Shown here one piece after another: positions 1-64,000 of a stretch of DNA of 64,000 nt. A model generated the notes under the pieces. It did no database searches. It saw nothing but the letters and a program-made list of their open reading frames with translations, and was not told where the DNA came from. The DNA is taken from assembly GCF_003057965.1 (NCBI RefSeq), contig NZ_CP020921.1, positions 1,623,001 through 1,687,000 of the forward strand, written 5' to 3'. The DNA comes from Thermodesulfobium acidiphilum (lineage in GTDB: Bacteria; Thermodesulfobiota; Thermodesulfobiia; Thermodesulfobiales; Thermodesulfobiaceae). The translations under genes were made by a program, and so were the position numbers. Numbering within the stretch: position 1 is the first letter of the stretch; every line of letters starts with the position of its first letter.

Positions 1-52
1 GGTTAAGAAGTGTGCCTAAAGCCAGGATACCCAAGAATTCTCTCCTGTTCAA
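1..52 (-). CDS. Start of a Tat-exported protein, cut by left edge
   Basis: Only the first 17 codons are inside the window. The reading frame opens with TTG at 52 and is preceded, 5 nt away, by GGAGG at 58-62. The encoded start is NRREFLGILALG after the initiator, which fits the twin-arginine consensus (RR, then x-F-L) followed by a hydrophobic stretch. The protein is therefore probably folded in the cytoplasm and exported, as is typical of redox enzymes with cofactors. The mature protein lies outside the window, so its function cannot be told. Confidence 0.5.
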   Translation of the reverse strand, partial: MNRREFLGILALGTLLN

Positions 53-146
53 GTCAACCTCCTTAAATGTAGTAAAATATTAAATTATTGCTTAATTATA
101 ATGTCAAACAAAGCTATTTTACAAGTAGATTTTGGAGGTAATATAA

Positions 147-803
147 ATGAGGTTTACAATAATGTGGGATTTTGACGGAACAATTGCCGACACTACCGAT
201 CTAATAATAGAATCTTATCAGCAAACCTTCAAACACTTTTTTGGATTCGAATACCCAAGAGAAAAGATATTAAGCGTTTTTTCTCTCCCTATGAGAGAGA
301 GCTTTATAGCGCTTGGCTTCGAAGAGGATATCATAGACAGAATGTTAAATTACTATCGACAATACCATGAATCTGTATTCTCTTCCAGAATAAAGGCATA
401 TCCAGGAGCAAGAGAAATTATTGAAGAACTTTCAAAAGAGGGCGTCGTTCAGGCAATTGTAACTTCTAGAAGACGCCGTACCACATATGAAGGAATACAA
501 CATCTTAAAATTGCGGAATTTATTCAAGAAGTAGTATGTAGCGAAGACGTTATTCGAACAAAGCCTGACCCAGAACCAATCGAAAAAGTTTTGGAAAGAA
601 CTAACGCTGACAAAAAAACATCGTTCATGATTGGTGATAGCCAGTACGATCAAATGGCTGCAAAACAAGCTAATATAAAATTTCTTGGAGCCTTATGGGG
701 ACCAAGACCAGAAAGCTTATATCCTGACAAAAATTCTTTTTTGATAAGTGACTTTAAAGAGGTTAAAAATTATGTTTTTTGTTATAATGATAAAATTCTA
801 TAA
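147..803 (+). CDS. HAD-superfamily hydrolase (phosphoglycolate phosphatase-like)
   Basis: 218 residues, the usual length of subfamily IA HAD phosphatases. All four HAD motifs are visible: D8-F-D10-G-T (nucleophile and general acid), VTSR at 105-108, the lysine in KPDP near 139, and GDSQYD at 163-168 (metal-binding acids). A helical cap lies between motifs I and II. The enzyme should hydrolyse a small phosphomonoester in the cytoplasm. The closest type is Gph/PpaX-like, but the substrate cannot be read from sequence. The ATG has GGAGG at 135-139 upstream. fabI follows after 24 nt on the same strand, so the two are likely co-transcribed. Confidence 0.85.
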   Translation: MRFTIMWDFDGTIADTTDLIIESYQQTFKHFFGFEYPREKILSVFSLPMRESFIALGFEEDIIDRMLNYYRQYHESVFSSRIKAYPGAREIIEELSKEGVVQAIVTSRRRRTTYEGIQHLKIAEFIQEVVCSEDVIRTKPDPEPIEKVLERTNADKKTSFMIGDSQYDQMAAKQANIKFLGALWGPRPESLYPDKNSFLISDFKEVKNYVFCYNDKIL

Positions 804-827
804 CTTAAAAAAATAAGGAGGTATGTA

Positions 828-1616
828 GTGGGTATATTAGATGGCAAAAAAGCTCTCATTTTTGGTCTTGCTAATGATAAGAGCATCGCATGGGGCATTT
901 CGAAGGCATTTAAGGAAGAAGGGGCTGAGCTCGCTCTCACCTATCTCCCTGTCATGGAAAAAAGGGTTAAACCGCTCGCAGAAAACCTTAAGGCTAAAAT
1001 TGTTCTTCCTTGTGACGTAAATAAAAATGATGATCTAAAAGCAGTTCATGATTCAATAAAAAATGAATGGGGTTTAATCGACATATTAGTACACTCGGTA
1101 GCATATGCTCCAAAAGAAGAATTCGAAGAAGGCCTGCTACAAACAACAAGAGAAGGCTTTAAAATAGCAATGGAAACCAGTTGCTACTCGCTAATTGCTA
1201 TGTGTAATGCTTTTTACCCCCTTATGCAGGGGCGTGAGGCATCGGTTATAACAATGACATATTATGGGGCAGAAAAAGTTGTGCCTCACTATAATATAAT
1301 GGCAGTTTGTAAAGCTGCTCTCGAAGCATCGGTCAGGTTTCTCGCATATGACCTCGGTCCAAAAAAGATTAGAATAAACGCAATTTCTGCAGGCCCGATT
1401 AAAACTCTTGCAGCCTTTGGCATAAAGGGTTTTAGTGAACTACTAAAACATAACGAGCAAAATTCTCCACTTATGAGAACAGTCACAATTGAAGATGTAG
1501 GAAATCTCGCTTCTTTTTTGGCATCAGATAGATCTAAAAATATTACAGGCGATATTATTTATGTAGATGCGGGTTATCATGTTATGGGAACTCCTAGGGC
1601 TCCAGAAGATTTATAA
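828..1616 (+). CDS. fabI: Enoyl-[acyl-carrier-protein] reductase FabI
   Basis: NAD(P)H-dependent reductase for the last step of each round of fatty-acid elongation (type II synthesis, cytoplasm). It is a short-chain dehydrogenase fold of 262 residues, equal in length to E. coli FabI. The FabI-type cofactor motif GLANDKSIAWG is at 13-23. The FabI-specific catalytic spacing Y155-x6-K162 is present, with Y145 in the place of the other conserved tyrosine. The GTG start is fixed by AAGGAGGT at 815-822. A hairpin terminator follows the gene. Confidence 0.95.
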   Translation: MGILDGKKALIFGLANDKSIAWGISKAFKEEGAELALTYLPVMEKRVKPLAENLKAKIVLPCDVNKNDDLKAVHDSIKNEWGLIDILVHSVAYAPKEEFEEGLLQTTREGFKIAMETSCYSLIAMCNAFYPLMQGREASVITMTYYGAEKVVPHYNIMAVCKAALEASVRFLAYDLGPKKIRINAISAGPIKTLAAFGIKGFSELLKHNEQNSPLMRTVTIEDVGNLASFLASDRSKNITGDIIYVDAGYHVMGTPRAPEDL

Positions 1617-1621
1617 AAAAT

Positions 1622-1669
1622 AAGCCTGTGATTTATGAATGTTTTTGTGTTTCATAGATCACAGGCCTT
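1622..1669. terminator. Bidirectional hairpin terminator between fabI and amtB
   Basis: AAGCCTGTGAT at 1622-1632 pairs with ATCACAGGCCTT at 1658-1669. The stem extends inward through TTATGAA/TTCATAG with one mismatch. It lies between two convergent genes. The short A/T-rich flanks on both sides suit either direction. Confidence 0.75.
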
Positions 1670-1696
1670 AAAACTATCTAATTTGAATACATGTTA

Positions 1697-3103
1697 TTAG
1701 AATTCATAAGCTGATTCCTCGTGTTCGCTTTCATCGAGACCCTTTATCTCAAATTCTCTTGAAACCCTTAAGCCAAAAAATCTTTTAATAAATAACCCGA
1801 TTAAGAGAGTTATCGTAAAACAATAAATTATAGCCACAGATACACCTATTATTTGAAAAATAATCTGATGCACACCACCAAAAAAAAGTCCTTTTGCACC
1901 GTTTATTATAGGATTTGCAAATAAACCCAACGCCAGGCTCCCCCATATACCTGAAATCCCGTGGATACCAAATACGTCAAGGCTGTCATCGTAGTTAAAT
2001 TTTGGTTTGATATATGAAATAGCAGTGTAGCAAAAACAAGATGATATCATCCCAATAACAAAAGCGCTCGAAATATTCACATAGCCCACAGCAGGGGTAA
2101 TAGCACCAAGTCCTGCTATAGAACCCGATATTGCCCCTAAAACAGTTGCCTTCTTATCCTTTATGAGATCGATTGCCATCCATGTCAAAAGACCAACAGA
2201 GGCTGCCATATTTGTATTTATAAAAGCATCAACTGCAAGTTGGCCCGAAGAAAGAGCGCTCCCTGCATTAAATCCAAACCAACCAAACCATAAAAGACCT
2301 GCACCAACAACTGAATAACCCAACTGATGCGGCAAAATCCTCATATCCTTTCTCCTACCGAGAATCAAACACATTGCAAGAGCAGAAATTCCTGCGCTAA
2401 TATGAACCACAATACCGCCGGCAAAATCTAATACTCCTAATTTGGCAAGCCATCCACCGCCCCATACCCAGTGGACAAGAGGGATATAAACAAAGGTAAT
2501 CCATAAAACTGTAAATATTATCCAGCTCTTAAATTTTATTCTCTCTACAAGTGCGCCAGAAATAAGAGAAACAGTAATAGCTGCAAATGTCATCTGATAA
2601 ACTGCAAAAAGAATTATAGGTATAGAGCCAGAAAGAGACGTAATATGAGAGAAAAAGATGTCTGAAAAAGTACCTATTATACCAAAAACATCTTTGCCAA
2701 AAGCCAGTGGAAAACCAAAAACAAACCACATAACAGAAACAATAGCATATGAAACGATAGACATCAGCATCGTGTTAAGGGCGCTTAATTTTTTAACCAA
2801 TCCACTGTAAAAAAGAATTAGCCCAGGAAATGTCATAAACATTACAAGCGCCGTAGAAACCATCATCCAGGCAGTATCAGCGCCATTAAGTTCGGGAGTA
2901 GGTGTAGCATCGTCTGCATAGCTTACAGAACCAAAACTTTGAATGATAATTAGAGAAAAAAGAAAATAGCCAGTAAGTAAAATATATCTTAGATATGACG
3001 GAGGGGTTTTAAATAGGGGATTTGATTTTAAAGTAAAAATTCTGACTGCCAGCATTAAAGACATTATGAAAATAGTCGACAAGCCTTCAGGAACGCCAAA
3101 CAT
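1697..3103 (-). CDS. amtB: Ammonium transporter (Amt/MEP/Rh family)
   Basis: Inner-membrane channel for ammonium uptake, forming trimers gated by PII. The 468-residue protein has the usual eleven helices plus both pore histidines, H211 (in PLVHWVWGGGW) and H381 (in VFGIHGISGIWG). Residues 41-63 look like the cleavable signal segment seen in many Amt proteins, ending near SYA-DD. Unusually, about 40 residues with another hydrophobic segment precede it. The ATG at 3103 has a strong GGAGG upstream, so this longer start seems real. It lies 24 nt downstream of glnK, the standard glnK-amtB pair. Confidence 0.95.
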   Translation of the reverse strand: MFGVPEGLSTIFIMSLMLAVRIFTLKSNPLFKTPPSYLRYILLTGYFLFSLIIIQSFGSVSYADDATPTPELNGADTAWMMVSTALVMFMTFPGLILFYSGLVKKLSALNTMLMSIVSYAIVSVMWFVFGFPLAFGKDVFGIIGTFSDIFFSHITSLSGSIPIILFAVYQMTFAAITVSLISGALVERIKFKSWIIFTVLWITFVYIPLVHWVWGGGWLAKLGVLDFAGGIVVHISAGISALAMCLILGRRKDMRILPHQLGYSVVGAGLLWFGWFGFNAGSALSSGQLAVDAFINTNMAASVGLLTWMAIDLIKDKKATVLGAISGSIAGLGAITPAVGYVNISSAFVIGMISSCFCYTAISYIKPKFNYDDSLDVFGIHGISGIWGSLALGLFANPIINGAKGLFFGGVHQIIFQIIGVSVAIIYCFTITLLIGLFIKRFFGLRVSREFEIKGLDESEHEESAYEF

Positions 3104-3127
3104 ATTTTTTCCTCCTTAAATTAAATT

Positions 3128-3737
<610 letters not shown>

Positions 3738-4985
3738 TTATTTCTCAAGAAAAGCCAAGACTTCAGCATGAACAGTATTAGGAAAAAAATCAAAACCGTA
3801 AATCTTTTTCAGGGAGTACTTCTTTAATAGAAAAGATAGGTCTCTACCAAGAGTTACAGGGTTACATGAAAGATAAACAATCTTTTCCGGTAAAATTTTT
3901 AATAACTTATCCAAAACTATTTTCTTGATTCCATCTCTTGGCGGATCAAGGATAACAACGTCAGATTCTTTCAAAATATCTTCACTAACGCGTTCAGAAC
4001 TGGAAAAAATTGATATTACATTATTTGCATTAAGCGATCTTATATTTTTAACTGAATACAGATAAGAGTTTTTAAAAGACTCTACTAAATAAACTTTACT
4101 TGCTGAATCCCTAAGGCTTAAACCAATAGAACCAACTCCCGAATATAAATCAACAATTTTCCCCACATTATTAATTTCGTTTCTAACAATTTCTAAGGCT
4201 TTAGAAAATAATTCAATATTATTTTGAAAGAAACAGTCATAACCATACTTTATCTTAGTTCCCAAAAGATCTTGTTCTATGAAGTCTCGGCCATATACTT
4301 TTTTATTATTATCTGCAATCACAATAAGGCCAGCTAAATCTTCAATTTCAGGCACCATGACTATATCAATATCAATTTTATTTTTTAAATAAATTATTCC
4401 TAATACTTGACCATTCGTACTCTTTCTAAAAACAATTTTTTCTAAAGCTTCTTTGCCAACATCCAAAGAGTTCAAATAATCTAAAAAACTATATGCAATA
4501 TAATTTACCTTATCATCTACCAGTTTGCAGCCATTTTCAAGAAGCACAAGATCCTTTGTTCCTCTTTTGTAAAAAGCATATTTAAGTTTAGAACAAGTAT
4601 TTTCCAATCTATATTCAATCTTTGTTCTATAACCATATATATTATAAGCCTTATAAAACGAATCAAGTTTAATATCCTTTCTGACTGTTTGGAATATTCC
4701 CTCCTCAATAATATCTGCTTTTAGTCTTATCTGATATTTATAATCTATAGTCTGCCAAGGCGAGCAACTTAGGTAGTGAGATTCTTTTGGAAGAATTCTA
4801 AATCTAGATGGCTCAATCACATTTACAAGCTCTGCTTCAATATAGTCTTTCTTTTCCCTTACAAACTTAACTTCAGCAACCTCGCCTGGTAAAACCCCAT
4901 AACAAAACACCACTTTTCCACAATTTTTTCCTAGAGCTCTACCAGAGCTGACAATCTTTTCAAATTTTATCGGCCACAATCGCAC
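3738..4985 (-). CDS. TrmA/RumA-family (uracil-5) RNA methyltransferase
   Basis: SAM-dependent methylation of uridine C5 in rRNA or tRNA. The order is an N-terminal TRAM domain (about 1-60), a central domain, then a Rossmann methyltransferase with VDLYSGVGSIGL, DPPRDG, the catalytic Cys374 in SCNPVTLGRDL and the general-base Glu in VHAEVL near the C-terminus. The four-cysteine iron-sulfur motif of classical RumA/RlmD is reduced to a single Cys in SCSPWQ, so a cluster is unlikely. The GTG start shares one base with the flhA stop (TAGTG), so it is translationally coupled to the flagellar unit. The target base cannot be assigned. Confidence 0.85.
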   Translation of the reverse strand: MRLWPIKFEKIVSSGRALGKNCGKVVFCYGVLPGEVAEVKFVREKKDYIEAELVNVIEPSRFRILPKESHYLSCSPWQTIDYKYQIRLKADIIEEGIFQTVRKDIKLDSFYKAYNIYGYRTKIEYRLENTCSKLKYAFYKRGTKDLVLLENGCKLVDDKVNYIAYSFLDYLNSLDVGKEALEKIVFRKSTNGQVLGIIYLKNKIDIDIVMVPEIEDLAGLIVIADNNKKVYGRDFIEQDLLGTKIKYGYDCFFQNNIELFSKALEIVRNEINNVGKIVDLYSGVGSIGLSLRDSASKVYLVESFKNSYLYSVKNIRSLNANNVISIFSSSERVSEDILKESDVVILDPPRDGIKKIVLDKLLKILPEKIVYLSCNPVTLGRDLSFLLKKYSLKKIYGFDFFPNTVHAEVLAFLEK

Positions 4986-7012
4986 TATTTCCTGATCGTC
5001 CCAATAACTTTAAGTTTTACACCTGGATCAAGTTCCTCAAAAGACATTATTGGTATCCTTGGCAGCGCCCTAAGCGTAAGTGCTCTAATGTGAGGTCTTA
5101 TTCTTGATGTTGTCAAAATTACAAACCTTTTACCCTGAGACAAAGCTTCTTGCGCTGATGAAGTGATATTGTTTACAACAGTTTGCGCCAATTGACTATC
5201 AAGAACTTTATTTTCAGCTAAATTAGAATAAATTTCACCTTCAAGATTGGCATCTATAACAATTGCGCTTATTTCTCCGGGAGAATCTTCATACATCTGA
5301 GTAATTGCCTTACCCAATCTCTTCCTAACAGCTTCAGTAAGTGAAGTTACATCCCTTAACTGTCTAGCATTATCAGCAAGAGCCTCAAAAATTGTAACCA
5401 TATCTCTGATAGATATTCCTTCACTCAACAGGGCGTGCAAAACCTTCTGAACGTCTCCAATTGACAATAGTTCCGGAATTACCTCTTCAACAAGTACTGG
5501 GTGAGTAGACTTTAAATTTTCAATAAGTACAGAGGTTTCCTGTCTTCCCAAAATTAAGACAGCATTAGCTTTTATAACTTCCGTCATATGAGTTACAATT
5601 ACCGACGACGGATCTACCACAGTGTATCCTGATAATTCAGCAACCTCTTTTTGTTCTAAGTCTATCCAAACTGCGTTAAGTCCAAAAACTGGCTCTTTAA
5701 CCTTAATTCCACTTATAGTAATTTCCTGACCAGCTGGGGGCATAGCAAGCAACTTATTCGGATAAGCATCTCCAAAAGCTACAATATTGCCCCTTATCTT
5801 AATCTGATACCTTGTAGAATTAAGTTGCAGATTATCCCTTACTCTAATTGGGGGAATAATGAATCCCATCTCTTCTGAAAGCCTTCTTCTAGTAAGAGCC
5901 AATCTGTGGAGTATACCTTCTCCTCTACTTATGTCAGCCAGCTGAACCAGTGCGTAGCCCATTTCAAGTTCCAGCGCCTCAACTCTTAAAATTGAGGGGT
6001 CAATTTCTACAGGAGGGAGACTAACAGGTGCTTCTACCTGAGTTTCCTCTTCAACAATCTCTTCTTTTCTAGCCCTTTGAATAAAATAATATCCTATAAA
6101 GCCAAAGAAAAGTGCAAGTATGAAAAAAGGCAATTTTGGCAAACCTGGAATCATTCCCATTATTAACATTATCAAAGCAGCAAAGAGTATAGCTGAAGGC
6201 TGTGCCACCATCTGAGTAAACGTATCAGTTCCTAAACCATCTTTGCTTGATGCCCTCGTTATGATTATTCCCGTAGACGTAGATAAGAGAAGCGCTGGAA
6301 TTTGAGAAACAAGACCTTCCCCTACAGTCAAAAGTGTATATGTGCTCAATGCCTTACTAATACTCATATTATGTTGCACTATACCTATAATAAAACCACC
6401 TATAATATTGATAAACATAATTACAATTGCAGATATAGCATCCCCTCTTACAAATTTTGATGCACCGTCCATACTACCATAGAAATCCGCCTCTCTCTGA
6501 ATGTTTTTTCTTCTTTCTCTTGCTTGTTCTTCGTTTATCAGACCAGCATTCAGATCTGCGTCGATGCCCATCTGTTTTCCTGGCATAGAATCCAACGTAA
6601 ACCTTGCTGCTACTTCTGCTGTACGAGTAGCACCGCTTGTAATAACCAGATATTGAATAACTATAAGAATTAAAAATATAATAAGACCAACAACATAATT
6701 TCCCCCAACTACAAATGTCCCGAAAGAATTTATTACTTCACCTGCAAAAGCATGTAATAATATCAGTCTGGTAGCCGCTATCTCTAAAGAAATCCTGAAT
6801 ATTGTCATTATCAAAATAAGCGTTGGAAAAACAGAAAAATCAAGAGGGGTTTTAACGCTTAGCGTTACCATAAGAGTAACGATCGAAAGTGAGATATTAA
6901 GGGAAAGCAAAATATCCATTAAAGTGGGAGGTAATGGAATCATCATAATTCCCAAAATCAACATAATTAATCCTGCTAGAACAGTTTCAGTTCGCGAAAA
7001 GATTACGCTCAT
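4985..7012 (-). CDS. flhA: Flagellar export gate protein FlhA
   Basis: Central membrane component of the flagellar type III export apparatus. It has 675 residues, close to the usual 690. About eight membrane helices lie in the first 320 residues, including the FHIPEP-family signature region (ISAIVIMFINIIGGFIIG and GDGLVSQIP-like GEGLVSQIPALLLSTSTGI). A charged linker and the cytoplasmic ring domain follow (VDPSSVIVTHMTEVIKANA and neighbouring conserved blocks). The partner flhB and fliPQR are not in this window. It is directly preceded by the fliJ-like gene with no gap. Confidence 0.96.
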   Translation of the reverse strand: MSVIFSRTETVLAGLIMLILGIMMIPLPPTLMDILLSLNISLSIVTLMVTLSVKTPLDFSVFPTLILIMTIFRISLEIAATRLILLHAFAGEVINSFGTFVVGGNYVVGLIIFLILIVIQYLVITSGATRTAEVAARFTLDSMPGKQMGIDADLNAGLINEEQARERRKNIQREADFYGSMDGASKFVRGDAISAIVIMFINIIGGFIIGIVQHNMSISKALSTYTLLTVGEGLVSQIPALLLSTSTGIIITRASSKDGLGTDTFTQMVAQPSAILFAALIMLIMGMIPGLPKLPFFILALFFGFIGYYFIQRARKEEIVEEETQVEAPVSLPPVEIDPSILRVEALELEMGYALVQLADISRGEGILHRLALTRRRLSEEMGFIIPPIRVRDNLQLNSTRYQIKIRGNIVAFGDAYPNKLLAMPPAGQEITISGIKVKEPVFGLNAVWIDLEQKEVAELSGYTVVDPSSVIVTHMTEVIKANAVLILGRQETSVLIENLKSTHPVLVEEVIPELLSIGDVQKVLHALLSEGISIRDMVTIFEALADNARQLRDVTSLTEAVRKRLGKAITQMYEDSPGEISAIVIDANLEGEIYSNLAENKVLDSQLAQTVVNNITSSAQEALSQGKRFVILTTSRIRPHIRALTLRALPRIPIMSFEELDPGVKLKVIGTIRK

Positions 7013-7465
7013 TTATATTAATTTCCGCTTTAACTCACGAATATTACTTGAAATTTCATCAATATGTGATTGATCTTCTTTAAAGAGTTGTTTTAGATAT
7101 AGCCGAAGGTGTTGCTCTTTAATTTTCTCCATAACCTTTTTTTTCATGTCTTTAAGCAAAAAATCAGATTTATCCTCCTTTGCTTTCAAGTAAGCAAAAT
7201 ACAATTCATCTCTCTTAACCCTTAGAAGTTCTTCTAATATATATAGATTGTTCAACAAAGCATTTATATTGTCCACGGTTGAACCGCTTTCCAAAGCAAG
7301 ATTTAATTCATTTCTCGCATTCAGAACCTTCTTAAAGATTAACTTATATTCATTTTCTTTGTCCATAAATTTTTTTAATGACTTTGAAAAAGCATTAAGT
7401 GAAAGATCTCTTTCTATTTCTCTGAATTTTTTTATCCTTTCAAATCTAAAAGCAAATTTCTTCAT
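7013..7465 (-). CDS. fliJ: FliJ-like flagellar coiled-coil protein
   Basis: 150 residues, almost entirely charged heptad-like helix (KKFAFRFERIKKFREIERDLSL, then repeated K/E/L patterns), the typical size and composition of FliJ, the stalk that links the FliI ATPase ring to FlhA. Sequence alone is weak evidence for this fast-evolving family. The call rests on the opening MKKF.FRFERI pattern and on its place between fliG and flhA. fliH and fliI, which normally lie between fliG and fliJ, are missing here. Its start overlaps the fliG stop. Confidence 0.7.
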   Translation of the reverse strand: MKKFAFRFERIKKFREIERDLSLNAFSKSLKKFMDKENEYKLIFKKVLNARNELNLALESGSTVDNINALLNNLYILEELLRVKRDELYFAYLKAKEDKSDFLLKDMKKKVMEKIKEQHLRLYLKQLFKEDQSHIDEISSNIRELKRKLI

Positions 7466-8472
7466 TAGTAGACAATCTCGTCTTCTCCGCCACGCGAGAT
7501 GACTATTGTGCCCGCTTCTTCAAGCCTTCTAATTATTGCTACAACTTTGCTTTGTGCCTCTTCTACTTGTTTTAGTCTAACAGGCCCCATATATTCCAAT
7601 TCCTCTTTTAACATCTGCGCAGCTCTTTGTGAGAGATTTTTCAAAATCCTCTCTTTTACTTCTTCAGAGCTACCTTTCAAGGCAACACTAAGATCCTTAG
7701 AATCAACTTCTCTTAAAACAACCTGTATCGAACGGTCATCAAGATTTACAATATCATCAAAAGTAAACATCAATTTTCTTACGTTTTCAGCTAACTCTGG
7801 ATCCTTTTCATCTAATGCCTCCAGAACTGATTTCTCAACAGCCCTACCTGATCTTGACAAAATCTGAGCCAAAGTTTGAACTCCTCCAACTTCTGTAAAA
7901 TCCTGACTAACAATGGTAGAGAGCTTCCTTTCAAGCACGCTCTCCACTTCACGTATGATATCAGGAGAAGTTCTATCCATTGTTGCTAATCTATAAGATA
8001 CGTCGGATTGAATAGCAGGTGGTAATTCGCTTAAGATCGTTCCCGCTTGCTCTGGCTTTAAGTGAGCAAGAACAAGTGCAATAGTTTGCGGATGTTCATT
8101 TTGAAGAAAGTTCAAGAGTTGTCTTGCATCAGCTTTTCTAGCAATCTCAAAAGGTCTTACCTGAAGTGAAGAAGAAAGTCTGGTCAAAATTTCTTGGGCC
8201 TTTTCTGGGCCAAATGCCTTTTCAAGAAGTTCTTTAGCATAACTTACTCCTCCTCTAGCAGCAATCTCTCTGGCATACATAGTCTGAAAAGCTTCTTCTA
8301 AAACTTCATCCACTTCACCAGTATCTATTTTTCCCAAACCAGCAATCTCAAGAGTTAAGAGTTCAACATCTTCATCAGAAAGGTGTTTCAGAACGTTGGC
8401 CGCCTCGTTTGGACCCAGTTGTAAAAGAAGCGCAGCAGCCTTTTGCCTATTTGTAAAACGTTGTCCTTTCAT
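7465..8472 (-). CDS. fliG: Flagellar motor switch protein FliG
   Basis: C-ring protein that binds the MS ring through its N-domain and interacts with the stator through its C-domain to make torque. The 335 residues hold all three domains: the N-terminal KAAALLLQLGPNEAANVLKHL block, the middle-domain EHPQTIALVLAHL motif, and the C-terminal charged torque helix around DDRSIQVVLREVDSKDLSVALKGS. The length is normal. It is tightly packed between fliF and the fliJ-like gene. Confidence 0.97.
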   Translation of the reverse strand: MKGQRFTNRQKAAALLLQLGPNEAANVLKHLSDEDVELLTLEIAGLGKIDTGEVDEVLEEAFQTMYAREIAARGGVSYAKELLEKAFGPEKAQEILTRLSSSLQVRPFEIARKADARQLLNFLQNEHPQTIALVLAHLKPEQAGTILSELPPAIQSDVSYRLATMDRTSPDIIREVESVLERKLSTIVSQDFTEVGGVQTLAQILSRSGRAVEKSVLEALDEKDPELAENVRKLMFTFDDIVNLDDRSIQVVLREVDSKDLSVALKGSSEEVKERILKNLSQRAAQMLKEELEYMGPVRLKQVEEAQSKVVAIIRRLEEAGTIVISRGGEDEIVY

Positions 8473-10020
8473 TTATTCCTCTCTCAACCACGTTTTTATG
8501 AGGTTGGCTACCTCTGATGGTTTCTCTTTCGCAAGTCTTTCAACCTCATCTCTTGCCTTTTTTCTTGCTAACTCTTCAGGAGTAAGAGGTTTTTCATGAA
8601 TTATTCCTTCAGCACCAACCGTCGCATCAAGAATTTGTGCGCCTCTTTGTTCTTGAGCCTTTCTTAAAGAAGCTATAGTTCTTCTTATGAATATGATAGC
8701 TATTATAGCAGCAATAATTATCGCAACCCACATGACAATGCTTTTTATCGTATCAATCAACTGCGCCTGCTGCATTGCCTGAAGCTCTTTTTGTTGATAT
8801 GTCCTATCGAAAGGCATAGCCTGTACGTCTACGCTATCGCCTCTTTGAGGCAATATACCTGCGGCATTAGATACAGCAGCAGTTAGTGCCTGAAGGTTTA
8901 CAGTTTGCGGTGTTCCGTCAACAATTACTGAAACAGTTAATCGCTTTATATCCCCTGAAGGATTCTTTATCATCTCTTCTTGCTTGTTTACGTCATAATT
9001 TGTAATCTCTTCCGTCTTCCTGCTCGAAGATGAAGAGGTTGGAGCTGGAGTTTGATAAGAAGGTATGCCTTGAGGAGCAGTTGTAGATGGTGTTTGAGGT
9101 GTAGTGTTCTGGCTTTTCGAAGTATCAGTAGTGACTTTGCTGGATATAACAATACCGCTTTGTCCCACTACAGGTGAATACGTTACTTTTTTAACTTCTG
9201 AAGAAGCCAGGTTTAGTTCAGCAGAAACCCTAACTACAGATTTTCCAGGGCCAAGCATTGTGTCCAACATTGTCTGTATCTTTCGCTGGATTTCGCTTTC
9301 ATATTTTCTTTTTACGTCAAGTTCTCTTTGAGAAAGTACGGATTTACTGAAGTTAAGATTTGCCGAAAGAAGTTCTCCTCTTGTATCCATAATAGTCACA
9401 TTTTCTGGCTTTAATCCTTCAACGGCTCTTGAGACTAAAAAAGCTATAGCTTCAGTCTCTTTTTCAGAAATGCTCTGACCTGGCTTTAAGTTTAGCATAA
9501 CTGAAGCAGAAGCCGGTATATCTTGAGAAACAAAAACTCCTGTTTTAGGAAGTACAATATGAACTCTTGCCCCTTCTACCCCGTTTATTTGAGAAATAGT
9601 CCTTGCAAGCTCGCCTTGAAGTGCCCTAACGTAATCAACCTTTTGAGTAAAATCCGTAGTAAAAAGGTTGTTTCTATCAAATATCTCAAAGCCAACTCCC
9701 GAACCTTCTGGGAGACCCTGCGCAGCCAAAGAGAGTCTTAGATCATAAACTTTATCCTTTGGTACTAAAATAGTTGTTCCAGAATCTTTTAATTCGTATG
9801 GAATTTTCTGCTCCTTAAGCTTTGTCACAATAGCTGCCGCATCGCTTGAGGAAAGATTAGTAAAAAGCGGCACCATCTGAGGTTTAAAAAAGAATAAAGA
9901 GGCAAATATAAGTAAAATAAAAACAAAAGAAGCTCCCGATAAGAGTAAAAAACGCTTCCCCGGTGACAACGCCAAAAATCTATCACGCAAGCTAAAAAAA
10001 AGCGCGCGAATTCTATCCAT
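8473..10020 (-). CDS. fliF: Flagellar MS-ring protein FliF
   Basis: Inner-membrane ring that forms the base of the flagellum. It has 515 residues with a first membrane helix at about 24-45, the ring-building motifs (YELKDSGTTILVP, GLPEGSGVGFEIFD, ALQGELARTI, GVEGARVHIVLP), a flexible Ser/Thr/Pro-rich loop near 290-340, a second membrane helix near 430-446, and a C-terminal tail that binds FliG. The gene order fliE-fliF-fliG is the classical one. Confidence 0.97.
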   Translation of the reverse strand: MDRIRALFFSLRDRFLALSPGKRFLLLSGASFVFILLIFASLFFFKPQMVPLFTNLSSSDAAAIVTKLKEQKIPYELKDSGTTILVPKDKVYDLRLSLAAQGLPEGSGVGFEIFDRNNLFTTDFTQKVDYVRALQGELARTISQINGVEGARVHIVLPKTGVFVSQDIPASASVMLNLKPGQSISEKETEAIAFLVSRAVEGLKPENVTIMDTRGELLSANLNFSKSVLSQRELDVKRKYESEIQRKIQTMLDTMLGPGKSVVRVSAELNLASSEVKKVTYSPVVGQSGIVISSKVTTDTSKSQNTTPQTPSTTAPQGIPSYQTPAPTSSSSSRKTEEITNYDVNKQEEMIKNPSGDIKRLTVSVIVDGTPQTVNLQALTAAVSNAAGILPQRGDSVDVQAMPFDRTYQQKELQAMQQAQLIDTIKSIVMWVAIIIAAIIAIIFIRRTIASLRKAQEQRGAQILDATVGAEGIIHEKPLTPEELARKKARDEVERLAKEKPSEVANLIKTWLREE

Positions 10021-10022
10021 AT

Positions 10023-10307
10023 TTATGTGATTATTCTAGACAGATCCTGATATGCTCCTATAAGCTCGCTTCTCACACTCATCAAAAGCTGCATGGAAAG
10101 AACTGCGTCCTCTTGTTTTATAAGAGCCGTGGGAAGATCGATCTGACCTGCTGCAAGCTGCTCTGCAGCGCGATCGCCTTCTTTAAGAGATGAATTCACG
10201 TTTCCCAAAAAATCCATCAAAGCATCTTTGAAGTTTGAAGTAGGTTCAGACTTCCAACTTAAATTAATTGGCATTATATTTGGGTTAATAGGTTCTATAG
10301 GTTTCAT
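10023..10307 (-). CDS. fliE: Flagellar hook-basal body protein FliE
   Basis: 94-residue rod adaptor that joins the MS ring to the rod. The conserved C-terminal half (DAVLSMQLLMSVRSELIGAYQDLSRI) is the FliE signature, and F-K-D-A-L-x-x-F-L lies in the centre. The start codon overlaps the flgC stop as ATGA, so the two are coupled. It is exported through the type III gate without a cleaved signal. Confidence 0.93.
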   Translation of the reverse strand: MKPIEPINPNIMPINLSWKSEPTSNFKDALMDFLGNVNSSLKEGDRAAEQLAAGQIDLPTALIKQEDAVLSMQLLMSVRSELIGAYQDLSRIIT

Positions 10308-10708
10308 CTCAGCTGATCCAGAGTTCGACCTATCATAGATTTCGTAGCGCTAATCACGTTAAGATCTGCCTCATAAGATCGGGAAGCGTTAATCAAAGAT
10401 ACCATTTCACGAATAGGATTAACATTTGGATATTCGACATAACCATCAGCGTTTGCCTCAGGATTTCCAGGATCATATACCATTCTAGGCGGTGAATTGT
10501 CGCTTACAATACCCGCTACCTTTACTCCAAGAAAACTGCCATCTTTACCCTTAGATTCCTCTAATTCTACAATATGTCTTTTAAATATTTGACCACTTTT
10601 GTCCTTAACGTTACTATATGCATTTGCCAGGTTGTTTGCAGCCACGTCCATCTTTAACCTTTGAGCTGTCAAGCCTGATCCTGCAATCTCTAAAGTTCTT
10701 AAAAACAC
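10304..10708 (-). CDS. flgC: Flagellar proximal rod protein FlgC
   Basis: 134-residue proximal rod protein. The N-terminal rod signature (LRTLEIAGSGLTAQRLKMDVAANNLANAYS) and the C-terminal MVSLINASRSYEADLNVISATKSM are both present. I place the start at the GTG at 10708. GGAG lies 8 nt upstream, and the protein then begins at the family's normal point. A longer ATG frame from 10756 would add 16 residues that do not match the family. flgB, nearly always just upstream of flgC, is missing; fliW takes its place. Confidence 0.93.
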   Translation of the reverse strand: MFLRTLEIAGSGLTAQRLKMDVAANNLANAYSNVKDKSGQIFKRHIVELEESKGKDGSFLGVKVAGIVSDNSPPRMVYDPGNPEANADGYVEYPNVNPIREMVSLINASRSYEADLNVISATKSMIGRTLDQLR

Positions 10709-10783
10709 AAAAATCACTCCTTTTGACAGGATAAAACTCTTGTAAATATTATACACAAAAAAAGTTAATTTAATCGGCTAAAA

Positions 10784-11206
10784 TTATTTGTTGCATTTTG
10801 TCTCTAAAAATAGTGGCTCTTCAACAGAATAGGAAGATTTGTCCATTATAATCTGAATTCCAACTTTATTTTTCTTATTAATTACAAGCGGAGCTAATAG
10901 ATTGACAGTAGAATCTTCCACAGGATTTTTCATATTTACTATGCAAAGAACTATAGCATCTTCTTCTTTTTCAAGATTTATTGCATCAGCATCATACTTC
11001 TCTATTACAACATCATAATCTTTAAATACGCTAAAGGCATCGACAACTATAAATCTCAAATTAGAGGAGATCTCCTGCAAGTAAGCTAACGGTGTGGATT
11101 CGTCTGGAATCGAAATTTTAAAACTTTTTTCCCCTTCAAAACCATACACCCCCCGTGGGAATTTTATAACTCCTGTTTCGTTATAAATCTCGTTTTCTTT
11201 TTGCAT
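10784..11206 (-). CDS. fliW: Flagellar assembly factor FliW
   Basis: 140 residues. The FliW fold is recognisable from FPRGVYGFEGEKSF, then TPLAYLQE and the C-terminal NLLAPLVINKKNKVGIQIIM. FliW binds CsrA and flagellin and so adjusts flagellin translation to secretion. csrA, its usual direct neighbour, is not here. It follows flgL as in many Firmicutes and deep-branching flagellar clusters. The ATG is preceded by AGGGGAC. Confidence 0.92.
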   Translation of the reverse strand: MQKENEIYNETGVIKFPRGVYGFEGEKSFKISIPDESTPLAYLQEISSNLRFIVVDAFSVFKDYDVVIEKYDADAINLEKEEDAIVLCIVNMKNPVEDSTVNLLAPLVINKKNKVGIQIIMDKSSYSVEEPLFLETKCNK

Positions 11207-11240
11207 TAAGTCCCCTTTTAAATGGTAAATTTTTATAAAA

Positions 11241-12116
11241 TTATTGCAAATAATTTACAAGCGATTGTGGCAATATCTGGGCTCCAACCTTTAATGCTGC
11301 TTGATATGCAGTCTGCCGAGTAGCATAATCTGTAACCACAGTTGGAAAATCTACATTCTGGTAGTTGGAAAGAATAGAGCTATAATTTGTAAGAGCATTA
11401 GAATAGTAATTGGACAAATATTGCATCATATTTTGTCTAGAACCTACAATTGATTGGAGATCATTTACTGTCTTAATAGCATTTTGTATATCAGAAACGG
11501 TATTTGATATGGTTACCTGATTTCCTGATTCAAGCGCCAGTTGAAGGTTATCGAGAGCTTTAAAAATAGGCAATAACTGAGTTCCATCTATATTCACTCT
11601 TGTAGTTACACCAGGTTCAACGGAATAATTTATAGAAGCTGAATCTCCAGAATAAACGACGTTGCCATTTGAATCGAGAGAAAAGGGAGCGCTGGAACTC
11701 TTAGAACCAGCAAATATATATGTATTGCCTATAGATGTGTTAGCTACAGAAAGAAGTGACTGCTTTAGCGCTTCCACGCTTTTCTCCAGAGAAGCTAAAG
11801 AATCCTGGTTCGTTACATTTGCACCCTGAAGAGCAATAGTATTAGCATTATTAAGAATTGTAGAAATTGAAGTAAGGGCAGAATCAGTTGAATTCAAAAT
11901 AGACTGACCTGCAGTAATGTTGTTTTGGTAGTTATTTATTCCATTAATCTTTTCCTTAAAGCTCATAATATAATTATTGGAAACGGGATTGTCTTGAGGA
12001 AGCTGAATTGCATTTCCAGAAGAAAGTTCATAAGAATCCTTTGCAATAGAAGTCAACTGATTGTTTAAATCAGAATTAAACTGATTGATCATTATATTCA
12101 TAGTTACTCTAGACAT
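11241..12116 (-). CDS. flgL: Flagellar hook-filament junction protein FlgL
   Basis: 291 residues with a flagellin-like architecture. The N-terminal helix region (RVTMNIMINQFNSDLNNQLTSIAKDSYELSSGNAIQLPQDNPV) and the C-terminal helix (YQNVDFPTVVTDYATRQTAYQAALKVGAQILPQSLVNYL) pack together to form the junction. A variable surface domain lies between. It follows flgK after 15 nt. It lacks the longer hypervariable region of filament flagellin and has the FlgL C-terminal pattern, so it is not a flagellin gene. Confidence 0.92.
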   Translation of the reverse strand: MSRVTMNIMINQFNSDLNNQLTSIAKDSYELSSGNAIQLPQDNPVSNNYIMSFKEKINGINNYQNNITAGQSILNSTDSALTSISTILNNANTIALQGANVTNQDSLASLEKSVEALKQSLLSVANTSIGNTYIFAGSKSSSAPFSLDSNGNVVYSGDSASINYSVEPGVTTRVNIDGTQLLPIFKALDNLQLALESGNQVTISNTVSDIQNAIKTVNDLQSIVGSRQNMMQYLSNYYSNALTNYSSILSNYQNVDFPTVVTDYATRQTAYQAALKVGAQILPQSLVNYLQ

Positions 12117-12131
12117 CTTTCACCCTCCAAT

Positions 12132-14942
12132 CTAACCTGTTGCGTTTATAAGTTTATCTAACATAGAATTAATTGCATTTATAACCCTCGCACTAGCTGA
12201 ATAAGCCGTTTGGTATTGGATAAGGTTGGTCATCTCTTCGTTCATACTCACACCTTGTATGCTTTGTTGTTGATTTTGCAAAAGGGTAACTACGTTGCTT
12301 TGGTTTGTATAATTTGTAGTTGCCTGCTGTCCCTGAGTACCAATATTGCTTGTCAAGCTAATATATGCGTTAGCTACTGTAAAAGATCCGTCATAATTTT
12401 TGAAACCTAATACAGAAGAATACTCACCAAGAACCCTTATCGATTGATTGGGGTTAGATGTGGTAAAAGTTAAGGATTCACCATCTGTTCCAACCGTAAC
12501 TCCATATAAGGGCATGCCGCTCGAACCGTAAATAGAATTTAATTCGTTCGCAATAGCAGCAGTATTAGGATAGTTGCCGGAAGGCAGATAAATGTTACTT
12601 GTAGTTACCTGTCCCGTCAAAGTATTCGTCAACATCACTGTCAAAGTTCTTGATCTTGGATCCACACCATTTGCAGTATTTCCGTACATCGCAAAATTAT
12701 ATAAATTACTATCAGCTTGAGCAAAGTTAGTAACTCCGGTAGAGTCAAAGCCTTGAGTACCATCACCAGTTACCTTTAGAGATGAGATGCCAAGATTTGG
12801 AGTATAAAAAGCAAGCATCCCATTAATATTTTCTGCATAAACTTGTCCATTTAGTGAAGATGAACTAAGAACACTATTCCACGCACTTACCAGACTATTT
12901 ACGCTCGTATAGGTTCCTGTGGGTATACTTATAGTAGTAGGACTTGAAGCATTGTTAAGCGTAAAATTAAGCGTTGCGTTGCTTGTTGTAGCTACGTTGA
13001 GAGGAAAAGTTAGAGGACTCCCTATAGTAGTAGGAAAAGCTAGCGCTTGAAGTCCTGAAGCGATAAAAGATGAACCCTTAAAATTAGCATCCTGTATAGG
13101 GGTTGAACCTTGATAATTGTCCACCAGTTTAAACGCTAAAAGATTTCCATCCTGATATGCCTGTATAAGGGGGGTAGAAGTTACATTTTGTACTCCAGTA
13201 GAGCTAAAGCCTAACATAGCACTCGTATCGCCCGAAACAGATAGCGATGATGTAGTAGAATCTATAACTTTAAAACCCAAAAGACCACTCTCGTTATAAG
13301 CCTGAACATGCCCAGAAAGAGAAGATGCAGCTATCTTAGTATTTATATCATTAATTAAATCGTTTATTGAATTATAATTGGCAGCATCAGCAGTTATATT
13401 AACACCATTTATAGTTAGTGTCCTTTGGGCTGTAGTCGCAGTCCCCAAAGCAAGGTTCAAAGTTGAAGGCGAATCTTCTATTGCATGAGGGGTCGATGTC
13501 AGAGCATTATTAGCCATTATTTTAGAATTTATATCGTTGATTAGGTTTGTAAGACTGCCAAAATTATTTTGATCTATTATGATGCTCTGAGAAGCAAGTC
13601 CCCCTAATTGGATAGTAAGAGTCCTCTGAGCTGTAGTGGCTTTAGAAAAATCAAGATTATAAATTCCGCTTGAACCGATATCCATATTTGCGCTTGAGAG
13701 GTTATATCCTGTAGAGCTAAGATATTGAACTGGCAAAACAGAACCTTCAACACTTGTTCGATTAGCAGAGGAACCATAAATAGGCTCGTTTTGTAAATTT
13801 GCAATAGCTTGAGCTATCTGACCGTCTCCGCTTCCTCCAGTAGAAGAGGCACCAATTAAAGCTGGGTTATTTATAATTCTTGAATCTATACCCATAGTTG
13901 TAATGCTATTTCCTGTAAAGAAGTTTAGCGTTGGACTTATATCGCTAACAAGATATGAAGAATTAAGTGGATATCCTTGAGAATTCAAATAATTTACAGC
14001 CGACATAAGTGATGTCGCCTGAGAATTAAGCTGGTTAAGATAGCTTACAAGGTTAATATCCCTCATATCTAAGGTGGCTCCTATCTGGCCACCAGAAACG
14101 TTAGCGTTCATTCCATCACTCGACCACACTAGCTTATATAATGGCTGTGATGTGGAATCGTTTGGGTCTGATGGGTTTGAGGCATCAGGAATAACAGTAA
14201 GGGAATCATAACCTGCAGTCGAAACCAGAGAATGTCCTCCAATAGAAACCAGTAAATTTCCAGATTGATCGGTAGCATAATTAACGTTGACCAGTTTAGC
14301 AAGTTGATCAATCAAATTGTCTCTTTGATCCATCAAGTCGTTTGGCTGCTGACCACTTGCGCTAACAACTGCAATTTGCTTGTTCAAGGTATAAATATTT
14401 TGAGCAATCGTGTTAACGTTTGTAGCAAGAGTAGAAAGGCTGCTGTTGAGCTGATTTCTCAAATCTATGAGACCACGGTAAAGACTTTGATAAGAAAAGA
14501 TAAGGTTCTGTGAATCAGATATAACTAACTGTCTGGTAGACAAATCAGACGGATTATTTGCAAGAGACTGAAAGGCACTAAAAAAGTTTTGCAAACTAGT
14601 TTGAAGGCCGCTGTTACTTGGCTCTGCAAGAGCAGTTTGAACTTGTTGAAGCAAGGTAGAAGAGGTGTCATAATACGATTGCAGACTACTCGCATTCCTA
14701 AGCTGTGCATCAATAAAGCTATCCCTGTATCTTTTTATAGTAGATATGTTAACTCCAGTACCAACTTCTCCCGACGTAGGATAACTTAAGGGAGTATTCT
14801 GTACAAAAACCGGTGACTGGCGCGAGTAATTAGCAGTATTTGCGTTCGCTACGTTATGCCCCGTGACGTCCATTGCAAGCTGATTGGCACTAAGCGCACT
14901 CTCAGCAATCTTAAGCCCTAAAAAAGAAGAAATCGTACTCAT
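12132..14942 (-). CDS. flgK: Flagellar hook-associated protein FlgK, enlarged
   Basis: First hook-filament junction protein. The N-terminus (LGLKIAESALSANQLAMDVTGHNVANANTANYSRQSPVF) and the C-terminus (GVSMNEEMTNLIQYQTAYSASARVINAINSMLDKLINATG) are classic FlgK. At 936 residues it is much longer than the usual 450-650. The surplus is a middle region of at least four diverged repeats of about 90 residues. Each opens with a strand like TTAQRTLTI and carries an LINDINxKI-like helix and a final LGFxSTG-like turn, the pattern of flagellin IN-type surface domains. The two best-preserved copies begin at about 13638 and 13440 on this strand. Confidence 0.93.
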   Translation of the reverse strand: MSTISSFLGLKIAESALSANQLAMDVTGHNVANANTANYSRQSPVFVQNTPLSYPTSGEVGTGVNISTIKRYRDSFIDAQLRNASSLQSYYDTSSTLLQQVQTALAEPSNSGLQTSLQNFFSAFQSLANNPSDLSTRQLVISDSQNLIFSYQSLYRGLIDLRNQLNSSLSTLATNVNTIAQNIYTLNKQIAVVSASGQQPNDLMDQRDNLIDQLAKLVNVNYATDQSGNLLVSIGGHSLVSTAGYDSLTVIPDASNPSDPNDSTSQPLYKLVWSSDGMNANVSGGQIGATLDMRDINLVSYLNQLNSQATSLMSAVNYLNSQGYPLNSSYLVSDISPTLNFFTGNSITTMGIDSRIINNPALIGASSTGGSGDGQIAQAIANLQNEPIYGSSANRTSVEGSVLPVQYLSSTGYNLSSANMDIGSSGIYNLDFSKATTAQRTLTIQLGGLASQSIIIDQNNFGSLTNLINDINSKIMANNALTSTPHAIEDSPSTLNLALGTATTAQRTLTINGVNITADAANYNSINDLINDINTKIAASSLSGHVQAYNESGLLGFKVIDSTTSSLSVSGDTSAMLGFSSTGVQNVTSTPLIQAYQDGNLLAFKLVDNYQGSTPIQDANFKGSSFIASGLQALAFPTTIGSPLTFPLNVATTSNATLNFTLNNASSPTTISIPTGTYTSVNSLVSAWNSVLSSSSLNGQVYAENINGMLAFYTPNLGISSLKVTGDGTQGFDSTGVTNFAQADSNLYNFAMYGNTANGVDPRSRTLTVMLTNTLTGQVTTSNIYLPSGNYPNTAAIANELNSIYGSSGMPLYGVTVGTDGESLTFTTSNPNQSIRVLGEYSSVLGFKNYDGSFTVANAYISLTSNIGTQGQQATTNYTNQSNVVTLLQNQQQSIQGVSMNEEMTNLIQYQTAYSASARVINAINSMLDKLINATG

Positions 14943-15268
14943 TATATCTTTGCCTCAAATGAAAAATTTTGAACAGGTTTTCCTTCTAACATTGGAATGC
15001 CACAAATTTTTAAAGTATATTCGTTTAAAGCCTTTGCAACACTCAAAAGATGCATATTTCTCTCATTTAATTTTCGAATTTCCTCTAAACGAGAGAGAAC
15101 TTCCTTTTTTTCAGATGGTAAAAAGCTTCTATTTTTTAATGCATTTTCTAATAGTTTAAAAACTCTTTCCTTTTTCTGAGTAATTTCAACAAGCCCCTTC
15201 ACGTCATCAGCAATCAAGATATCCTTCTCCTGTTCTAAAATATCAACAGCATCATCTAAAAACTTCAT
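14942..15268 (-). CDS. flgN: FlgN-like flagellar export chaperone
   Basis: 108-residue helical, charged protein of the size of FlgN, the cytoplasmic chaperone that keeps FlgK and FlgL unfolded for export. The order flgM-flgN-flgK-flgL matches the known arrangement and is the main evidence. The N-terminal half (DDAVDILEQEKDILIADDVKGLVEITQKKERVFKLLENA) fits the family's pattern. Its start overlaps the flgM stop as ATGA, and its stop overlaps the flgK start. Confidence 0.8.
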   Translation of the reverse strand: MKFLDDAVDILEQEKDILIADDVKGLVEITQKKERVFKLLENALKNRSFLPSEKKEVLSRLEEIRKLNERNMHLLSVAKALNEYTLKICGIPMLEGKPVQNFSFEAKI

Positions 15269-15531
15269 TGTTTCAAATTACCCAAATAAGAGTTTATAGC
15301 TTTAGATAACTCAACACTGGATTTTACTCCCATTGATTTGAGCCTTGAAGCTATAGATTCCAGCTCATAACTGCTTTTGGTAAGGGGCAGAACGTCGAGC
15401 GCCTTTTTCTGCAAATCTACCACGCTTACGCTTTGAGTTAAATTATCGTTAAACGATTGGGTCTTCTCTGATTTTCCAGATTTTGTAATTGGAGTAGATG
15501 AACCAGATGGAAAGACTCCATATATTTTCAT
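15265..15531 (-). CDS. flgM: FlgM-like anti-sigma-28 factor
   Basis: 88 residues with an unstructured, Ser/Thr/Lys-rich N-terminal half and a helical C-terminal half (ELESIASRLKSMGVKSSVELSKAINSYLGNL), the usual FlgM layout. FlgM holds the flagellar sigma factor inactive until the hook is complete, then is exported. The opening MKIYG and the position just before flgN support the call. The sigma factor gene itself is not in the window. Confidence 0.8.
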   Translation of the reverse strand: MKIYGVFPSGSSTPITKSGKSEKTQSFNDNLTQSVSVVDLQKKALDVLPLTKSSYELESIASRLKSMGVKSSVELSKAINSYLGNLKQ

Positions 15532-15581
15532 TTCACATTACCTCCTCAATTCTGTTATAAACATTTATCGACAGGAGGACT

Positions 15582-15938
15582 TTATTTTTTGAATCCCTCT
15601 TCAATATGAAATCCTTTTTTTCTCTCAGTTTCTTTCTTCAGTTCTTGAGCCACCCTTTCCAGGTCTTTGCCAAGCTTGTGTCTCAATAAAGTTTCCCTAT
15701 CCACCTCACCCGAAGGAGAAACAGTCTTTATTCTTCCTTGTTTTATAAATCGAAGGATCCAGAACTCATCTACCTGGGCTCCTTCTGACACCTCATTCGG
15801 ACTGGAATTGGGATGTTTTCTGAGGTATTCGTTAACCTTTTTTAACATTTCATCTTCTTCTTTTACGTGCTCAGGGCAAAGATCGTAGCCCAGGGAGTTG
15901 AACAGTCGATTGCATCGCGCGCAGTTTATCAACGGCAC
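15582..15938 (-). CDS. YvyF-like flagellar operon protein with Cys-knuckle
   Basis: About 118 residues. The N-terminus has a zinc-binding-type pattern, C-A-R-C-N-R-L-F then LCPEHV, followed by a helical segment and a small winged-helix-like part (NEVSEGAQVDEFWILRFIKQGRIKTVSPSGEVDRETLLRHK). This is the YvyF/TIGR03826 family found next to flgM in many flagellar operons; its role is probably regulatory. I start it at the GTG at 15938, which has GGAGG 8 nt upstream. Start codons at 15944 (ATG) and 15956 (TTG) lie too close to, or before, that site. It overlaps the 3' end of flgJ. Confidence 0.75.
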   Translation of the reverse strand: MPLINCARCNRLFNSLGYDLCPEHVKEEDEMLKKVNEYLRKHPNSSPNEVSEGAQVDEFWILRFIKQGRIKTVSPSGEVDRETLLRHKLGKDLERVAQELKKETERKKGFHIEEGFKK

Positions 15939-16272
15939 TCTCATCACCTCCAACAAGTTTATCTTTAATATAATTAGCTATTCCTATTCCGCCACCTTTA
16001 CTTACGCTGTCAGCAATACTCTGAAACAACATGTCATATTCTATACTCTTATCCGGTTTCCACTCATCCTCTCCTGGAATAGTTCTTTTCATCTCCTTAA
16101 GAAGCTGATATATAAAAAGAGATTCAAATCCTTCTGCTACTTTTTGCAATTTTAGAGAGTTTTTAAAATTTTTTGCGTTAACACTATTCTTTGGATCGAG
16201 AGACTTTAAGACTATTTTTGATGAATTATTTATATTATTATTATTTATATTAAAATTATCTATATTATTCAC
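15871..16272 (-). CDS. flgJ: FlgJ-type rod-binding protein (no muramidase domain)
   Basis: 133 residues. The rod-binding domain is clear (KVAEGFESLFIYQLLKEMKRTIP, then FQSIADSVSKGGGIGIANYIKDKL). In enteric FlgJ this caps the growing rod, and a C-terminal peptidoglycan hydrolase opens the wall. Here only the cap domain exists, so wall lysis must come from another enzyme, as in many non-enteric bacteria. The N-terminus is Asn-rich (MNNIDNFNINNNNINNSS) and of low complexity. It lies between flgI and the yvyF-like gene. Confidence 0.85.
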   Translation of the reverse strand: MNNIDNFNINNNNINNSSKIVLKSLDPKNSVNAKNFKNSLKLQKVAEGFESLFIYQLLKEMKRTIPGEDEWKPDKSIEYDMLFQSIADSVSKGGGIGIANYIKDKLVGGDESAVDKLRAMQSTVQLPGLRSLP

Positions 16273-16312
16273 AACATATCACCTACCTAAAAAATTTTAT
16301 CTCAATTTTTTA

Positions 16313-17416
16313 CTACATTACAATCAGATCTGCTTCCAAAGATCCTGCTTCTTTAAGAGCTTGAAGTATTGCTATTATATCTCTTGGCGTCGCTCCTATA
16401 CTATTTAGAGCCTTTACCAAATCGTCAACTGTACCATTTACGATTACTAAAGAACCAGCGGATTCTGTAGCTGTAACCTGTGTATTTGGAACAGTTGTTG
16501 TAACGCCGCCAGAAAGCGGATTTGGTTGAGAAACAGTTGGGGTAGTCTTTATCTGAACTGTCAGGTTCCCGTGAGCAATAACTGCGCTCTTCAGAGTAAC
16601 GTTAGCACCAATAACTACTGTTCCAGTTCTTTCGTTAACCACTACTGTTGCCTTATTGTCAGGGTTTATAGGAAGTTGCTCTATGCTCGATATAAAAGCT
16701 ACGCTGTTATTTGTAAACTCACTAGGAATAGATACTTCCACAGTTTTCGCATCAATAGCCCTTGCAATATCTCCATATGATGAGTTTATAGCCTTTGCAA
16801 TCCTTTCGGCGGTAGTATAGTCCGCCTTTCTAAGGAAAAATCTAACTTCATTATTTGGCTGAAATATTGCAGGAATACTCTTAATCAAAACCAGGCCATT
16901 ATTTAAATTGGCTACTGTTGGAAAGTTCTTTACCGTTCTGGTTCCTCCCCCCCCAATAGAATATGCGCCTCCCTCCGATATTGGTCCCTGTGCAAAACCA
17001 TATTGGATTCCATCAGGTCCGAACATAGGAGTCATCAAGAGCGTTCCGCCTGCTATAGAGGTTGCATCTCCCATACTCGATACCAGTGCATCGGTTCTTT
17101 CACCTGCAATGCTCTGGGTTGAAACGCTGGCGGTAACCATTACAGCAGCCACATTCTTAGCTTTTAATTGAGAATAATTAAAATTAACCCCAAATCTTTT
17201 TAGCATATTTGCATAAGAGTTGATCGTAGATTGAATTTTATCAGAATCTCCCGTTCCGTTTAGCCCAACAACCAAACCATATCCTACAAGCTGAAAAGAA
17301 TTTGTGCCATCTGTATAACAAATATCCTTTATTCTAGTTTCTGCACCTAAAGAGGGCACATTAGAAATTATAAGAGATAAGCATATTATCATTATTGATA
17401 TCAAAAAATTTCTCAT
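16313..17416 (-). CDS. flgI: Flagellar P-ring protein FlgI
   Basis: Periplasmic ring around the rod at the peptidoglycan layer. 367 residues with an N-terminal signal peptide (about 1-24, ending LGAETR). The conserved blocks TRIKDICYTDGTNSFQLVGYGLVVGLNGTGD, RTDALVSSMGDATSIAGGTLLMTP and VVVNERTGTVVIGANVTL are all present, and the C-terminus ends with the usual DIIAILQALKEAGSLEADLIVM. Its presence with flgH shows a Gram-negative type envelope. Confidence 0.96.
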   Translation of the reverse strand: MRNFLISIMIICLSLIISNVPSLGAETRIKDICYTDGTNSFQLVGYGLVVGLNGTGDSDKIQSTINSYANMLKRFGVNFNYSQLKAKNVAAVMVTASVSTQSIAGERTDALVSSMGDATSIAGGTLLMTPMFGPDGIQYGFAQGPISEGGAYSIGGGGTRTVKNFPTVANLNNGLVLIKSIPAIFQPNNEVRFFLRKADYTTAERIAKAINSSYGDIARAIDAKTVEVSIPSEFTNNSVAFISSIEQLPINPDNKATVVVNERTGTVVIGANVTLKSAVIAHGNLTVQIKTTPTVSQPNPLSGGVTTTVPNTQVTATESAGSLVIVNGTVDDLVKALNSIGATPRDIIAILQALKEAGSLEADLIVM

Positions 17417-17425
17417 AAGATCACC

Positions 17426-18025
17426 CTATGGAAAGACTATTCCTATTATGTTTCCAAAAAAATTTCCAATAGCCCCTAAAATCCCCTTTGCGCCCGTTGG
17501 AGACGTACCTTTAATTGTAATCTGTGCATCCGATATCTGATATGAATAGATTGTATTGTTATTACTAATATCTTCAGGCCTTATAAGGCCGCTTATAATT
17601 ATACTTTGTTTCTCCTTATTAACCTGGATATTCTTTTGTCCCTCAATTCTCAAAAGGCCGCTTGGCAATACTTCAACAATTCTTGCCTCAATATCTCCAG
17701 TAATAGTAGCTGTTCTTCCATTAGAGCCCTGATCGGAATACTGACCGCTTCCAGAAGCAGACATGTCTGTCTTTAAAGGATTTTTTACAAAGGGAAGTTT
17801 GGTAGGACTATTTGAATTCGAATAACTTCCCTGTTTTTTTGTAGAAATTGAAGTTGAAGAATTAAGATTTTCTGACAAAAGAACCATTACCGTATCTCCT
17901 ACCGAATGCGCCTTTACATCGGAATAAAGATTTACATACGATGGATCCGGTTTAAACACGTCAGATGCGTTGGATACGCTGCTCATACAAACAAACAAAA
18001 ATAAAGCCAGTAAAATTTTTCCCAT
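17426..18025 (-). CDS. flgH: Flagellar L-ring protein FlgH
   Basis: Outer-membrane ring of the flagellar bushing. I start at the ATG at 18025, one base after the flgA stop, with GGGTGG upstream. This gives 199 residues beginning with a signal peptide (GKILLALFLFVCMSSVSNA). An upstream ATG at 18049 would put eight more residues in front. FlgH motifs are visible: YSDVKAHSVGDTVMVLLSENLNSS, TGDIEARIVEVLPSGLLRIEGQKNIQVN and ISGLIRPEDISNNNTIYSYQISDAQI. The one Cys in the signal region is a poor lipobox, so lipidation is uncertain. Confidence 0.94.
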   Translation of the reverse strand: MGKILLALFLFVCMSSVSNASDVFKPDPSYVNLYSDVKAHSVGDTVMVLLSENLNSSTSISTKKQGSYSNSNSPTKLPFVKNPLKTDMSASGSGQYSDQGSNGRTATITGDIEARIVEVLPSGLLRIEGQKNIQVNKEKQSIIISGLIRPEDISNNNTIYSYQISDAQITIKGTSPTGAKGILGAIGNFFGNIIGIVFP

Positions 18026-18026
18026 T

Positions 18027-18704
18027 TTAACCACCCGTTTGAACCTCACTCGAGGATATTATTTTACCTGTGAAAACTTTATTATTCGTAATACACCTCA
18101 CCTTTATGTCGTCACCAATTGAACCTGAGTTAAGCGCCACAGCAGGTAATGAAAAAGTTGCGTTCCCAACCTTTCCTATTACCATTACTCTTTGACCTAA
18201 TCTTACATCAATTCGCTTCGAAATCAAACTCAATCTTATTACCTGACCCGCCGTAAGGTTTGCGTTAATAATAGAACCATTTATGTTATTTTCTATTGCA
18301 AAATCTTTTGGCAAAGTTGAAAGCTCTCTTTCATCCATTACAACGTTATCGTTCACGTTTATTACACTGCCAGCTTTTAGTGGAACCTTAGCAACGTAAA
18401 CGTTTAACCATATTCTAACTAGATAATCTGCCTCAATAAATCTTTGAACGCCGTCCTGATTATAAAATATTACAAATCTGTTAACCCCAGAACGAATTGC
18501 ACCCATATTCATTGCTTTTGTATAATCCAGGTCCGGTAAAGCATAAATTGGTTCAATGGCAATCTTTGAGGGCTGAAAGGTAAGAGAATCCTTTATAGCA
18601 GAAAGAACTAAAGAATCAGGGTTATTTGCTAAAGCTGTATAATCAATATTCAACGATAAGAAGATTAAAGAAACTATTAAGTATCTTATTAAAAATTTAA
18701 GCAT
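18027..18704 (-). CDS. flgA: Flagellar P-ring assembly chaperone FlgA
   Basis: 225 residues with a signal peptide or N-terminal anchor (residues 4-26). The C-terminal SAF/FlgA domain covers about 125-225 (VPLKAGSVINVNDNVVMDERELSTLP, NLTAGQVIRLSLISKRIDVRLGQRVMVIGKVGNATFSLPAVALNSGSIGDDIKVRC). FlgA works in the periplasm to help FlgI polymerise. The order flgG-flgA-flgH-flgI is common outside enteric bacteria. Confidence 0.93.
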   Translation of the reverse strand: MLKFLIRYLIVSLIFLSLNIDYTALANNPDSLVLSAIKDSLTFQPSKIAIEPIYALPDLDYTKAMNMGAIRSGVNRFVIFYNQDGVQRFIEADYLVRIWLNVYVAKVPLKAGSVINVNDNVVMDERELSTLPKDFAIENNINGSIINANLTAGQVIRLSLISKRIDVRLGQRVMVIGKVGNATFSLPAVALNSGSIGDDIKVRCITNNKVFTGKIISSSEVQTGG

Positions 18705-18715
18705 AATTGTTTAGT

Positions 18716-19504
18716 TTATGGGAGTTGCTTGACGTTGTTTGCATCGCTAAGCATCTGATCGCAAACTGTCATCCCTTTTGCACAAGATTCATACGCTCTC
18801 TCAGCAGTTATAAGATTTACCATCTCTTCTACAACCTGAACATTACTCATTTCCAGCATCCCTTGTTCCACCCAACCAATACCCTGTGTGCCAGGCGTGC
18901 CGAGTATAGCATCTCCTGAAGCGGGAGTACTCTGGTAAAGATTGGATCCAAGGGAAGTAAGTCCAGATGGATTAATAAATCTTGCTAGCTGAATTGTCCC
19001 AAGGTCTTGCACCGTTCCATCCTGCATCTTAGCAGATACAGAACCATCTTTGCCAACGCTTATTGAGACAGCATTCGTTGGAACCACAATAGAAGGTTGG
19101 AGCAAGTAACCTTCTGGAGTTACTATCTCTCCTGCAGAATCCAGTGAAAAATTGCCTGCTCTAGTATAAGCAGTAGAACCATCAGGTAGCGTTACCTGAA
19201 AGAAGCCATCTCCTTGAATTGCAAGATCTAATTGATTCCCGGTCTGCTGAAGTGGCCCTTCTGTAAAAATTCTAACAGTAGATACAGGTCTTGAACCCAA
19301 ACCTATTTCCAAACCTGTAGGGAGCATGTTACCTGATGCACTGGTCGCTCCAGCAGGCCTGATTTCTTGGTACATTAGATCTTCAAATTCAGCTCTTGCC
19401 GTTTTAAACCCCGTAGTATTAACGTTAGCAAGATTATTCGTAATAACGTCAACATTAGTTGTCTGGCTTAACATACCAGACGCCGCAGTCCAAAGAGCTC
19501 TCAT
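18716..19504 (-). CDS. flgG: Flagellar distal rod protein FlgG
   Basis: 262 residues, the standard length. The N-terminal rod motif is ALWTAASGMLSQTTNVDVITNNLANVNTTGFKTARAEFEDLMYQ. The middle carries LDLAIQGDGFFQV, AYTRAGNFSLDSAGEIVTPEGYLLQP, and the C-terminus MSNVQVVEEMVNLITAERAYESCAKGMTVCDQML. It forms the straight distal rod, exported by the type III gate. The ATG has GGGAGG upstream. An flgF paralogue precedes it. Confidence 0.96.
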   Translation of the reverse strand: MRALWTAASGMLSQTTNVDVITNNLANVNTTGFKTARAEFEDLMYQEIRPAGATSASGNMLPTGLEIGLGSRPVSTVRIFTEGPLQQTGNQLDLAIQGDGFFQVTLPDGSTAYTRAGNFSLDSAGEIVTPEGYLLQPSIVVPTNAVSISVGKDGSVSAKMQDGTVQDLGTIQLARFINPSGLTSLGSNLYQSTPASGDAILGTPGTQGIGWVEQGMLEMSNVQVVEEMVNLITAERAYESCAKGMTVCDQMLSDANNVKQLP

Positions 19505-19558
19505 TCAAACCTCCCGTTTTTAAGGGCCCCCGACAAGCGGTCCAGCCCAAAATATGTT

Positions 19559-20314
19559 CTAAATTCTAAATTGGCTTAACATTTGACCAGTTTCATTGTC
19601 TTCAATAACAATTGCCTTTTGCCCGCTCTCATAAGCTCTTTCTAAGGCTATCATATCAGCCATCTCTTTAACAGTATTTACATTAGAATTTTCAAGATAT
19701 CCCTGTAATATTTTAAAACCAGTAGCATTTACAACCTGCCCGCTATAGCTATAAAGGTTAGATCCTTGAGGAACTATTAAAGATGGATTGTCAAGAGATA
19801 CTATCCCAAGCGTGTCAGTTTGCTGACCGTCGACCTGGATAGATCCATCAGAGGATATGACGACATTTTGCCCATCAATAGTAATAGGTGCATTGGCACT
19901 AGAAAGAACAGGATATCCATCTTGTGTAACCAATTCATCATTGTTATTTAGAGTAAAATTTCCAGCTCTTGTATATCTAATACCATTAGGGGTTTGAATC
20001 TGGAAAAATGCATTATTGTTAAGCGAAATAGCTACGTCAAGTTTGGCAGAAGTGTGCTCAAGCCCACCAGCAGACAGATCTAGAGCCTGTGTAGAAAGTT
20101 CAGAACCGTTGCCAAGATATCCAATAAAGGGCGCTCTGTTGTCATCAGTTTGTAAAAAAACTCTATTTATAGGATAATTCTCGCTCTGTGAAATATTCTG
20201 GATTAAACGCTTAAACGCTGGAGTAGAAATATTTGCAAGATCGTTTACCACGCTATCAAGTTTCTCAGAAAGTGCCACCATTCCTTTTGCTGCAGCCTCT
20301 ATTCCTCTAACCAA
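19559..20314 (-). CDS. flgF: Flagellar rod protein FlgF (FlgF/FlgG family)
   Basis: 251 residues, paralogous to the following FlgG. It has the rod N-terminus in variant form (GIEAAAKGMVALSEKLDSVVNDLANISTPAFKR), then LDVAISLNNNAFFQIQTPNGIRYTRAGNFTLNNNDELVTQDGYPVL, and the C-terminal MADMIALERAYESGQKAIVIEDNETGQML. I call it FlgF because it is more diverged and lies before flgG. It is the first gene of the long flagellar unit. It starts with TTG, preceded by AGAGGTGAGG. Confidence 0.88.
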   Translation of the reverse strand: MVRGIEAAAKGMVALSEKLDSVVNDLANISTPAFKRLIQNISQSENYPINRVFLQTDDNRAPFIGYLGNGSELSTQALDLSAGGLEHTSAKLDVAISLNNNAFFQIQTPNGIRYTRAGNFTLNNNDELVTQDGYPVLSSANAPITIDGQNVVISSDGSIQVDGQQTDTLGIVSLDNPSLIVPQGSNLYSYSGQVVNATGFKILQGYLENSNVNTVKEMADMIALERAYESGQKAIVIEDNETGQMLSQFRI

Positions 20315-20585
20315 AACCTCACCTCTTTTCTAACGTAAAGTTACTTTACTTACATACTATATAAGTTGATCGACAAAATTTACTAATTATTTTAATTTAT
20401 CACCAGTTTCTTACATCATAGTTTAACAAATACTTAACTATAGTCTTAAAAATTTCTACCCTCCTTTTCTATATATCCTTTTCATAATTAACATAATCAG
20501 CAAAAATATGTGGTATAATACCGATTGCATCTTGATTAAACTTTAAGGAGTAAGTAAAGAACTGGAACAATTTGATTCTAATGTT
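20315..20585. promoter_or_regulatory. Divergent intergenic region of the flagellar unit and the PAS gene
   Basis: On the plus strand TGGTATAAT at 20511-20519 is a good extended -10 element for the PAS gene, with AAGGAG at 20545-20550. The flagellar unit must start somewhere on the minus strand here. Only imperfect elements are visible: TAAA, 17 bp, GGTGATAA, which resembles sigma-28 sites but has a spacer 2 bp too long. Confidence 0.45.
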
Positions 20586-22514
20586 ATGAAGAGCAATATG
20601 CTAAAGCTTATCGAACAAGACGGCGAATGGTATCTTCACCTTTTGAACCTTTCTCCAAATTGTGTAGAAGTAATTGATTTAGAAGGAAAACTTTTCTTCT
20701 GCAACGAATCACACAAAAACGTTTTTGGCTATGAGCCTTTCGATCTTATTGGCAAATATTGGTATGAGCTGCTTCCAGAAGAGGACAGATTTCATGCAAA
20801 AAACCTTTTTGAAGAGATTGTTAAAAAGGGCAAAAGACCCCATTCAATCCCTATGAGAGGATTGAGATCAAATGGAGAAATAATAAATCTTTGGGTAAGA
20901 TGGAATTATCTTAAGTTGGGAGATTCTTCGGTTTTTGGGATTTTTGCAGTAATTTCAGATATAAGCGAACTTCTTTCGAAAAAAGAACAGATTGTAAATC
21001 ACAAACAAAGCATGGAACTAATATCTTCAAAAACTCCTTGTGCATTTTTCAGCTATAATTATAAATCAAAGAGATTTCACGCCTCAGGTAAGTGGAAAAA
21101 ATTGCATTCAATCGATAAAAGCGTTAAGCTTGACACCCTTGAAGCTCTTGAAAAAGTTATGAATAGTGATCTCTACAAAATCCTGATTACTTTCATAAAT
21201 TCTTTTAAAAGCGATGGAATAAAAGAAACTAGATACACTGTTGAAACACCTCATGGAAAGAAAGAATTAGTTAGTCTAGCTAAAACAAAGTCCACAAAGA
21301 AGAATGGATTAAATTATTTATCCGGAGTAACTCTACAATTAGAAGATGAATCTTACTTTGAAGACGAGTATAAAAACTTATATACAGACCTTATTAAAAA
21401 AAATACTTCCGTAATTTTTACTTTTGACCCAGACAATTTAAAAATACTTGACTTTAATAACTCCTTTCTAAAACTAACTGGCCTTAGTGAACTGGATTTA
21501 AAGGATAAAAGTCTTTTTGAACTATTTCCTGTAGAAAACCAGAAATTAGCTATTATTTCAAAGGAAATATGTTCTAAAGGTTCATGTATTTATAACACCC
21601 ACTTAAGATGTAAAAATTCTAGAATAAAAGACATATCAATGAACTGCTCTTTTCATAGATATGGTAAAAAAAATTTTATTTTGTGTATTTTAGAAGATCA
21701 AACTGAAAAAAACATTTTTATGAGGAAGTTTCTTGAAAAAGAAAGGGAAAACATAAAGTTTAAAGAAAGCTTGCAGTCTATAATAAATCTTGAGTGCGAG
21801 AAAAAATTAAATTTAGAAAGAACCAAGCTAATTCGCACTGGTTACGAGGCATTAAAGTTTTCTACAGATTTTATATGTGAAAATGTAGAATCAAATTTAA
21901 AAAATATTTATCAAACAATAAACAAAATTCAGAACACATTAAAGGAAAGAGGTTTTTTGGAAAATGAACTATCAAAAGCCTTTAAGGAATGCAGAACTTA
22001 TTTTGAACTAATAAATTTAAACATATCTGAATTCAAGGGTTTAAAATCGTTAGAGTCTCAAAATGGTAATGATGTTTTAAGTATTCTGAATAGTTGCAGT
22101 AATTTGTATAAACCAATTTGGGAAAATAATAATATAAAGTTTGATTTCTCCATAAACGATGAAGTCAAAACATACCCAAAAAACAGGGAGATCTTAAGGG
22201 ATGTTATATTCTCAATATATTCTATAATTACCAAAAATATACTAAAACAGTCAAAGAAAGAGAAAGACAAAAATTTCAAAATAAAGGTTCTATTAACAAG
22301 AGGTGATAATTTTGTCAATATAGAATTCTTTGACAACGCAGTTTCTTTTGAAAAGGGAGATCCAGAATCTCAAGACAATATCAGTAAGGTTATTACAAAT
22401 AGTTTACAAGCCATATCTTCTTTGACAACGACATATCTTAACGGCATTTTGTTATATAAAAATAAACAAAACCAGAATACCTTTCATCTTAAAATTCCCA
22501 TTGTTGTATTATAA
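20586..22514 (+). CDS. PAS-domain sensor with degenerate kinase-like C-terminus
   Basis: Cytoplasmic, 642 residues. A clear PAS domain covers about 12-135 (NLSPNCVEVIDLEGKLFFCNESHKNVFGYEP). A second, weaker one is at about 150-255, and a third at 270-380 (FDPDNLKILDFNNSFLKLTGLSE). A long helical region follows. The last 120 residues look like a histidine-kinase ATPase domain (REILRDVIFSIYSII, FVNIEFFDNAVSFEKGD), but the N-box Asn, the DxGxG box and an H-box are not evident. Kinase activity is therefore doubtful. The ATG has no ribosome site. AAGGAG at 20545 fits an in-frame CTG at 20562 better. An EAL-HDOD gene follows. Confidence 0.7.
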   Translation: MKSNMLKLIEQDGEWYLHLLNLSPNCVEVIDLEGKLFFCNESHKNVFGYEPFDLIGKYWYELLPEEDRFHAKNLFEEIVKKGKRPHSIPMRGLRSNGEIINLWVRWNYLKLGDSSVFGIFAVISDISELLSKKEQIVNHKQSMELISSKTPCAFFSYNYKSKRFHASGKWKKLHSIDKSVKLDTLEALEKVMNSDLYKILITFINSFKSDGIKETRYTVETPHGKKELVSLAKTKSTKKNGLNYLSGVTLQLEDESYFEDEYKNLYTDLIKKNTSVIFTFDPDNLKILDFNNSFLKLTGLSELDLKDKSLFELFPVENQKLAIISKEICSKGSCIYNTHLRCKNSRIKDISMNCSFHRYGKKNFILCILEDQTEKNIFMRKFLEKERENIKFKESLQSIINLECEKKLNLERTKLIRTGYEALKFSTDFICENVESNLKNIYQTINKIQNTLKERGFLENELSKAFKECRTYFELINLNISEFKGLKSLESQNGNDVLSILNSCSNLYKPIWENNNIKFDFSINDEVKTYPKNREILRDVIFSIYSIITKNILKQSKKEKDKNFKIKVLLTRGDNFVNIEFFDNAVSFEKGDPESQDNISKVITNSLQAISSLTTTYLNGILLYKNKQNQNTFHLKIPIVVL

Positions 22515-22550
22515 TAATAATCAAAATTAATAAAAACCTTAGGGGGCAAA

Positions 22551-23711
22551 ATGTCATTTATAACCAGGATTCCGATATTTAAAAAAAATCTTGAACTTTT
22601 TGGATACGAGATAAAAGGCTATTATGAAGGATCATTCATGTCATGTCTCGAAGAATGTCTTAACACAATTGGCTTAAATGTATTAAGTAAGGAGAAATAT
22701 TTATTTTTAAGCGTTCCATCTGAAATATTCGAATACGATAACCTAAGAGACATGATCCCGCCGAAAAAGGCAATTTTTATAGTTAATCCATCTCAAATAT
22801 CAAATAAAGAAATTTTTAAAAAGCTGAAAAATCAGGGAATAATGCTTTGTGCAAACGTTTCAGGCTTTTCAGATCTTGAAGACGTTAAGCACTTTGATTA
22901 CGTAAAGATTTCTGTTTCAAGCTTTCAAGACGACTGGACCGGAATACCCAATCTCTTTAAAGGAGGAAAACTCCTTGTCGAGGTAAAAGAAAAGTCTATA
23001 TTTAATAAAGCTGTAACCTCCGGATACGAACTATTTGAAGGTGATTTCTTTATTCAACCTGAAATAATAGTAAGAAAAAAATTATCTCCTCAAAAAGCAA
23101 TTATTTTAAGCATACTTCAAGATGTAAGGCAAAAGGATTTTGATTTCTCAAAGATCGAAGAAAAAATAAAGAAAGATCCACATCTAACAATAAAACTATT
23201 AAAATTTATAAATTCTGCCTTTTTTAGTTTTAAAACTACGGTAACATCTATAAGGCAAGCTCTCGTAATACTGGGACAACAGGAATTTGTTAGATGGCTT
23301 ACACTTGTGATCCTTGGAAAACTAAATGAAGGTAAACCTGAAGAAATAGTTTATAGGGCATCAGAAAGGGCAAAATTTATGGAATTGATATCCAATTATG
23401 TAGGGCTTTACGAAAGATCTCAAGAAGCTTTTTTGGTTGGACTTTTTTCTCTTGCACCTGCAATGACGGATATATCTATGGAAGAGTTTATTAAAGAAGT
23501 GCCTGTCACAGAAGACGTTAAAGCTTCACTTCTTGGAAACGGGATATTTACAGATTTGTTTAATTTGAGATTATCAATAGAGAACGCTAATTGGGTAGAG
23601 ATGAAAAGAATTTCAGAAAAATTAGGAATAAATCCTAACAAAATTGAAATAATAATTTACGAAAGCATAAAGTGGGCACATGAATCTTTGCTATACATAG
23701 AGAAACTATAA
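22551..23711 (+). CDS. EAL-HDOD signalling protein (YuxH/CdgJ-like)
   Basis: 386 residues. The N-terminal 180 residues have the layout of an EAL domain (RIPIFKKNLELFGYEIKGYYEG, then strands and helices ending VRKKLSPQK) but without the catalytic EAL, NE and DDxG residues, so no c-di-GMP hydrolysis is expected. The C-terminal HDOD domain at about 185-375 is well formed (ILQDVRQKDFDFSKIEEKIKKDPHLTIKLLKFINSAFF, ITSIRQALVILGQQEFVRWLTLVI). Such proteins connect second-messenger or stress signals to motility. The position beside the PAS protein and the flagellar unit fits that, though the partner is unknown. The ATG has GGGGG upstream. Confidence 0.85.
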   Translation: MSFITRIPIFKKNLELFGYEIKGYYEGSFMSCLEECLNTIGLNVLSKEKYLFLSVPSEIFEYDNLRDMIPPKKAIFIVNPSQISNKEIFKKLKNQGIMLCANVSGFSDLEDVKHFDYVKISVSSFQDDWTGIPNLFKGGKLLVEVKEKSIFNKAVTSGYELFEGDFFIQPEIIVRKKLSPQKAIILSILQDVRQKDFDFSKIEEKIKKDPHLTIKLLKFINSAFFSFKTTVTSIRQALVILGQQEFVRWLTLVILGKLNEGKPEEIVYRASERAKFMELISNYVGLYERSQEAFLVGLFSLAPAMTDISMEEFIKEVPVTEDVKASLLGNGIFTDLFNLRLSIENANWVEMKRISEKLGINPNKIEIIIYESIKWAHESLLYIEKL

Positions 23712-23763
23712 AACAAATTAATAAAAATTTTTTTAAATAATTTAACTTATTTGCTTTTAAAAA

Positions 23764-23772
23764 TGTTATAAT
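23764..23772 (+). promoter_or_regulatory. Extended -10 promoter of the AOR operon
   Basis: TGTTATAAT matches the TGn-TATAAT extended -10 consensus. No good -35 lies at 17 bp, which extended -10 promoters tolerate. The start codon is about 57 nt downstream. Confidence 0.5.
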
Positions 23773-23829
23773 GTATATTTAAATATATCTAGCAATTCAA
23801 AAAAAATTTATCCCTAAGGGGGGATTTTG

Positions 23830-25563
23830 ATGAAATGGATTCGCGTTAACATGTCAGACCTTTCTGTAAAGGTCGAAGATGTACCAAAGAAGTATGAACA
23901 GATGGGAGGTAGATGGCTAACATCCTCTATAATAGCGGATGAGGTTCCAGCTACTTGTCACCCACTAGGCCCATTGAACAAAGTGGTAATTGCACCCGGT
24001 ATCTTGAGTGGCACCACAGCTCCGTCCTCAGGAAGAATTTCTGTAGGTACCAAATCACCTTTGACAGGTGGTATAAAAGAAGCAAACGCAGGAGCAAAAT
24101 TCGGTCAATATCTCAAAAGAATGGGCTATAGTGCTATCATCATCGAAGGACAACCTAAGAACAAACAGTCCAGATATTTGTTAAATATCAGCAAGGAAAA
24201 GATAGAGTTAGTCGGTGCAGACGAGTACAAATTTATGAGACTTTACGAACTTAATGAAAAATTAGCAGCAAAATATGGCAAAGATGTCGGTATAGCATGT
24301 GTAGGCCCGGCAGCAGAACACCTTTTGGCTGGGACTGGCGTAGCCTTTAATGACGTTGAAAACAGACCAGCCAGATACGCAGGCAGAGGTGGTGTAGGAG
24401 CTGCATTTGCATCAAAGGGATTAAAAGCAATTGTAGTAGAAGCTGTAACGGGACAAGCAGCAATTTTAAATAATGAACTTTTTGAAATCGGCAGAAAAAA
24501 ACTTCTAGCTGCTCTTCAAGAACATGCAGTAACCAAACCAAAAGGCGCATTAAATACCTATGGTACTGCAGTATTAGTAAATATATTAAATGAAGCAGGA
24601 GCGCTCCCCACCAGGAATTTTTCCAGTGGTACATTTGAAGGTGCAAAAAAGATATCCGGTGAAGCTATGGCAGAAGCAGCGGCCAAAAATCCTCAAGCTG
24701 GCATGATGGGTCACAGGTGTCATCCAGGTTGTGTAATAGGTTGTAGCGTAGTATATCCAGACGCACAAGGTAAGTCTCATACTTCAGTTGAATATGAAAC
24801 TCTATGGGCAATAGGTGCAAACTGCGGAATAGATGACCTTGATGCCATAGCTCAGATGAACACCTTATGTAACGACATTGGGCTTGACACAATAGAATTC
24901 GGGGATGCAGTAGCGGTAGCAATGGAAGGGGGTTTGCTTCCCTTTGGAGATGCAAAGGGTGCAATAGCTCTACTTGAAGAAGTAAGAAAAGGAAGTCCAC
25001 TTGGTAAGATCATAGGTTCTGGCTGCGGCACGGTAGGGAGAGTCTTCGGAGTAAGAAGAGTACCTGCAGTAAAGAATCAGGGCATGCCAGCTTATGAACC
25101 AAGAGTTATTAAGGGTATAGGTGTAACTTATATTACTACCCCAATGGGCGCAGACCACACAGCGGGATATTCAATTGCTCCAGAAATACTTGGAGTTGGC
25201 GGTAAGTTTGACCCGCACACAAATGAAGGTAAGGTAAAGCTTTCAAAAGACTTCCAGGCAACCACATGCTTTATCGATTCCACTGGATGTTGCGTGTTTA
25301 CAGCCTTTGCCATACTTGATATCCCTAGCGGTTTTGAAGGAATGGTAGAAGCCTGTAATGCAGTCACCGGAGCCAACTGGACCACTGGTGACGCATATGA
25401 AATAGGTTTAAACATCTTAAAAACCGAACACCAGTTCAACTTATCCGCAGGATTTACTCAAAACGACGATAGACCACCTGAATTTATGAGACTTGAGCCA
25501 GTACCCCCACACAACATGATTTGGGATATGGCTGATTCTGAATTAGATTCTATCTGGAAGTAA
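23830..25563 (+). CDS. Tungsten/molybdenum aldehyde:ferredoxin oxidoreductase
   Basis: AOR-family enzyme of 577 residues that oxidises aldehydes (or runs backwards on acids) with ferredoxin, using a bis-pterin W or Mo cofactor and a [4Fe-4S] cluster, normally in the cytoplasm. Family blocks are visible: GGRWLTSSIIADEVPATCHPLGPLNK, SGRISVGTKSPLTGGIKEANAGAKFG and GRGGVGAAFASKGLKAIVVE. The cluster ligands are spaced C-x3-C-x3-C (RCHPGCVIGC) rather than C-x2-C-x3-C, with the last Cys in FIDSTGCCVF. The ATG at 23830 has AAGGGGGG upstream; a TTG just before it is less likely. A MoaD-like gene overlaps its stop. Confidence 0.93.
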   Translation: MKWIRVNMSDLSVKVEDVPKKYEQMGGRWLTSSIIADEVPATCHPLGPLNKVVIAPGILSGTTAPSSGRISVGTKSPLTGGIKEANAGAKFGQYLKRMGYSAIIIEGQPKNKQSRYLLNISKEKIELVGADEYKFMRLYELNEKLAAKYGKDVGIACVGPAAEHLLAGTGVAFNDVENRPARYAGRGGVGAAFASKGLKAIVVEAVTGQAAILNNELFEIGRKKLLAALQEHAVTKPKGALNTYGTAVLVNILNEAGALPTRNFSSGTFEGAKKISGEAMAEAAAKNPQAGMMGHRCHPGCVIGCSVVYPDAQGKSHTSVEYETLWAIGANCGIDDLDAIAQMNTLCNDIGLDTIEFGDAVAVAMEGGLLPFGDAKGAIALLEEVRKGSPLGKIIGSGCGTVGRVFGVRRVPAVKNQGMPAYEPRVIKGIGVTYITTPMGADHTAGYSIAPEILGVGGKFDPHTNEGKVKLSKDFQATTCFIDSTGCCVFTAFAILDIPSGFEGMVEACNAVTGANWTTGDAYEIGLNILKTEHQFNLSAGFTQNDDRPPEFMRLEPVPPHNMIWDMADSELDSIWK

Positions 25564-25805
25564 TGCCGAAAATCACAGTTGCCCTTTATGCAGGCCTTAA
25601 AGCTCGCGCCCATGCTCCAGAGGGCGCGAGTGAATTTGACTTAGATATTCCAGAAGGATCTAAGATAGGAGATATAATAAAACTTTTGGACCTTCCTGAT
25701 GACGAAGTTGCAAATATATTTGTAGACAGATCTCTAAAAGATAGAGAATATATAGTCAAAGATGGTCAAAGGATAGCGTTTTTTCCCCTAATAGCAGGCG
25801 GATAA
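25563..25805 (+). CDS. MoaD/ThiS-like sulfur carrier, AOR partner
   Basis: 80-residue ubiquitin-like protein ending in the essential di-glycine (PLIAGG), which becomes a thiocarboxylate that donates sulfur for the pterin dithiolene. The ATG shares one base with the AOR stop (TAATG). Such AOR-MoaD pairs suggest a dedicated carrier for this enzyme's W/Mo-pterin cofactor. Its last 40 bases overlap, tail to tail, the 3' end of the histidine kinase gene on the other strand. Confidence 0.9.
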   Translation: MPKITVALYAGLKARAHAPEGASEFDLDIPEGSKIGDIIKLLDLPDDEVANIFVDRSLKDREYIVKDGQRIAFFPLIAGG

Positions 25806-27142
25806 AGAGGCAAATATACTGAAAAGGTACTACCTTCTTTGTATTTGCTTTTTACTTTTATATCTCCTCCGTGAAGTTGAATTATTTCTTTAGATAGAGA
25901 AAGTCCCAAGCCAAACCCAGAGCTTTGTCTGGAAGAATCTACTCTATAAAACTTTTCAAATAATCTGGGAAGAGCTTCTTCCTTTATCCCTATTCCAGTA
26001 TCAATTATGTCTATTACTGCAAAATTCCCTTCTTTTCTTGAAAGTATCCCTACTTCTCCATTTTCCTTATTGTATTTTATAGCGTTATCAACCAACGCCC
26101 AAATAGCTCTCCTGAGATAATCTTCATCGGCATTGACATAAAGATCGCATGTTGAAAAGGTAACATTTATAGTTTGCGATAAGGCCTGTGCCTCTTTTGC
26201 AATTTCTTCAATAAGCTCTCTTATGTTAACCTTTACAAAGTTTATTCTTGGCTTTGACTCTACCCTCGCCAGAAATAACAAATCATTTACCAGTCTCTCC
26301 ATTCTTTGTGTTGCTATAGAAATAGTCTGAATAGACTCTTCAAGTATTTTTTTATCATCTTTGCCCCACCTCTTAAGAAGATCGTTGTAACTTTTTATTA
26401 TAGAAAGAGGAGTTCTTAGATCATGTGACGCTGCAGCAACAAACTCCTGCTGACTTTTAAAACCTTTTTCCAGCCTTTCAAGCATTTCGTTAAAAGCTTG
26501 TGCAAGCAAGTATAACTCGTCCTTTGGACCCGATAAAAGAATTCTCTCATCCAATTTACCAGTGTTAATCTCTTTCACCTTTCTGGTAAGTATGGCAAGA
26601 GGTTTAAGAGTATTCGTTACACTTATATAACCGCTTGTCATTGCAAACAAAGTAGCACCCATCATGAGAAATATCAACAAACCTGATAAAACAGCAAGAA
26701 AGTGTTTTTCCCTTTTTAATGGGTGTGCTACTTCCACAAATATTCCATTCCCAATATCCTTTCCCGAAATTAAGACCTCTTGGCCATTAATTAGGATGGA
26801 CTTTACAGGGCCATCGTAAAAAGGTAGCTTAATATTGCCTAAATTTGGAGATTTACTGACAAGCTTATTATCTTTATATATCTGTATCCAGAGTTCCAGG
26901 CTTCCCGCCTGATCTACTAATTCAGGGTCAGTTAGATCGGGATTTTTTTCATTCTGAAGCGAGTTTTGAATATTTGAAATCGCTACCTTTATCTTTGAAT
27001 TTGCTTCTTTTGTAAGAGCAAAGTTCATGCCAAATATCACTACAAAACCACATAAAACTAATGTAGTAAGAAGTATAGCACAATAATATAGTGTAAGCCT
27101 TATACCTATTGAACTTTCAATATAGTTTTTAAGCTTTTTCAT
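25766..27142 (-). CDS. OmpR-type sensor histidine kinase
   Basis: 458 residues. Membrane helix at about 15-37, a periplasmic loop of about 110 residues, a second helix at about 147-170, then HAMP, the H-box (FVAAASHDLRTPLSIIKSYNDLLKRWG), the N-box (RAIWALVDNAIKYNKENG), DTGIGIKEEALPRLFEKFYRVD and GFGLGLSLSKEIIQLHGG. All catalytic boxes are intact. The sensed signal is unknown. It overlaps the regulator gene by 14 nt, so the pair is co-translated. The C-terminus runs 40 nt into the convergent moaD-like gene, leaving no room for a terminator between them. Confidence 0.95.
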   Translation of the reverse strand: MKKLKNYIESSIGIRLTLYYCAILLTTLVLCGFVVIFGMNFALTKEANSKIKVAISNIQNSLQNEKNPDLTDPELVDQAGSLELWIQIYKDNKLVSKSPNLGNIKLPFYDGPVKSILINGQEVLISGKDIGNGIFVEVAHPLKREKHFLAVLSGLLIFLMMGATLFAMTSGYISVTNTLKPLAILTRKVKEINTGKLDERILLSGPKDELYLLAQAFNEMLERLEKGFKSQQEFVAAASHDLRTPLSIIKSYNDLLKRWGKDDKKILEESIQTISIATQRMERLVNDLLFLARVESKPRINFVKVNIRELIEEIAKEAQALSQTINVTFSTCDLYVNADEDYLRRAIWALVDNAIKYNKENGEVGILSRKEGNFAVIDIIDTGIGIKEEALPRLFEKFYRVDSSRQSSGFGLGLSLSKEIIQLHGGDIKVKSKYKEGSTFSVYLPLYPPAIRGKNAIL

Positions 27143-27821
27143 TCGACTCTACTTTTAGAGCGTAACCAACCCCTCTTACGGTATGTAAAATCTTGTTTTC
27201 AAACGGATCGTCTATCTTTGCCCTAAGATACCTTATATACACATCAACTACATTTTCACTACCATAATAATCATAACCCCATACGTGATTTAAAATAGTA
27301 TCCCTATTTAAGACTTTTCCTACATTTTCAGCAAGATACTTCAGCAAATCAAATTCCTTTTTTGAAAGACTTACTGATTTGTCTGCCCTTTTTACCTCTC
27401 TAGTCTGTGGCGATATTACCAGATCACCAACTACTATTTGCTCTAAATCCTTTGTACCCTTCCTGAGCCTCGCCCTTATTCTGGCAATCAATTCTTCAAT
27501 CACAAATGGCTTGGTTACGTAGTCATCTGCTCCCAGATCAAGCCCTTTAACTTTATCCTTTACAGCGTCTCTTGCGGTCAGAATTATTATTGCAACGTCT
27601 TTTTGCGACTTCATCCTCTTACAAACCTCAAACCCGTCTATACCCGGAATCATTAAATCCAGCAAAACTAAGTCAAAATCCTTTTCAGAAAACAAACCTA
27701 TTGCTTCATAACCATTATCAGCAGTGTCTACCAGATAGCCTTCATGCTCAAGTTCTAATTGTAGGTATCTTGCAAGATTATATTCATCTTCAACCACAAG
27801 GATTCTATACTCTTTTTCCAT
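27129..27821 (-). CDS. OmpR/PhoB-type response regulator
   Basis: 230 residues. Receiver domain with acidic pocket (VVEDE), phospho-acceptor Asp in LVLLDLMIPGIDGF, TAR and the Lys of YVTKPF. The C-terminal winged helix has the wHTH signature (LSKKEFDLLKYLAENVGKVLNRDTILNHVWGYDYYGSENVVDVYIRYLRAKI and RGVGYAL). It is encoded ahead of, and coupled to, its kinase. Direct repeats with an 11-bp period upstream of the gene look like sites for this protein class, so autoregulation is plausible. Confidence 0.95.
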   Translation of the reverse strand: MEKEYRILVVEDEYNLARYLQLELEHEGYLVDTADNGYEAIGLFSEKDFDLVLLDLMIPGIDGFEVCKRMKSQKDVAIIILTARDAVKDKVKGLDLGADDYVTKPFVIEELIARIRARLRKGTKDLEQIVVGDLVISPQTREVKRADKSVSLSKKEFDLLKYLAENVGKVLNRDTILNHVWGYDYYGSENVVDVYIRYLRAKIDDPFENKILHTVRGVGYALKVESNEKA

Positions 27822-27869
27822 AAAACACCACCAATTTAAAATATTTTTAATAATTTTAATACAGCATAG

Positions 27870-27976
27870 ATTAAAAACAAATTAAACTTAAGACTAAAAC
27901 TTAAAACCTACTTTTTTATTTTAGAAAAACATTAAAACACTCTCTTCTTATATTAGCATTAAACAAATATTAAAAA
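27870..27976. promoter_or_regulatory. Paired 11-bp-period direct repeats, putative OmpR/PhoB-type operators
   Basis: TTAAAA at 27871 and TTAAAC at 27882 start 11 bp apart. TTAAAC at 27959 and TTAAAA at 27970 are also 11 bp apart. The two pairs are 88 bp (8 x 11) apart, and a further TTAAAA is at 27932. OmpR/PhoB regulators bind tandem half-sites with an 11-bp period. The region is very AT-rich, so chance is not excluded. Confidence 0.4.
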
Positions 27977-28063
27977 ACTCTAATTTTATTATAAAACTTT
28001 TAAAAGTTCAAAAGTATATCCTTATATGAAAGTTAATCCGTCATAGGATATGAAGGAGGAAAA

Positions 28064-28165
28064 ATGAAAAAAGGGAAGGCAATTTTTAATATTATACTTC
28101 TAATATTATTTTTTTTAGGAACTAGTATAAGCATATTTGTAATAGTTGGGGGGAGAAGATTTTAA
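28064..28165 (+). CDS. 33-residue single-span membrane peptide
   Basis: A small ORF with an ideal ribosome site (AAGGAGG, 5-6 nt before ATG). It encodes a Lys-rich start (MKKGK), one uninterrupted hydrophobic helix of about 22 residues rich in Ile, Leu and Phe, and a basic end (GGRRF). Both ends are positively charged, so the topology is ambiguous. No family is recognised. It sits alone between a two-component system, whose putative operators lie just upstream, and a chemoreceptor, so it may belong to that regulon. Confidence 0.6.
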   Translation: MKKGKAIFNIILLILFFLGTSISIFVIVGGRRF

Positions 28166-28257
28166 GCAATTTCTAACTTTATAAATTTTTTAAACTAAAT
28201 TTTAAAGTTGAAATTAACCATAAGCTACAAATATTTATAACGTAAAAGCGGAAAAAC

Positions 28258-28287
28258 TTGATCAGAATTATTCTTTTATACTATAAT
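28258..28287 (+). promoter_or_regulatory. Sigma-70-type promoter of the chemoreceptor gene
   Basis: TTGATC at 28258-28263 and TATAAT at 28282-28287 are separated by 18 bp. The chemoreceptor ATG lies 46 nt after the -10, with AGGGGG just before it. No sigma-28 site was seen, although many chemoreceptor genes use one. Confidence 0.55.
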
Positions 28288-28332
28288 TACTATTGTTTTT
28301 TATTTCATTTTATTTCATCATAGGGGGTAACA

Positions 28333-30495
28333 ATGCTCAAAAACATGTCTTTGCAAGCCAAGCTAATTTTAGTTTCCACGATCTCATTCGTAGCTATCGG
28401 CCTTTTAATTATTTGTATAGTATCCTTCCAGATAACTAGCTATAATCAAACTATGATGCAAAGGGTTGCGACTCTTTCTAACAAAGTGATAGACAAGGAT
28501 GTAGGCGGAATTGAAAATTATGTAAGAGGAATAACCAAAGACCTTGCAAATACTCAAAGGATCAAAACAGATATACAGTCAAACAACATGAACGCCCTAT
28601 CAGGGCTCGTCAATTCATTTTTAGATCTAAAAGAAAATCCAGATTATTTTTGTATAGTTACCGATCAAACTGGCAAAATAATATATACCACTCTTGGACA
28701 AAATTTTGTTGGAACCGATCTTAGCGCTCAACCACCAATAAAGGCAGCCCTGTCAGGAAAGTCGGGAGTAGGCTTTGAAACTGCAAAACTAGTAAAGCTA
28801 GCAATAAGGGCTTATGATCCTATTTACGACGACAGCGGAAAACTTATAGGAACAATACACATAGGCAGAAAGATTTCTGACTCTAATTTATTCGTAGACC
28901 AATTAAAAAAAGAGACCGGTTCAGACGTTACCTGGTATCTAGAAAATGAAAGGGTAGCTACTACATTACCAGATGTAAAGGTAGGCACAAAGCAAGAAAA
29001 TCAGAAGATAATAGAAGAAGTTTTGAAAAAGGGCGAAAGTCCTATTGTAAGAACTGAACATAGCGGCAAGAGCTACCTTACACGCTTTAAACCTATCAAG
29101 GATACAAGCGGCAACATAATAGGTATGGTTTCTACTTCAATAAACACTACAGAATACGATAATTACTTTAGAAATATAGTTCTGTCGTTACTTGGCACAA
29201 TAATTTTAGTATGTACCGTATTGATAGGTATTTTCTTAGTTTTCATAAAGAGATCCATAGCAAAGCCTATCAACTATCTTACCAAGGGCATAGAGGATCT
29301 TTCTGCGGGTGACTTTACGCTTAAGCTCCCTGAGATGAACAAAGACGAGTTGGGAAGGATAAGGGAAGCCGTAGAAAAACTAAGAAATTATCTAATTAAT
29401 ATACTTTCAAAGATAGACGGAATACAAAGCGAAATACATTCGTCCAGCAAGGATATGTTAGAGTCATCAAAAGCCTCCAGACTTGCAGCAGGAGAAAGCA
29501 AGAAGGCAAGCGAGAATATGGCAGGTGCAGCTACAAGTCTTTCTCAAAGCGCGCAGGAAATATCAAATCAGGTTCAGCAGCTTCTTAACGCAATAGACTC
29601 TATCGCATCAGGTTCTGAGTCATTGGCAAAGAGCGCCTCAAATCTTTCAGAAAAGACAGCCGCTATAGCTGATAAATCAGTTCAAATTGCAACAGATGCA
29701 GGGGCAGTAGATGAACTAACTAATAATGTAAACCAGGACGCAAGAGAGGGCACAAAGATAATCCAAGAGACACAAAACACTATGAACGCTATAGTCAATT
29801 CTGTAGAGAATCTCTCAAGCGTGATGAACAGCCTCAAAGAGAGGTCTCTTGAAATAGGCAAGATTGTGGACGTGATATCAGGAATAGCAGAACAGACAAA
29901 TCTACTTGCCCTAAACGCAGCAATTGAGGCAGCAAGAGCTGGAGATGCGGGAAGAGGCTTTGCTGTAGTTGCAGATGAAGTTAGAAAATTAGCTGAAGAG
30001 TCACAAAAAGCAGCAGTTGAGATTGGAAAAATGATAAATCAAACAATAAAGGAGACAGAAAACGCTGCAAACTCCATGAACGAAACAAGAAATGATGTTC
30101 TAAGAGGATCGTCAATGAGCAACAGAACAAGCGAAGCATTTAAAAATATTTTAAGCGCAATAGAAAAACTTTCTGAAAAGATAGAGACAACAACTCACAA
30201 CATAACCACTATTACCAAAGAAGTTCAAGAAATTGAATCAGAGGTTTCAAATCTTGCAGCCCTTTCAGAAGAGAATAGTGCATCAAGTGAAGAGATGGCA
30301 GCATCTGCTAAAGAAATATCCACAAATGTAGAAGGAATTGCGGCAACCAGTGAAGAGATGGCAGCATCTAGTGAAGAAGTAGCGGCTGCTGCTCAGGAAA
30401 GTGAAGCAATGGCAGAGAAGATAGACCTAGAAGCAAATAAACTAGCTGAAAGAGCAGATGAATTGAAAAACGAATTAAATAAATATAAGTTCTAA
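28333..30495 (+). CDS. Methyl-accepting chemotaxis protein with Cache-type sensor
   Basis: 720 residues. Membrane helix at about 10-33, a periplasmic domain at about 35-280 of single-Cache type ([48 protein letters not shown]), a second helix at about 283-307, HAMP, and a long helical signalling domain. The invariant hairpin tip is present ([51 protein letters not shown]). Ala/Ser/Glu-rich adaptation-type segments follow. It probably senses a small organic anion or related ligand, but this cannot be read from sequence. No C-terminal CheR-binding pentapeptide is seen. Confidence 0.95.
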
Positions 30496-30508
30496 TTAAA
30501 GATACCTG

Positions 30509-30557
30509 ACACCACGGGACAAACTTTCCTTAACATTTTGTCCCGTGGTGTTTTTTT
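30509..30557 (+). terminator. Strong intrinsic terminator after the chemoreceptor gene
   Basis: ACACCACGGGACAAA at 30509-30523 pairs perfectly with TTTGTCCCGTGGTGT at 30537-30551 and is followed by a run of T. It ends inside the 3' flank of the convergent small Cys-protein gene. The stem has no run of T on the other strand. Confidence 0.9.
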
Positions 30558-30750
30558 ATTTTGGAACAAATTCCTTACAAGCCTTTCTTGATGGAAGAAA
30601 AATTCTGTCATTCTTCATACAAAGTCCCGCATCTGCCCTAGTGCTGCCGTATGCAGAACTAAGCACGGTAAAACCCGGAAAGGTTTTCTCAAATTTCCCA
30701 GGATCGTTCATAAAAAAAGAACACTTGGAACAATTTTGCAAACTTTTCAT
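30556..30750 (-). CDS. 64-residue cysteine-motif protein coupled to the YeiH-type permease
   Basis: The start at 30750 overlaps the permease stop as TAATG, so translation is coupled. A longer frame to 30855 runs inside the permease gene and is not credible. Four Cys are arranged as C-x2-C near the N-terminus, then LC and AC in the C-terminal third, ending C-K-E-F. This resembles small zinc- or iron-binding knuckle proteins. There is no signal peptide or membrane helix. The role is unknown; the coupling suggests a partner of the transporter. Confidence 0.7.
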   Translation of the reverse strand: MKSLQNCSKCSFFMNDPGKFEKTFPGFTVLSSAYGSTRADAGLCMKNDRIFLPSRKACKEFVPK

Positions 30751-32132
30751 TATTTTAAAGCGCTCCAAAAACCATAAAACACTTGTGTAGACATAAACCA
30801 CCCAAGAAAGACGTTTACCAAAACGCCTATTGAAAACGCAGCCGTAGCAGCCCATCCAACCGATTTTAATTCCTTAAATCTGGTTGTCAAACCAATGCTT
30901 GCAAAACAGAATATAAAGGTCCATGTTCTAAGAGAAGAAATAGGCGCTATTAAGTTGGGGCTAACATTTTTGGTAAATTCTGCAGATGAATAACCTGATG
31001 TGATTATAGTCATTATTATAGATGCCACAAAAAACCCTATTACGAACTTCGGGAAACGCCACCATATCTCCATTGGGGAAGGAGCTACTCCACATTCTTC
31101 CTTTTCCCACTTCAAACATGCTATAAGCGCAAAAATAAATGACCATATTCCTATCCATATATCTCTGCCTATAACCTTCATTAATGTAAATGCATGAAGA
31201 GCAGCACTTTCATTCCCAACCATATGACCGTAAGAAACAGCTGCCGCAAAGCCTGCTGCATCGGCAAATTCAGAAGTTCCAATCCAGGCACCAGCAACGC
31301 CAGCAGGCAAACCAAGGGCCTTTGATACAAATGGGAGCACAATAATCATTATTAATGCAGCGATAACAACCAGGGTAACTGTAGAGTAAAGATGTTCTTT
31401 TTTAGCACCAACCGCACTAGCACCAGCCATAGCAGCCGAAACACCGCATATCGCACCGCCCATACCTAAAATTGTTGCAAATCTCTTGTCGAGCTTAAAA
31501 TACTTTGTGCCGACAAAGAATATAGTTAAACAGGTAATCACAGAAATTATTGTTGCTTGAGTAATAGCAACAGGGCCAGCAGAAATAATAAGAATAATTG
31601 GAAAGGTAGCACCAAGAAGAACTATACCTGTTTTAATGTAATACTCCACTCTAAATCCATCATCTAACCAAGAGGGGATAGGAAAAACATTTGCTATAAT
31701 AAGCCCTAAAACAAGAGCAACTAACGGAGGTTCAAGATTAAAATATTGCGCATATTTCCAACCGCCAATAGCGAAAATTACAATAGAAAAGATATAAAGA
31801 AGAGTAAACGACGGTATAAACCTAGAAGGTTTAACTCCCATAATTGCTGTAGAAATTGAGAAAAAAACCAACCAGAAAAGATATTGCATGATGTATTGTG
31901 GTGCATTTGCTCCGAGATGAGCGAAAACCTGTCCTATATTATCCCATTTTAGCGCCCCTGGATTGATAGAAATTGCTTTTATAAATGAACTTCCTGAAGC
32001 AAAGGCAAAATAGGCAGCTAAAACAATAAAGAGACCTAGCCAAATAGCCCACCAATCTTCTTTTAGATAAAGATCGGCCCATCTTGATTTTGGTGGAGCA
32101 CTTTGTACTATTTCTTCATTCTCATTTGGCAT
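30750..32132 (-). CDS. YeiH-family putative sulfur-anion exporter
   Basis: 460-residue inner-membrane protein with about 12 helices. The YeiH/PF03601 core is recognisable from PPLVALVLGLIIANVFPIP, YYIKTGIVLLGA, ATILGMGGAICGVSAAMAGA and AWIGTSEFADAAGFAAA. It is about 110 residues longer than E. coli YeiH because of an N-terminal extension with two extra helices. Members are annotated as sulfate exporters, with sulfite or sulfonate-derived anions also proposed. In a sulfur-respiring organism a role in sulfur-anion movement is plausible but unproven. The ATG has GGAGGGAGGAG upstream. Confidence 0.85.
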   Translation of the reverse strand: MPNENEEIVQSAPPKSRWADLYLKEDWWAIWLGLFIVLAAYFAFASGSSFIKAISINPGALKWDNIGQVFAHLGANAPQYIMQYLFWLVFFSISTAIMGVKPSRFIPSFTLLYIFSIVIFAIGGWKYAQYFNLEPPLVALVLGLIIANVFPIPSWLDDGFRVEYYIKTGIVLLGATFPIILIISAGPVAITQATIISVITCLTIFFVGTKYFKLDKRFATILGMGGAICGVSAAMAGASAVGAKKEHLYSTVTLVVIAALIMIIVLPFVSKALGLPAGVAGAWIGTSEFADAAGFAAAVSYGHMVGNESAALHAFTLMKVIGRDIWIGIWSFIFALIACLKWEKEECGVAPSPMEIWWRFPKFVIGFFVASIIMTIITSGYSSAEFTKNVSPNLIAPISSLRTWTFIFCFASIGLTTRFKELKSVGWAATAAFSIGVLVNVFLGWFMSTQVFYGFWSALK

Positions 32133-32497
32133 CTTACTCCTCCCTCCTCACATTTAGCGATAATTTTAAATTGCTAAGAATAAAAAACAAATCTTGATAA
32201 TAATTGTATAAATTTAAAGGGCATAAACTAAGAATAGAATCAATAATCCACCACCTCCTAAATCACAAACATAAACCACATAAATGACTTTAATAAATTT
32301 ATTGTATATTTTACTAATTATCGTGTCAAATATATTTATGCCTATATTTTTATATAGCTAATTTCATTTTAGACTTATACAATAATATTTGACCGTATAT
32401 AAATAAAATTGATATACTCATAAAAAACTAATATGATAAAAATAAGATATAAAATATAAACTTAAGCTAGAGTAAACAATTCTAAGGGGTGAAGACT
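32133..32497. promoter_or_regulatory. Divergent region upstream of the permease and nadABC
   Basis: 365 bp without a gene. The plus strand carries a good sigma-70 promoter for nadABC, TTGACC at 32389-32394, 18 bp, TATACT at 32413-32418. The leader to nadA is then about 73 nt. I see no riboswitch-like fold and no convincing promoter toward the permease. Confidence 0.6.
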
Positions 32498-33649
32498 TTG
32501 CAAGAAGATATATCAGCTAATTCTTTGAGTACTAAATGGTATGATTTTTTTAACAAATACGCCGAAGATCTATACCCAGGAAGATATACCCATGAAATGT
32601 GTAAAAATCTTGCAAATATCTATTTAGAAATAAAAAATCTTAAGCAAAAAAAGGATTCTATAATACTTTCTCACAATTATCTTTATCCTGAATTTCATGA
32701 AATTTCAGATAACATAGGCGATTCTTTAGGTTTGAGTCTATTTGTTAGAGAAAAACAATGTAAGAGAGTCGATTTTCAGGGTGTCTATTTCATGGGGTCA
32801 AATAGCAAGATTATAGTTGGAAATGAAAAGAGACTGTTTATACCGGACAAGCCAGAAAAGCTTGGTTGTTCGCTTGTAGATTCGATAGACATTTCCTTTA
32901 TAAAGGACTGGAAAGAAAAACATGATGGTGTAGTAATAAGCTATATCAATAGCGATATATATACAAAGTCTTTAAGCGATTATATATGCACATCTCGAAA
33001 TGCTGATAAAGTAATAATAAATGCCATCAAAAAATTTAAGGAAAAGAAAATATTAGTTCTTCCGGATAAAAACCTGGGGAGGATTATGAAGGCAAGAGCA
33101 GTAGATTTTTTAAAAGAAGAAGGAATAAACTTAAATCCAGATCTCATAGAAGTATATGAACAAAAAAAAGCCTACTGCCACGTACACGAGAAGATAAATT
33201 TAGACTATATTTTATCTATGATAGACAAACACAAAGAAAGCGATCTTTTAATACATCCGGAGTGTAGTTGTAGTTTTCAGCTCTACGAAATTGCAAAAGA
33301 AGACAAAGAGCTCAAAAAGAAACTTTTTATTGTATCTACCGAACAGATGGTTTCTTCTGCAAAAAAATCTTCAGCAAAAAGTTTTATAGTAGGAACTGAA
33401 AAGGGCATGGTATATAGGCTTAGAAAGGAAATCCCAGAAAAGGAATTCTTAGCAATAGATTTCGCTCAGTGCGAATATATGAAAGAAAATACTCTTGAAA
33501 AGCTCCTTAATTCCTTAAAAAACGATAAATATGAGATATTTATTTCTGACACAGAAAAAACAGAATCAAGAGAAGACGGTATCTATTTGCCTCGAAAAAC
33601 TGCAGAATGGGCAAAAGTTGCAATAGAAAGAATGTTAGAAATCAGATGA
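32498..33649 (+). CDS. nadA: Quinolinate synthase NadA
   Basis: Condenses iminoaspartate with dihydroxyacetone phosphate to quinolinate, the second step of de novo NAD synthesis, using an oxygen-sensitive [4Fe-4S] cluster. About 383 residues. The three cluster cysteines are present in KLGCSLVD, HPECSCSF and FAQCEYMKENTL. Other NadA motifs are SHNYLYPEFHEISDNIGDSLGLS, FMGSNSKI, VGTEKGMVYRL and CTSRNA. The sequence is clearly diverged but complete. I start at the TTG at 32498, 8 nt after AAGGGG. A GTG at 32489 lies within that site. The stop overlaps nadB as ATGA. Confidence 0.92.
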   Translation: MQEDISANSLSTKWYDFFNKYAEDLYPGRYTHEMCKNLANIYLEIKNLKQKKDSIILSHNYLYPEFHEISDNIGDSLGLSLFVREKQCKRVDFQGVYFMGSNSKIIVGNEKRLFIPDKPEKLGCSLVDSIDISFIKDWKEKHDGVVISYINSDIYTKSLSDYICTSRNADKVIINAIKKFKEKKILVLPDKNLGRIMKARAVDFLKEEGINLNPDLIEVYEQKKAYCHVHEKINLDYILSMIDKHKESDLLIHPECSCSFQLYEIAKEDKELKKKLFIVSTEQMVSSAKKSSAKSFIVGTEKGMVYRLRKEIPEKEFLAIDFAQCEYMKENTLEKLLNSLKNDKYEIFISDTEKTESREDGIYLPRKTAEWAKVAIERMLEIR

Positions 33650-35205
33650 ACACAATTGATTGCGAAATTTTAATAATTGGAGCTGGAATTGCTGGTCTTA
33701 CGTGTGCAATAAAGCTTGCAGACAGAGGTAAAGATGTAGTAGTAATAAATCGTTCAGAAGATCCAGAAGAATCCAATACCAAATATGCACAGGGTGGCAT
33801 AGTTTGGTGGGGTGAAGATGACTCGACTGAACTAATCAAGACAGACATTGAAGAAGCTGGAGATGAGGTAGGAAGGGAAAGTGCAATAAAGATTATTGCT
33901 GAGGATGGTCCGGTATTAGTTAAATCATTCTTGATCGACAGACTTGGCATAAATTTTGACAAAGATCCCTTTGGAAAACTTCACAAAACTCTTGAAGGGG
34001 GACATTCTAAAAACAGAATCATTCACGTAGCAGATCAAACAGGACTTGCTATTCAAAAAGCACTATTAAAGGAGGCAAAAAGGCATCCTAATATAAAAAT
34101 ACTTTCATCAACTACTGCAATAGATCTTATAAGCACAACCCATCATTCCAAAAACAGAGATGCAATATATCAGGCAACAAAAATTCTTGGCGCATATGTC
34201 CTTGAAAGAAATTCAAACAGGATACAAAAGATCCTTTCTTCCTATACAGTTATTGCTAGCGGCGGAATTGGGGCTGTTTACGAGTATACCACCAACCCAG
34301 AAGGTGCAAGAGGCGATGGTATTGCTATGGCAAAAAGAGCAGGCGCTCATGTAATAAATATGGAATACATTCAATTTCATCCAACTGCTTTTAAAAAGGA
34401 TAACTGTAAATCCTTCCTTATATCAGAATCTGTCAGGGGGGAGGGCGCAATACTTCTAAACGATAAATTAGAAAGATTTGTAGAGTCTGAACTTTTGCCC
34501 AGAGATGAGCTAACAAGGCTGATATATAAAGAAATGAAAAAGAGTTTTAGCAAGAACGTCTGGCTTTCATGTAAACCAATTATAAAAAGAGGAATAAAGC
34601 TTGAAGAAAGATTCCCTAAGATATTCTCAGATTGCCTTGAATGTGGAATTGATATAAGAAAGGATCTCATACCAGTAGCTCCTGCAGCCCATTATCTCTG
34701 TGGCGGTATAAGGGTTGATGAGTGGGGCAAAACAAACCTTACAAGGCTTTATGCTATTGGTGAGGCATCATGTACGGGTCTTCACGGAGCAAATAGACTT
34801 GCTTCAACCTCACTTCTAGAAGGGCTTGTCTGGGGAGTAAGATCTGCTGAAAATATCATTGGAAATTTTTCAAAAGAAGATATAGAAAGTTTTCAAATAT
34901 CTGATTGGGACGAAAGATTTGTACTACAAGAACCTGATAAAAATTTAATTAAAGATTATCTTTCCAGAATTAAAGTTATAATGTGGGAAAGAGTAGGTAT
35001 TGTGCGTTCTGAGAAAGAACTTCTAAAGGCAATAAGAGAGCTAACAGAGCTTTCTATAGATATAATTGAAATGTATAGAACATCAAAACTATCAGACGAA
35101 TTAATTGGTCTTAGAAATACCATTGAGATAGCCATAGAAATTGCTTCCTGTGCAAGGCGAAACAGAGTAAGCAAGGGATCCCATTATAGGGAGGATTATT
35201 TATGA
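33646..35205 (+). CDS. nadB: L-aspartate oxidase NadB
   Basis: FAD enzyme that oxidises L-aspartate to iminoaspartate for NadA; in anaerobes fumarate can replace oxygen as acceptor. 519 residues. FAD motif GAGIAGLTCAIKLADRGKDVVV near the N-terminus, NTKYAQGGI, ARGDGIAMAKRAGAHVINMEYIQFHPTAF, SESVRGEGAILLN, PAAHYLCGGIRVDEWGKTNLTRLYAIGEASCTGLHGANRLASTSLLEGLVWG are all typical. The C-terminal helical domain is present. The ATG at 33646 overlaps the nadA stop. A longer frame from 33607 lies inside nadA. Confidence 0.95.
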   Translation: MNTIDCEILIIGAGIAGLTCAIKLADRGKDVVVINRSEDPEESNTKYAQGGIVWWGEDDSTELIKTDIEEAGDEVGRESAIKIIAEDGPVLVKSFLIDRLGINFDKDPFGKLHKTLEGGHSKNRIIHVADQTGLAIQKALLKEAKRHPNIKILSSTTAIDLISTTHHSKNRDAIYQATKILGAYVLERNSNRIQKILSSYTVIASGGIGAVYEYTTNPEGARGDGIAMAKRAGAHVINMEYIQFHPTAFKKDNCKSFLISESVRGEGAILLNDKLERFVESELLPRDELTRLIYKEMKKSFSKNVWLSCKPIIKRGIKLEERFPKIFSDCLECGIDIRKDLIPVAPAAHYLCGGIRVDEWGKTNLTRLYAIGEASCTGLHGANRLASTSLLEGLVWGVRSAENIIGNFSKEDIESFQISDWDERFVLQEPDKNLIKDYLSRIKVIMWERVGIVRSEKELLKAIRELTELSIDIIEMYRTSKLSDELIGLRNTIEIAIEIASCARRNRVSKGSHYREDYL

Positions 35206-36059
35206 ACTTTAAAGATATATTAAAAGAGAGAATCCATCACGATTTAGGCTTTGATTTTTACAGAAAGGATGGCTATCCCTATTCAAAATTTAAAATTATC
35301 TTTAAAGAAAACGCAATAATTGCAGGAACAATATTTGTCCCTACAATTGTAAAAATTGTTGAAGAGGAGTTCTTCCTTGAAGAGTTTGAAGAATCAAAAA
35401 GGTATAAATTTGAGGTTTTAAAAAGAGATGGTGAACAGACATCTTCAAAAGAAACTATTATGTACATATATGCAAATGCAAACGTCTTACTAAAGGCAGA
35501 AAGAACAATTTGCAATATTTTATCTGAATTGTCAGGAATTGCCACTCATGTAAAAGAAGTTTTGTCAAAAATAGATAGTAGCGTCTTTCTGTTAGATACT
35601 AGAAAAAATGATCCACTATTTAGACCTGAACACAAATATGCCATAAGGCTTGCAGGTGGTAAAAATCATAGATCAGGGTTCTTTGATGGAGTGCTAATAA
35701 AAGATAACGACATAGCAATCTCTGGATCAATAAAATCTGCTATTGACAATTCACTAAAGACTTCAAAGTTTTTAACAAAAATTGAAATAGAAGTTGGCAA
35801 CATTCAGGACTTAGAAGCAGTTCTTTTAGATGGCAGGGTTGATGCAATATTACTGGACAATATGCCAGTAAAAGAGCTAAGAAAGGCAATAGAAATCATA
35901 TCACGGTCAAAAAAACGCTATCTGGTAGAGGCATCAGGAGTAAGAGAAGAAGATATTAAAGATGTATCCAAAACTGGAGTGGAATTCATATCTATGTCAT
36001 CACTTATAAGAAGAGCAAGGTATATAGACGTGTCCATGAAAGTTGATAAATTATTTTAA
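35202..36059 (+). CDS. nadC: Nicotinate-nucleotide pyrophosphorylase NadC
   Basis: Quinolinate phosphoribosyltransferase: makes nicotinate mononucleotide from quinolinate and PRPP. 285 residues, normal length. Conserved parts are NILSELSGIATHVKEV, LDTRKNDPLFRPEHKYAIRLAGGKNHRSGFFDGVLIKDND, IEVGNIQDLEAVLLDGRVDAILLDNMPVKELRKAI and VEASGVREEDIKDVSKTGVEFISMSSL. The usual LDTRKT-P-G-R is modified to LDTRKNDPLFR. It completes the nadA-nadB-nadC operon and overlaps nadB as ATGA. Confidence 0.95.
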   Translation: MNFKDILKERIHHDLGFDFYRKDGYPYSKFKIIFKENAIIAGTIFVPTIVKIVEEEFFLEEFEESKRYKFEVLKRDGEQTSSKETIMYIYANANVLLKAERTICNILSELSGIATHVKEVLSKIDSSVFLLDTRKNDPLFRPEHKYAIRLAGGKNHRSGFFDGVLIKDNDIAISGSIKSAIDNSLKTSKFLTKIEIEVGNIQDLEAVLLDGRVDAILLDNMPVKELRKAIEIISRSKKRYLVEASGVREEDIKDVSKTGVEFISMSSLIRRARYIDVSMKVDKLF

Positions 36060-36118
36060 ATATTTTAAGATGCTAAAATATAAGATAAATTCATATATAC
36101 TTTTTAAGGAGGTGTTTT

Positions 36119-36685
36119 ATGAAAAAAGTTTTAATTTTAACAGGCGATTGCGCGGAGGATTATGAAGTAAAAGTTCCTCAACAAGCTTTGATGCTTTTGG
36201 GCTATGACGTAGAAATCAGTGCTCCAAACAAAAAGGCTGGGGATATGCTTCAACTTGTCGTGCACGACTTTACAAACCTTGACACCTATATTGAATTGAC
36301 TGGGCATAGAATTCCAATAGATATAGCTACAAAAGATGTAAGGGTAGAAGATTATATAGGGTTAGTAATCCCTGGTGGAAGAGCTCCTGAATACATTAGA
36401 AGATATAACGAAGTTGTAGAGGTTACAAAAAAATTCTTCGTTTTAAACAAACCTGTGGCAGCTATTTGTCACGGCTCACAGCTATTGGCTGCCTGTGGGA
36501 TATTATCCGGCAGAAAGGTCACAAGCTATCCTGCCTGTGCTACTGAATGCATAATAGCAGGAGCAAATTGGGTTGATCAAGACGTAGTAGTAGATAGAAA
36601 CCTCGTAACAGCCCAGGCCTGGCCAAACCATCCTTTATGGCTCAAAGAATTTGTAAAACTCCTTGGAGCAAAGATAGAAATATAA
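36119..36685 (+). CDS. DJ-1/PfpI-family protein
   Basis: 188 residues with the class I glutamine amidotransferase-like fold. The nucleophile elbow is AICHGSQLLAACG, with its Cys as the reactive residue. GLVIPGGRAPEYIRRY and a C-terminal TAQAWPNHPLWLKEFVKLLG are also typical. Members act as proteases, glyoxalases, deglycases or chaperones, and the activity cannot be chosen from sequence. GGAGGTG lies upstream of the ATG. It stands alone after nadC, with 59 bp between. Confidence 0.88.
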   Translation: MKKVLILTGDCAEDYEVKVPQQALMLLGYDVEISAPNKKAGDMLQLVVHDFTNLDTYIELTGHRIPIDIATKDVRVEDYIGLVIPGGRAPEYIRRYNEVVEVTKKFFVLNKPVAAICHGSQLLAACGILSGRKVTSYPACATECIIAGANWVDQDVVVDRNLVTAQAWPNHPLWLKEFVKLLGAKIEI

Positions 36686-36700
36686 TGTGATGTAACTTCC

Positions 36701-36733
36701 CTAGGGGACGCAAACTACTTTTTGCGCCCCCTA
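36701..36733 (+). terminator. Hairpin after the DJ-1/PfpI gene
   Basis: CTAGGGGACGCAAA pairs with TTTGCGCCCCCTA through a six-base loop, with one mismatch. No run of T follows, so this may be a weak or Rho-assisted terminator or an mRNA-stabilising hairpin. Confidence 0.45.
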
Positions 36734-36895
36734 AACCAAAGTTTCAAACTAAAAAGACAAGTAATGGCAATCCATGCCATTTGAAAAGTAGAAGTAGCTC
36801 AGGTTGTACAAAATAAAGATCTAAGCCATTCCATAATTTTTTCTCCAAGTATTTTAAGTCTAGCATTATTTTAACATATAAAAATTTAAAAATTA

Positions 36896-37225
36896 TTAAA
36901 TACTCTTTATGCTTTTATATAATTCTTCGCGACCTTTAACCTGATCATTCAAAGTTTTTTTAGCATCGTTTACAAGATTTAACACAGATGGTAAATTTAT
37001 TTTATAAAACATCTTCTGCCCATCTTTTCTTGAATCTATAATGCCCTGTTTTTTTAAAATTCTCAGGTGCTGAGATAAGTTTGACTGTTCAACGCCTATT
37101 TCATTCAAAAGTTCACATACACATCTTTCCCTTTCACTCAACATCAACAAAATTTGAATCCTCAATGGGTGTGCAAGGGTTTTAAAAATTTCAGAAATTA
37201 ATTGATATACCAAAACCTTTTTCAT
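36896..37225 (-). CDS. ArsR-family metal-responsive repressor
   Basis: 109-residue winged-helix dimer. LAHPLRIQILLML, then ERERCVCELLNEIGVEQSNLSQHLRILKKQGIIDSRKDGQKMFYKI is the ArsR pattern. The CVC pair at the start of the recognition region matches the alpha3 metalloid/metal site (ELCVCDL in ArsR). It probably releases DNA when it binds As(III), Cd(II) or a similar ion. It stands alone; the nearest divergent gene is the MgtE-N/Nramp operon, about 170 bp away. No ars genes are adjacent. GGAGG lies before the ATG. Confidence 0.88.
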   Translation of the reverse strand: MKKVLVYQLISEIFKTLAHPLRIQILLMLSERERCVCELLNEIGVEQSNLSQHLRILKKQGIIDSRKDGQKMFYKINLPSVLNLVNDAKKTLNDQVKGREELYKSIKSI

Positions 37226-37331
37226 AAAATCCTCCTAAAATTTTAATTGGTACTTTTATAAGATAATAAAATTTTAACATTTATATTATTATATTATAAA
37301 ATTTTAGAAACAAAAATAGAAGTTTTAAATG

Positions 37332-37360
37332 TTTACACAGCAATTCAAATCTGTTAAACT
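37332..37360 (+). promoter_or_regulatory. Promoter of the MgtE-N/Nramp operon
   Basis: TTTACA at 37332-37337, 17 bp, TAAACT at 37355-37360, with TG one base before the -10 (extended -10). The transcript would begin near 37367, about 30 nt before a leader ORF and about 115 nt before the first main gene. Confidence 0.5.
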
Positions 37361-37386
37361 TATGCGAAAATATACTTTCTCATGGA

Positions 37387-37461
37387 GGTGATTTGCATGG
37401 ATGATATACCCGATTTATGCTTTATAAGTTTTCCCTTCAATAAACTTTTTTGCAAATCACC
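37387..37461 (+). promoter_or_regulatory. Long-range 11-bp leader hairpin covering the leader ORF start
   Basis: GGTGATTTGCA at 37387-37397 and TGCAAATCACC at 37451-37461 are perfect inverse complements with a 53-nt loop. The left arm contains the end of the leader's Shine-Dalgarno (GGAGG at 37384-37388) and the A of its ATG. The right arm ends 8 nt before the Shine-Dalgarno of the first main gene. The arrangement suggests translation-dependent RNA switching. Confidence 0.6.
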
Positions 37462-37519
37462 AAAAAGTGAGGAGGTATATTGTGTCATTTACAGGCGCTA
37501 TAACAGAATTCTACCTTAG
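37397..37519 (+). CDS. 40-residue leader ORF of the metal-transport operon
   Basis: Starts with ATG, 8 nt after GGAGG, an ideal spacing. The first codons give M-D-D-I-P-D, then an aromatic, Cys- and Lys-containing stretch. The frame runs through and past the GTG start of the next gene, in a different frame, ending with TAG at 37517-37519. It is thus a candidate regulatory leader rather than a functional protein. An acidic, Pro-containing N-terminus recalls leader peptides such as MgtL, where low magnesium makes ribosomes drop off. That parallel is inference. Confidence 0.45.
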   Translation: MDDIPDLCFISFPFNKLFCKSPKSEEVYCVIYRRYNRILP

Positions 37520-38777
37520 CCAAGAATTAAACAAGCCAATTTTAGATCCTGAAAACAGAAAAGTCGCCAACCTAAGAGATATTGCTGTTTGTTGGGACAA
37601 GAAAATTCCAGTTGGTAGAGGTATAAAATTCCTAAAGGACTCTAATAAGCTAATAAATATAAATCACATAAAGGAATGGAAGAAGGATGCAATAGTTTTA
37701 ACTACAAACCTTGAGAAAGCAGCTGATATCGTGGCAAGGGATGAAGACATTTATATAGTAAAGTGGCTTCTTGATAAACAGCTTATAGATCTTAAAGGCA
37801 AAAAGTTAGTTAGAGTAAACGACATAAAAATATCCTTCTATTCCAAAGACTTAGAAAAAAAGTTAATACTTCTTGCTATTGATGTAGGATTTTCTGGCAT
37901 TCTTAGAAGGCTTGGTATTAAGTTTTTAGAAAGTAGAATTCAACCCCAGCTAATAAGTTGGAATTATCTTGCCCCAATAAAAAAGAGAACCTCAAACTTA
38001 CAACTGGCAACAGAATTTGAGGGTTTAAAAAATCTTCATCCAGCTGATATTGCAGATATTATAGAAGAGCTAAGCCAACCAGACAGGGAGAAAATAATAG
38101 AAAGCCTTGATATAGAAAGCGCTGCAGAGGTATTAGCAGAAGCAGATATAGAAACTCAGGTAAACGTCATTGATTCTCTTGATGCAGATAAAGCAGCTGA
38201 CATTTTAGAAGAAATGCCATCTGATGACGCCGCCGACATATTAAGCGAGTTAAATGAAGAAAAATCTCAAGAAATATTAGAGCGCATGGATCCAGAAGAG
38301 GCAAGTGAAGTAATAGAATTGATGAACTATGAAGATGAAGACGTAGGATCGTTAATGACAAAGGATTATATAACGCTTACTGGAAATGAAACTCAGGAAG
38401 AAGCTCTGAACAAAATTAAAAAAATAGCTGAAGAAGTAGAGACTATTTACGTTTCATATATAGTTGATAGCGAAGAGAAACTAATAGGAGTAATATCTTT
38501 AAGGGAGCTATTAATCGCTAAGCCTGACGAAAAAATAAAGGATATCATGCAAAAAGACGTTATAAGTCTAAATCATTTTGATCATCACGACAAGGCACTT
38601 GAAATGTTTGCCAAATATAATCTCTTTACAATGCCTGTAGTAGACAACGAAAACAGACTTCTAGGAATAATTACAGTTGACGATATCTTAAGGCTTCTTA
38701 TACCAGACAGAAGTGACGCTGACACCTTCTCGAGATTTGACTCGCTGAAAAAGTTCTTGAGAGAAGGTGGTGAATAA
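37482..38777 (+). CDS. MgtE N-domain/CBS-pair protein without membrane part
   Basis: 431 residues, soluble. The N-terminal 170 residues hold two PRC-barrel-like segments (KVANLRDIAVCWDKKIPVGRGI and LKGKKLVRVNDIKISF). An MgtE intracellular superhelix follows (LHPADIADIIEELSQPDREKIIESLDIESAAEVL, repeated DKAADILEEMPSDDAADIL units), then a CBS pair (GSLMTKDYITL, IKDIMQKDVISL). The MgtE membrane channel is absent. The part is known to sense Mg2+ in MgtE, so it may gate or sense for the Nramp-like transporter coded next. The GTG start has AGGAGG 6 nt upstream; a GTG at 37467 precedes that site and is rejected. Confidence 0.85.
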   Translation: MSFTGAITEFYLSQELNKPILDPENRKVANLRDIAVCWDKKIPVGRGIKFLKDSNKLININHIKEWKKDAIVLTTNLEKAADIVARDEDIYIVKWLLDKQLIDLKGKKLVRVNDIKISFYSKDLEKKLILLAIDVGFSGILRRLGIKFLESRIQPQLISWNYLAPIKKRTSNLQLATEFEGLKNLHPADIADIIEELSQPDREKIIESLDIESAAEVLAEADIETQVNVIDSLDADKAADILEEMPSDDAADILSELNEEKSQEILERMDPEEASEVIELMNYEDEDVGSLMTKDYITLTGNETQEEALNKIKKIAEEVETIYVSYIVDSEEKLIGVISLRELLIAKPDEKIKDIMQKDVISLNHFDHHDKALEMFAKYNLFTMPVVDNENRLLGIITVDDILRLLIPDRSDADTFSRFDSLKKFLREGGE

Positions 38778-38778
38778 G

Positions 38779-40032
38779 ATGGAAAACAAACTCTCATTAT
38801 TTAAAAGAATATTGCTATTTTTAACTATAATGGGCCCTGGAATAATTACAGCCAACGTAGACAACGACGCAGGCGGTATTACTACCTATTCCATAACTGG
38901 TGCAACAACAGGTTATAAGCTCCTTTGGGTGCTGATTCCAATGACACTTGCACTTATAGTCGTACAGGAAATGGCTGCCAGAATGGGCGCAGTAACCAGA
39001 AAAGGTTTAGCCGATTTGATTAGAGAAAATTTCGGAGTAAAAATGACCATTTTAATACTCTTAGGGATACTTATAGCTGACTTTGGAAATACCATATCTG
39101 AATTCGCAGGCATTGCTGCAAGTATGGAAATTTTTAATATAAGCAAATATATTTCGATTCCTATTTGTGCAATATTTGTATGGTGGACAGTTTTAAAAGG
39201 CTCATATAAATTCGTAGAGAGAGTGTTTTTATTTGCATGTCTTGTTTATCTTTGTTATATACCATCTGCCTTTATGGCAAATCCACCGTGGGGAGAAGTT
39301 GCAAAAAATATAGTTATACCCCATTTAGAGTTTAGTCCTTCGTTCCTATCCATACTTATTGGTTTTATAGGAACTACCATTACTCCCTGGATGCAATTTT
39401 ATATTCAGTCATCTACTGTAGAAAAGGGATTAACAGAAAAGGAATATAAATATCTAAGATTAGACGTAATAATGGGGAACACAATGACAAACGTAATAAC
39501 ATTTTTCATTGTGGTTTGCTGTGCAGCAACTCTTTTTGTTCACAACGTCAACATAACTGACGCAAAGGATGCAGCACTTGCCCTTAAGCCATTTGCGGGA
39601 AATCTTGCAAGTACTCTATTTGCAATAGGACTCTTTAACGCCTCTATCTTTTCAGCCTGCGTACTTCCACTTGCTACCGCGTATTATGTATGTGAAGCAC
39701 TGGGTTTTAATGCAGGGCTTAACTTTACCTGGAAAGAGGCACCCGTTTTCTATGCTCTAACAACTTTTCTAATCTTTTTTGGTGCAACAGTAATATTAAT
39801 ACCCAAAGCTCCTTTAATACCTATAATGTTCTGGTCACAGGTTATAAACGGAGTTATATTGCCATTCGTACTCTTATACATGCTAAAAATTATAAACAAC
39901 AAAGATATAATGGGCGAATATACAAATTCAAGAACATTTAACATAGTAGCATGGCTCACAACTATTGTATTAATAGTCCTAACTTTACTCATGATAATCA
40001 CCTCTATCTTTCCAGGCTTACTACCATCATAA
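38779..40032 (+). CDS. Nramp-related divalent metal transporter
   Basis: 417 residues, about 11 membrane helices of LeuT type. GPGIITANVDNDAGG near the start fits the Nramp helix-1 motif, but the usual D-P-G-N becomes D30-A-G-G33. In helix 6 the metal-ligand Met of the M-P-H motif is replaced by Thr (T202-P-W). This suggests a hard metal such as Mg2+ rather than Mn2+/Fe2+, as described for Nramp-related magnesium transporters. The neighbouring MgtE-N/CBS gene supports that. I start at the ATG at 38779; a GTG at 38767 is possible. It overlaps or abuts the previous stop. Confidence 0.85.
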   Translation: MENKLSLFKRILLFLTIMGPGIITANVDNDAGGITTYSITGATTGYKLLWVLIPMTLALIVVQEMAARMGAVTRKGLADLIRENFGVKMTILILLGILIADFGNTISEFAGIAASMEIFNISKYISIPICAIFVWWTVLKGSYKFVERVFLFACLVYLCYIPSAFMANPPWGEVAKNIVIPHLEFSPSFLSILIGFIGTTITPWMQFYIQSSTVEKGLTEKEYKYLRLDVIMGNTMTNVITFFIVVCCAATLFVHNVNITDAKDAALALKPFAGNLASTLFAIGLFNASIFSACVLPLATAYYVCEALGFNAGLNFTWKEAPVFYALTTFLIFFGATVILIPKAPLIPIMFWSQVINGVILPFVLLYMLKIINNKDIMGEYTNSRTFNIVAWLTTIVLIVLTLLMIITSIFPGLLPS

Positions 40033-40037
40033 ATTTA

Positions 40038-40088
40038 TTGCCCAGAGTACAAGTGAGAGTTCTCTGGGCAATTTACACTTTTTTTAAA
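40038..40088. terminator. Bidirectional terminator between the Nramp-like gene and bioB
   Basis: TTGCCCAGAG at 40038-40047 pairs with CTCTGGGCAA at 40062-40071. A run of T at 40079-40085 follows on the plus strand, and A/T-rich sequence lies on the other side. The genes converge here. Confidence 0.8.
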
Positions 40089-41028
40089 TTTTAATTGGGT
40101 CTAAACTTCTTATTAACTCAAGATCCCTTTCTATATCCTCGCCTGGTCTGGTAAGATAACCACCTATCATTAAAGCATTAGCAGCTGAGTTTAGCGCTAA
40201 TTTCTGATATTTTCCAAGAACGCTCTCTCTACCTGCACATAGTCTAATAGTAGCGTAAGGGAGAATAATTCTAAATATTGCAAGAGTTTTTAAGACTTCT
40301 GATTTATCGAGAACTCTAACATTTTCAAGGGGAGTCCCTTTTATAGGAATCAATATATTGAAGGGAACTGATCTTATCCCAAGATCTTTAAGGATAATGG
40401 CAAATTCTACTCTTTGTTCAAAAGTCTCACCTAAGCCTACTATGCCTCCAACACAAGGAATCAAACCCACCCTCTTTACAGCTTCAATAGTCTCAATCCT
40501 TTCATCATAAGAGTGAGTGCTGCAGATATTGCCAAAAAAACTCCTTGAACTCTCAAGGTTATGATGATATGTAGAAACTCCTACATCCTTCAATCTAATT
40601 AGATCTCTTTCTCTAATTATTCCTAAAGACGCACACAGTTCAATATCTACCTCTTTTTTAAGCCTTTCAAAGATAGACAACAACTCATCCATATCAGCTT
40701 TGGACGGGCCTCTACCACTTGAAACAAGAGAAAACCTCTTTGAACCATAATTTTTCATCAATTTTGCCTTGAAAATTACTTCCTCAACACTAACTTTTTT
40801 AAATTCTATACCTGTATTAAAATGAGAAGATTGAGCACAAAAGGAACAATTTTCAGTACATCTACCAGTTTTATAACTTATTATTGAACACAATTCAAAA
40901 GATGAAGAATATTTATCCTTTATTCTTTTTGCAATCATGAGTAAACGATCTGTATCAAGATTTAAGAGACCATATACAGCAGATTCGTTTAATCTATTTT
41001 CTGGGTTAAAACTTTCTAAATCGATCAT
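40084..41028 (-). CDS. bioB: Biotin synthase BioB
   Basis: Radical-SAM enzyme that inserts sulfur into dethiobiotin. 314 residues. The cluster motif is C-T-E-N-C-S-F-C-A-Q-S-S-H (C-x3-C-x2-C). YHHNLESSRSFF, the VGGIVGLGET loop, PFNILIPIKGTPLE and the auxiliary-cluster Arg region TIRLCAGRE are all BioB-like. The ATG at 41028 has GGAGG 6 nt upstream; a start at 41046 lies before that site. It stands alone, with no bioA, bioD or bioF nearby. Confidence 0.93.
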   Translation of the reverse strand: MIDLESFNPENRLNESAVYGLLNLDTDRLLMIAKRIKDKYSSSFELCSIISYKTGRCTENCSFCAQSSHFNTGIEFKKVSVEEVIFKAKLMKNYGSKRFSLVSSGRGPSKADMDELLSIFERLKKEVDIELCASLGIIRERDLIRLKDVGVSTYHHNLESSRSFFGNICSTHSYDERIETIEAVKRVGLIPCVGGIVGLGETFEQRVEFAIILKDLGIRSVPFNILIPIKGTPLENVRVLDKSEVLKTLAIFRIILPYATIRLCAGRESVLGKYQKLALNSAANALMIGGYLTRPGEDIERDLELIRSLDPIKI

Positions 41029-41145
41029 CAAAAACCTCCAAAACATTCTTAAATAATCTCATAAATTTTATCAATAAATTTCAAGTAAGCAAAGTTTTTA
41101 TGTTAGAATTAGATTAATTATTATTTAAAAAGGAGCAAAATAATT

Positions 41146-42036
41146 TTGGAAAGTTCTGAAAGCATAAAAAAAATTTACAATTTTAAAGAAACAGATAGAG
41201 ATAATCTTAAGTCTCTATGTGCTGCAGCAAAGCAAAACGCTGATAATTTTATAGAGAACCTATATAACTTTCTTATTACTTTTCCAGATTATTATAAATT
41301 TTTGGGTAAGCTGGAAGTTAGAAAAAGACATGAAGAAAAGTTTAAAGTTTGGTTTACAGATCTATTCTGTGGGGAATATGACGAAAGCTACATTATAAGA
41401 ATCCAAAAAATCGGACAAGTTCACGCCGATATGGGGTTACCTACCCATTACGTCAGCGCTACAATAAGCTTTATAAGAAACTATATTCACAAAAGAATAC
41501 TTCTCTCCTGTCCGAACGAGGAAGAGAGGAGAAGTTGTAGAGAATCTGTTGACAAGATATTAGACATAAATCTTGATATCTTAACCAGTTCCTATGTAGA
41601 CGAAAATAAGATTTATATTGCTCAAACAAATATAGAAAGCAAGATAGTAAGAATAAGTTCAAAGATATCCTATTACTTTGACATTGCCCTTGTATTAGCT
41701 CTTGTATTTACAAGCTTTATGATATTTGTCTTGTTTTTATCAGATATTTATAACTTTTTAAGAAGCACTTCATCTTTTGAAAGCAGCGTAATAAACATAC
41801 TTGGTGCTATGCTTATAATCTGGACTATCAGAGAACTTTTAGAAGAAGAGTTAAAAAGATTAAAGGGCAAAAAGTTTGCACTAAACATATTTATAAGCCT
41901 TGCTATGGCAGCCATGCTTAGGAAAATATTGATATTTTCACTTGAACCTCATAACTCTACAGAAGTAATAGTACTCGGATTTCTTGTATTGATACTTGGC
42001 ATAGTATATTGGCTTATGAATAAGAGCGCTATTTAG
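41146..42036 (+). CDS. Protoglobin-PsiE fusion membrane protein
   Basis: 296 residues. Residues 1-165 are a protoglobin/globin-coupled-sensor domain: FPDYYKFLG, HEEKFKVWFTDLF, then IGQVHADMGLPTHYVSATISF, in which H93 should be the proximal haem ligand. Residues 175-296 form four membrane helices like PsiE (phosphate-starvation-inducible E), with WTIRELLEEELKRLKG and AMAAMLRKILIFSLEP. The fusion would place an oxygen, NO or CO sensor on a membrane domain of unknown function. The TTG start has AAGGAG upstream. No kinase or cyclase domain is present. The gene is monocistronic. Confidence 0.8.
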   Translation: MESSESIKKIYNFKETDRDNLKSLCAAAKQNADNFIENLYNFLITFPDYYKFLGKLEVRKRHEEKFKVWFTDLFCGEYDESYIIRIQKIGQVHADMGLPTHYVSATISFIRNYIHKRILLSCPNEEERRSCRESVDKILDINLDILTSSYVDENKIYIAQTNIESKIVRISSKISYYFDIALVLALVFTSFMIFVLFLSDIYNFLRSTSSFESSVINILGAMLIIWTIRELLEEELKRLKGKKFALNIFISLAMAAMLRKILIFSLEPHNSTEVIVLGFLVLILGIVYWLMNKSAI

Positions 42037-42220
42037 TTTTAGTTATTTCTGATTCACAAATCATTTTATCTATTTCGCATGCTTTCTGGAATTTTTTCAG
42101 ATATTTACTTGCTGAATAAAAATCTATAAAAATTAATGAAAACCAACATTTATTTAAAAAAATAACAATATTCACATATTGTGATAAAATAATATATAAA
42201 CTAGTCAGGAGGCAATTAAA

Positions 42221-42970
42221 TTGAAAGAGATTACGTATAAGATTCATCCAATAGTCTTGGGAAGCAAAAGCTTTGACAAGAGTATGATGACATATCAGTT
42301 TAACTATGGCAAACCATTTGTAATACCTATTTATAGCTGGTATTTAGAAGGGAGTAACAAAAACATCCTTATTGATACTGGTGAATTTATGCCCTTAAAG
42401 TCAAAAGACAGAGTTGATGCCCTGGGAGCAAAAATATATTCTTTTGAAGAAGGGCTTTCGAAGTATAATCTTACTCCAGAAGACATAGACATAGTAATTC
42501 ATACTCATCTACATAACGACCACTGTGAAAACGATTCAAAGTGTAAAAACGCAATATTCTACGTACACGAAAATGAGCTAAAGCAGATTCACAATCCTCA
42601 TCCTTTAGATTATAGATATGTAGAAGACTTTATCTTAGATATAGAGGAAAATAAACAGATTGTTTCTCTGAAAGACGATACCGATATCATGCCTGGCATA
42701 AAAATGATCTACACCCCTGCACATTCACCCGGCGGCATGTCTGTATTAATAAATACCGAAAAGGGTAAAGCCCTAATAACAGGCTTTTGCGTAATAGACG
42801 AAAACTTTAATCCACCACCACAAGTATTAGGAATGGGAATGGAAGTAATCCCACCAGGAACTTTGATTAATTCATATGAAGCATACGATATTTTATTAAA
42901 AGTTAAAGAGATGGCTGACATTATAATTCCACTGCATGAACCAAGATTTGCAAAAGTAGAAACCATTTAG
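42221..42970 (+). CDS. Metallo-beta-lactamase-fold hydrolase (AHL lactonase-like)
   Basis: 249 residues. The di-zinc motif H96-L-H98-N-D100-H101 (within HTHLHNDHCEN) is complete. Further metal ligands are the His of TPAHSPGG, the Asp of CVIDEN and the late His of PLHEPRF. The layout (NILIDTGEF, DIDIVIHTHLH) is closest to N-acyl-homoserine lactonases and related lactonases. The true substrate is open. The TTG start is placed by AGGAGG at 42209-42214. A solitary gene. Confidence 0.85.
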   Translation: MKEITYKIHPIVLGSKSFDKSMMTYQFNYGKPFVIPIYSWYLEGSNKNILIDTGEFMPLKSKDRVDALGAKIYSFEEGLSKYNLTPEDIDIVIHTHLHNDHCENDSKCKNAIFYVHENELKQIHNPHPLDYRYVEDFILDIEENKQIVSLKDDTDIMPGIKMIYTPAHSPGGMSVLINTEKGKALITGFCVIDENFNPPPQVLGMGMEVIPPGTLINSYEAYDILLKVKEMADIIIPLHEPRFAKVETI

Positions 42971-43087
42971 ACATATCTATAAGAATATTTTTAAACAGGC
43001 AATTAATCTTCATATTATACTTCTAATAAAATTTAAAATAACTTTTTCTTTCAACTTATCTCTGAGAGACGGTATTTTTTAACTTTC

Positions 43088-43762
43088 TTATATTAAGAGC
43101 ATATAATTATATCTTTTGAGCCAGTTTTCATGCTTTTTATAATCTGGCATTAGCATCCTTACTTTTATCCAGAAATTCTTACCGTGATTTTTTTCTTTAA
43201 GGTGTGCAAGCTCATGAACAACAACATAGTCTATCACAGAAATCGGAGCCATTATAAGTCTATATGAAAAGTTTAAGTTTCCATTTGAAGAACAAGAACC
43301 CCATCTTTTTTGCGCATTTGTGATATTAATTTTACTATATTTTAAATTGCTTTTTTGCGCATACCATTTGACTCTTTCAGAAATTATATTAAATGCCTCT
43401 TTTTTATACCAATCAATAAAAACTCCCCTTGCTTTATCTAAAAAACTCCTCGACAAATAAAAATTATCTTCAAGTTTAAGAGGAATATCTTGGTTATCCA
43501 CTATATAAAGCTTATAATACTTGCCAAGATATAGAAACCCTTCCCCATTAACAAATTCCTTTTTTAAAACTTTAAGATCCCTTGCCTCTATCTCCTTTTT
43601 TTTATTCTCAATCCAATTTGAATGCTTCTGAATAACTTCCCAAATTCTCTTTTCGTCTATACCAAAAGGTGCTTTGACTATTAACGTAGCATTATCTGTA
43701 ATCTGGAGTGCTATTGTCTTTCTTTTTGAACGAATTATCTTCTCAAGCTTTATGTCTTCCAT
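43088..43762 (-). CDS. YgjP-type (DUF45/M48-like) metallopeptidase
   Basis: 224 residues from the ATG at 43762, which has AGGAAG upstream; a start at 43792 would lie before it. The family fold is clear: an N-terminal beta region (KLEKIIRSKRKTIALQITDNATLIVKAPFG), then the zinc motif VVHELAHLKEKNHGKNFW (HExxH plus a third His). WGSCSSNGNLNFSYRLIMAP is the other YgjP signature. YgjP proteins often accompany type I restriction or toxin loci, but no such genes remain here. The cellular substrate is unknown. Confidence 0.88.
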   Translation of the reverse strand: MEDIKLEKIIRSKRKTIALQITDNATLIVKAPFGIDEKRIWEVIQKHSNWIENKKKEIEARDLKVLKKEFVNGEGFLYLGKYYKLYIVDNQDIPLKLEDNFYLSRSFLDKARGVFIDWYKKEAFNIISERVKWYAQKSNLKYSKINITNAQKRWGSCSSNGNLNFSYRLIMAPISVIDYVVVHELAHLKEKNHGKNFWIKVRMLMPDYKKHENWLKRYNYMLLI

Positions 43763-43766
43763 AATA

Positions 43767-43931
43767 TCACTTCCTATAATTATGATAAGCAAATTCTGAT
43801 AATATTTGTGCTATTTCGTTTCTTTTGTTATATATAACTTGCCAAACATTTTCACGATAGTAAGGAATTCTATAAAGTATGGGATCAAAACCAAAGATAA
43901 CATAACTTCTATATACGTCGACAAACTCATC
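43767..43931 (-). pseudogene. Possible gene remnant before the YgjP gene
   Basis: A 54-codon open frame with protein-like composition (DEFVDVYRSYVIFGFDPILYR, then charged helical sequence ending in NYRK) that ends inside the YgjP ribosome site. A stop codon lies directly before it, and no ATG, GTG or TTG occurs in it, so it cannot be expressed alone. I read it as the 3' end of a decayed gene. It has no recognised family. The other frame, from an ATG at 43930, gives a hydrophobic 39-residue peptide that looks less natural. Confidence 0.35.
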
Positions 43932-44334
43932 TTATCAGCCCCTAATATTTTTATATATTCTACTATTAAATTGAACACCAATTAAATTTTACTAAGAATT
44001 CTAAACTTAGATTAATCCCTCAGCTTATTAATAGAATGCACTTATCCTTCTGTCAAAATTTAGTATTTTATATTAAATTTCTTATTAAATATTTGGGATT
44101 AAATAACCCTTTATATCTTTAAAGTCTTCCCTGTAGGCATCTTTAGAAATTTTCTTAATCAGTTCAGATTCAATTAAAAATTTCTTAGCAAACTTTTCAT
44201 TAAAATCTTGATCCACAGGCATTTTATAATTTACCTCTCAAGACAAAAAATAATAAATGACAATGCATTATATACGAAGTACAGCACAAAACTTAATTTC
44301 TATAATATTAAACATATACATGCTATTCGCAACG
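43932..44334. other. Low-coding region with one small ORF
   Basis: About 400 bp, very AT-rich. Apart from the 45-codon ORF at 44085-44222 on the minus strand I see no gene, RNA or clear repeat. Together with the remnant at 43767-43931 this looks like decayed accessory DNA next to the CRISPR-associated island. Confidence 0.5.
44085..44222 (-). CDS. 45-residue charged hypothetical protein
   Basis: ATG at 44222 with GAGAGG about 11 nt upstream, a rather long spacing. The product is rich in Lys, Asp, Glu and Phe, with no Cys and no membrane helix. It looks like an amphipathic helix followed by a short tail (GYLIPNI). It could be a small real gene or a fragment of a larger decayed one. No family is recognised. 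It lies downstream of the methyltransferase gene on the same strand. Confidence 0.4.
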   Translation of the reverse strand: MPVDQDFNEKFAKKFLIESELIKKISKDAYREDFKDIKGYLIPNI

Positions 44335-45429
44335 TTAAAATGCACTACCAAATTTCTTTTTAGCAATAATAATTTTTGAACCTAGTGTATCTCCAAATTT
44401 AGAAAGATATGAATAAAATCCAAATTCATCTTCTTCTACAATTCTTTCAATCGAAAAATATTTCTCAAGCAAATCCAGATAGTCTTCGTAGCTAAAATCT
44501 TCAGCAAAACTATAAATCTTACTACCTTTTTGTACTCCTTCAAAAGCTGAAAGATTCCACTCTACATCCAGAAGATAATCCCTCGAACCTTCTCCTCTAT
44601 GATAAAAAGCATGTTTTGTAATAAAAAGCCCCCCTTCTTTCAAACTTGAATTTATCTTCGGAACAAGATTTGGATTTTTTCCGCCTGGATTATAAGAAAA
44701 AAATACAATATCATAGCCATTACCAATATCATCTTTAAAAAGATTACCTGAAATAACATTTATCCTCTTTGCCTTAAACTTTTTAATATAATCCTCTGTA
44801 TCCTTGATAACATCAGGAAAATCAAAGATATATGCTTCCAAATCTTTATTCAATCTTGTAAAAGCAATAGAACAAAGCCCGTGCCCTCCTCCCAGATCAA
44901 GAAGTTTTTTTGCTTTTCTGAATTCAGGAAATTTTTCAATGATTCTAACTGTTTTTTGAAGCTCCCCGCATAAAATCTCTGACGCAAGCGAATGTATAAG
45001 GTTGTCTTGAAAACAATTTTCCTCAAGTATCTTTATAGGACCATTTTCCAAAACATTGGTCAGTCTCCTCCATAACTCAAAACCATTTTTTATGTTTTTT
45101 AATACTTCTTTTTGATAGAAAAAAGAGTTGCTTTTTAGATAATAGCTGCTTAATTGAGTATTTTTAAAGGATTCATCTTCTTTTTTTATAAAACCGAGAT
45201 TAGCCAGAATTTCACACATATTTTTCAAAATCACATAATTTATTCCTATCTCACTTGATAGTTCATCAGCACTTTTTAGACTATCTAAATGATCAAATAA
45301 ACTTATTTCAAGAGCTGCATCAAGAATACAAAGTTCCTTAAATTTCCTTGAGCAATCACTCAAAAAGTTACGTAACGCTTCAGCACTTATTGAGGGTTCA
45401 TTAAAAAAAATACCATTATCTTTTAACAT
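44335..45429 (-). CDS. Class II O-methyltransferase-like SAM enzyme
   Basis: 364 residues. An N-terminal helical dimerisation domain (about 10-110, winged-helix-like: LDAALEISLFDHLDSLKSADELSSEIGINYVILKNMCEILANLGFI) precedes a Rossmann methyltransferase whose SAM loop is LLDLGGGHGLCSIAF, then AYIFDFPDVI. This is the O-demethylpuromycin/hydroxyneurosporene methyltransferase type. The substrate is unknown and no biosynthetic cluster is nearby. AGGAGG lies 5 nt before the ATG. It follows the CARF gene on the same strand after 79 nt, so it may be transcribed with it. Confidence 0.82.
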   Translation of the reverse strand: MLKDNGIFFNEPSISAEALRNFLSDCSRKFKELCILDAALEISLFDHLDSLKSADELSSEIGINYVILKNMCEILANLGFIKKEDESFKNTQLSSYYLKSNSFFYQKEVLKNIKNGFELWRRLTNVLENGPIKILEENCFQDNLIHSLASEILCGELQKTVRIIEKFPEFRKAKKLLDLGGGHGLCSIAFTRLNKDLEAYIFDFPDVIKDTEDYIKKFKAKRINVISGNLFKDDIGNGYDIVFFSYNPGGKNPNLVPKINSSLKEGGLFITKHAFYHRGEGSRDYLLDVEWNLSAFEGVQKGSKIYSFAEDFSYEDYLDLLEKYFSIERIVEEDEFGFYSYLSKFGDTLGSKIIIAKKKFGSAF

Positions 45430-45477
45430 TTAAACCTCCTATTAATTTTAATTGTCGGATGTTATTTATTTAAAGGA

Positions 45478-45513
45478 GTCGCAATCCCTTATTCTTCAGG
45501 GAATTCTTCTAAC
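45478..45513 (+). repeat. Solitary CRISPR-repeat-like sequence
   Basis: A 36-nt stretch beginning GTCGCAATCCCT and ending TTCTTCTAAC, with an internal TCCCT/AGGGA inverted repeat. Opening, length and internal palindrome resemble repeats of type I and III systems. I found no second copy in the window, so it is not an array. It covers the stop codon of the CARF gene. Confidence 0.35.
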
Positions 45514-46294
45514 TTTTAAAAATCTTCTCAAACGGTTTTGCGAGATAATTTGCCTCTTTTATTAGATCATCCTCTTTTTCTAAATTTTTTAGCAAGTCAT
45601 CCGTATACTTATTAATATTTATATCCTGAGCCAGGTTTAAAGAAGACGAAATAGACTCAAAATTGCCCGCTATTGTTTGCAAAATTTTTGGCTTTATAGA
45701 ACTATTGTTTCTATATGCCCCTGCGTGAATTTTTCTTACAAAATCTCTTGCATCCTTTGAAAATATTCCAGTTTTAACAAAAAATCCTGAAAAGTTTATC
45801 CAGCTTAAGATATCCAGAACTTCTCCAAGGTTAATTATGGGACTTTTTTCTTTGTCTTTGTCATATAAGCCATAATACAGACCACCCAGGTCGATGCCCC
45901 TTATATTTCTCAAAAACTCAATTGTCAAAAAAACATAAAATGGTATAAGTCTGTAAGAGTGTGTGATGTCAAAAGAAATTTGATTCATAGATTCTGTACA
46001 ATCGATAACCTTGTCCCAGATTTCCCACCTTTCATTTTCTGTAAGCCCTTCTGGAATATCTCTATCCTCTACCTTCACGCATAAATCGTTTGCTTCTTTT
46101 TTAAACTGTTCAAAATGTTTATTTCTTGACTCTTTTGTAACAAGCAATATAATTTTCTCTATATTAGCAAGATTAGCTATAGCTATAGGGGCATACTTTG
46201 TAGAAAATACCTTTTCATCATCGCCATTCATAAAATACTTTGTAACCTTATAGTCCCCTACACCCAAAAAACTTATTAAAACGTTCCCCACCAT
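45509..46294 (-). CDS. CARF-domain CRISPR-associated protein (TM1812/Csx2 type)
   Basis: 261 residues. N-terminal Rossmann-like CARF domain: VLISFLGVGDY, then KIILLVTKESRNKHF, and the family-defining D109-I-T-H-S-Y-R115 motif (DITHGFR in most members). Such proteins bind cyclic oligoadenylate made by type III Cas10 and activate an effector domain. The C-terminal part is helical and may be a short HEPN-like region, but is shorter than in typical members, so truncation is possible. The stop codon lies in a repeat-like sequence. Follows the cas6-type gene by 35 nt, with AAGGAG before the ATG. Confidence 0.78.
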   Translation of the reverse strand: MVGNVLISFLGVGDYKVTKYFMNGDDEKVFSTKYAPIAIANLANIEKIILLVTKESRNKHFEQFKKEANDLCVKVEDRDIPEGLTENERWEIWDKVIDCTESMNQISFDITHSYRLIPFYVFLTIEFLRNIRGIDLGGLYYGLYDKDKEKSPIINLGEVLDILSWINFSGFFVKTGIFSKDARDFVRKIHAGAYRNNSSIKPKILQTIAGNFESISSSLNLAQDININKYTDDLLKNLEKEDDLIKEANYLAKPFEKIFKS

Positions 46295-46329
46295 TTATGC
46301 ACTCCTTAAAAATAGTATTAAATTAAAAT

Positions 46330-47265
46330 TTACAAAATAGTTAAAAGGTATCTCCCAAATCCAAAACTTGTGTTTCTTCCTATAGAAATCTCTTTTGCGC
46401 TGTCAATTAGAGAAATCAAACTGTTAGGCACATTAGAAAAAGTTATATCACCAACCAATCCCATATGGTTAATTAGTCTCTGTTGCCTACCAGAAAATCT
46501 TTTCAAATTTTCTAAATATGTATTATTTTCTAAAATTTTTACCTCAAGTGATTCGTTTATGCATTTCTTTATAAAACTTGATTCAAAAGATGGATATCCA
46601 TAGAAGAACTCAAGCAATGAAACTCTTCTCAACAAATTTCTTATCAATATATGAAATTGAAGAAGAGAAACTGTTTTTCCTTCAAATCTAAGAGACAAAG
46701 GAGACAAGAAATCAATTTTTAAATTTTTAAAACCATTGTTTTCTGACGAATATATCCTATCAAGGCTTAACAATGATGGGTTTTTAGCAAATGAATTAAT
46801 TGTTTTATGTTCCTGGTCGAATAACTCACCATTTACATCCCTTACACTAACCACTTCGAATCTTGCCCTATCTTTACCAAGGCCAATTTCTCCTAACTTG
46901 ATAAACGTATAAACAAAAAATGGTAAATTTTCAATACTGTCACCCATCAAAACTAACTCAAAATCAAAAAGATCCTCTTTATCAAAAGATGTTTCATAAT
47001 TTTGAGAAAATATAATAAAGGGATGGGGGATATATGGATATTTAGTCATTTTCATTGCGCCCTGAGGCCTTGGGCTATCAAATATTTTTCTATAAATACA
47101 ACTCTCATTTAATATGCATTCGCTACAATCCAACGCCTTTTGAACGCAGGCAATACTTTTGAAAATACTCCCAAATCCCCCTCTTAGCGTTATGCTTTTG
47201 TATTTCGGCAGTGATGTAAAATCACGAAGCTTAAGCGTTATTTTAAATTTTTTAAATTTTAACAT
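46330..47265 (-). CDS. cas6: Cas6-type CRISPR RAMP endoribonuclease
   Basis: 311 residues with paired RAMP/ferredoxin-like folds. The N-terminal SITLRGGFGSIFKSIAC is followed by cysteines 40, 47, 50 and 56, a probable metal knuckle of this subfamily. The C-terminus ends in the Gly-rich loop IGRNTSFGFGRY. Cas6 cuts pre-crRNA within repeats. No array or interference genes are next to it; the partner in the operon is the CARF gene. The catalytic His cannot be assigned by eye. The ATG has only a distant GGGGG upstream. Confidence 0.78.
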   Translation of the reverse strand: MLKFKKFKITLKLRDFTSLPKYKSITLRGGFGSIFKSIACVQKALDCSECILNESCIYRKIFDSPRPQGAMKMTKYPYIPHPFIIFSQNYETSFDKEDLFDFELVLMGDSIENLPFFVYTFIKLGEIGLGKDRARFEVVSVRDVNGELFDQEHKTINSFAKNPSLLSLDRIYSSENNGFKNLKIDFLSPLSLRFEGKTVSLLQFHILIRNLLRRVSLLEFFYGYPSFESSFIKKCINESLEVKILENNTYLENLKRFSGRQQRLINHMGLVGDITFSNVPNSLISLIDSAKEISIGRNTSFGFGRYLLTIL

Positions 47266-47312
47266 ATGACATAGCTACCCCCTCATTAAGAAAAAAAATC
47301 TTAAATAAGTTA

Positions 47313-47340
47313 ATTTTATCAGTCTATATTCAATTGTCAA
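47313..47340 (-). promoter_or_regulatory. Promoter of the cas6-CARF unit
   Basis: On the minus strand TTGACA (47340-47335), 16 bp, TAAAAT (47318-47313). This is a strong match to sigma-70. Its -35 overlaps the -35 of the divergent WYL promoter almost completely. Confidence 0.6.
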
Positions 47341-47362
47341 GGTTCACTTTATATGCTAATTT
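47334..47362 (+). promoter_or_regulatory. Promoter of the WYL regulator pair
   Basis: TTGTCA at 47334-47339, 17 bp, TAATTT at 47357-47362, with TG one base before the -10 (extended -10). Shares its -35 bases with the oppositely directed cas6 promoter, so only one polymerase could bind at a time. Confidence 0.55.
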
Positions 47363-47417
47363 AATATTAGATTGTATTAAAAAATTTAAAAGGAAAGATG
47401 TTGTATGAGATAAAATT

Positions 47418-48686
47418 ATGCCCAAAGAAGATAAACAAAAATTGTTGAAGTTCTTAAAATTGATAAGTTTAGAAATGGGTATTAATTCGAAAGATAACCT
47501 TATAAGGGTTTTTGGCTCATTAGGAAGCCTTGAAAGCACGCTTAGAAAAATCAGAAAAATCAGATTAGAATCGGCAATGTCTCCTTTGATTAGCTTAAAG
47601 TCAAAAAAATATCTATATGATTCAGATTCAGTCCTTGATGAATATTTAGTAATTATACTGTCAGGCCAGATAAAAGGAACAGAGGCAATAAGGTATGCAA
47701 AGATAATAGAATTATTAAAAAGAGACAAACTATCCATTGGTGAGATAACCGATAAGTTAAACGATTCCTTGTGTCAAGGCAAAAGCTCTCTTTTAGAGTT
47801 AAGAACAATAAGAAATTATCTTAAGATTTTAGTCAGCGATGGATTTGTCGAAAAAGTAAAAGACAAAAAATATATAAAATATAAACTAAAAAAGGGCTTG
47901 GAACTATTGCCAGAACACTTATTGGTAAAACTTTATCTTTTTACTGATTTTTTTTCTAATACAGGGCTTTTGGTAACCAGAAGCTTGATATTAAAATATT
48001 TTTTAGAGAAGAGACTTGGAACAAATAAGCTAAAAAGAATTAAAAATGTTATTTGCTACAAGCATTCAAAGCCGCTAAGGGTGTTCGACGATTTAAATGT
48101 TCTGTATATCTTAAATTTATTAGAATGCAAAAAAGCCTGTTCGCTTGAATTAAGTTTATTGCCAAAATCCAAAAATAAGCCTTTAGAGAAGATAACAGTT
48201 ATACCTCAATTTTTACTATTTGATTATCAACTTGCAAGATGGTATTTGATTACTGATGGCGATACTAAAAGAGTATTGATTGACAGAATTTATGAGTTCA
48301 GAAAAGTTATAAGGGGATCGGATATTTTAGATAGCCATCTTGAAAAGAGATTAGATAATCTCAAGAAATCTTGGTTAGTTGAAGAAGATGCGAAAGAAAA
48401 AGAGATAATAATAAAATTCTATTTCGACAGCAGCAAAAGTTCAAAAAATTTTATACTAAACAGAGTCAAAAAAGAAGCAATGGATGGTCAAATAGAGATT
48501 ATCGATAAAAATAGTTTTATTCTTAAGATATTGACAAGAGAATTAAACGAGATAAAACCATGGATAAGGAGTTTTGGCTCAAGCGCTCAGGTATTAGAAC
48601 CACGTTCTCTAAGAAACAGTTTAATTGAGGAGTTCATTAGCCTAAAGTCTACTTACGAGTCAGTTATAAGTGAAGGCTCACTATGA
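47418..48686 (+). CDS. WYL-domain regulator A
   Basis: 422 residues. The N-terminal half is helical, with a winged-helix-like DNA-binding part (YAKIIELLKRDKLSIGEITDKLN, ELRTIRNYLKILVSDGFVEKVKDKKYIKYKL). A WYL domain lies at about 262-310 (VIPQFLLFDYQLARWYLITDGDTKRVLIDRIYEFRKV). The C-terminal WCX region ends LNEIKPWIRSFGSSAQVLEPRSLRNSLIEEF. WYL proteins commonly regulate CRISPR and other defence loci and bind nucleic-acid ligands. It is divergent from cas6 and overlaps the next WYL gene as ATGA. Confidence 0.8.
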   Translation: MPKEDKQKLLKFLKLISLEMGINSKDNLIRVFGSLGSLESTLRKIRKIRLESAMSPLISLKSKKYLYDSDSVLDEYLVIILSGQIKGTEAIRYAKIIELLKRDKLSIGEITDKLNDSLCQGKSSLLELRTIRNYLKILVSDGFVEKVKDKKYIKYKLKKGLELLPEHLLVKLYLFTDFFSNTGLLVTRSLILKYFLEKRLGTNKLKRIKNVICYKHSKPLRVFDDLNVLYILNLLECKKACSLELSLLPKSKNKPLEKITVIPQFLLFDYQLARWYLITDGDTKRVLIDRIYEFRKVIRGSDILDSHLEKRLDNLKKSWLVEEDAKEKEIIIKFYFDSSKSSKNFILNRVKKEAMDGQIEIIDKNSFILKILTRELNEIKPWIRSFGSSAQVLEPRSLRNSLIEEFISLKSTYESVISEGSL

Positions 48687-49474
48687 TATCTAAGATATAT
48701 AACCTTGAAATATTAAATAAGATAAAAGAGTTTACAAATGATGATTTTTGTAATTTAAGCAATGAAGAATTGAGATGGTTAAAATATTTAATTAACACTG
48801 ATGAGTCAGGCTTTTTCTTTAATGCAGAAGACAGAAAAGAATTAAAAACTTATTTAGCTGACATAAACACATCGAGTCTACCAAAAATAATAATAAAAAA
48901 TAAACCAAAGAGAAATAGAAAGTCCTGGAGTCTTTTAGAGCCATTGTTCACAGCTATTTTTGAAGAAAAAGACTTAATTCTAAGATTTCAAATTTCTGAT
49001 TCTGAACAATTTAAGGCAAAATGCTTCCCTTACAAAATAGAATTTGAATTTTACAAGGATGAATGGTACCTCTTGTGGCTAAATTTGAGCGAAGACAAGA
49101 AAAAGATGAAAACTCCATTTGCGTCTATACTTTCATTTGAAATAATAGATAGAGAAAATGAATTATTCGAAGAAGCAGAAAAAATTTTTCTTGAAGAGTA
49201 TCATTTTGCCAAATTTAGGGTTGACAAACAATATCTTGACGATCTAAAAAGAATCCTATTAACGCTTATTGATTTTAAACCAATTCTTGAAAAAGACATC
49301 CAAAATAGTCTTATTTTCAAAATAAAATACAAGCCCTCAGAAGAGGGCTATCTGCTCCAAAAATTCAGACAACTTGGCAAGAGGGCGATAATACTTGAGC
49401 CAAGATTCTTAGTCGAAAAAATGCTATTTACTTACACAAAAAGCTTAGAAAGATATTCAAAGAGCCAATCATAG
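48683..49474 (+). CDS. WYL-domain protein B
   Basis: 263 residues, diverged from its upstream partner. A WYL-like part is at about 75-155 (SLLEPLFTAIFEEKDLILRFQIS, FYKDEWYLLWLNLSEDKKKMKTPFASILSFEII) and a WCX-like C-terminus (YLLQKFRQLGKRAIILEPRFLVEKMLF). The N-terminal 70 residues lack an obvious helix-turn-helix, so it may act as a heterodimer with regulator A. The coupled pair of WYL genes recalls the paired PafB/PafC arrangement. Confidence 0.7.
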   Translation: MISKIYNLEILNKIKEFTNDDFCNLSNEELRWLKYLINTDESGFFFNAEDRKELKTYLADINTSSLPKIIIKNKPKRNRKSWSLLEPLFTAIFEEKDLILRFQISDSEQFKAKCFPYKIEFEFYKDEWYLLWLNLSEDKKKMKTPFASILSFEIIDRENELFEEAEKIFLEEYHFAKFRVDKQYLDDLKRILLTLIDFKPILEKDIQNSLIFKIKYKPSEEGYLLQKFRQLGKRAIILEPRFLVEKMLFTYTKSLERYSKSQS

Positions 49475-49490
49475 CTCTTGCAATAAAGAT

Positions 49491-49913
49491 CTATTTATTT
49501 CCCATAAATTGGTCTTTTGACCACTTTCCTTGATAAACTACATTTCCATTTTTGTCATAATATGTGCCATATCCATCTCTATAAAAATCTACAAAGTCGC
49601 CTACATACTTTGTGCCTTCAAACCAGGTGTATGTGCCCTTGCCCGACATCTTTCCCTCAACCATAGTGCCTTCATACTTGTCGCCTGGTTGTCCGTCCTG
49701 GTACCAGATCATTACTCCTTGGCCGCTTGCATAGCCATTTGAATCAATTCCCCCAGTCCAGACGGGAACTTGATTTTGCTCAGGATAGGCATCCCAGACC
49801 TTTCCGTTGTTAGTCTGCACATAGACACCATTAGCAAAAGACAAAGCGCTGAAAATAAATAAAATACTGAAAACAATAGAAAACAAAATAGAAAATCTAA
49901 CTAATTTACCCAC
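49491..49913 (-). CDS. Exported MORN-repeat protein
   Basis: 140 residues with a signal peptide (about 1-28, LFIFSALSFA) and two to three MORN-type repeats (G-x-G-x-x-x-W/Y units: YASGQGVMIWYQDG, KYEGTMVEGKMSGKGTYTWFEG, KYVGDFVDFYRDGYGTYYD, YQGKW). MORN repeats form open beta sheets that bind lipids or proteins. It is probably periplasmic or surface-attached. The specific role is unknown. It starts with AGGAGG upstream and converges on the WYL pair. Confidence 0.82.
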   Translation of the reverse strand: MGKLVRFSILFSIVFSILFIFSALSFANGVYVQTNNGKVWDAYPEQNQVPVWTGGIDSNGYASGQGVMIWYQDGQPGDKYEGTMVEGKMSGKGTYTWFEGTKYVGDFVDFYRDGYGTYYDKNGNVVYQGKWSKDQFMGNK

Positions 49914-49983
49914 TTTACCCTCCTCCTAAGATGATTAAACTTATTAAGTTTGATCAATATGTTAGCATAAAAAAAGATATTGT

Positions 49984-50022
49984 TATAATAAAAAAACCCT
50001 CCTTCAGGTGACAGGAGGGTTT
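49984..50022 (-). terminator. Intrinsic terminator of the TraT-like gene
   Basis: Read on the minus strand, AAACCCTCC (50022-50014) pairs with GGAGGGTTT (50002-49994), followed by a run of T to about 49988. It lies directly after the TraT-like stop codon. Confidence 0.85.
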
Positions 50023-50040
50023 GAAAGATTTTTCTTAGTG

Positions 50041-50778
50041 TTATGGGAGCAAATTAGCTATTGCGTGAGCTAACTGCTGTCTTAATACTGGCTCTACATC
50101 GTCAAATTTTATATTTGTACCAGATGCTTCAGATACTACTCTATCTCTGTATATCGCCCAATCTTTAATACTAGAATTGCTTGAGGTCTCTGTAGTAGCA
50201 GTTCCCTGAGCTGCGTTGGTAGTAGTCTCTGTCTGTGTGCCTGGCTGCCTTTGTTCAAGTTGCACGTCTACCACCATCATATACTTATCAGAGTTAATAG
50301 AATTCCCGATAGCAGCTCCAGCAAGTGCTCCAATCACTCCACCCGCAATAGTTCCAGTATATTTCCCACTTGGATTAAAAGCTGAGCCTATAAGAGCTCC
50401 ACCAAATCCCCCTGCAAGAGCCCCTTCAGCAGTGTAATCTTTCGTTTCTTTACCAATATAAAGAACATTTGACATCAGCATAAAATTGGCATCATCAGGA
50501 TTATCAGTGATCTTATATCCCTCATTAGTTAATTCAGTAACTAACTCCTTCCTAAAGTCCAAACCAGTTGCAGTAGACGTATTCCTTACGCTCACATATA
50601 CTATCCTTTTATCTGGTGAAACTGGTTGCAAAAAGATACTTGAGCTCATCTTGGTGCTAAGAGAAATTTTACCTGCTGTAAGGCCACTAGAATCTGCCTT
50701 TGCTATACCAGCAAAGCAAAATGAAATAAGTAAAAATAAAACCAGCAAACTACTAAACTTTCCAATATTAAATTTCAT
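50041..50778 (-). CDS. TraT-family surface exclusion/complement-resistance homologue
   Basis: 245 residues. Signal peptide about 1-28 (LVLFLLISFCFAGIAKA). The TraT signature is clear: STKMSSSIFLQPVSPDKRIVYVSVRNTS, LTNEGYKITDNPDDANFMLMSNVLYIGK, then two Gly/Ala-rich hydrophobic segments at about 117-158 (GALAGGFGGALIGSA, GGVIGALAGAAIGNS). TraT on plasmids is an outer-membrane lipoprotein. Here the Cys in the signal lacks a convincing lipobox. No conjugation genes are present, so a domesticated envelope role is likely. A Thr/Ser-rich insert lies near 180-205. Confidence 0.85.
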   Translation of the reverse strand: MKFNIGKFSSLLVLFLLISFCFAGIAKADSSGLTAGKISLSTKMSSSIFLQPVSPDKRIVYVSVRNTSTATGLDFRKELVTELTNEGYKITDNPDDANFMLMSNVLYIGKETKDYTAEGALAGGFGGALIGSAFNPSGKYTGTIAGGVIGALAGAAIGNSINSDKYMMVVDVQLEQRQPGTQTETTTNAAQGTATTETSSNSSIKDWAIYRDRVVSEASGTNIKFDDVEPVLRQQLAHAIANLLP

Positions 50779-51136
50779 TTAATTCCTCCAAATTTCCGAC
50801 ATAAAGACTCTCTCACCTAAAGATAATTATACAGTCTCAATGACATGTGTCAATAAAATACATTTTAATAACTATGCTTATATGAAATGTTTATAAACCA
50901 GATATCTCAAGAGTTTCGTAACAACTCTCTAAAGTTTGCTCTAATATAAGCAAGCTCTATATTTAAATATATATTCTATTTCTAAGGCAAAAAAGCCTGA
51001 ACAAATATTTGACAGCTCTTTTAAAAATAAAACCCTATATCAGTAATATCTTTAACTTAACATTACAAAATTTGATTTAGTTTATAATAATAACTAAAAG
51101 CAGTTAATTCAATTACTTTTGATCCAGGAGAAAAAA
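50779..51136. promoter_or_regulatory. Divergent region between the TraT-like and DtxR-type genes
   Basis: 358 bp without a gene. TTTATAAT at 51081-51088 is a likely -10 for the DtxR-type gene. No -35 at good spacing is seen. A small hairpin-like AAGGCAAAAAAGCCT is near 50983. Nothing else stands out. Confidence 0.35.
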
Positions 51137-51856
51137 GTGGAAAAACCTTGTTTAGAAAAAGACTTTATAAGCGATAGTTACTCAGAATTAACGCCTAGTT
51201 TAGAAAATTATCTTCGAACCATATATGACATAAACCAGTCAAAAGGCATTGCCAGAGTAAGAGACCTTGCAAAGCAGCTTAGAGTAAAAACGCCTTCTGC
51301 AGTAGCAGCAATTGAATCCTTAAAGAACAAGGGTCTGGTAACTCAAGAAAGATATGGACATATAGAGCTTACAAATAAAGGAAGAATTCTCGCACAAAAT
51401 CTTTCAAGAAGAAAAAATACAATAGTTAACTTTTTAGTCCGAATCCTAAGAATTGAGAAAAATCTGGCTGAACAGGATGCCTGTCTCTTAGAACATGATT
51501 TTAGCCAAAGCACATTTAGAAAAATGGAAAAGATGATAGCTTTCATAGAAATGTTGGAAGAAAAGCACCCAGAAATTTTTAAAGAATTTAAGAAATTTAT
51601 ATTTGATAGCGACGAAAAATATGAAGCAAATGAACCAAAAAGTTTAGTTGAACTTAAAGACGATGAAGAAGCAATCATAGTTCATATTAATCTCGATCAG
51701 ATTAGCAAAGAAAAGCTTGCTATACTTGGTCTAAAAAAAGGCTCAAAAATAAAAAGAATTCAATCCTACAAAGATATAATTAACTTTCAGATTGAAGATA
51801 GTTTTATAGCATTATCTCTAAATGAGTGTAAACACATTTATTGCAAGACAGTATAA
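51137..51856 (+). CDS. DtxR/MntR-family metal-dependent regulator
   Basis: 239 residues. Winged-helix DNA-binding domain (ELTPSLENYLRTIYDINQSKGIARVRDLAKQLRVKTPSAVAAIESLKNKGLV), dimerisation/metal domain (EQDACLLEHDFSQSTFRKMEKMIAFI, where Cys, Glu and His could bind metal), then a C-terminal FeoA/SH3-like domain (ILGLKKGSKIKRIQSY). Probably represses Mn or Fe uptake genes when metal is bound. The targets are unknown. I start at the GTG at 51137, which has AGGAG 6 nt upstream; a TTG at 51119 precedes that site. Confidence 0.88.
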   Translation: MEKPCLEKDFISDSYSELTPSLENYLRTIYDINQSKGIARVRDLAKQLRVKTPSAVAAIESLKNKGLVTQERYGHIELTNKGRILAQNLSRRKNTIVNFLVRILRIEKNLAEQDACLLEHDFSQSTFRKMEKMIAFIEMLEEKHPEIFKEFKKFIFDSDEKYEANEPKSLVELKDDEEAIIVHINLDQISKEKLAILGLKKGSKIKRIQSYKDIINFQIEDSFIALSLNECKHIYCKTV

Positions 51857-51892
51857 AAAAATAGCCGCAAGTTTTTCACAATCCTTGCGGCT
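51853..51892 (-). terminator. Strong terminator of the nuo operon (also acts after the DtxR-type gene)
   Basis: AGCCGCAAG at 51863-51871 pairs with CTTGCGGCT at 51884-51892. On the minus strand it is followed by an uninterrupted run of T (51862-51853 region), so it should stop transcripts from nuoN. On the plus strand the tail is weaker. Confidence 0.85.
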
Positions 51893-51910
51893 TGATTTTA
51901 GGTTTAATAT

Positions 51911-53287
51911 TTAATGAATAAATATTGAGGGCAAAGTCCCCAATACTATTACCAATATCGAAAGACTAAGAACAAGCCCTTTGGTAAAGTCACTTGAAAC
52001 AACTTCTGTTTCTACATCCGGTTCTTTCATGTACATATTCATTACAATCCTAAGATAGTAAAACGCACTTGTTATAGTCATCAAAACAGCAACAATTACC
52101 AGTGATGTAAAGCCAGCGTTCACAGCTGCCAAAAAAAGCTGAAATTTTGCAATAAAGCCTACTGTTGGTGGAATTCCTGCAAGGGAGAACATAAATATCA
52201 TCATTATTCCAGCAAGATACGGATATCTTTTTGCAAGTCCATTGTAAGTAGACATGTCATCACCATTCTTCAACATAAATACTACACCAAATGCTCCAAG
52301 ATTCATAATTGCATACGCAATCAAGTATGTAAGAATTGCGCTTAGCCCCTCTTGAGTCCCAACAATTATCCCAAGAAGCATATAGCCTACGTGTGATACA
52401 GACGAAAATGCTAGCATTCTCTTTACATTCTCCTGTGAAAGTGCTAAGAGATTACCGCCTACCATTGTAAGTATGGACAAAACAATAAGCACTGTTTTCG
52501 GCTCAACCCAGATTGGTACCAAACTTCCAATAAAAAATCTACCAAAAGCCAACAATAAAGCAGTCTTCGGAGCTGTAGCAAGAAATGCAGTTATTGGAGT
52601 TGGTGCCCCTTGATAGGTATCCGGAGTCCAAGCATGAAAGGGTATTACAGAAGACTTGAAACTAAAGGTTATAATCACTGCTATAACACCTACTATAAAC
52701 ATAGGATCCGTTAAAACTTTGGCATAGGATAAAGACTTTGCTATATTGTAAAAATCTGTAGTACCCGTAGCGCCATAAATGAGCGCTATTCCATATAGCA
52801 AAATAGCAGTTGCAACCGTTCCCATTAGATAATATTTAAGCCCTGCCTCACTTGAAAGTTTGTCCTTCCTATAAAAAGAACATAGTATATAAAGAGACAA
52901 AGACAAGGTCTCAAGGCCTAAATACAATATTATCAAGTCTCTTGAGCCTATCATAAAAAGCATCCCTACCACAGAAGTTAGTATAAGCGTTAAAAACTCT
53001 CCGTAACTGGTAGTGGGTATTGCAACGTCATCTATTGAAATCAGTATTACATAAATAGCTATCAAAATAATGATCCAGCTACCCAAAACGTCAATTGAAT
53101 CTACTGAAAAAGATGAATTAAATATCGAAGCGCGCAAAGAGTACTTCCAGACCCCAGTTATTAAGAGCCCTAATATTGCAAGAATTGAAAAGGTTCTTCT
53201 ATTTTTTATAAAAAGGGCTGAAAGAAAAATAAATATTGAACACGCAATCAAAAACAGTTCAGGAGCAATAACTTTAAACATCATCAT
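51911..53287 (-). CDS. nuoN: Complex I subunit N (antiporter-like)
   Basis: 458 residues from the ATG at 53287, which overlaps the nuoM stop as ATGA. About 14 membrane helices. Proton-pumping, antiporter-like subunit. Family motifs include GLETLSLSLYILC (with the key Glu in helix 5), LKYYLMGTVATAILLYG, FKSSVIPFHAWTPDTYQGAPTPITAFLATAPKTA (the discontinuous helix and Lys) and FSSVSHVGYMLLG. It is the last gene of the operon, followed by a strong terminator. Confidence 0.94.
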   Translation of the reverse strand: MMMFKVIAPELFLIACSIFIFLSALFIKNRRTFSILAILGLLITGVWKYSLRASIFNSSFSVDSIDVLGSWIIILIAIYVILISIDDVAIPTTSYGEFLTLILTSVVGMLFMIGSRDLIILYLGLETLSLSLYILCSFYRKDKLSSEAGLKYYLMGTVATAILLYGIALIYGATGTTDFYNIAKSLSYAKVLTDPMFIVGVIAVIITFSFKSSVIPFHAWTPDTYQGAPTPITAFLATAPKTALLLAFGRFFIGSLVPIWVEPKTVLIVLSILTMVGGNLLALSQENVKRMLAFSSVSHVGYMLLGIIVGTQEGLSAILTYLIAYAIMNLGAFGVVFMLKNGDDMSTYNGLAKRYPYLAGIMMIFMFSLAGIPPTVGFIAKFQLFLAAVNAGFTSLVIVAVLMTITSAFYYLRIVMNMYMKEPDVETEVVSSDFTKGLVLSLSILVIVLGTLPSIFIH

Positions 53288-54792
53288 CTTAACCACCCCA
53301 CTAAGGGTAAAGTAGTGTGAGCTATCATAGAAGAACTAAATTTTGTAGCTATCAAATGCGATACAGAAGATTGCATATAAGAGGTAAATACACCTGGCTG
53401 AAAACCTATATATAGTACCAGCAAAAGCAGTGGAACCAATGTCAATATTTCTCTTGGTCCAAGATCATATATCAAATCCTTAATTTTTTCGTTCAAGTTA
53501 CCATATGCAACCCTATAGTAAAGCCATATCATATAAGTTGTTCCAAGAATTATCCCCAAAACTGCAAAAGCTCCTAGCGGTATAAATCTAAGAAATGCGC
53601 CACAAAGAATCAAAAACTCCCCCATAAACGAGTTAGTTCCAGGGAGCCCAATTGCAGCAAGAGTAAAAAATGTATAAAACAAAATAAATATAGGCAAGGT
53701 AGGCTTTAAGCCACCATAGTCAGCGATCTGTCTTGTATGGGTTCTTTCATAAATCATACCAACCAGGCAAAACAAAGCACCCGTTACAATTCCGTGATTT
53801 ATCATCTGCAAAATCCCGCCAAGCATCCCTATTTGAGTAAGTGTAAATAAGCCAAGAGTTACAAATCCCATATGAGAAACAGAGGAATATGCAATAAGCC
53901 TTTTAAGATCTGTCTGTTTTAGCGTTACAAATGCACCGTATACGATAGCTACTACTGATAAAACCTGAAGCAAACTCAAAAACATCATAGTAGCCTCAGG
54001 AAAAAATGGCATAGAAAATCTTAGGAATCCATATGCTCCAAGTTTAAGCAATACGCCAGCAAGTATTACGCTTCCTGCTGTGGGGGCTTCAGTATGAGCA
54101 TCCGGTAGCCATGTGTGAAGAGGAAACATAGGAACCTTCACAGCAAAAGCAAGAGTAAAGGCAATAAACAAAAATATTTGCATGTTTAATGGCAGATTGA
54201 GCTTCATTAATTCAAGGATGTCAAACGTATGCCCACCTGTAAAATATAATACCAAGATGGATACAAGCATCAACACAGAGCCAGCAAAAGTAAATAAAAC
54301 AAATTTAATTGATGCATAAACTCTGTTCGGGCCACCCCAAACTCCAATTAGTAAAAACATCGGGATAAGCATAGCCTCCCAAAAAGCATAGAAAAGTAAA
54401 AGATCCAGAGATACGAAAACCCCAATCATTGAAGTTTCCATAAGAAGAATCATTATAAAAAACTCTTTTACCTTTTTGTCTATTGCTTTCCAGGAAACAC
54501 TTACGCTTATTACAGTAATAAGAGTCGACAACAAAACAAACAAAACTGATATCCCATCTACACCTACAGCATACTTTGCGTTTATAAATGGTATCCAGGG
54601 ATAAACCTCTACAAATTGCATAGCGTGAGAATTCTTATCAAACAAAAACCAAAGGGGAAGAGAGATGAAAAAGTCTATCAACGCTACCAGCATTGCAGTT
54701 GATTTTATGAGCGTTGGATTTTTCATAAACAATATAAGAATGGCACCAATAACAGGTATTAAAAGAATAAGAGACAATATAGGAAAGTTCAT
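53284..54792 (-). CDS. nuoM: Complex I subunit M (antiporter-like)
   Basis: 502 residues, 14 membrane helices, normal NuoM length. Conserved parts are FYAFWEAMLIPMFLLIGVWGG (helix 5 Glu), VKVPMFPLHTWLPDAHTEAPTAGSVILAGVLLKLGAYG (helix 7 Lys and broken helix), LIAYSSVSHMGFVTLGLF and INHGIVTGALFCLVGMIYERTHTR. It acts in the middle of the membrane arm. Directly follows the NuoL-like gene without a gap. Confidence 0.96.
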   Translation of the reverse strand: MNFPILSLILLIPVIGAILILFMKNPTLIKSTAMLVALIDFFISLPLWFLFDKNSHAMQFVEVYPWIPFINAKYAVGVDGISVLFVLLSTLITVISVSVSWKAIDKKVKEFFIMILLMETSMIGVFVSLDLLLFYAFWEAMLIPMFLLIGVWGGPNRVYASIKFVLFTFAGSVLMLVSILVLYFTGGHTFDILELMKLNLPLNMQIFLFIAFTLAFAVKVPMFPLHTWLPDAHTEAPTAGSVILAGVLLKLGAYGFLRFSMPFFPEATMMFLSLLQVLSVVAIVYGAFVTLKQTDLKRLIAYSSVSHMGFVTLGLFTLTQIGMLGGILQMINHGIVTGALFCLVGMIYERTHTRQIADYGGLKPTLPIFILFYTFFTLAAIGLPGTNSFMGEFLILCGAFLRFIPLGAFAVLGIILGTTYMIWLYYRVAYGNLNEKIKDLIYDLGPREILTLVPLLLLVLYIGFQPGVFTSYMQSSVSHLIATKFSSSMIAHTTLPLVGWLR

Positions 54793-56571
54793 CTAAATCC
54801 CCCCTCTCAATAATATAATTACACAGGCAAGAATAAGTATCCCGATAACAAACAGGATCATGTAATCCTGCAAGTTTCCTGTTTGAAGTTTTCTCAAAGT
54901 CTTGCTTACCGAATAAGTTGACCTTGCACTACCGTTTACTGTCCCGTCAACAACATATGTATCAACTCCCTTAAAAAACTTTGCAAAAGCCATCATAGGA
55001 TTCAAAAATAGCCATTCATATGCTGTATTTACTATTCTATCTTCAAATTCAACCAATACCTTCCTATCAATATACATAAATAATTGTAAACCCCTTCTAT
55101 AAAACCAATCAAAATCAAGATTTATAGCCCTCATTTCTGGCGGATAGATACCTGATAACATAAGTAAGGTGAATGCAAGGGCAGAAAATCCTAATAATTC
55201 AACCATCTCCATCACATGATTTGGAGCATACGGGATATAGTGAACTGGGTATGGAAGTATGGAATAAAGTGCCCATGGGTAAACCCCTATTGCTATACAA
55301 AGGAATGCAGCTATTCCCATAGCAAGTAGCATATGAAATGGTGCTTCTTTAGGTCTCAAGCCTGAATCATGTGAAAAAAATGCAAAAAATGGGATCTTAA
55401 TACCAGAGTGATGGAAAACACCAGCAGAAGCAAACAAAAGCAAAAACCACGCAATAGTAAGACCTTGATGTGCAGATGCCGCAACTATCATAGACTTGCT
55501 TACGAAGCCACTCGTTAGAGGAACACCGGATATGGATGCTGCCCCAACAATACAAAAAGTTAAAGTCCATGGCATTGTCCTAAATAAACCGCCTAATTCA
55601 GTAGCCTTTATCTTTCCTGTCTGTTTCAAAACTGCACCCATAGACATAAATAGAAGCGCCTTATACAGTATGTGGGCAAACGCATGAGCTACAGTTCCAT
55701 TCAGAGAAAGTTCAGTTCCTATCCCTATTCCGGTTACCATAAATCCAACCTGGTTAATTAGAGAGTAAGAAAGAACTTTTCTCATATCGTTTTCAATGAC
55801 TGCAAAGAATATTGGAAAAGCTGTCATTATTACACCTGCAATAATTAATATTTCTGTTCCTGGAAAAGCTCTTGCAAGAGTATAAACTGCAGATTTTGTT
55901 GTAAATGCACTGAGCACCACAGTACCAGCATAGCTTGCCTGTGGATAAGCATCTGGAAGCCATGTGTGTAAAAGTGGAAATACCGCATTTATACCAAACC
56001 CAATCAAAATGAGCAAAGATGCTAAATTCGTTAAGCCCAGATAATTAAATGCAATTGAACCTGTTTGATGAAAATGAAGAAGTATCCCACCCAATAAAAA
56101 AACTCCGCCTGTTACATGCATCAAAAGATATCTAAATGAAGCCTTTAGAGAATCCTCTCTCCCGCCTATTGCCACCAGGTAAGACGTGGACAAAGCCTTT
56201 ATTTCCCAAAAGAAAAACAACGAAAAATAATCCCCAGCAAATACCACTCCCAGAGCAGCAGCCTCTGTCAAAAGTGCTGCTACGTGATGACGATAATCAT
56301 CAAGTCCATAGGCATAAATAGAGTTTAGCAAACTTATAATACAAAATATTAACCCAAAAACATATGAAAGTTGATCTATTCTTACTGGAGCTAGATCAAG
56401 TCCAATAAAGTGTATGTTATAAACAAAGCCTTTTGGCAATATGAAGGCATTAAATAAAGCTACAGCCGGAACAATAATTATCCACCACTTCAAGACTTTG
56501 CCCCTAAGAAAAAGCGCAAAAAACGAACCGATCAAAAATATCAAAAATGGTGGTATGAAGCTAATTGTCAT
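54793..56571 (-). CDS. NuoL-like antiporter subunit with divergent N-terminal half
   Basis: 592 residues. The antiporter core is present (FFFWEIKALSTSYLVAIGG, FPLLHTWLPDAYPQASYAGTVVLSAFTTKSAVYTLARAFPG, YSLINQVGFMVTGIGIG, HAFAHILYKALLFM) and resembles MrpD as much as NuoL. The C-terminal 150 residues carry the NuoL-type tail (FFKGVDTYVVDGTVNGSARSTYSVSKTLRKLQTGNLQDY) with an extra terminal helix. I therefore regard this one as occupying the distal NuoL place. It overlaps the 81-residue membrane-protein gene by 11 nt. Confidence 0.85.
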   Translation of the reverse strand: MTISFIPPFLIFLIGSFFALFLRGKVLKWWIIIVPAVALFNAFILPKGFVYNIHFIGLDLAPVRIDQLSYVFGLIFCIISLLNSIYAYGLDDYRHHVAALLTEAAALGVVFAGDYFSLFFFWEIKALSTSYLVAIGGREDSLKASFRYLLMHVTGGVFLLGGILLHFHQTGSIAFNYLGLTNLASLLILIGFGINAVFPLLHTWLPDAYPQASYAGTVVLSAFTTKSAVYTLARAFPGTEILIIAGVIMTAFPIFFAVIENDMRKVLSYSLINQVGFMVTGIGIGTELSLNGTVAHAFAHILYKALLFMSMGAVLKQTGKIKATELGGLFRTMPWTLTFCIVGAASISGVPLTSGFVSKSMIVAASAHQGLTIAWFLLLFASAGVFHHSGIKIPFFAFFSHDSGLRPKEAPFHMLLAMGIAAFLCIAIGVYPWALYSILPYPVHYIPYAPNHVMEMVELLGFSALAFTLLMLSGIYPPEMRAINLDFDWFYRRGLQLFMYIDRKVLVEFEDRIVNTAYEWLFLNPMMAFAKFFKGVDTYVVDGTVNGSARSTYSVSKTLRKLQTGNLQDYMILFVIGILILACVIILLRGGI

Positions 56572-56806
56572 AATAATCCTCCTTGCGTTTTACAATCGGC
56601 CTTAGAATATACTTTGCTGCAAGAACCAATACTACACATGCAACAAAACCATAAACAGAGAAAAAGGAGGGAAATTCTTCAAAGCCGTATTCTGCCTTTT
56701 TGGGAACTATCAGATCAAGAATCGTGACCACTGTCAGGAATGAAAACAAAACAATAAGCGTAATTTTTAAACTCTCTGGCTTTTCAAAAAATTTATATGG
56801 GTTCAA
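56561..56806 (-). CDS. 81-residue two-helix membrane protein in the nuo operon
   Basis: Two hydrophobic helices (about 14-34, KITLIVLFSFLTVVTILDLIV, and 49-69, VYGFVACVVLVLAAKYILRPIV) joined by a loop with Lys, Glu and Phe (KKAEYGFEEFPSF), and a charged C-terminus. No Cys or haem-binding motif. Overlaps the next gene by 11 nt, which argues for a functional link to the NuoL-like subunit. It does not look like NuoK or a Mrp small subunit. Probably an accessory subunit of the membrane arm. Function unknown. Confidence 0.7.
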   Translation of the reverse strand: MNPYKFFEKPESLKITLIVLFSFLTVVTILDLIVPKKAEYGFEEFPSFFSVYGFVACVVLVLAAKYILRPIVKRKEDYYDN

Positions 56807-56828
56807 CTCTTTGCCTCCCTTCTTTTAA

Positions 56829-56981
56829 TTATTGGTGTGAAACTATTCTATAATTTCCATTCAATAAAATGTAGCTAAGATACAACACACCTATAATAAA
56901 CGCTATCGCAAAAATAAGTGGAAAACCCGGTTTAGGATCGTGCTTTAACTCCATTAAAGGCTCTTCGTGATCTTCTTTCAT
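56829..56981 (-). CDS. 50-residue single-helix protein in the nuo operon
   Basis: ATG with GGAGGG about 5 nt upstream. A charged, His-containing N-terminus (KEDHEEPLMELKHDPKPGF) is followed by one hydrophobic helix (PLIFAIAFIIGVLYLSYILL) and a short tail. The negative N-terminus suggests it faces the outside, but this is inference. The size and layout recall small helper subunits of respiratory enzymes. It lies between the two NuoL/MrpD-like genes and is in frame with no other gene. Confidence 0.65.
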   Translation of the reverse strand: MKEDHEEPLMELKHDPKPGFPLIFAIAFIIGVLYLSYILLNGNYRIVSHQ

Positions 56982-57022
56982 AAAACCCTCCTTAGAATTA
57001 AAACTCATAAATTTAATTTATC

Positions 57023-58501
57023 TTAAAACCCAGCAAGAACCATTCTTGCAAGATGTAAAAATATGCCAGGAAACCATCCTAACAAAATACTAATGACAGC
57101 AGTTATAAGCAATGGCACAGCCATAAATGGATTTTCTATAATGTTTTTCGTATAGTGATGTGAGTGAGCATCAACTTTTTCCTTTTCAAAAAAAGCCTTA
57201 TAAGCAACAGGCAAGAAATATCCAGCATTCAATACTGTGCTAAGCAGGAATACAAATAAAAGAATTGTAGAATGCATCTCCATAGTTCCGTTTAAAAGAA
57301 ACCATTTTGAAATAAACCCGCCCGACGAGGGAATCCCTATCATGCTCAGAGACCCTATAAAAAATGCAGCCATTGTTATAGGCATTCTCTTCGCAAGACC
57401 GCTTAGCTGGCTAACCTCTGTCTTGTGTGAACAAACAATTATAGAACCTGCACAGAAAAATAATGTAATCTTAGCAAAAGCATGGGTAGTAATATGAAAA
57501 ATAGCGCCCATAATTGCGCTAGGCGTTAGCATAAAAGCACCCAAAAGGATATATGATAGCTGGCTTATTGTCGAGTATGCAAGTCTTGCTTTCAAATTAT
57601 CTCTTGTAAGAGCTATGATAGAAGCAACAGTAATAGTAAATGCTGCCATAAAAATAGCTACATCTCTTCCCCATAAAGTAGCTAGAGTCTGTGCACCAAA
57701 TATAAAAAGCGTAACCCTAAGTACTGTGAAGACGCCTGTCTTTACAACTGCCACAGCGTGCAAAAGCGCACTAACAGGGGTTGGAGCTACCATTGCAGCA
57801 GGCAACCATCCGTGTAACGGCATGATTGCACACTTTGCAAAACCATATATAAACATTAGATATAAAATTGAAAGTAAAACTTTCTGGGCAATAGCTGCTT
57901 GAGGAAAGATACCACCGTAGTGGAATTCTAAGGTACCTGCAAGATTATATGTTATAACAATTGCAGCAACCAAAAGAAGCTTAGCAGCACCCAAAAGATA
58001 TATAACATATTTTCTCGAACCTCTTTTTGCTTCTTCGTCAGTCCCATGACCGACTAATGGATATGTTGCAAGAGTAAGTGCCTCGTAAAAAAGAAACATA
58101 GAAAATAAATTGGCAGAAAACGCTACGCCCATTGTGGTAGAAAGGGCCACTGCAAAAAATGAAAAATATCTTGTTTGATTAAGTTCTTTATGACCTCGCA
58201 TATAACCAATAGAATAAAAAGTTGTCAATATCCACAAGAAAGATGCGCCCACAGCAAACAAAAACCCTAATGCGTCAACCCTAAAAGAGAATGAAATTCC
58301 GGGCAATAGTTGGAATAAAGTAAAATGATAATCTTTTCCTTGTAAAACTGACGGTAAGAGAGACAAAACAAGCAAAAACATTATTACGCTTGCAAGTACC
58401 GACCAAAACTCTCTTAAATTTTTATTTCTTTCACCACTATAAAAAATTAGCGGGATTGCAAGTAAAGGCGTTAATATTATTATCAGAGGTAAATATTCCA
58501 T
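57023..58501 (-). CDS. MrpD/NuoL-type antiporter subunit
   Basis: 492 residues, 14 membrane helices, without the long C-terminal lateral helix of true NuoL. FSMFLFYEALTLATYPLVGHG (helix 5 Glu), FAKCAIMPLHGWLPAAMVAPTPVSALLHAVAVVKTGVF (broken helix and Lys) and YSTISQLSYILLGAFMLTP are conserved. It fits MrpD-family subunits best. It probably forms part of the membrane arm of this complex. With nuoM, nuoN and the other NuoL-like gene there are four antiporter-like subunits rather than the usual three. Confidence 0.88.
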   Translation of the reverse strand: MEYLPLIIILTPLLAIPLIFYSGERNKNLREFWSVLASVIMFLLVLSLLPSVLQGKDYHFTLFQLLPGISFSFRVDALGFLFAVGASFLWILTTFYSIGYMRGHKELNQTRYFSFFAVALSTTMGVAFSANLFSMFLFYEALTLATYPLVGHGTDEEAKRGSRKYVIYLLGAAKLLLVAAIVITYNLAGTLEFHYGGIFPQAAIAQKVLLSILYLMFIYGFAKCAIMPLHGWLPAAMVAPTPVSALLHAVAVVKTGVFTVLRVTLFIFGAQTLATLWGRDVAIFMAAFTITVASIIALTRDNLKARLAYSTISQLSYILLGAFMLTPSAIMGAIFHITTHAFAKITLFFCAGSIIVCSHKTEVSQLSGLAKRMPITMAAFFIGSLSMIGIPSSGGFISKWFLLNGTMEMHSTILLFVFLLSTVLNAGYFLPVAYKAFFEKEKVDAHSHHYTKNIIENPFMAVPLLITAVISILLGWFPGIFLHLARMVLAGF

Positions 58502-58504
58502 ACT

Positions 58505-58807
58505 CTAACCTCTCATATCCTTGAATAGATCTATCTTTACAGTCTTCTTAAGCCTATAAGCATTTATTAAAAGTGCAAGACCAGTAGCCATTCCTGCTCC
58601 TGCATTGGCAATAATCAAAAGGGCAATAACCTGCCCCATAAAATCTTGCATATAGTGGCTCAAGGAAATTAGCGTTATGTTTACAGCATTTAACATAAGT
58701 TCTACACAAAGCAGCATCATAATAATGCTTCTCCTTGTCATAAATCCAATTAAACCTATTGCAAAAATACTGGCAGCAAGTATCAGATATGCATTTAATG
58801 GCACCAT
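58505..58807 (-). CDS. nuoK: Complex I subunit K
   Basis: 100 residues, three membrane helices. The two functional Glu regions are visible: MLLCVELMLNAVNITLISLS (helix 2) and IANAGAGMATGLALLINAY (helix 3; the usual AEAA of helix 3 is altered to NAGA, so the second Glu is absent). The first Glu is in CVELMLNAVN. The ATG at 58807 directly follows the nuoJ stop. Confidence 0.93.
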   Translation of the reverse strand: MVPLNAYLILAASIFAIGLIGFMTRRSIIMMLLCVELMLNAVNITLISLSHYMQDFMGQVIALLIIANAGAGMATGLALLINAYRLKKTVKIDLFKDMRG

Positions 58808-59323
58808 CTACTCATCACTCCTTTTTCCGGCTAGGACGATAGCGGCAATCATTGGGACAAAAAGCACTACGCCCATAATAATAAGCGGCAAATTAGCCTC
58901 AGAATAAAAAACCTGTCCCAAAAGCTTAGCGTCTGAGACCTTGTTTACCAAATCTATAGAAAATTTTCCTGTAGTGTTCAAATACGACGCCTGAAGTACA
59001 ATTGCTAACACGCCTAAAACACAGAAAACAAGGAACGCCTTTGGGATTGACAAAGAGCTTACATCGCTAAGGTGATCTTCGTGTTTTACGTTTAAAAGCA
59101 TAATCACAAAAATTAGCATTACAAGGATTGCTCCAGCGTATACTATCATCTGAATCATAGCAAAGAATTCAGCATTCAAAAAAAGATATATGCCTGAGAT
59201 GTGAACAAACAAAAGAAGTGTCCACAAAACTGCATGTATATAATTTTTTCTGGTGATTACAATCAAAGATATAATTATAGAAGCCAAGGCAAAGTATGAA
59301 AAAAACAAAACTGGTATGTTCAT
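58808..59323 (-). CDS. nuoJ: Complex I subunit J
   Basis: 171 residues, five membrane helices. NuoJ pattern: FFSYFALASIIISLIVITRKNYIHAVLWTLLLFVHISGIYLFLNAEFFAMIQMIVYAGAILVMLIFVIMLL, including the helix-3 region with its characteristic pi-bulge YAGAILVMLIFVIML. It overlaps the nuoH stop as ATGA. Confidence 0.93.
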   Translation of the reverse strand: MNIPVLFFSYFALASIIISLIVITRKNYIHAVLWTLLLFVHISGIYLFLNAEFFAMIQMIVYAGAILVMLIFVIMLLNVKHEDHLSDVSSLSIPKAFLVFCVLGVLAIVLQASYLNTTGKFSIDLVNKVSDAKLLGQVFYSEANLPLIIMGVVLFVPMIAAIVLAGKRSDE

Positions 59324-60321
59324 GGTAAGAACACCTTCTTTATAATCATAATAATAAACAAGTTTGTTAGGCTAAGGGGCAATAGAAACTTCCAACCAAT
59401 CTTAAGTAACTGATCGAATCTGTATCTTGGCACAGTACCTCTCACCCATATATAGAAGAACATAAAGAAATAAACTTTGAGCAAAAACCAGACTATGCCT
59501 GGCACCAAGTTTAAAAATGGAAGCAAAGAAGTTAAAAAGGGAGGAAGCGTCCAACCGCCCAGGAAACAGATGGTTAGCATTGATGACATAACGTACATTG
59601 CAGAATATTCTGCCAGGAAAAATAGCCCCCATCTAAAGCCAGAATACTCAGTCAGGTATCCTGCAACCAACTCTGTTTCAGCTTCAGGCAAATCAAAAGG
59701 AGTTCTATTGGTCTCTGCAAAAGCACAAACAAGAAAAACAAAAAAACCAATTATTTGAGGAAATATGAACATTCCCCAGGGCAACTTCTCTTGGGCATAA
59801 ACAATATCAGAAAGATTAAGAGAACCAGACATAATCAAGACTGCAAGGAGCGCAACGCCCATGGGTATTTCATAACTTATTATTTGGGCGCTGGATCTAA
59901 GAGAACCTAAAAATGCATATTTCGAATTGGAAGAGTATCCAGCAATAATTATTCCGTATACTCCAAGAGATCCCATAGCCAGAATAAGAAGCAAGCCTAC
60001 ATTTATATTTGCCAGTACCCAACCTGCTGCATATGGAATGACTGAAAAAGATGTCATTACACAGGTAACCACTATTACAGGAGCAATTGTAAACAAAACT
60101 TTATCGGCTCCAAATGGAATATTGTCTTCCTTAAAAAAGAGTTTTATAAGATCTGCAAACGGTTGAAACAGGCCTAAAGGACCAACTTCAGTAGGTCCAA
60201 GCCTTGCTTGAATATGTCCCAAAATTTTTCTTTCAAAATATACTGCATAAGCAACGTGTAGTAACAAAACCCCCAAAACTATCGCAACTTTGACAATTAA
60301 AATAACAACATCTAACAGCAT
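59320..60321 (-). CDS. nuoH: Complex I subunit H
   Basis: 333 residues, eight membrane helices, at the quinone-site end of the membrane arm. NuoH motifs: YFERKILGHIQARLGPTEVGPLGLFQPFADLIKLFFKED, GYSSNSKYAFLGSLRSSAQIISYEIPMG, ETNRTPFDLPEAETELVAGYLTEYSGFRWGLFFLAEY and WVRGTVPRYRFDQLLKIGWK. All are intact. It follows nuoC. Confidence 0.97.
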   Translation of the reverse strand: MLLDVVILIVKVAIVLGVLLLHVAYAVYFERKILGHIQARLGPTEVGPLGLFQPFADLIKLFFKEDNIPFGADKVLFTIAPVIVVTCVMTSFSVIPYAAGWVLANINVGLLLILAMGSLGVYGIIIAGYSSNSKYAFLGSLRSSAQIISYEIPMGVALLAVLIMSGSLNLSDIVYAQEKLPWGMFIFPQIIGFFVFLVCAFAETNRTPFDLPEAETELVAGYLTEYSGFRWGLFFLAEYSAMYVMSSMLTICFLGGWTLPPFLTSLLPFLNLVPGIVWFLLKVYFFMFFYIWVRGTVPRYRFDQLLKIGWKFLLPLSLTNLFIIMIIKKVFLP

Positions 60322-60323
60322 AT

Positions 60324-60860
60324 CTACCCTCCTCTCCTGACTTCGTATTTAGAGAGGTCCTGAATTTTCTTGAGAAGCTTTTCGTGATCTTCCCAAACCC
60401 CTATACCCTTAAGAGGGTAATCTTTCCTTAGTGGATGCCCAACCCAATTGTCTGGCATAAAAATTCTCCTTAGATTAGGGTGGCCTCTAAATTTTATACC
60501 AAACATATCATAGCACTCACATTCGTGCCAATTTGCCCCCTTAAAGATACAGGTTACACTGTTTACTTCCATGTCATCTTCTGGAACCTGAATCTTCACC
60601 CTGATCCTATGTTTAAATTTAATAGAATATAGGTTATAAACTACTTCATATCTAACATCCCTTAATTTATAATAATCCACCCCGCACAAGTCGGCTAAGT
60701 GATCAAATTTTAAATTTTCGTGTCCTTTTAAAAAAAGAATGACTTCAGTATTATCATCTTTTGGAACATTAATGCTGAGCTGACCAAAATTAATTTCTTC
60801 AGATAACACCCTTTCTTTAAATTCTTCTTTCACTATCTTTAAAATCTCTTCTACAGTCAT
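60324..60860 (-). CDS. nuoC: Complex I subunit C
   Basis: 178 residues, 30-kDa-type subunit on the peripheral arm. [42 protein letters not shown] and the C-terminal [44 protein letters not shown] are characteristic. It is separate from nuoD, not fused as in E. coli. Unusually it lies after nuoA rather than between nuoB and nuoD. Confidence 0.96.
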
Positions 60861-61249
60861 TGCCTCTTCCTCCTATGATACATATCGAATGCACCCTTCT
60901 TCCAGTCATAAATATAGCCGGCAATAAGTATTGCTATAAATATCAGTACACTAATCATGGCTACAGAAGAAATGTCGTCAAAATTTATTGCCCAGGGATA
61001 AAGAAATGCAATTTCAACGTCAAATACAACAAATAGCATAGCAATAACGTAAAATTTTACTGAAAATCTCTCACCCGTTTCTCCTATCGGATCGTTTCCT
61101 GATTCGTATGGTATCAACGATTCAGAATATCTTCTCTTTAATCTAAAAAAACTTCCAAAAACCAAGATCCCAACTGCAAAAAGAAAAGCAGCTATCATCA
61201 TAAATAAGACTGGTAAGTATCCTGTAGGAACATATGAACCCGGCGTCAT
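60857..61249 (-). CDS. nuoA: Complex I subunit A
   Basis: 130 residues, three membrane helices. [41 protein letters not shown] is the NuoA signature. It overlaps both neighbours as ATGA. NuoA is normally the first gene of nuo operons; here it is fourth. Confidence 0.95.
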
Positions 61250-61824
61250 GATGCAATCTCCTCATTCTTTTTCTTAATTTCGATTGGTTTCTCATTTCTC
61301 TTTTGGGGGGTAAGCATCTTTTCTGGCATTCCAGGTGGCCTCCAAAACTTGTTGAAATAAAATTCTCCAGGATAATTAGCTAAAAACTCATCCCAATTAG
61401 AAAGAAGTTTTTCCTTGTTAAACAATAGATCAGACCTTTTATCCCCAAGATATTCGTATTCTTCAGTTAGAACAAGTGCATTTACCGGACAAACCTCCAC
61501 GCAATAGCCACAATAAATACATCTGGTGGCATCTATAGAATATTCTTTTAATACTCTTGCGTTATTTTCATCTTTGCCCACTTCAATCTTTATGCAATTT
61601 GATGGACAGACAGTTTTACACCTCAAGCACATAATACAGCGCTCTTTGAGTTTATCCGGATCTCTTACGAGAGCTTGTCTGCCTCTAAAACCTGGAAATG
61701 GTTGTCTCTTTACATGTGGATAAAGCCTAGTAACAGGTTTTTTCAGCATAGTTCTAAAAGTTACAGAAAGACCCCTGAACCATTCTACTAAAAGTACATC
61801 TCTAATTAATTTTTGTATCCTCAT
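61246..61824 (-). CDS. nuoI: Complex I subunit I (two [4Fe-4S] clusters)
   Basis: 192 residues. Two cluster motifs: CIMCLRCKTVCPSNCI and CIYCGYCVEVCPVNAL (C-x2-C-x2-C-x3-C-P each), carrying N6a and N6b. The surroundings TRLYPHVKRQPFPGFRGRQALVRDPDKLKERC are typical NuoI. In complexes without NuoEFG, this subunit is the likely entry for electrons from ferredoxin. The start overlaps nuoD as ATGA. Confidence 0.96.
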   Translation of the reverse strand: MRIQKLIRDVLLVEWFRGLSVTFRTMLKKPVTRLYPHVKRQPFPGFRGRQALVRDPDKLKERCIMCLRCKTVCPSNCIKIEVGKDENNARVLKEYSIDATRCIYCGYCVEVCPVNALVLTEEYEYLGDKRSDLLFNKEKLLSNWDEFLANYPGEFYFNKFWRPPGMPEKMLTPQKRNEKPIEIKKKNEEIAS

Positions 61825-63080
61825 TTATCCGACTCCCCTAATACAATATCAATAGAACCTATAATTGCGATAATATCTGCTACCATGTGTCCGATGGACA
61901 AAACTGGCATTGCAGAAATGTGGACAAAAGAAGGAGTTCTAAGCCTTAATCTGTATGGTTTCCCGGAACCATCGCTTACAACATAAATGCCAAGTTCACC
62001 CTTTGGCACCTCTACTGCACTATACAAATCACCAGTATTTATCATCTTTCTTTCTTTTGAGAGAGTAATAAAAGCACTTGCAACGCTTCCAACTGCTTCA
62101 ATCTGTCTTGGCGGCGTTGGAATTACTAAATCTGGAGTATCGTCGCTAACTGTCTCCCCATCTGGGAGTTGATCTAAAAGTTGTTTTATTATCTCATTAG
62201 ACTGTCTTAACTCTTCCATCCTGCAAAGATATCTATCGTAAACGTCTCCATTTTTACCTGTTGGAACATAAAATTTTACAAAAGGATACGCATCATAAGG
62301 TTGATCCCTTCTAAGGTCATAATCGACTCCTGAACCTCTAAGACAAGGACCGGTAAGACCCCAGTTAAGAGCGTCTTCGGCTGAAATTTGTGCAATGCCA
62401 ATAGTTCTCTCCATCCATATAGGGTTCTTGGTAAGAAGCGTCTCGTATTCTTGTATCTTTGAAGGAAATACTTTTGTGAATTCTCGCAAACTTTGAACGA
62501 ATTCAGGGCTAATATCGCATCTTACCCCACCAATCCTCGCAAAATTTGTAAGAAGCCTCGCACCCACAGTCATTTCAAAGAGATCCAAAAGCCATTCTCT
62601 TTCCCTAAAGCAATAGGTAAAGATCGTCATTGCTCCTATATCGAGTGCATGAGTAGCAAGCCATAAAAGATGACTACATATCCTTGACATCTCACAGAAT
62701 ATAGTTCTTATAAATTTCGCCCTAATAGGAGCTTCAATCCCAAACAGTTTCTCAATAGCAATAGCATAAGCGGTGTTGTTGGCAGGGCTTGATATATAAT
62801 CTAATCTGTCCGTAAGAGGAAGTGCTTGAGCATAGGTCTTAGATTCCATTAACTTTTCTATCCCTCTGTGTAAATAACCTATATGAGGTTCCATACCAAC
62901 TATTTCTTCTCCATCAAGTCTAAGCACTAATCTAAGCACACCGTGAGTTGCAGGGTGCTGAGGACCCATGTTCAGAATCATTTCTTTCGTATCGAGATTA
63001 TCCTCAATTTCTGGAAGCATACAAACGTTTTGATCAGTCAAAATCTGTTCTTTAATATCTTTTATCTCCATGCTCCCCAT
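61821..63080 (-). CDS. nuoD: Complex I subunit D
   Basis: 419 residues, 49-kDa-type subunit forming the quinone pocket with nuo[58 protein letters not shown] and the C-terminal [32 protein letters not shown] are conserved, including the quinone-site His of HPATHG. Without an added C domain. The ATG at 63080 overlaps nuoB by 19 nt; a second ATG at 63071 is possible. Confidence 0.97.
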
Positions 63081-63598
63081 ACCATCCTTTCCTTCTTTAT
63101 CTTCTGCTGGAGATATAAAAGAGCATGTAACAGCGCTTCAGGTCTTGGAGGACATCCAGGAAGATACACGTCAACAGGAACAATCTGGTCTACTCCCTGC
63201 AAAACTGAATAGGTATTAAAAATTCCCCCACTATTTGCACAACTTCCCATTGATATTACATATCTTGGTTGTGGCATCTGATCATAAACTCTTCTCAAAA
63301 CTGGAGCCATTTTTAGTGTTACTGTCCCAGCAACAATCATAAGATCTGCTTGTCTGGGCGATGCCCTAAACAGGATACCAAATCTGTCAAGGTCGTTATG
63401 CGGTGCACCAACAGCCATCATCTCAATAGCACAACACGCAAGGCCAAAAGTCATAGGCCAGAGGGACGATACCCTTCCCCAGTTAACAACCCAATTAATA
63501 GCCTTGTCGATGGGAGAGACAATAGTGTTTAATGCCGGAATTGCTTTTACTCCATCAGCAATTTCTATTTCTCTTTCCTTTACCTCGTTTTCGTTCAT
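63062..63598 (-). CDS. nuoB: Complex I subunit B (cluster N2)
   Basis: 178 residues. The N2 cluster ligands are visible as the tandem Cys pair in [10 protein letters not shown], the Cys of [10 protein letters not shown] and the Cys of [12 protein letters not shown]. NuoB transfers electrons to quinone at the junction of the arms. It is the first gene of the operon, with AAGGAGG 5 nt before the ATG and a promoter upstream. Confidence 0.97.
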
Positions 63599-63622
63599 AT
63601 CAACCTCCTTGACAGTTACTAG

Positions 63623-63651
63623 AAATTAAATACACACAATAAATAGTGCAA
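63623..63651 (-). promoter_or_regulatory. Putative promoter of the nuo operon
   Basis: On the minus strand TTGCAC (63651-63646), 17 bp, TAATTT (63628-63623). The start codon of nuoB lies about 25 nt after the -10. The region between the iron-sulfur gene and nuoB (115 bp) has no terminator hairpin, so read-through from upstream is also possible. Confidence 0.4.
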
Positions 63652-63713
63652 TAAATAACACTAAGTGATAAAAACTTTAAAATATTAACATTTATAATAC
63701 TATCATTTTAGAA

Positions 63714-64000
63714 TTATTTTTTCAAAGGTGATATATTCTTCGCAAATTGCTCTCTTTTAATTTGTGATGCCTCACTGGGAGATATGAATTTCAAAGCACC
63801 TGTCGTACATCCTGTAACACATGCAGGCTCTAGCCCTTGATCGATTCTATCCTTACAATAGTCACATTTCATAACCTTACCCGTCTCTGAATTCCACTGG
63901 GGCACTCCCCAGGGACAGGCAGTAATACAGTTCTTACAACCCACGCATAAATCTTCTTTAACGTAAACAATACCATCTTTTGCTCTTTTTATCATCGCAC
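63714..64000 (-). CDS. Ferredoxin-like two-cluster iron-sulfur subunit, cut by right edge
   Basis: At least 95 codons. One ferredoxin motif is C-V-G-C-K-N-C-I-T-A-C-P-W-G-V-P, followed by a second Cys set, MKCDYCKDRIDQGLEPACVTGC. This is the C-terminal half of DmsB/HybA/PhsB-type electron-transfer subunits, which carry four clusters. An ATG at 63995 is inside the window, but the frame stays open to the edge, and the residues before it (G/S-A-M-I-K-R) fit the interior of such a protein. Its catalytic partner would lie upstream, outside the window. Confidence 0.85.
   Translation of the reverse strand, partial: AMIKRAKDGIVYVKEDLCVGCKNCITACPWGVPQWNSETGKVMKCDYCKDRIDQGLEPACVTGCTTGALKFISPSEASQIKREQFAKNISPLKK

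Follow-up and report, generated by a model that had tools for sequence, protein, structure and literature searches.

A conserved acidic leader ORF and a long hairpin ahead of an NRMT-type transport operon in Thermodesulfobium: a candidate peptide-based Mg2+ switch

The 5′ leader of a magnesium-type transport operon in Thermodesulfobium acidiphilum holds both a short upstream ORF (uORF) and an inverted repeat, which raises the question of whether the operon is switched by a leader peptide or by a riboswitch, and in response to which metal. A preliminary description of this DNA had suggested a peptide-based switch for Mg2+ or another metal. We analyzed the leader within a 64-kb window, by which we mean the whole stretch of DNA under study (64,000 nucleotides of a 1.77 Mb genome), and compared it across four genomes of the genus (G000–G003, the window's genome and three relatives), the next nearest compared genomes sharing only the domain. 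The wider sample comprised eighty related operons, M-box loci from 245 additional genomes belonging to the class of Caloramator, and M-box loci of other groups.

The operon and its likely metal

The first gene (37482–38777, + strand, GTG start) encodes an MgtE_N domain and two CBS domains (Pfam MgtE_N, 1.3e-28; CBS, 1.8e-21), and by Pfam its product is MgtE_N/CBS only, the transmembrane MgtE domain being absent. The second (38767–40032, + strand) encodes an NRAMP-related transporter (Pfam Nramp, 1.3e-100) whose best PDB match was 7QIA, EleNRMT (4e-120); the next match, which was the best MntH, reached 2.9e-28. NRMTs are defined by a DxxG motif in helix 1 and TxxA/T in helix 6 (PMC8806188), and when the gene 2 product is aligned with 7QIA both metal-site motifs are found, as DAGG (DxxG) and TTIT (TxxT). 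MgtE-like fragments are known neighbors of NrmT genes, which are often M-box-controlled (PMC4072509).

CorA was found in none of the four genus genomes, versus 14 of 14 control genomes, and no M-box was found anywhere in the four. With an MgtE_N query, G000 yielded no strong second MgtE_N protein, its other matches having E values of 1e-6 or weaker, and MgtE is apparently missing from the genus. Since the genus is without CorA, the M-box and, apparently, MgtE, the NRMT operon plausibly provides its main Mg2+ importer, although a homologue on the NrmT branch, from A. capsulatum, acted as a manganese importer (PMC4072509).

Upstream and divergent lies a gene for an ArsR/SmtB-family metalloregulator with a CVC motif (36896–37225, − strand; Pfam HTH_5, 1.3e-17; NCBIfam HTH_metalloreg, 4.3e-27), which may add a layer of transcriptional control. 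Between this gene and the operon promoter, an AT-rich block at 37279–37306 (ATATTTATATTATTATATTATAAAT-like) is nearly invariant in the genus and is likely the ArsR operator.

The leader and its conservation in the genus

A consensus scan placed a promoter-like site at 37332–37360 (+ strand), with TTTACA at 37332–37337, a 17-nt spacer, the TG of an extended −10 and TAAACT at 37355–37360. From sequence only, transcription is predicted to start at about 37367, ahead of the hairpin described below and not downstream of 37461, the position of start that the preliminary description had named as contrary to its proposal. The uORF runs on the + strand from an ATG at 37397 to a TAG at 37519 (40 codons, MDDIPDLCFISFPFNKLFCKSPKSEEVYCVIYRRYNRILP, beginning MDDIPDLCFISF) and is preceded by a Shine-Dalgarno (SD) sequence at 37384–37392 (GGAGGTGAT, + strand, GGAGG at 37384–37388) located 8 nt from the ATG. 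It spans the main GTG start (37482) in a different frame; the uORF, its SD spacing and its overlap with the main gene are as originally described. An in-frame ATG at 37382 was considered as an alternative uORF start and rejected, as it is ACG in two species.

The 11-bp perfect inverted repeat that had been noted pairs 37387–37397 (GGTGATTTGCA) with 37451–37461 (TGCAAATCACC) on the + strand and, as stated, ends 8 nt before the main AGGAGG (37470–37475). Upon folding of the leader, we found that this repeat is only the inner part of a larger structure than had been described, since an outer helix had been missed in which 37369–37383 (AATATACTTTCTCAT) pairs with 37467–37481 (GTGAGGAGGTATATT), both on the + strand. 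The 3′ strand of the outer helix includes the main SD, which is thereby sequestered. The inner helix takes in part of the uORF SD and the A of the uORF ATG, the GGA of that SD falling in the internal loop and the remainder within the helix. Together the 15-pair outer and 11-pair inner helices form a 26-bp hairpin that fills the whole predicted 5′ UTR.

The predicted fold of 37330–37500 had an energy of −44.5 kcal/mol (z = −3.67), and none of 200 shuffles folded equally well. An inverted-repeat arm of at least 11 was reached in 2 of 2000 dinucleotide shuffles of the leader, and perfect repeats of the 11-bp size with a spacer of up to 60 occur only four times in the 64-kb window. The longest perfect short-spacer inverted repeat of the window lies elsewhere, at 30509–30551 (15 bp, ACACCACGGGACAAA, spacer 13). 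We also observed that, in each of the four genus genomes, uORF codons 4–5 (37404–37410, ATATACC) exactly complement GGTATAT in the main SD region (37473–37479), so that the main SD might pair here instead of in the outer helix.

No terminator-like site was found on the + strand; the 3′ strand of the hairpin leads directly into the main SD and start, without the U-tract of an intrinsic terminator or attenuator. Rfam covariance models, those for yybP-ykoY and other riboswitches included, gave no match to the leader at the gathering threshold nor beyond chance at E up to 10, and the M-box model (RF00380) had no match in the window. The earlier statement that this is not a known riboswitch thus holds, given that no Rfam family matches the leader and that the genus is without an M-box. 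A pattern search found the leader nowhere else in the genus genomes, where weaker DNA matches were at chance level.

The promoter with its spacing, the hairpin, the uORF, its SD and the gene order are all kept in 4 of 4 genus genomes. Conservation of the MDDIPD start had been proposed as a check, and MDDIPDLC proved identical in all four. Codons 9–18 diverge and contain a 3-nt in-frame gap, across which the frame is kept, and FCKSPK, which is encoded by the 3′ arm of the hairpin, is again conserved. The uORF is 40 codons long in two species and 48 codons long in the other two, and in each of them crosses the main start in another frame. Whether the MDDIPDLC codons are also constrained as nucleotides was considered, and the idea dropped: 6 of the 7 non-start codons are unchanged between clades, which is not unusual (codon identity in the main gene, 57%; binomial, about 0.12).

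Covariation of the arms had likewise been suggested as a check, and this check, too, gave a favorable result. Across the four genomes 103 of 104 helix cells are paired, and the variable pairs keep pairing except for one terminal pair broken in one species. The single compensatory change (C-G to U-A) and two one-sided, pair-preserving changes are all in the outer helix, while the inner 11-bp helix is invariant, so that covariation there is nil. As the sample consists of four genomes, two of them near-identical, with one compensatory pair and with one control (a) not exceeded, we regard this variation with pairing kept as supportive of the predicted hairpin and not decisive.

Acidic uORFs and their pairing in other leaders

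An M-box lies upstream in 17 of the 20 closest related operons. In Desulfosporosinus and Desulfitobacteriaceae, a uORF starting MDSGP follows AAAGGAGGTGG between the M-box and the main gene, and a Thermoanaerobacteraceae MAG has MDPDGS in the same position. Pelotomaculum (MDAGC) and Caloramator (MEGGP) have the uORF, and in their genomes the M-box was not found. Acidic starts between M-boxes and NrmT, mgtE, corA or mgtA genes include MDSGP, MDAGP, MDDG and MDCDP; M-box loci before mgtE, corA and mgtA-type genes, which in the wider survey were recognized by eye from protein starts, gave MDAGPSN, MDCDPD, MDSGPLP, MDSDPLP, MDADPG, MDFDPLP, MESDND, MDGGSSG and others.

To these loci we applied a mechanical rule for uORFs (ATG, SD core, spacing 5–11, 10–60 codons). 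Of the 28 distinct uORFs that it returned from the interval separating M-box and main start, 23 had Asp or Glu as their second residue, compared to 4 of 56 elsewhere in the same loci (Fisher 4.9e-12), in a set that is biased to Clostridia, was made non-redundant by peptide start rather than phylogeny, and has mechanically assigned main-gene starts. Residues 2–7 contain almost no Lys or Arg, and the consensus has Ser/Ala/Asp at 3, Gly/Asp at 4 and, in 43%, Pro at 5. Since GAT and GAC are equally frequent at Asp2 and Gly4 uses all four codons, selection acts on the peptide and not on the RNA. The same rule found no uORF in 15 of 17 short M-box leaders (at most 150 nt to the main start) and none in 26 of 61 longer ones. 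Nor is the feature universal, since NrmT operons in many other phyla are without such a uORF (e.g., L154–L183).

Details also differ between lineages: most Desulfosporosinus uORFs have a stop that abuts the main ATG, whereas in Thermodesulfobium the uORF overlaps the main start. The MDSSPERR... uORFs of two genomes of the Desulfosporosinus family (L237 and L238) overlap it as in the window, and occlusion by out-of-frame overlap would accordingly be specific to Thermodesulfobium and this one other group among those found. Two further leaders are recorded here as observations: L153:1501–2400 (G129, outside the Clostridia set) has an M-box and then a uORF, MDDGSSCIDRPPPARG, and L287:289–336, on the reverse strand of its locus, has an M-box leader uORF, MSDPLPRERRYWKRE, with the pattern of E. 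coli MgtL, an acid-proline start followed by basic residues.

Pairing around the uORF start was assessed by hybridizing positions −22 to +20 of each uORF, its initiation region, with the stretch that separates the uORF from the main start. The pairing was better than in shuffles at p ≤ 0.05 in 19 of 37 leaders, and in 30 less redundant leaders the cognate pairs surpassed in stability the expectation set by mismatched pairs, on average by 5 kcal/mol, a margin that none of 20,000 permutations matched. The uORFs of both sets were picked as acidic, so these sets test the pairing and not the peptide, for which the test is the comparison of 23 of 28 with 4 of 56. For instance, in the NrmT leader of Caloramator fervidus (L110:2820–3000) a perfect 15-bp repeat, GTGGTATTAATGGAA/TTCCATTAATACCAC, surrounds the start of the uORF MEGGPYPSS; the leader also has a possible CTCC anti-SD. 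Across the Desulfosporosinus leaders RNAalifold gave no consensus fold apart from a CUCC:GGAG anti-SD stem. In the Thermodesulfobium leader the pairing is present by fold prediction and comparison. Because uORF-start pairing recurs in other leaders, the 11-bp repeat of the window is, as judged from these predicted pairings, one case of a repeated architecture built from unrelated sequences.

A switch model, its rivals and known systems

In the free RNA modeled at 37 °C, the main SD had an unpaired probability of 0.00. With a ribosome held at the uORF start in the same model, this value was 0.95–0.99 in G002 and G003 and 0.19–0.25 in G000 and G001; opening in the window's own species was only modest (0.19), as the outermost AU-rich bases can still pair. 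With the ribosome at codon 5 or further the main SD stayed buried, in a model that ignores steric effects. Among 31 other leaders, ribosome masking made the main SD more accessible by over 0.2 in only 7 and less accessible in 3, and with effects so mixed the direction of switching is not uniform.

These observations are consistent with the following scheme, in which we infer that the uORF is translated, that ribosomes abort on it, that Mg2+ is the signal and which way the switch works. On the emerging RNA a ribosome could load on the strong uORF SD; with none on the uORF, the 26-bp hairpin would close and bury both the uORF initiation region and the operon SD (OFF). MDDIPD would be a start of the acidic/proline type that makes elongating ribosomes unstable, or pauses them, under Mg2+ shortage. 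In that state, ribosomes would initiate on the uORF and pause or drop off within the first codons, and would thus keep occupying the 5′ strand without crossing the main start, so that the main SD would be exposed and the transporter made (ON). At sufficient Mg2+ the uORF would be read through across the main start in another frame, which would hinder main initiation, and the hairpin would re-form behind the ribosomes (OFF).

We favor low-Mg2+ abortion or pausing on the basis of this folding with a ribosome at the uORF start and of the mgtQ and MgtL precedents. In mgtQ, Asp2 and Glu5 make translation of the uORF less efficient and that of mgtB more so, and a ribosome that stays on the uORF opens the first stem, which makes the mgtB RBS accessible (PMC8092293); in MgtL, drop-off at EPDP under low Mg2+ turns on mgtA (PMC11282234). 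MDDIPD has three acids and one proline and no long acidic run, and work on EttA indicates that early acids alone are not sufficient (PMC11282234). The peptide-based Mg2+ switch first proposed is supported in part: the occurrence of the same kind of uORF before NrmT, mgtE, corA and mgtA genes, mostly behind an M-box, strongly supports an acidic leader peptide for Mg2+ transport; ribosome abortion on MDDIPD and a response to Mg2+ are predictions of this reading. We have high confidence that the element is real, conserved and regulatory, and good confidence that the regulation is peptide-based, with ribosome destabilization as the best mechanism by which it might respond to Mg2+. The leader probably acts as a cis-acting translational switch with a translation-aborting acidic peptide like MgtL and MgtQ, here without a riboswitch.

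Plain translational coupling would require less of the peptide: ribosomes initiating on the uORF would open the hairpin and report translation capacity or temperature instead of Mg2+, the acidic start being incidental. In the folding model it is enough for any ribosome to occupy the uORF start for the hairpin to open, and the Desulfosporosinus stops that mostly abut the main ATG are a classic coupling layout, but coupling leaves unexplained both the acid at residue 2 in 23 of 28 uORFs, with its synonymous variation, and the restriction, as found here, to Mg2+ transporter leaders; we consider it unlikely. No more probable, in our estimate, is a sequence-specific arrest or drop-off peptide, in which M-D-S-G-P-like starts act through Gly-Pro or Asp-Pro chemistry, EF-P or a tRNA signal, and not through charge-driven dependence on Mg2+. 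The consensus is indeed narrow, with its restricted residues 3 and 4 and frequent Pro5, and more specific than "acidic", yet MDDGSS, MDGGSS and MDPDG keep the acids without Pro5, and the linkage to Mg2+ genes favors Mg2+ as the input.

That the hairpin alone senses Mg2+ or another ligand, as an unrecognized riboswitch with a non-functional uORF, seems very improbable. A strong conserved fold does bury the SD, and the loop sequence beside the inner helix is nearly invariant; against this, the element consists of one extended helix and a large loop of partly variable sequence, with neither junction nor pseudoknot, it has no Rfam match beyond chance at E up to 10, the uORF frame is preserved across the 3-nt gap, and acidic uORFs recur alongside unrelated hairpin sequences. 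Small proteins that modulate Mg2+ transporters exist, e.g., MgtS and MgtR, and the uORF might encode such a protein acting in trans on the transporter. We give this hardly any credence, as conservation is confined to the first 8 residues and to FCKSPK, which the hairpin encodes; the uORF varies in length and at its C-terminus and has no family match.

Peptide-based Mg2+ sensing by the ribosome is established in enterobacteria (MgtL, MgtQ). Tentatively, and at slightly less than even confidence, we propose that a widespread, hitherto unnamed class of acidic leader peptides (M-D-[S/A/D]-[G/D]-P) constitutes a second, ribosome-based Mg2+ sensor on importer mRNAs of Clostridia and other phyla, the initiation region of each peptide being held in a hairpin with sequence that precedes the main gene. 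It would usually stand in tandem behind an M-box, and in Thermodesulfobium-like bacteria, Pelotomaculum and Caloramator it would stand without one, having replaced the riboswitch. If so, such sensing would be common in Gram-positive and other bacteria, on four transporter families, and stacked behind an M-box it would let one mRNA read Mg2+ twice, as free ion and as ribosome stability. M-D-x-G/D-P would offer a simple, testable motif for finding Mg2+ transporter leaders that are without a riboswitch, and the M-box-less lineages would be clean test systems. The open-access literature searched held no description of the wider link between M-box and acidic uORF, which is apparently undescribed, although a study of an M. 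tuberculosis M-box uORF shows that parts of it had already been noticed (PMC12810186).

That uORF, uORF2/Rv1805A of the pe20 M-box, resembles the Thermodesulfobium element in being conserved, in having its initiation region masked by RNA pairing and in a conserved early proline, and it lies downstream of an M-box (PMC12810186). It differs in that the peptide is Mycobacterium-specific, and the study mentions neither MgtL nor ribosome destabilization; its role was unclear to its authors, and the proposal above might bear on why this M-box controls it. The M-box (RF00380) leaders of mgtE, corA, mgtA and nrmT precede the same class of genes (PMC4072509), and many carry an acidic uORF downstream of the aptamer; in contrast, Thermodesulfobium has the uORF-hairpin alone, with no M-box in window or genus. 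With the EleNRMT/NrmT transporters the operon shares the DxxG–TxxA/T site and an adjacent gene for an MgtE-like cytoplasmic partner (PMC8806188, PMC4072509), while for the Thermodesulfobium transporter we can only infer the metal specificity.

The features of MgtL/MgtQ-type leaders found here are a short ORF with a good SD before a Mg2+ transporter gene, as assigned by sequence, and acidic residues with Pro conserved in the first codons, in four genomes and in the wider 23 of 28 versus 4 of 56. Other members that we found (MDSDPLPGK, MSDPLPRERR and MDSGPLPSRK) presumably come still closer to MgtL in look. The EPDP motif of MgtL adds to this resemblance (PMC11282234), and MgtL of mgtA (MEPDP...) and the Thermodesulfobium uORF both lie in the 5′ leader of a known or presumed Mg2+ importer and begin with acidic and proline residues; MgtL works by way of Rho-dependent termination of transcription, whereas the predicted target in Thermodesulfobium is the main ribosome-binding site. 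Similarly, mgtQ of the Salmonella mgtCBRU operon is a short uORF with Asp2 and another early acid and a strong SD, located just before a Mg2+ transporter gene, and its start forms alternative pairings with RNA further downstream, the transporter RBS among them, in a case of translational control (PMC8092293). It has 8 codons and is intergenic in an enterobacterial operon, while the Thermodesulfobium uORF has 40–48 codons, lies in a 5′ UTR and overlaps the main start, in another phylum, before another transporter family, and in one long hairpin predicted to bury both ribosome-binding sites.
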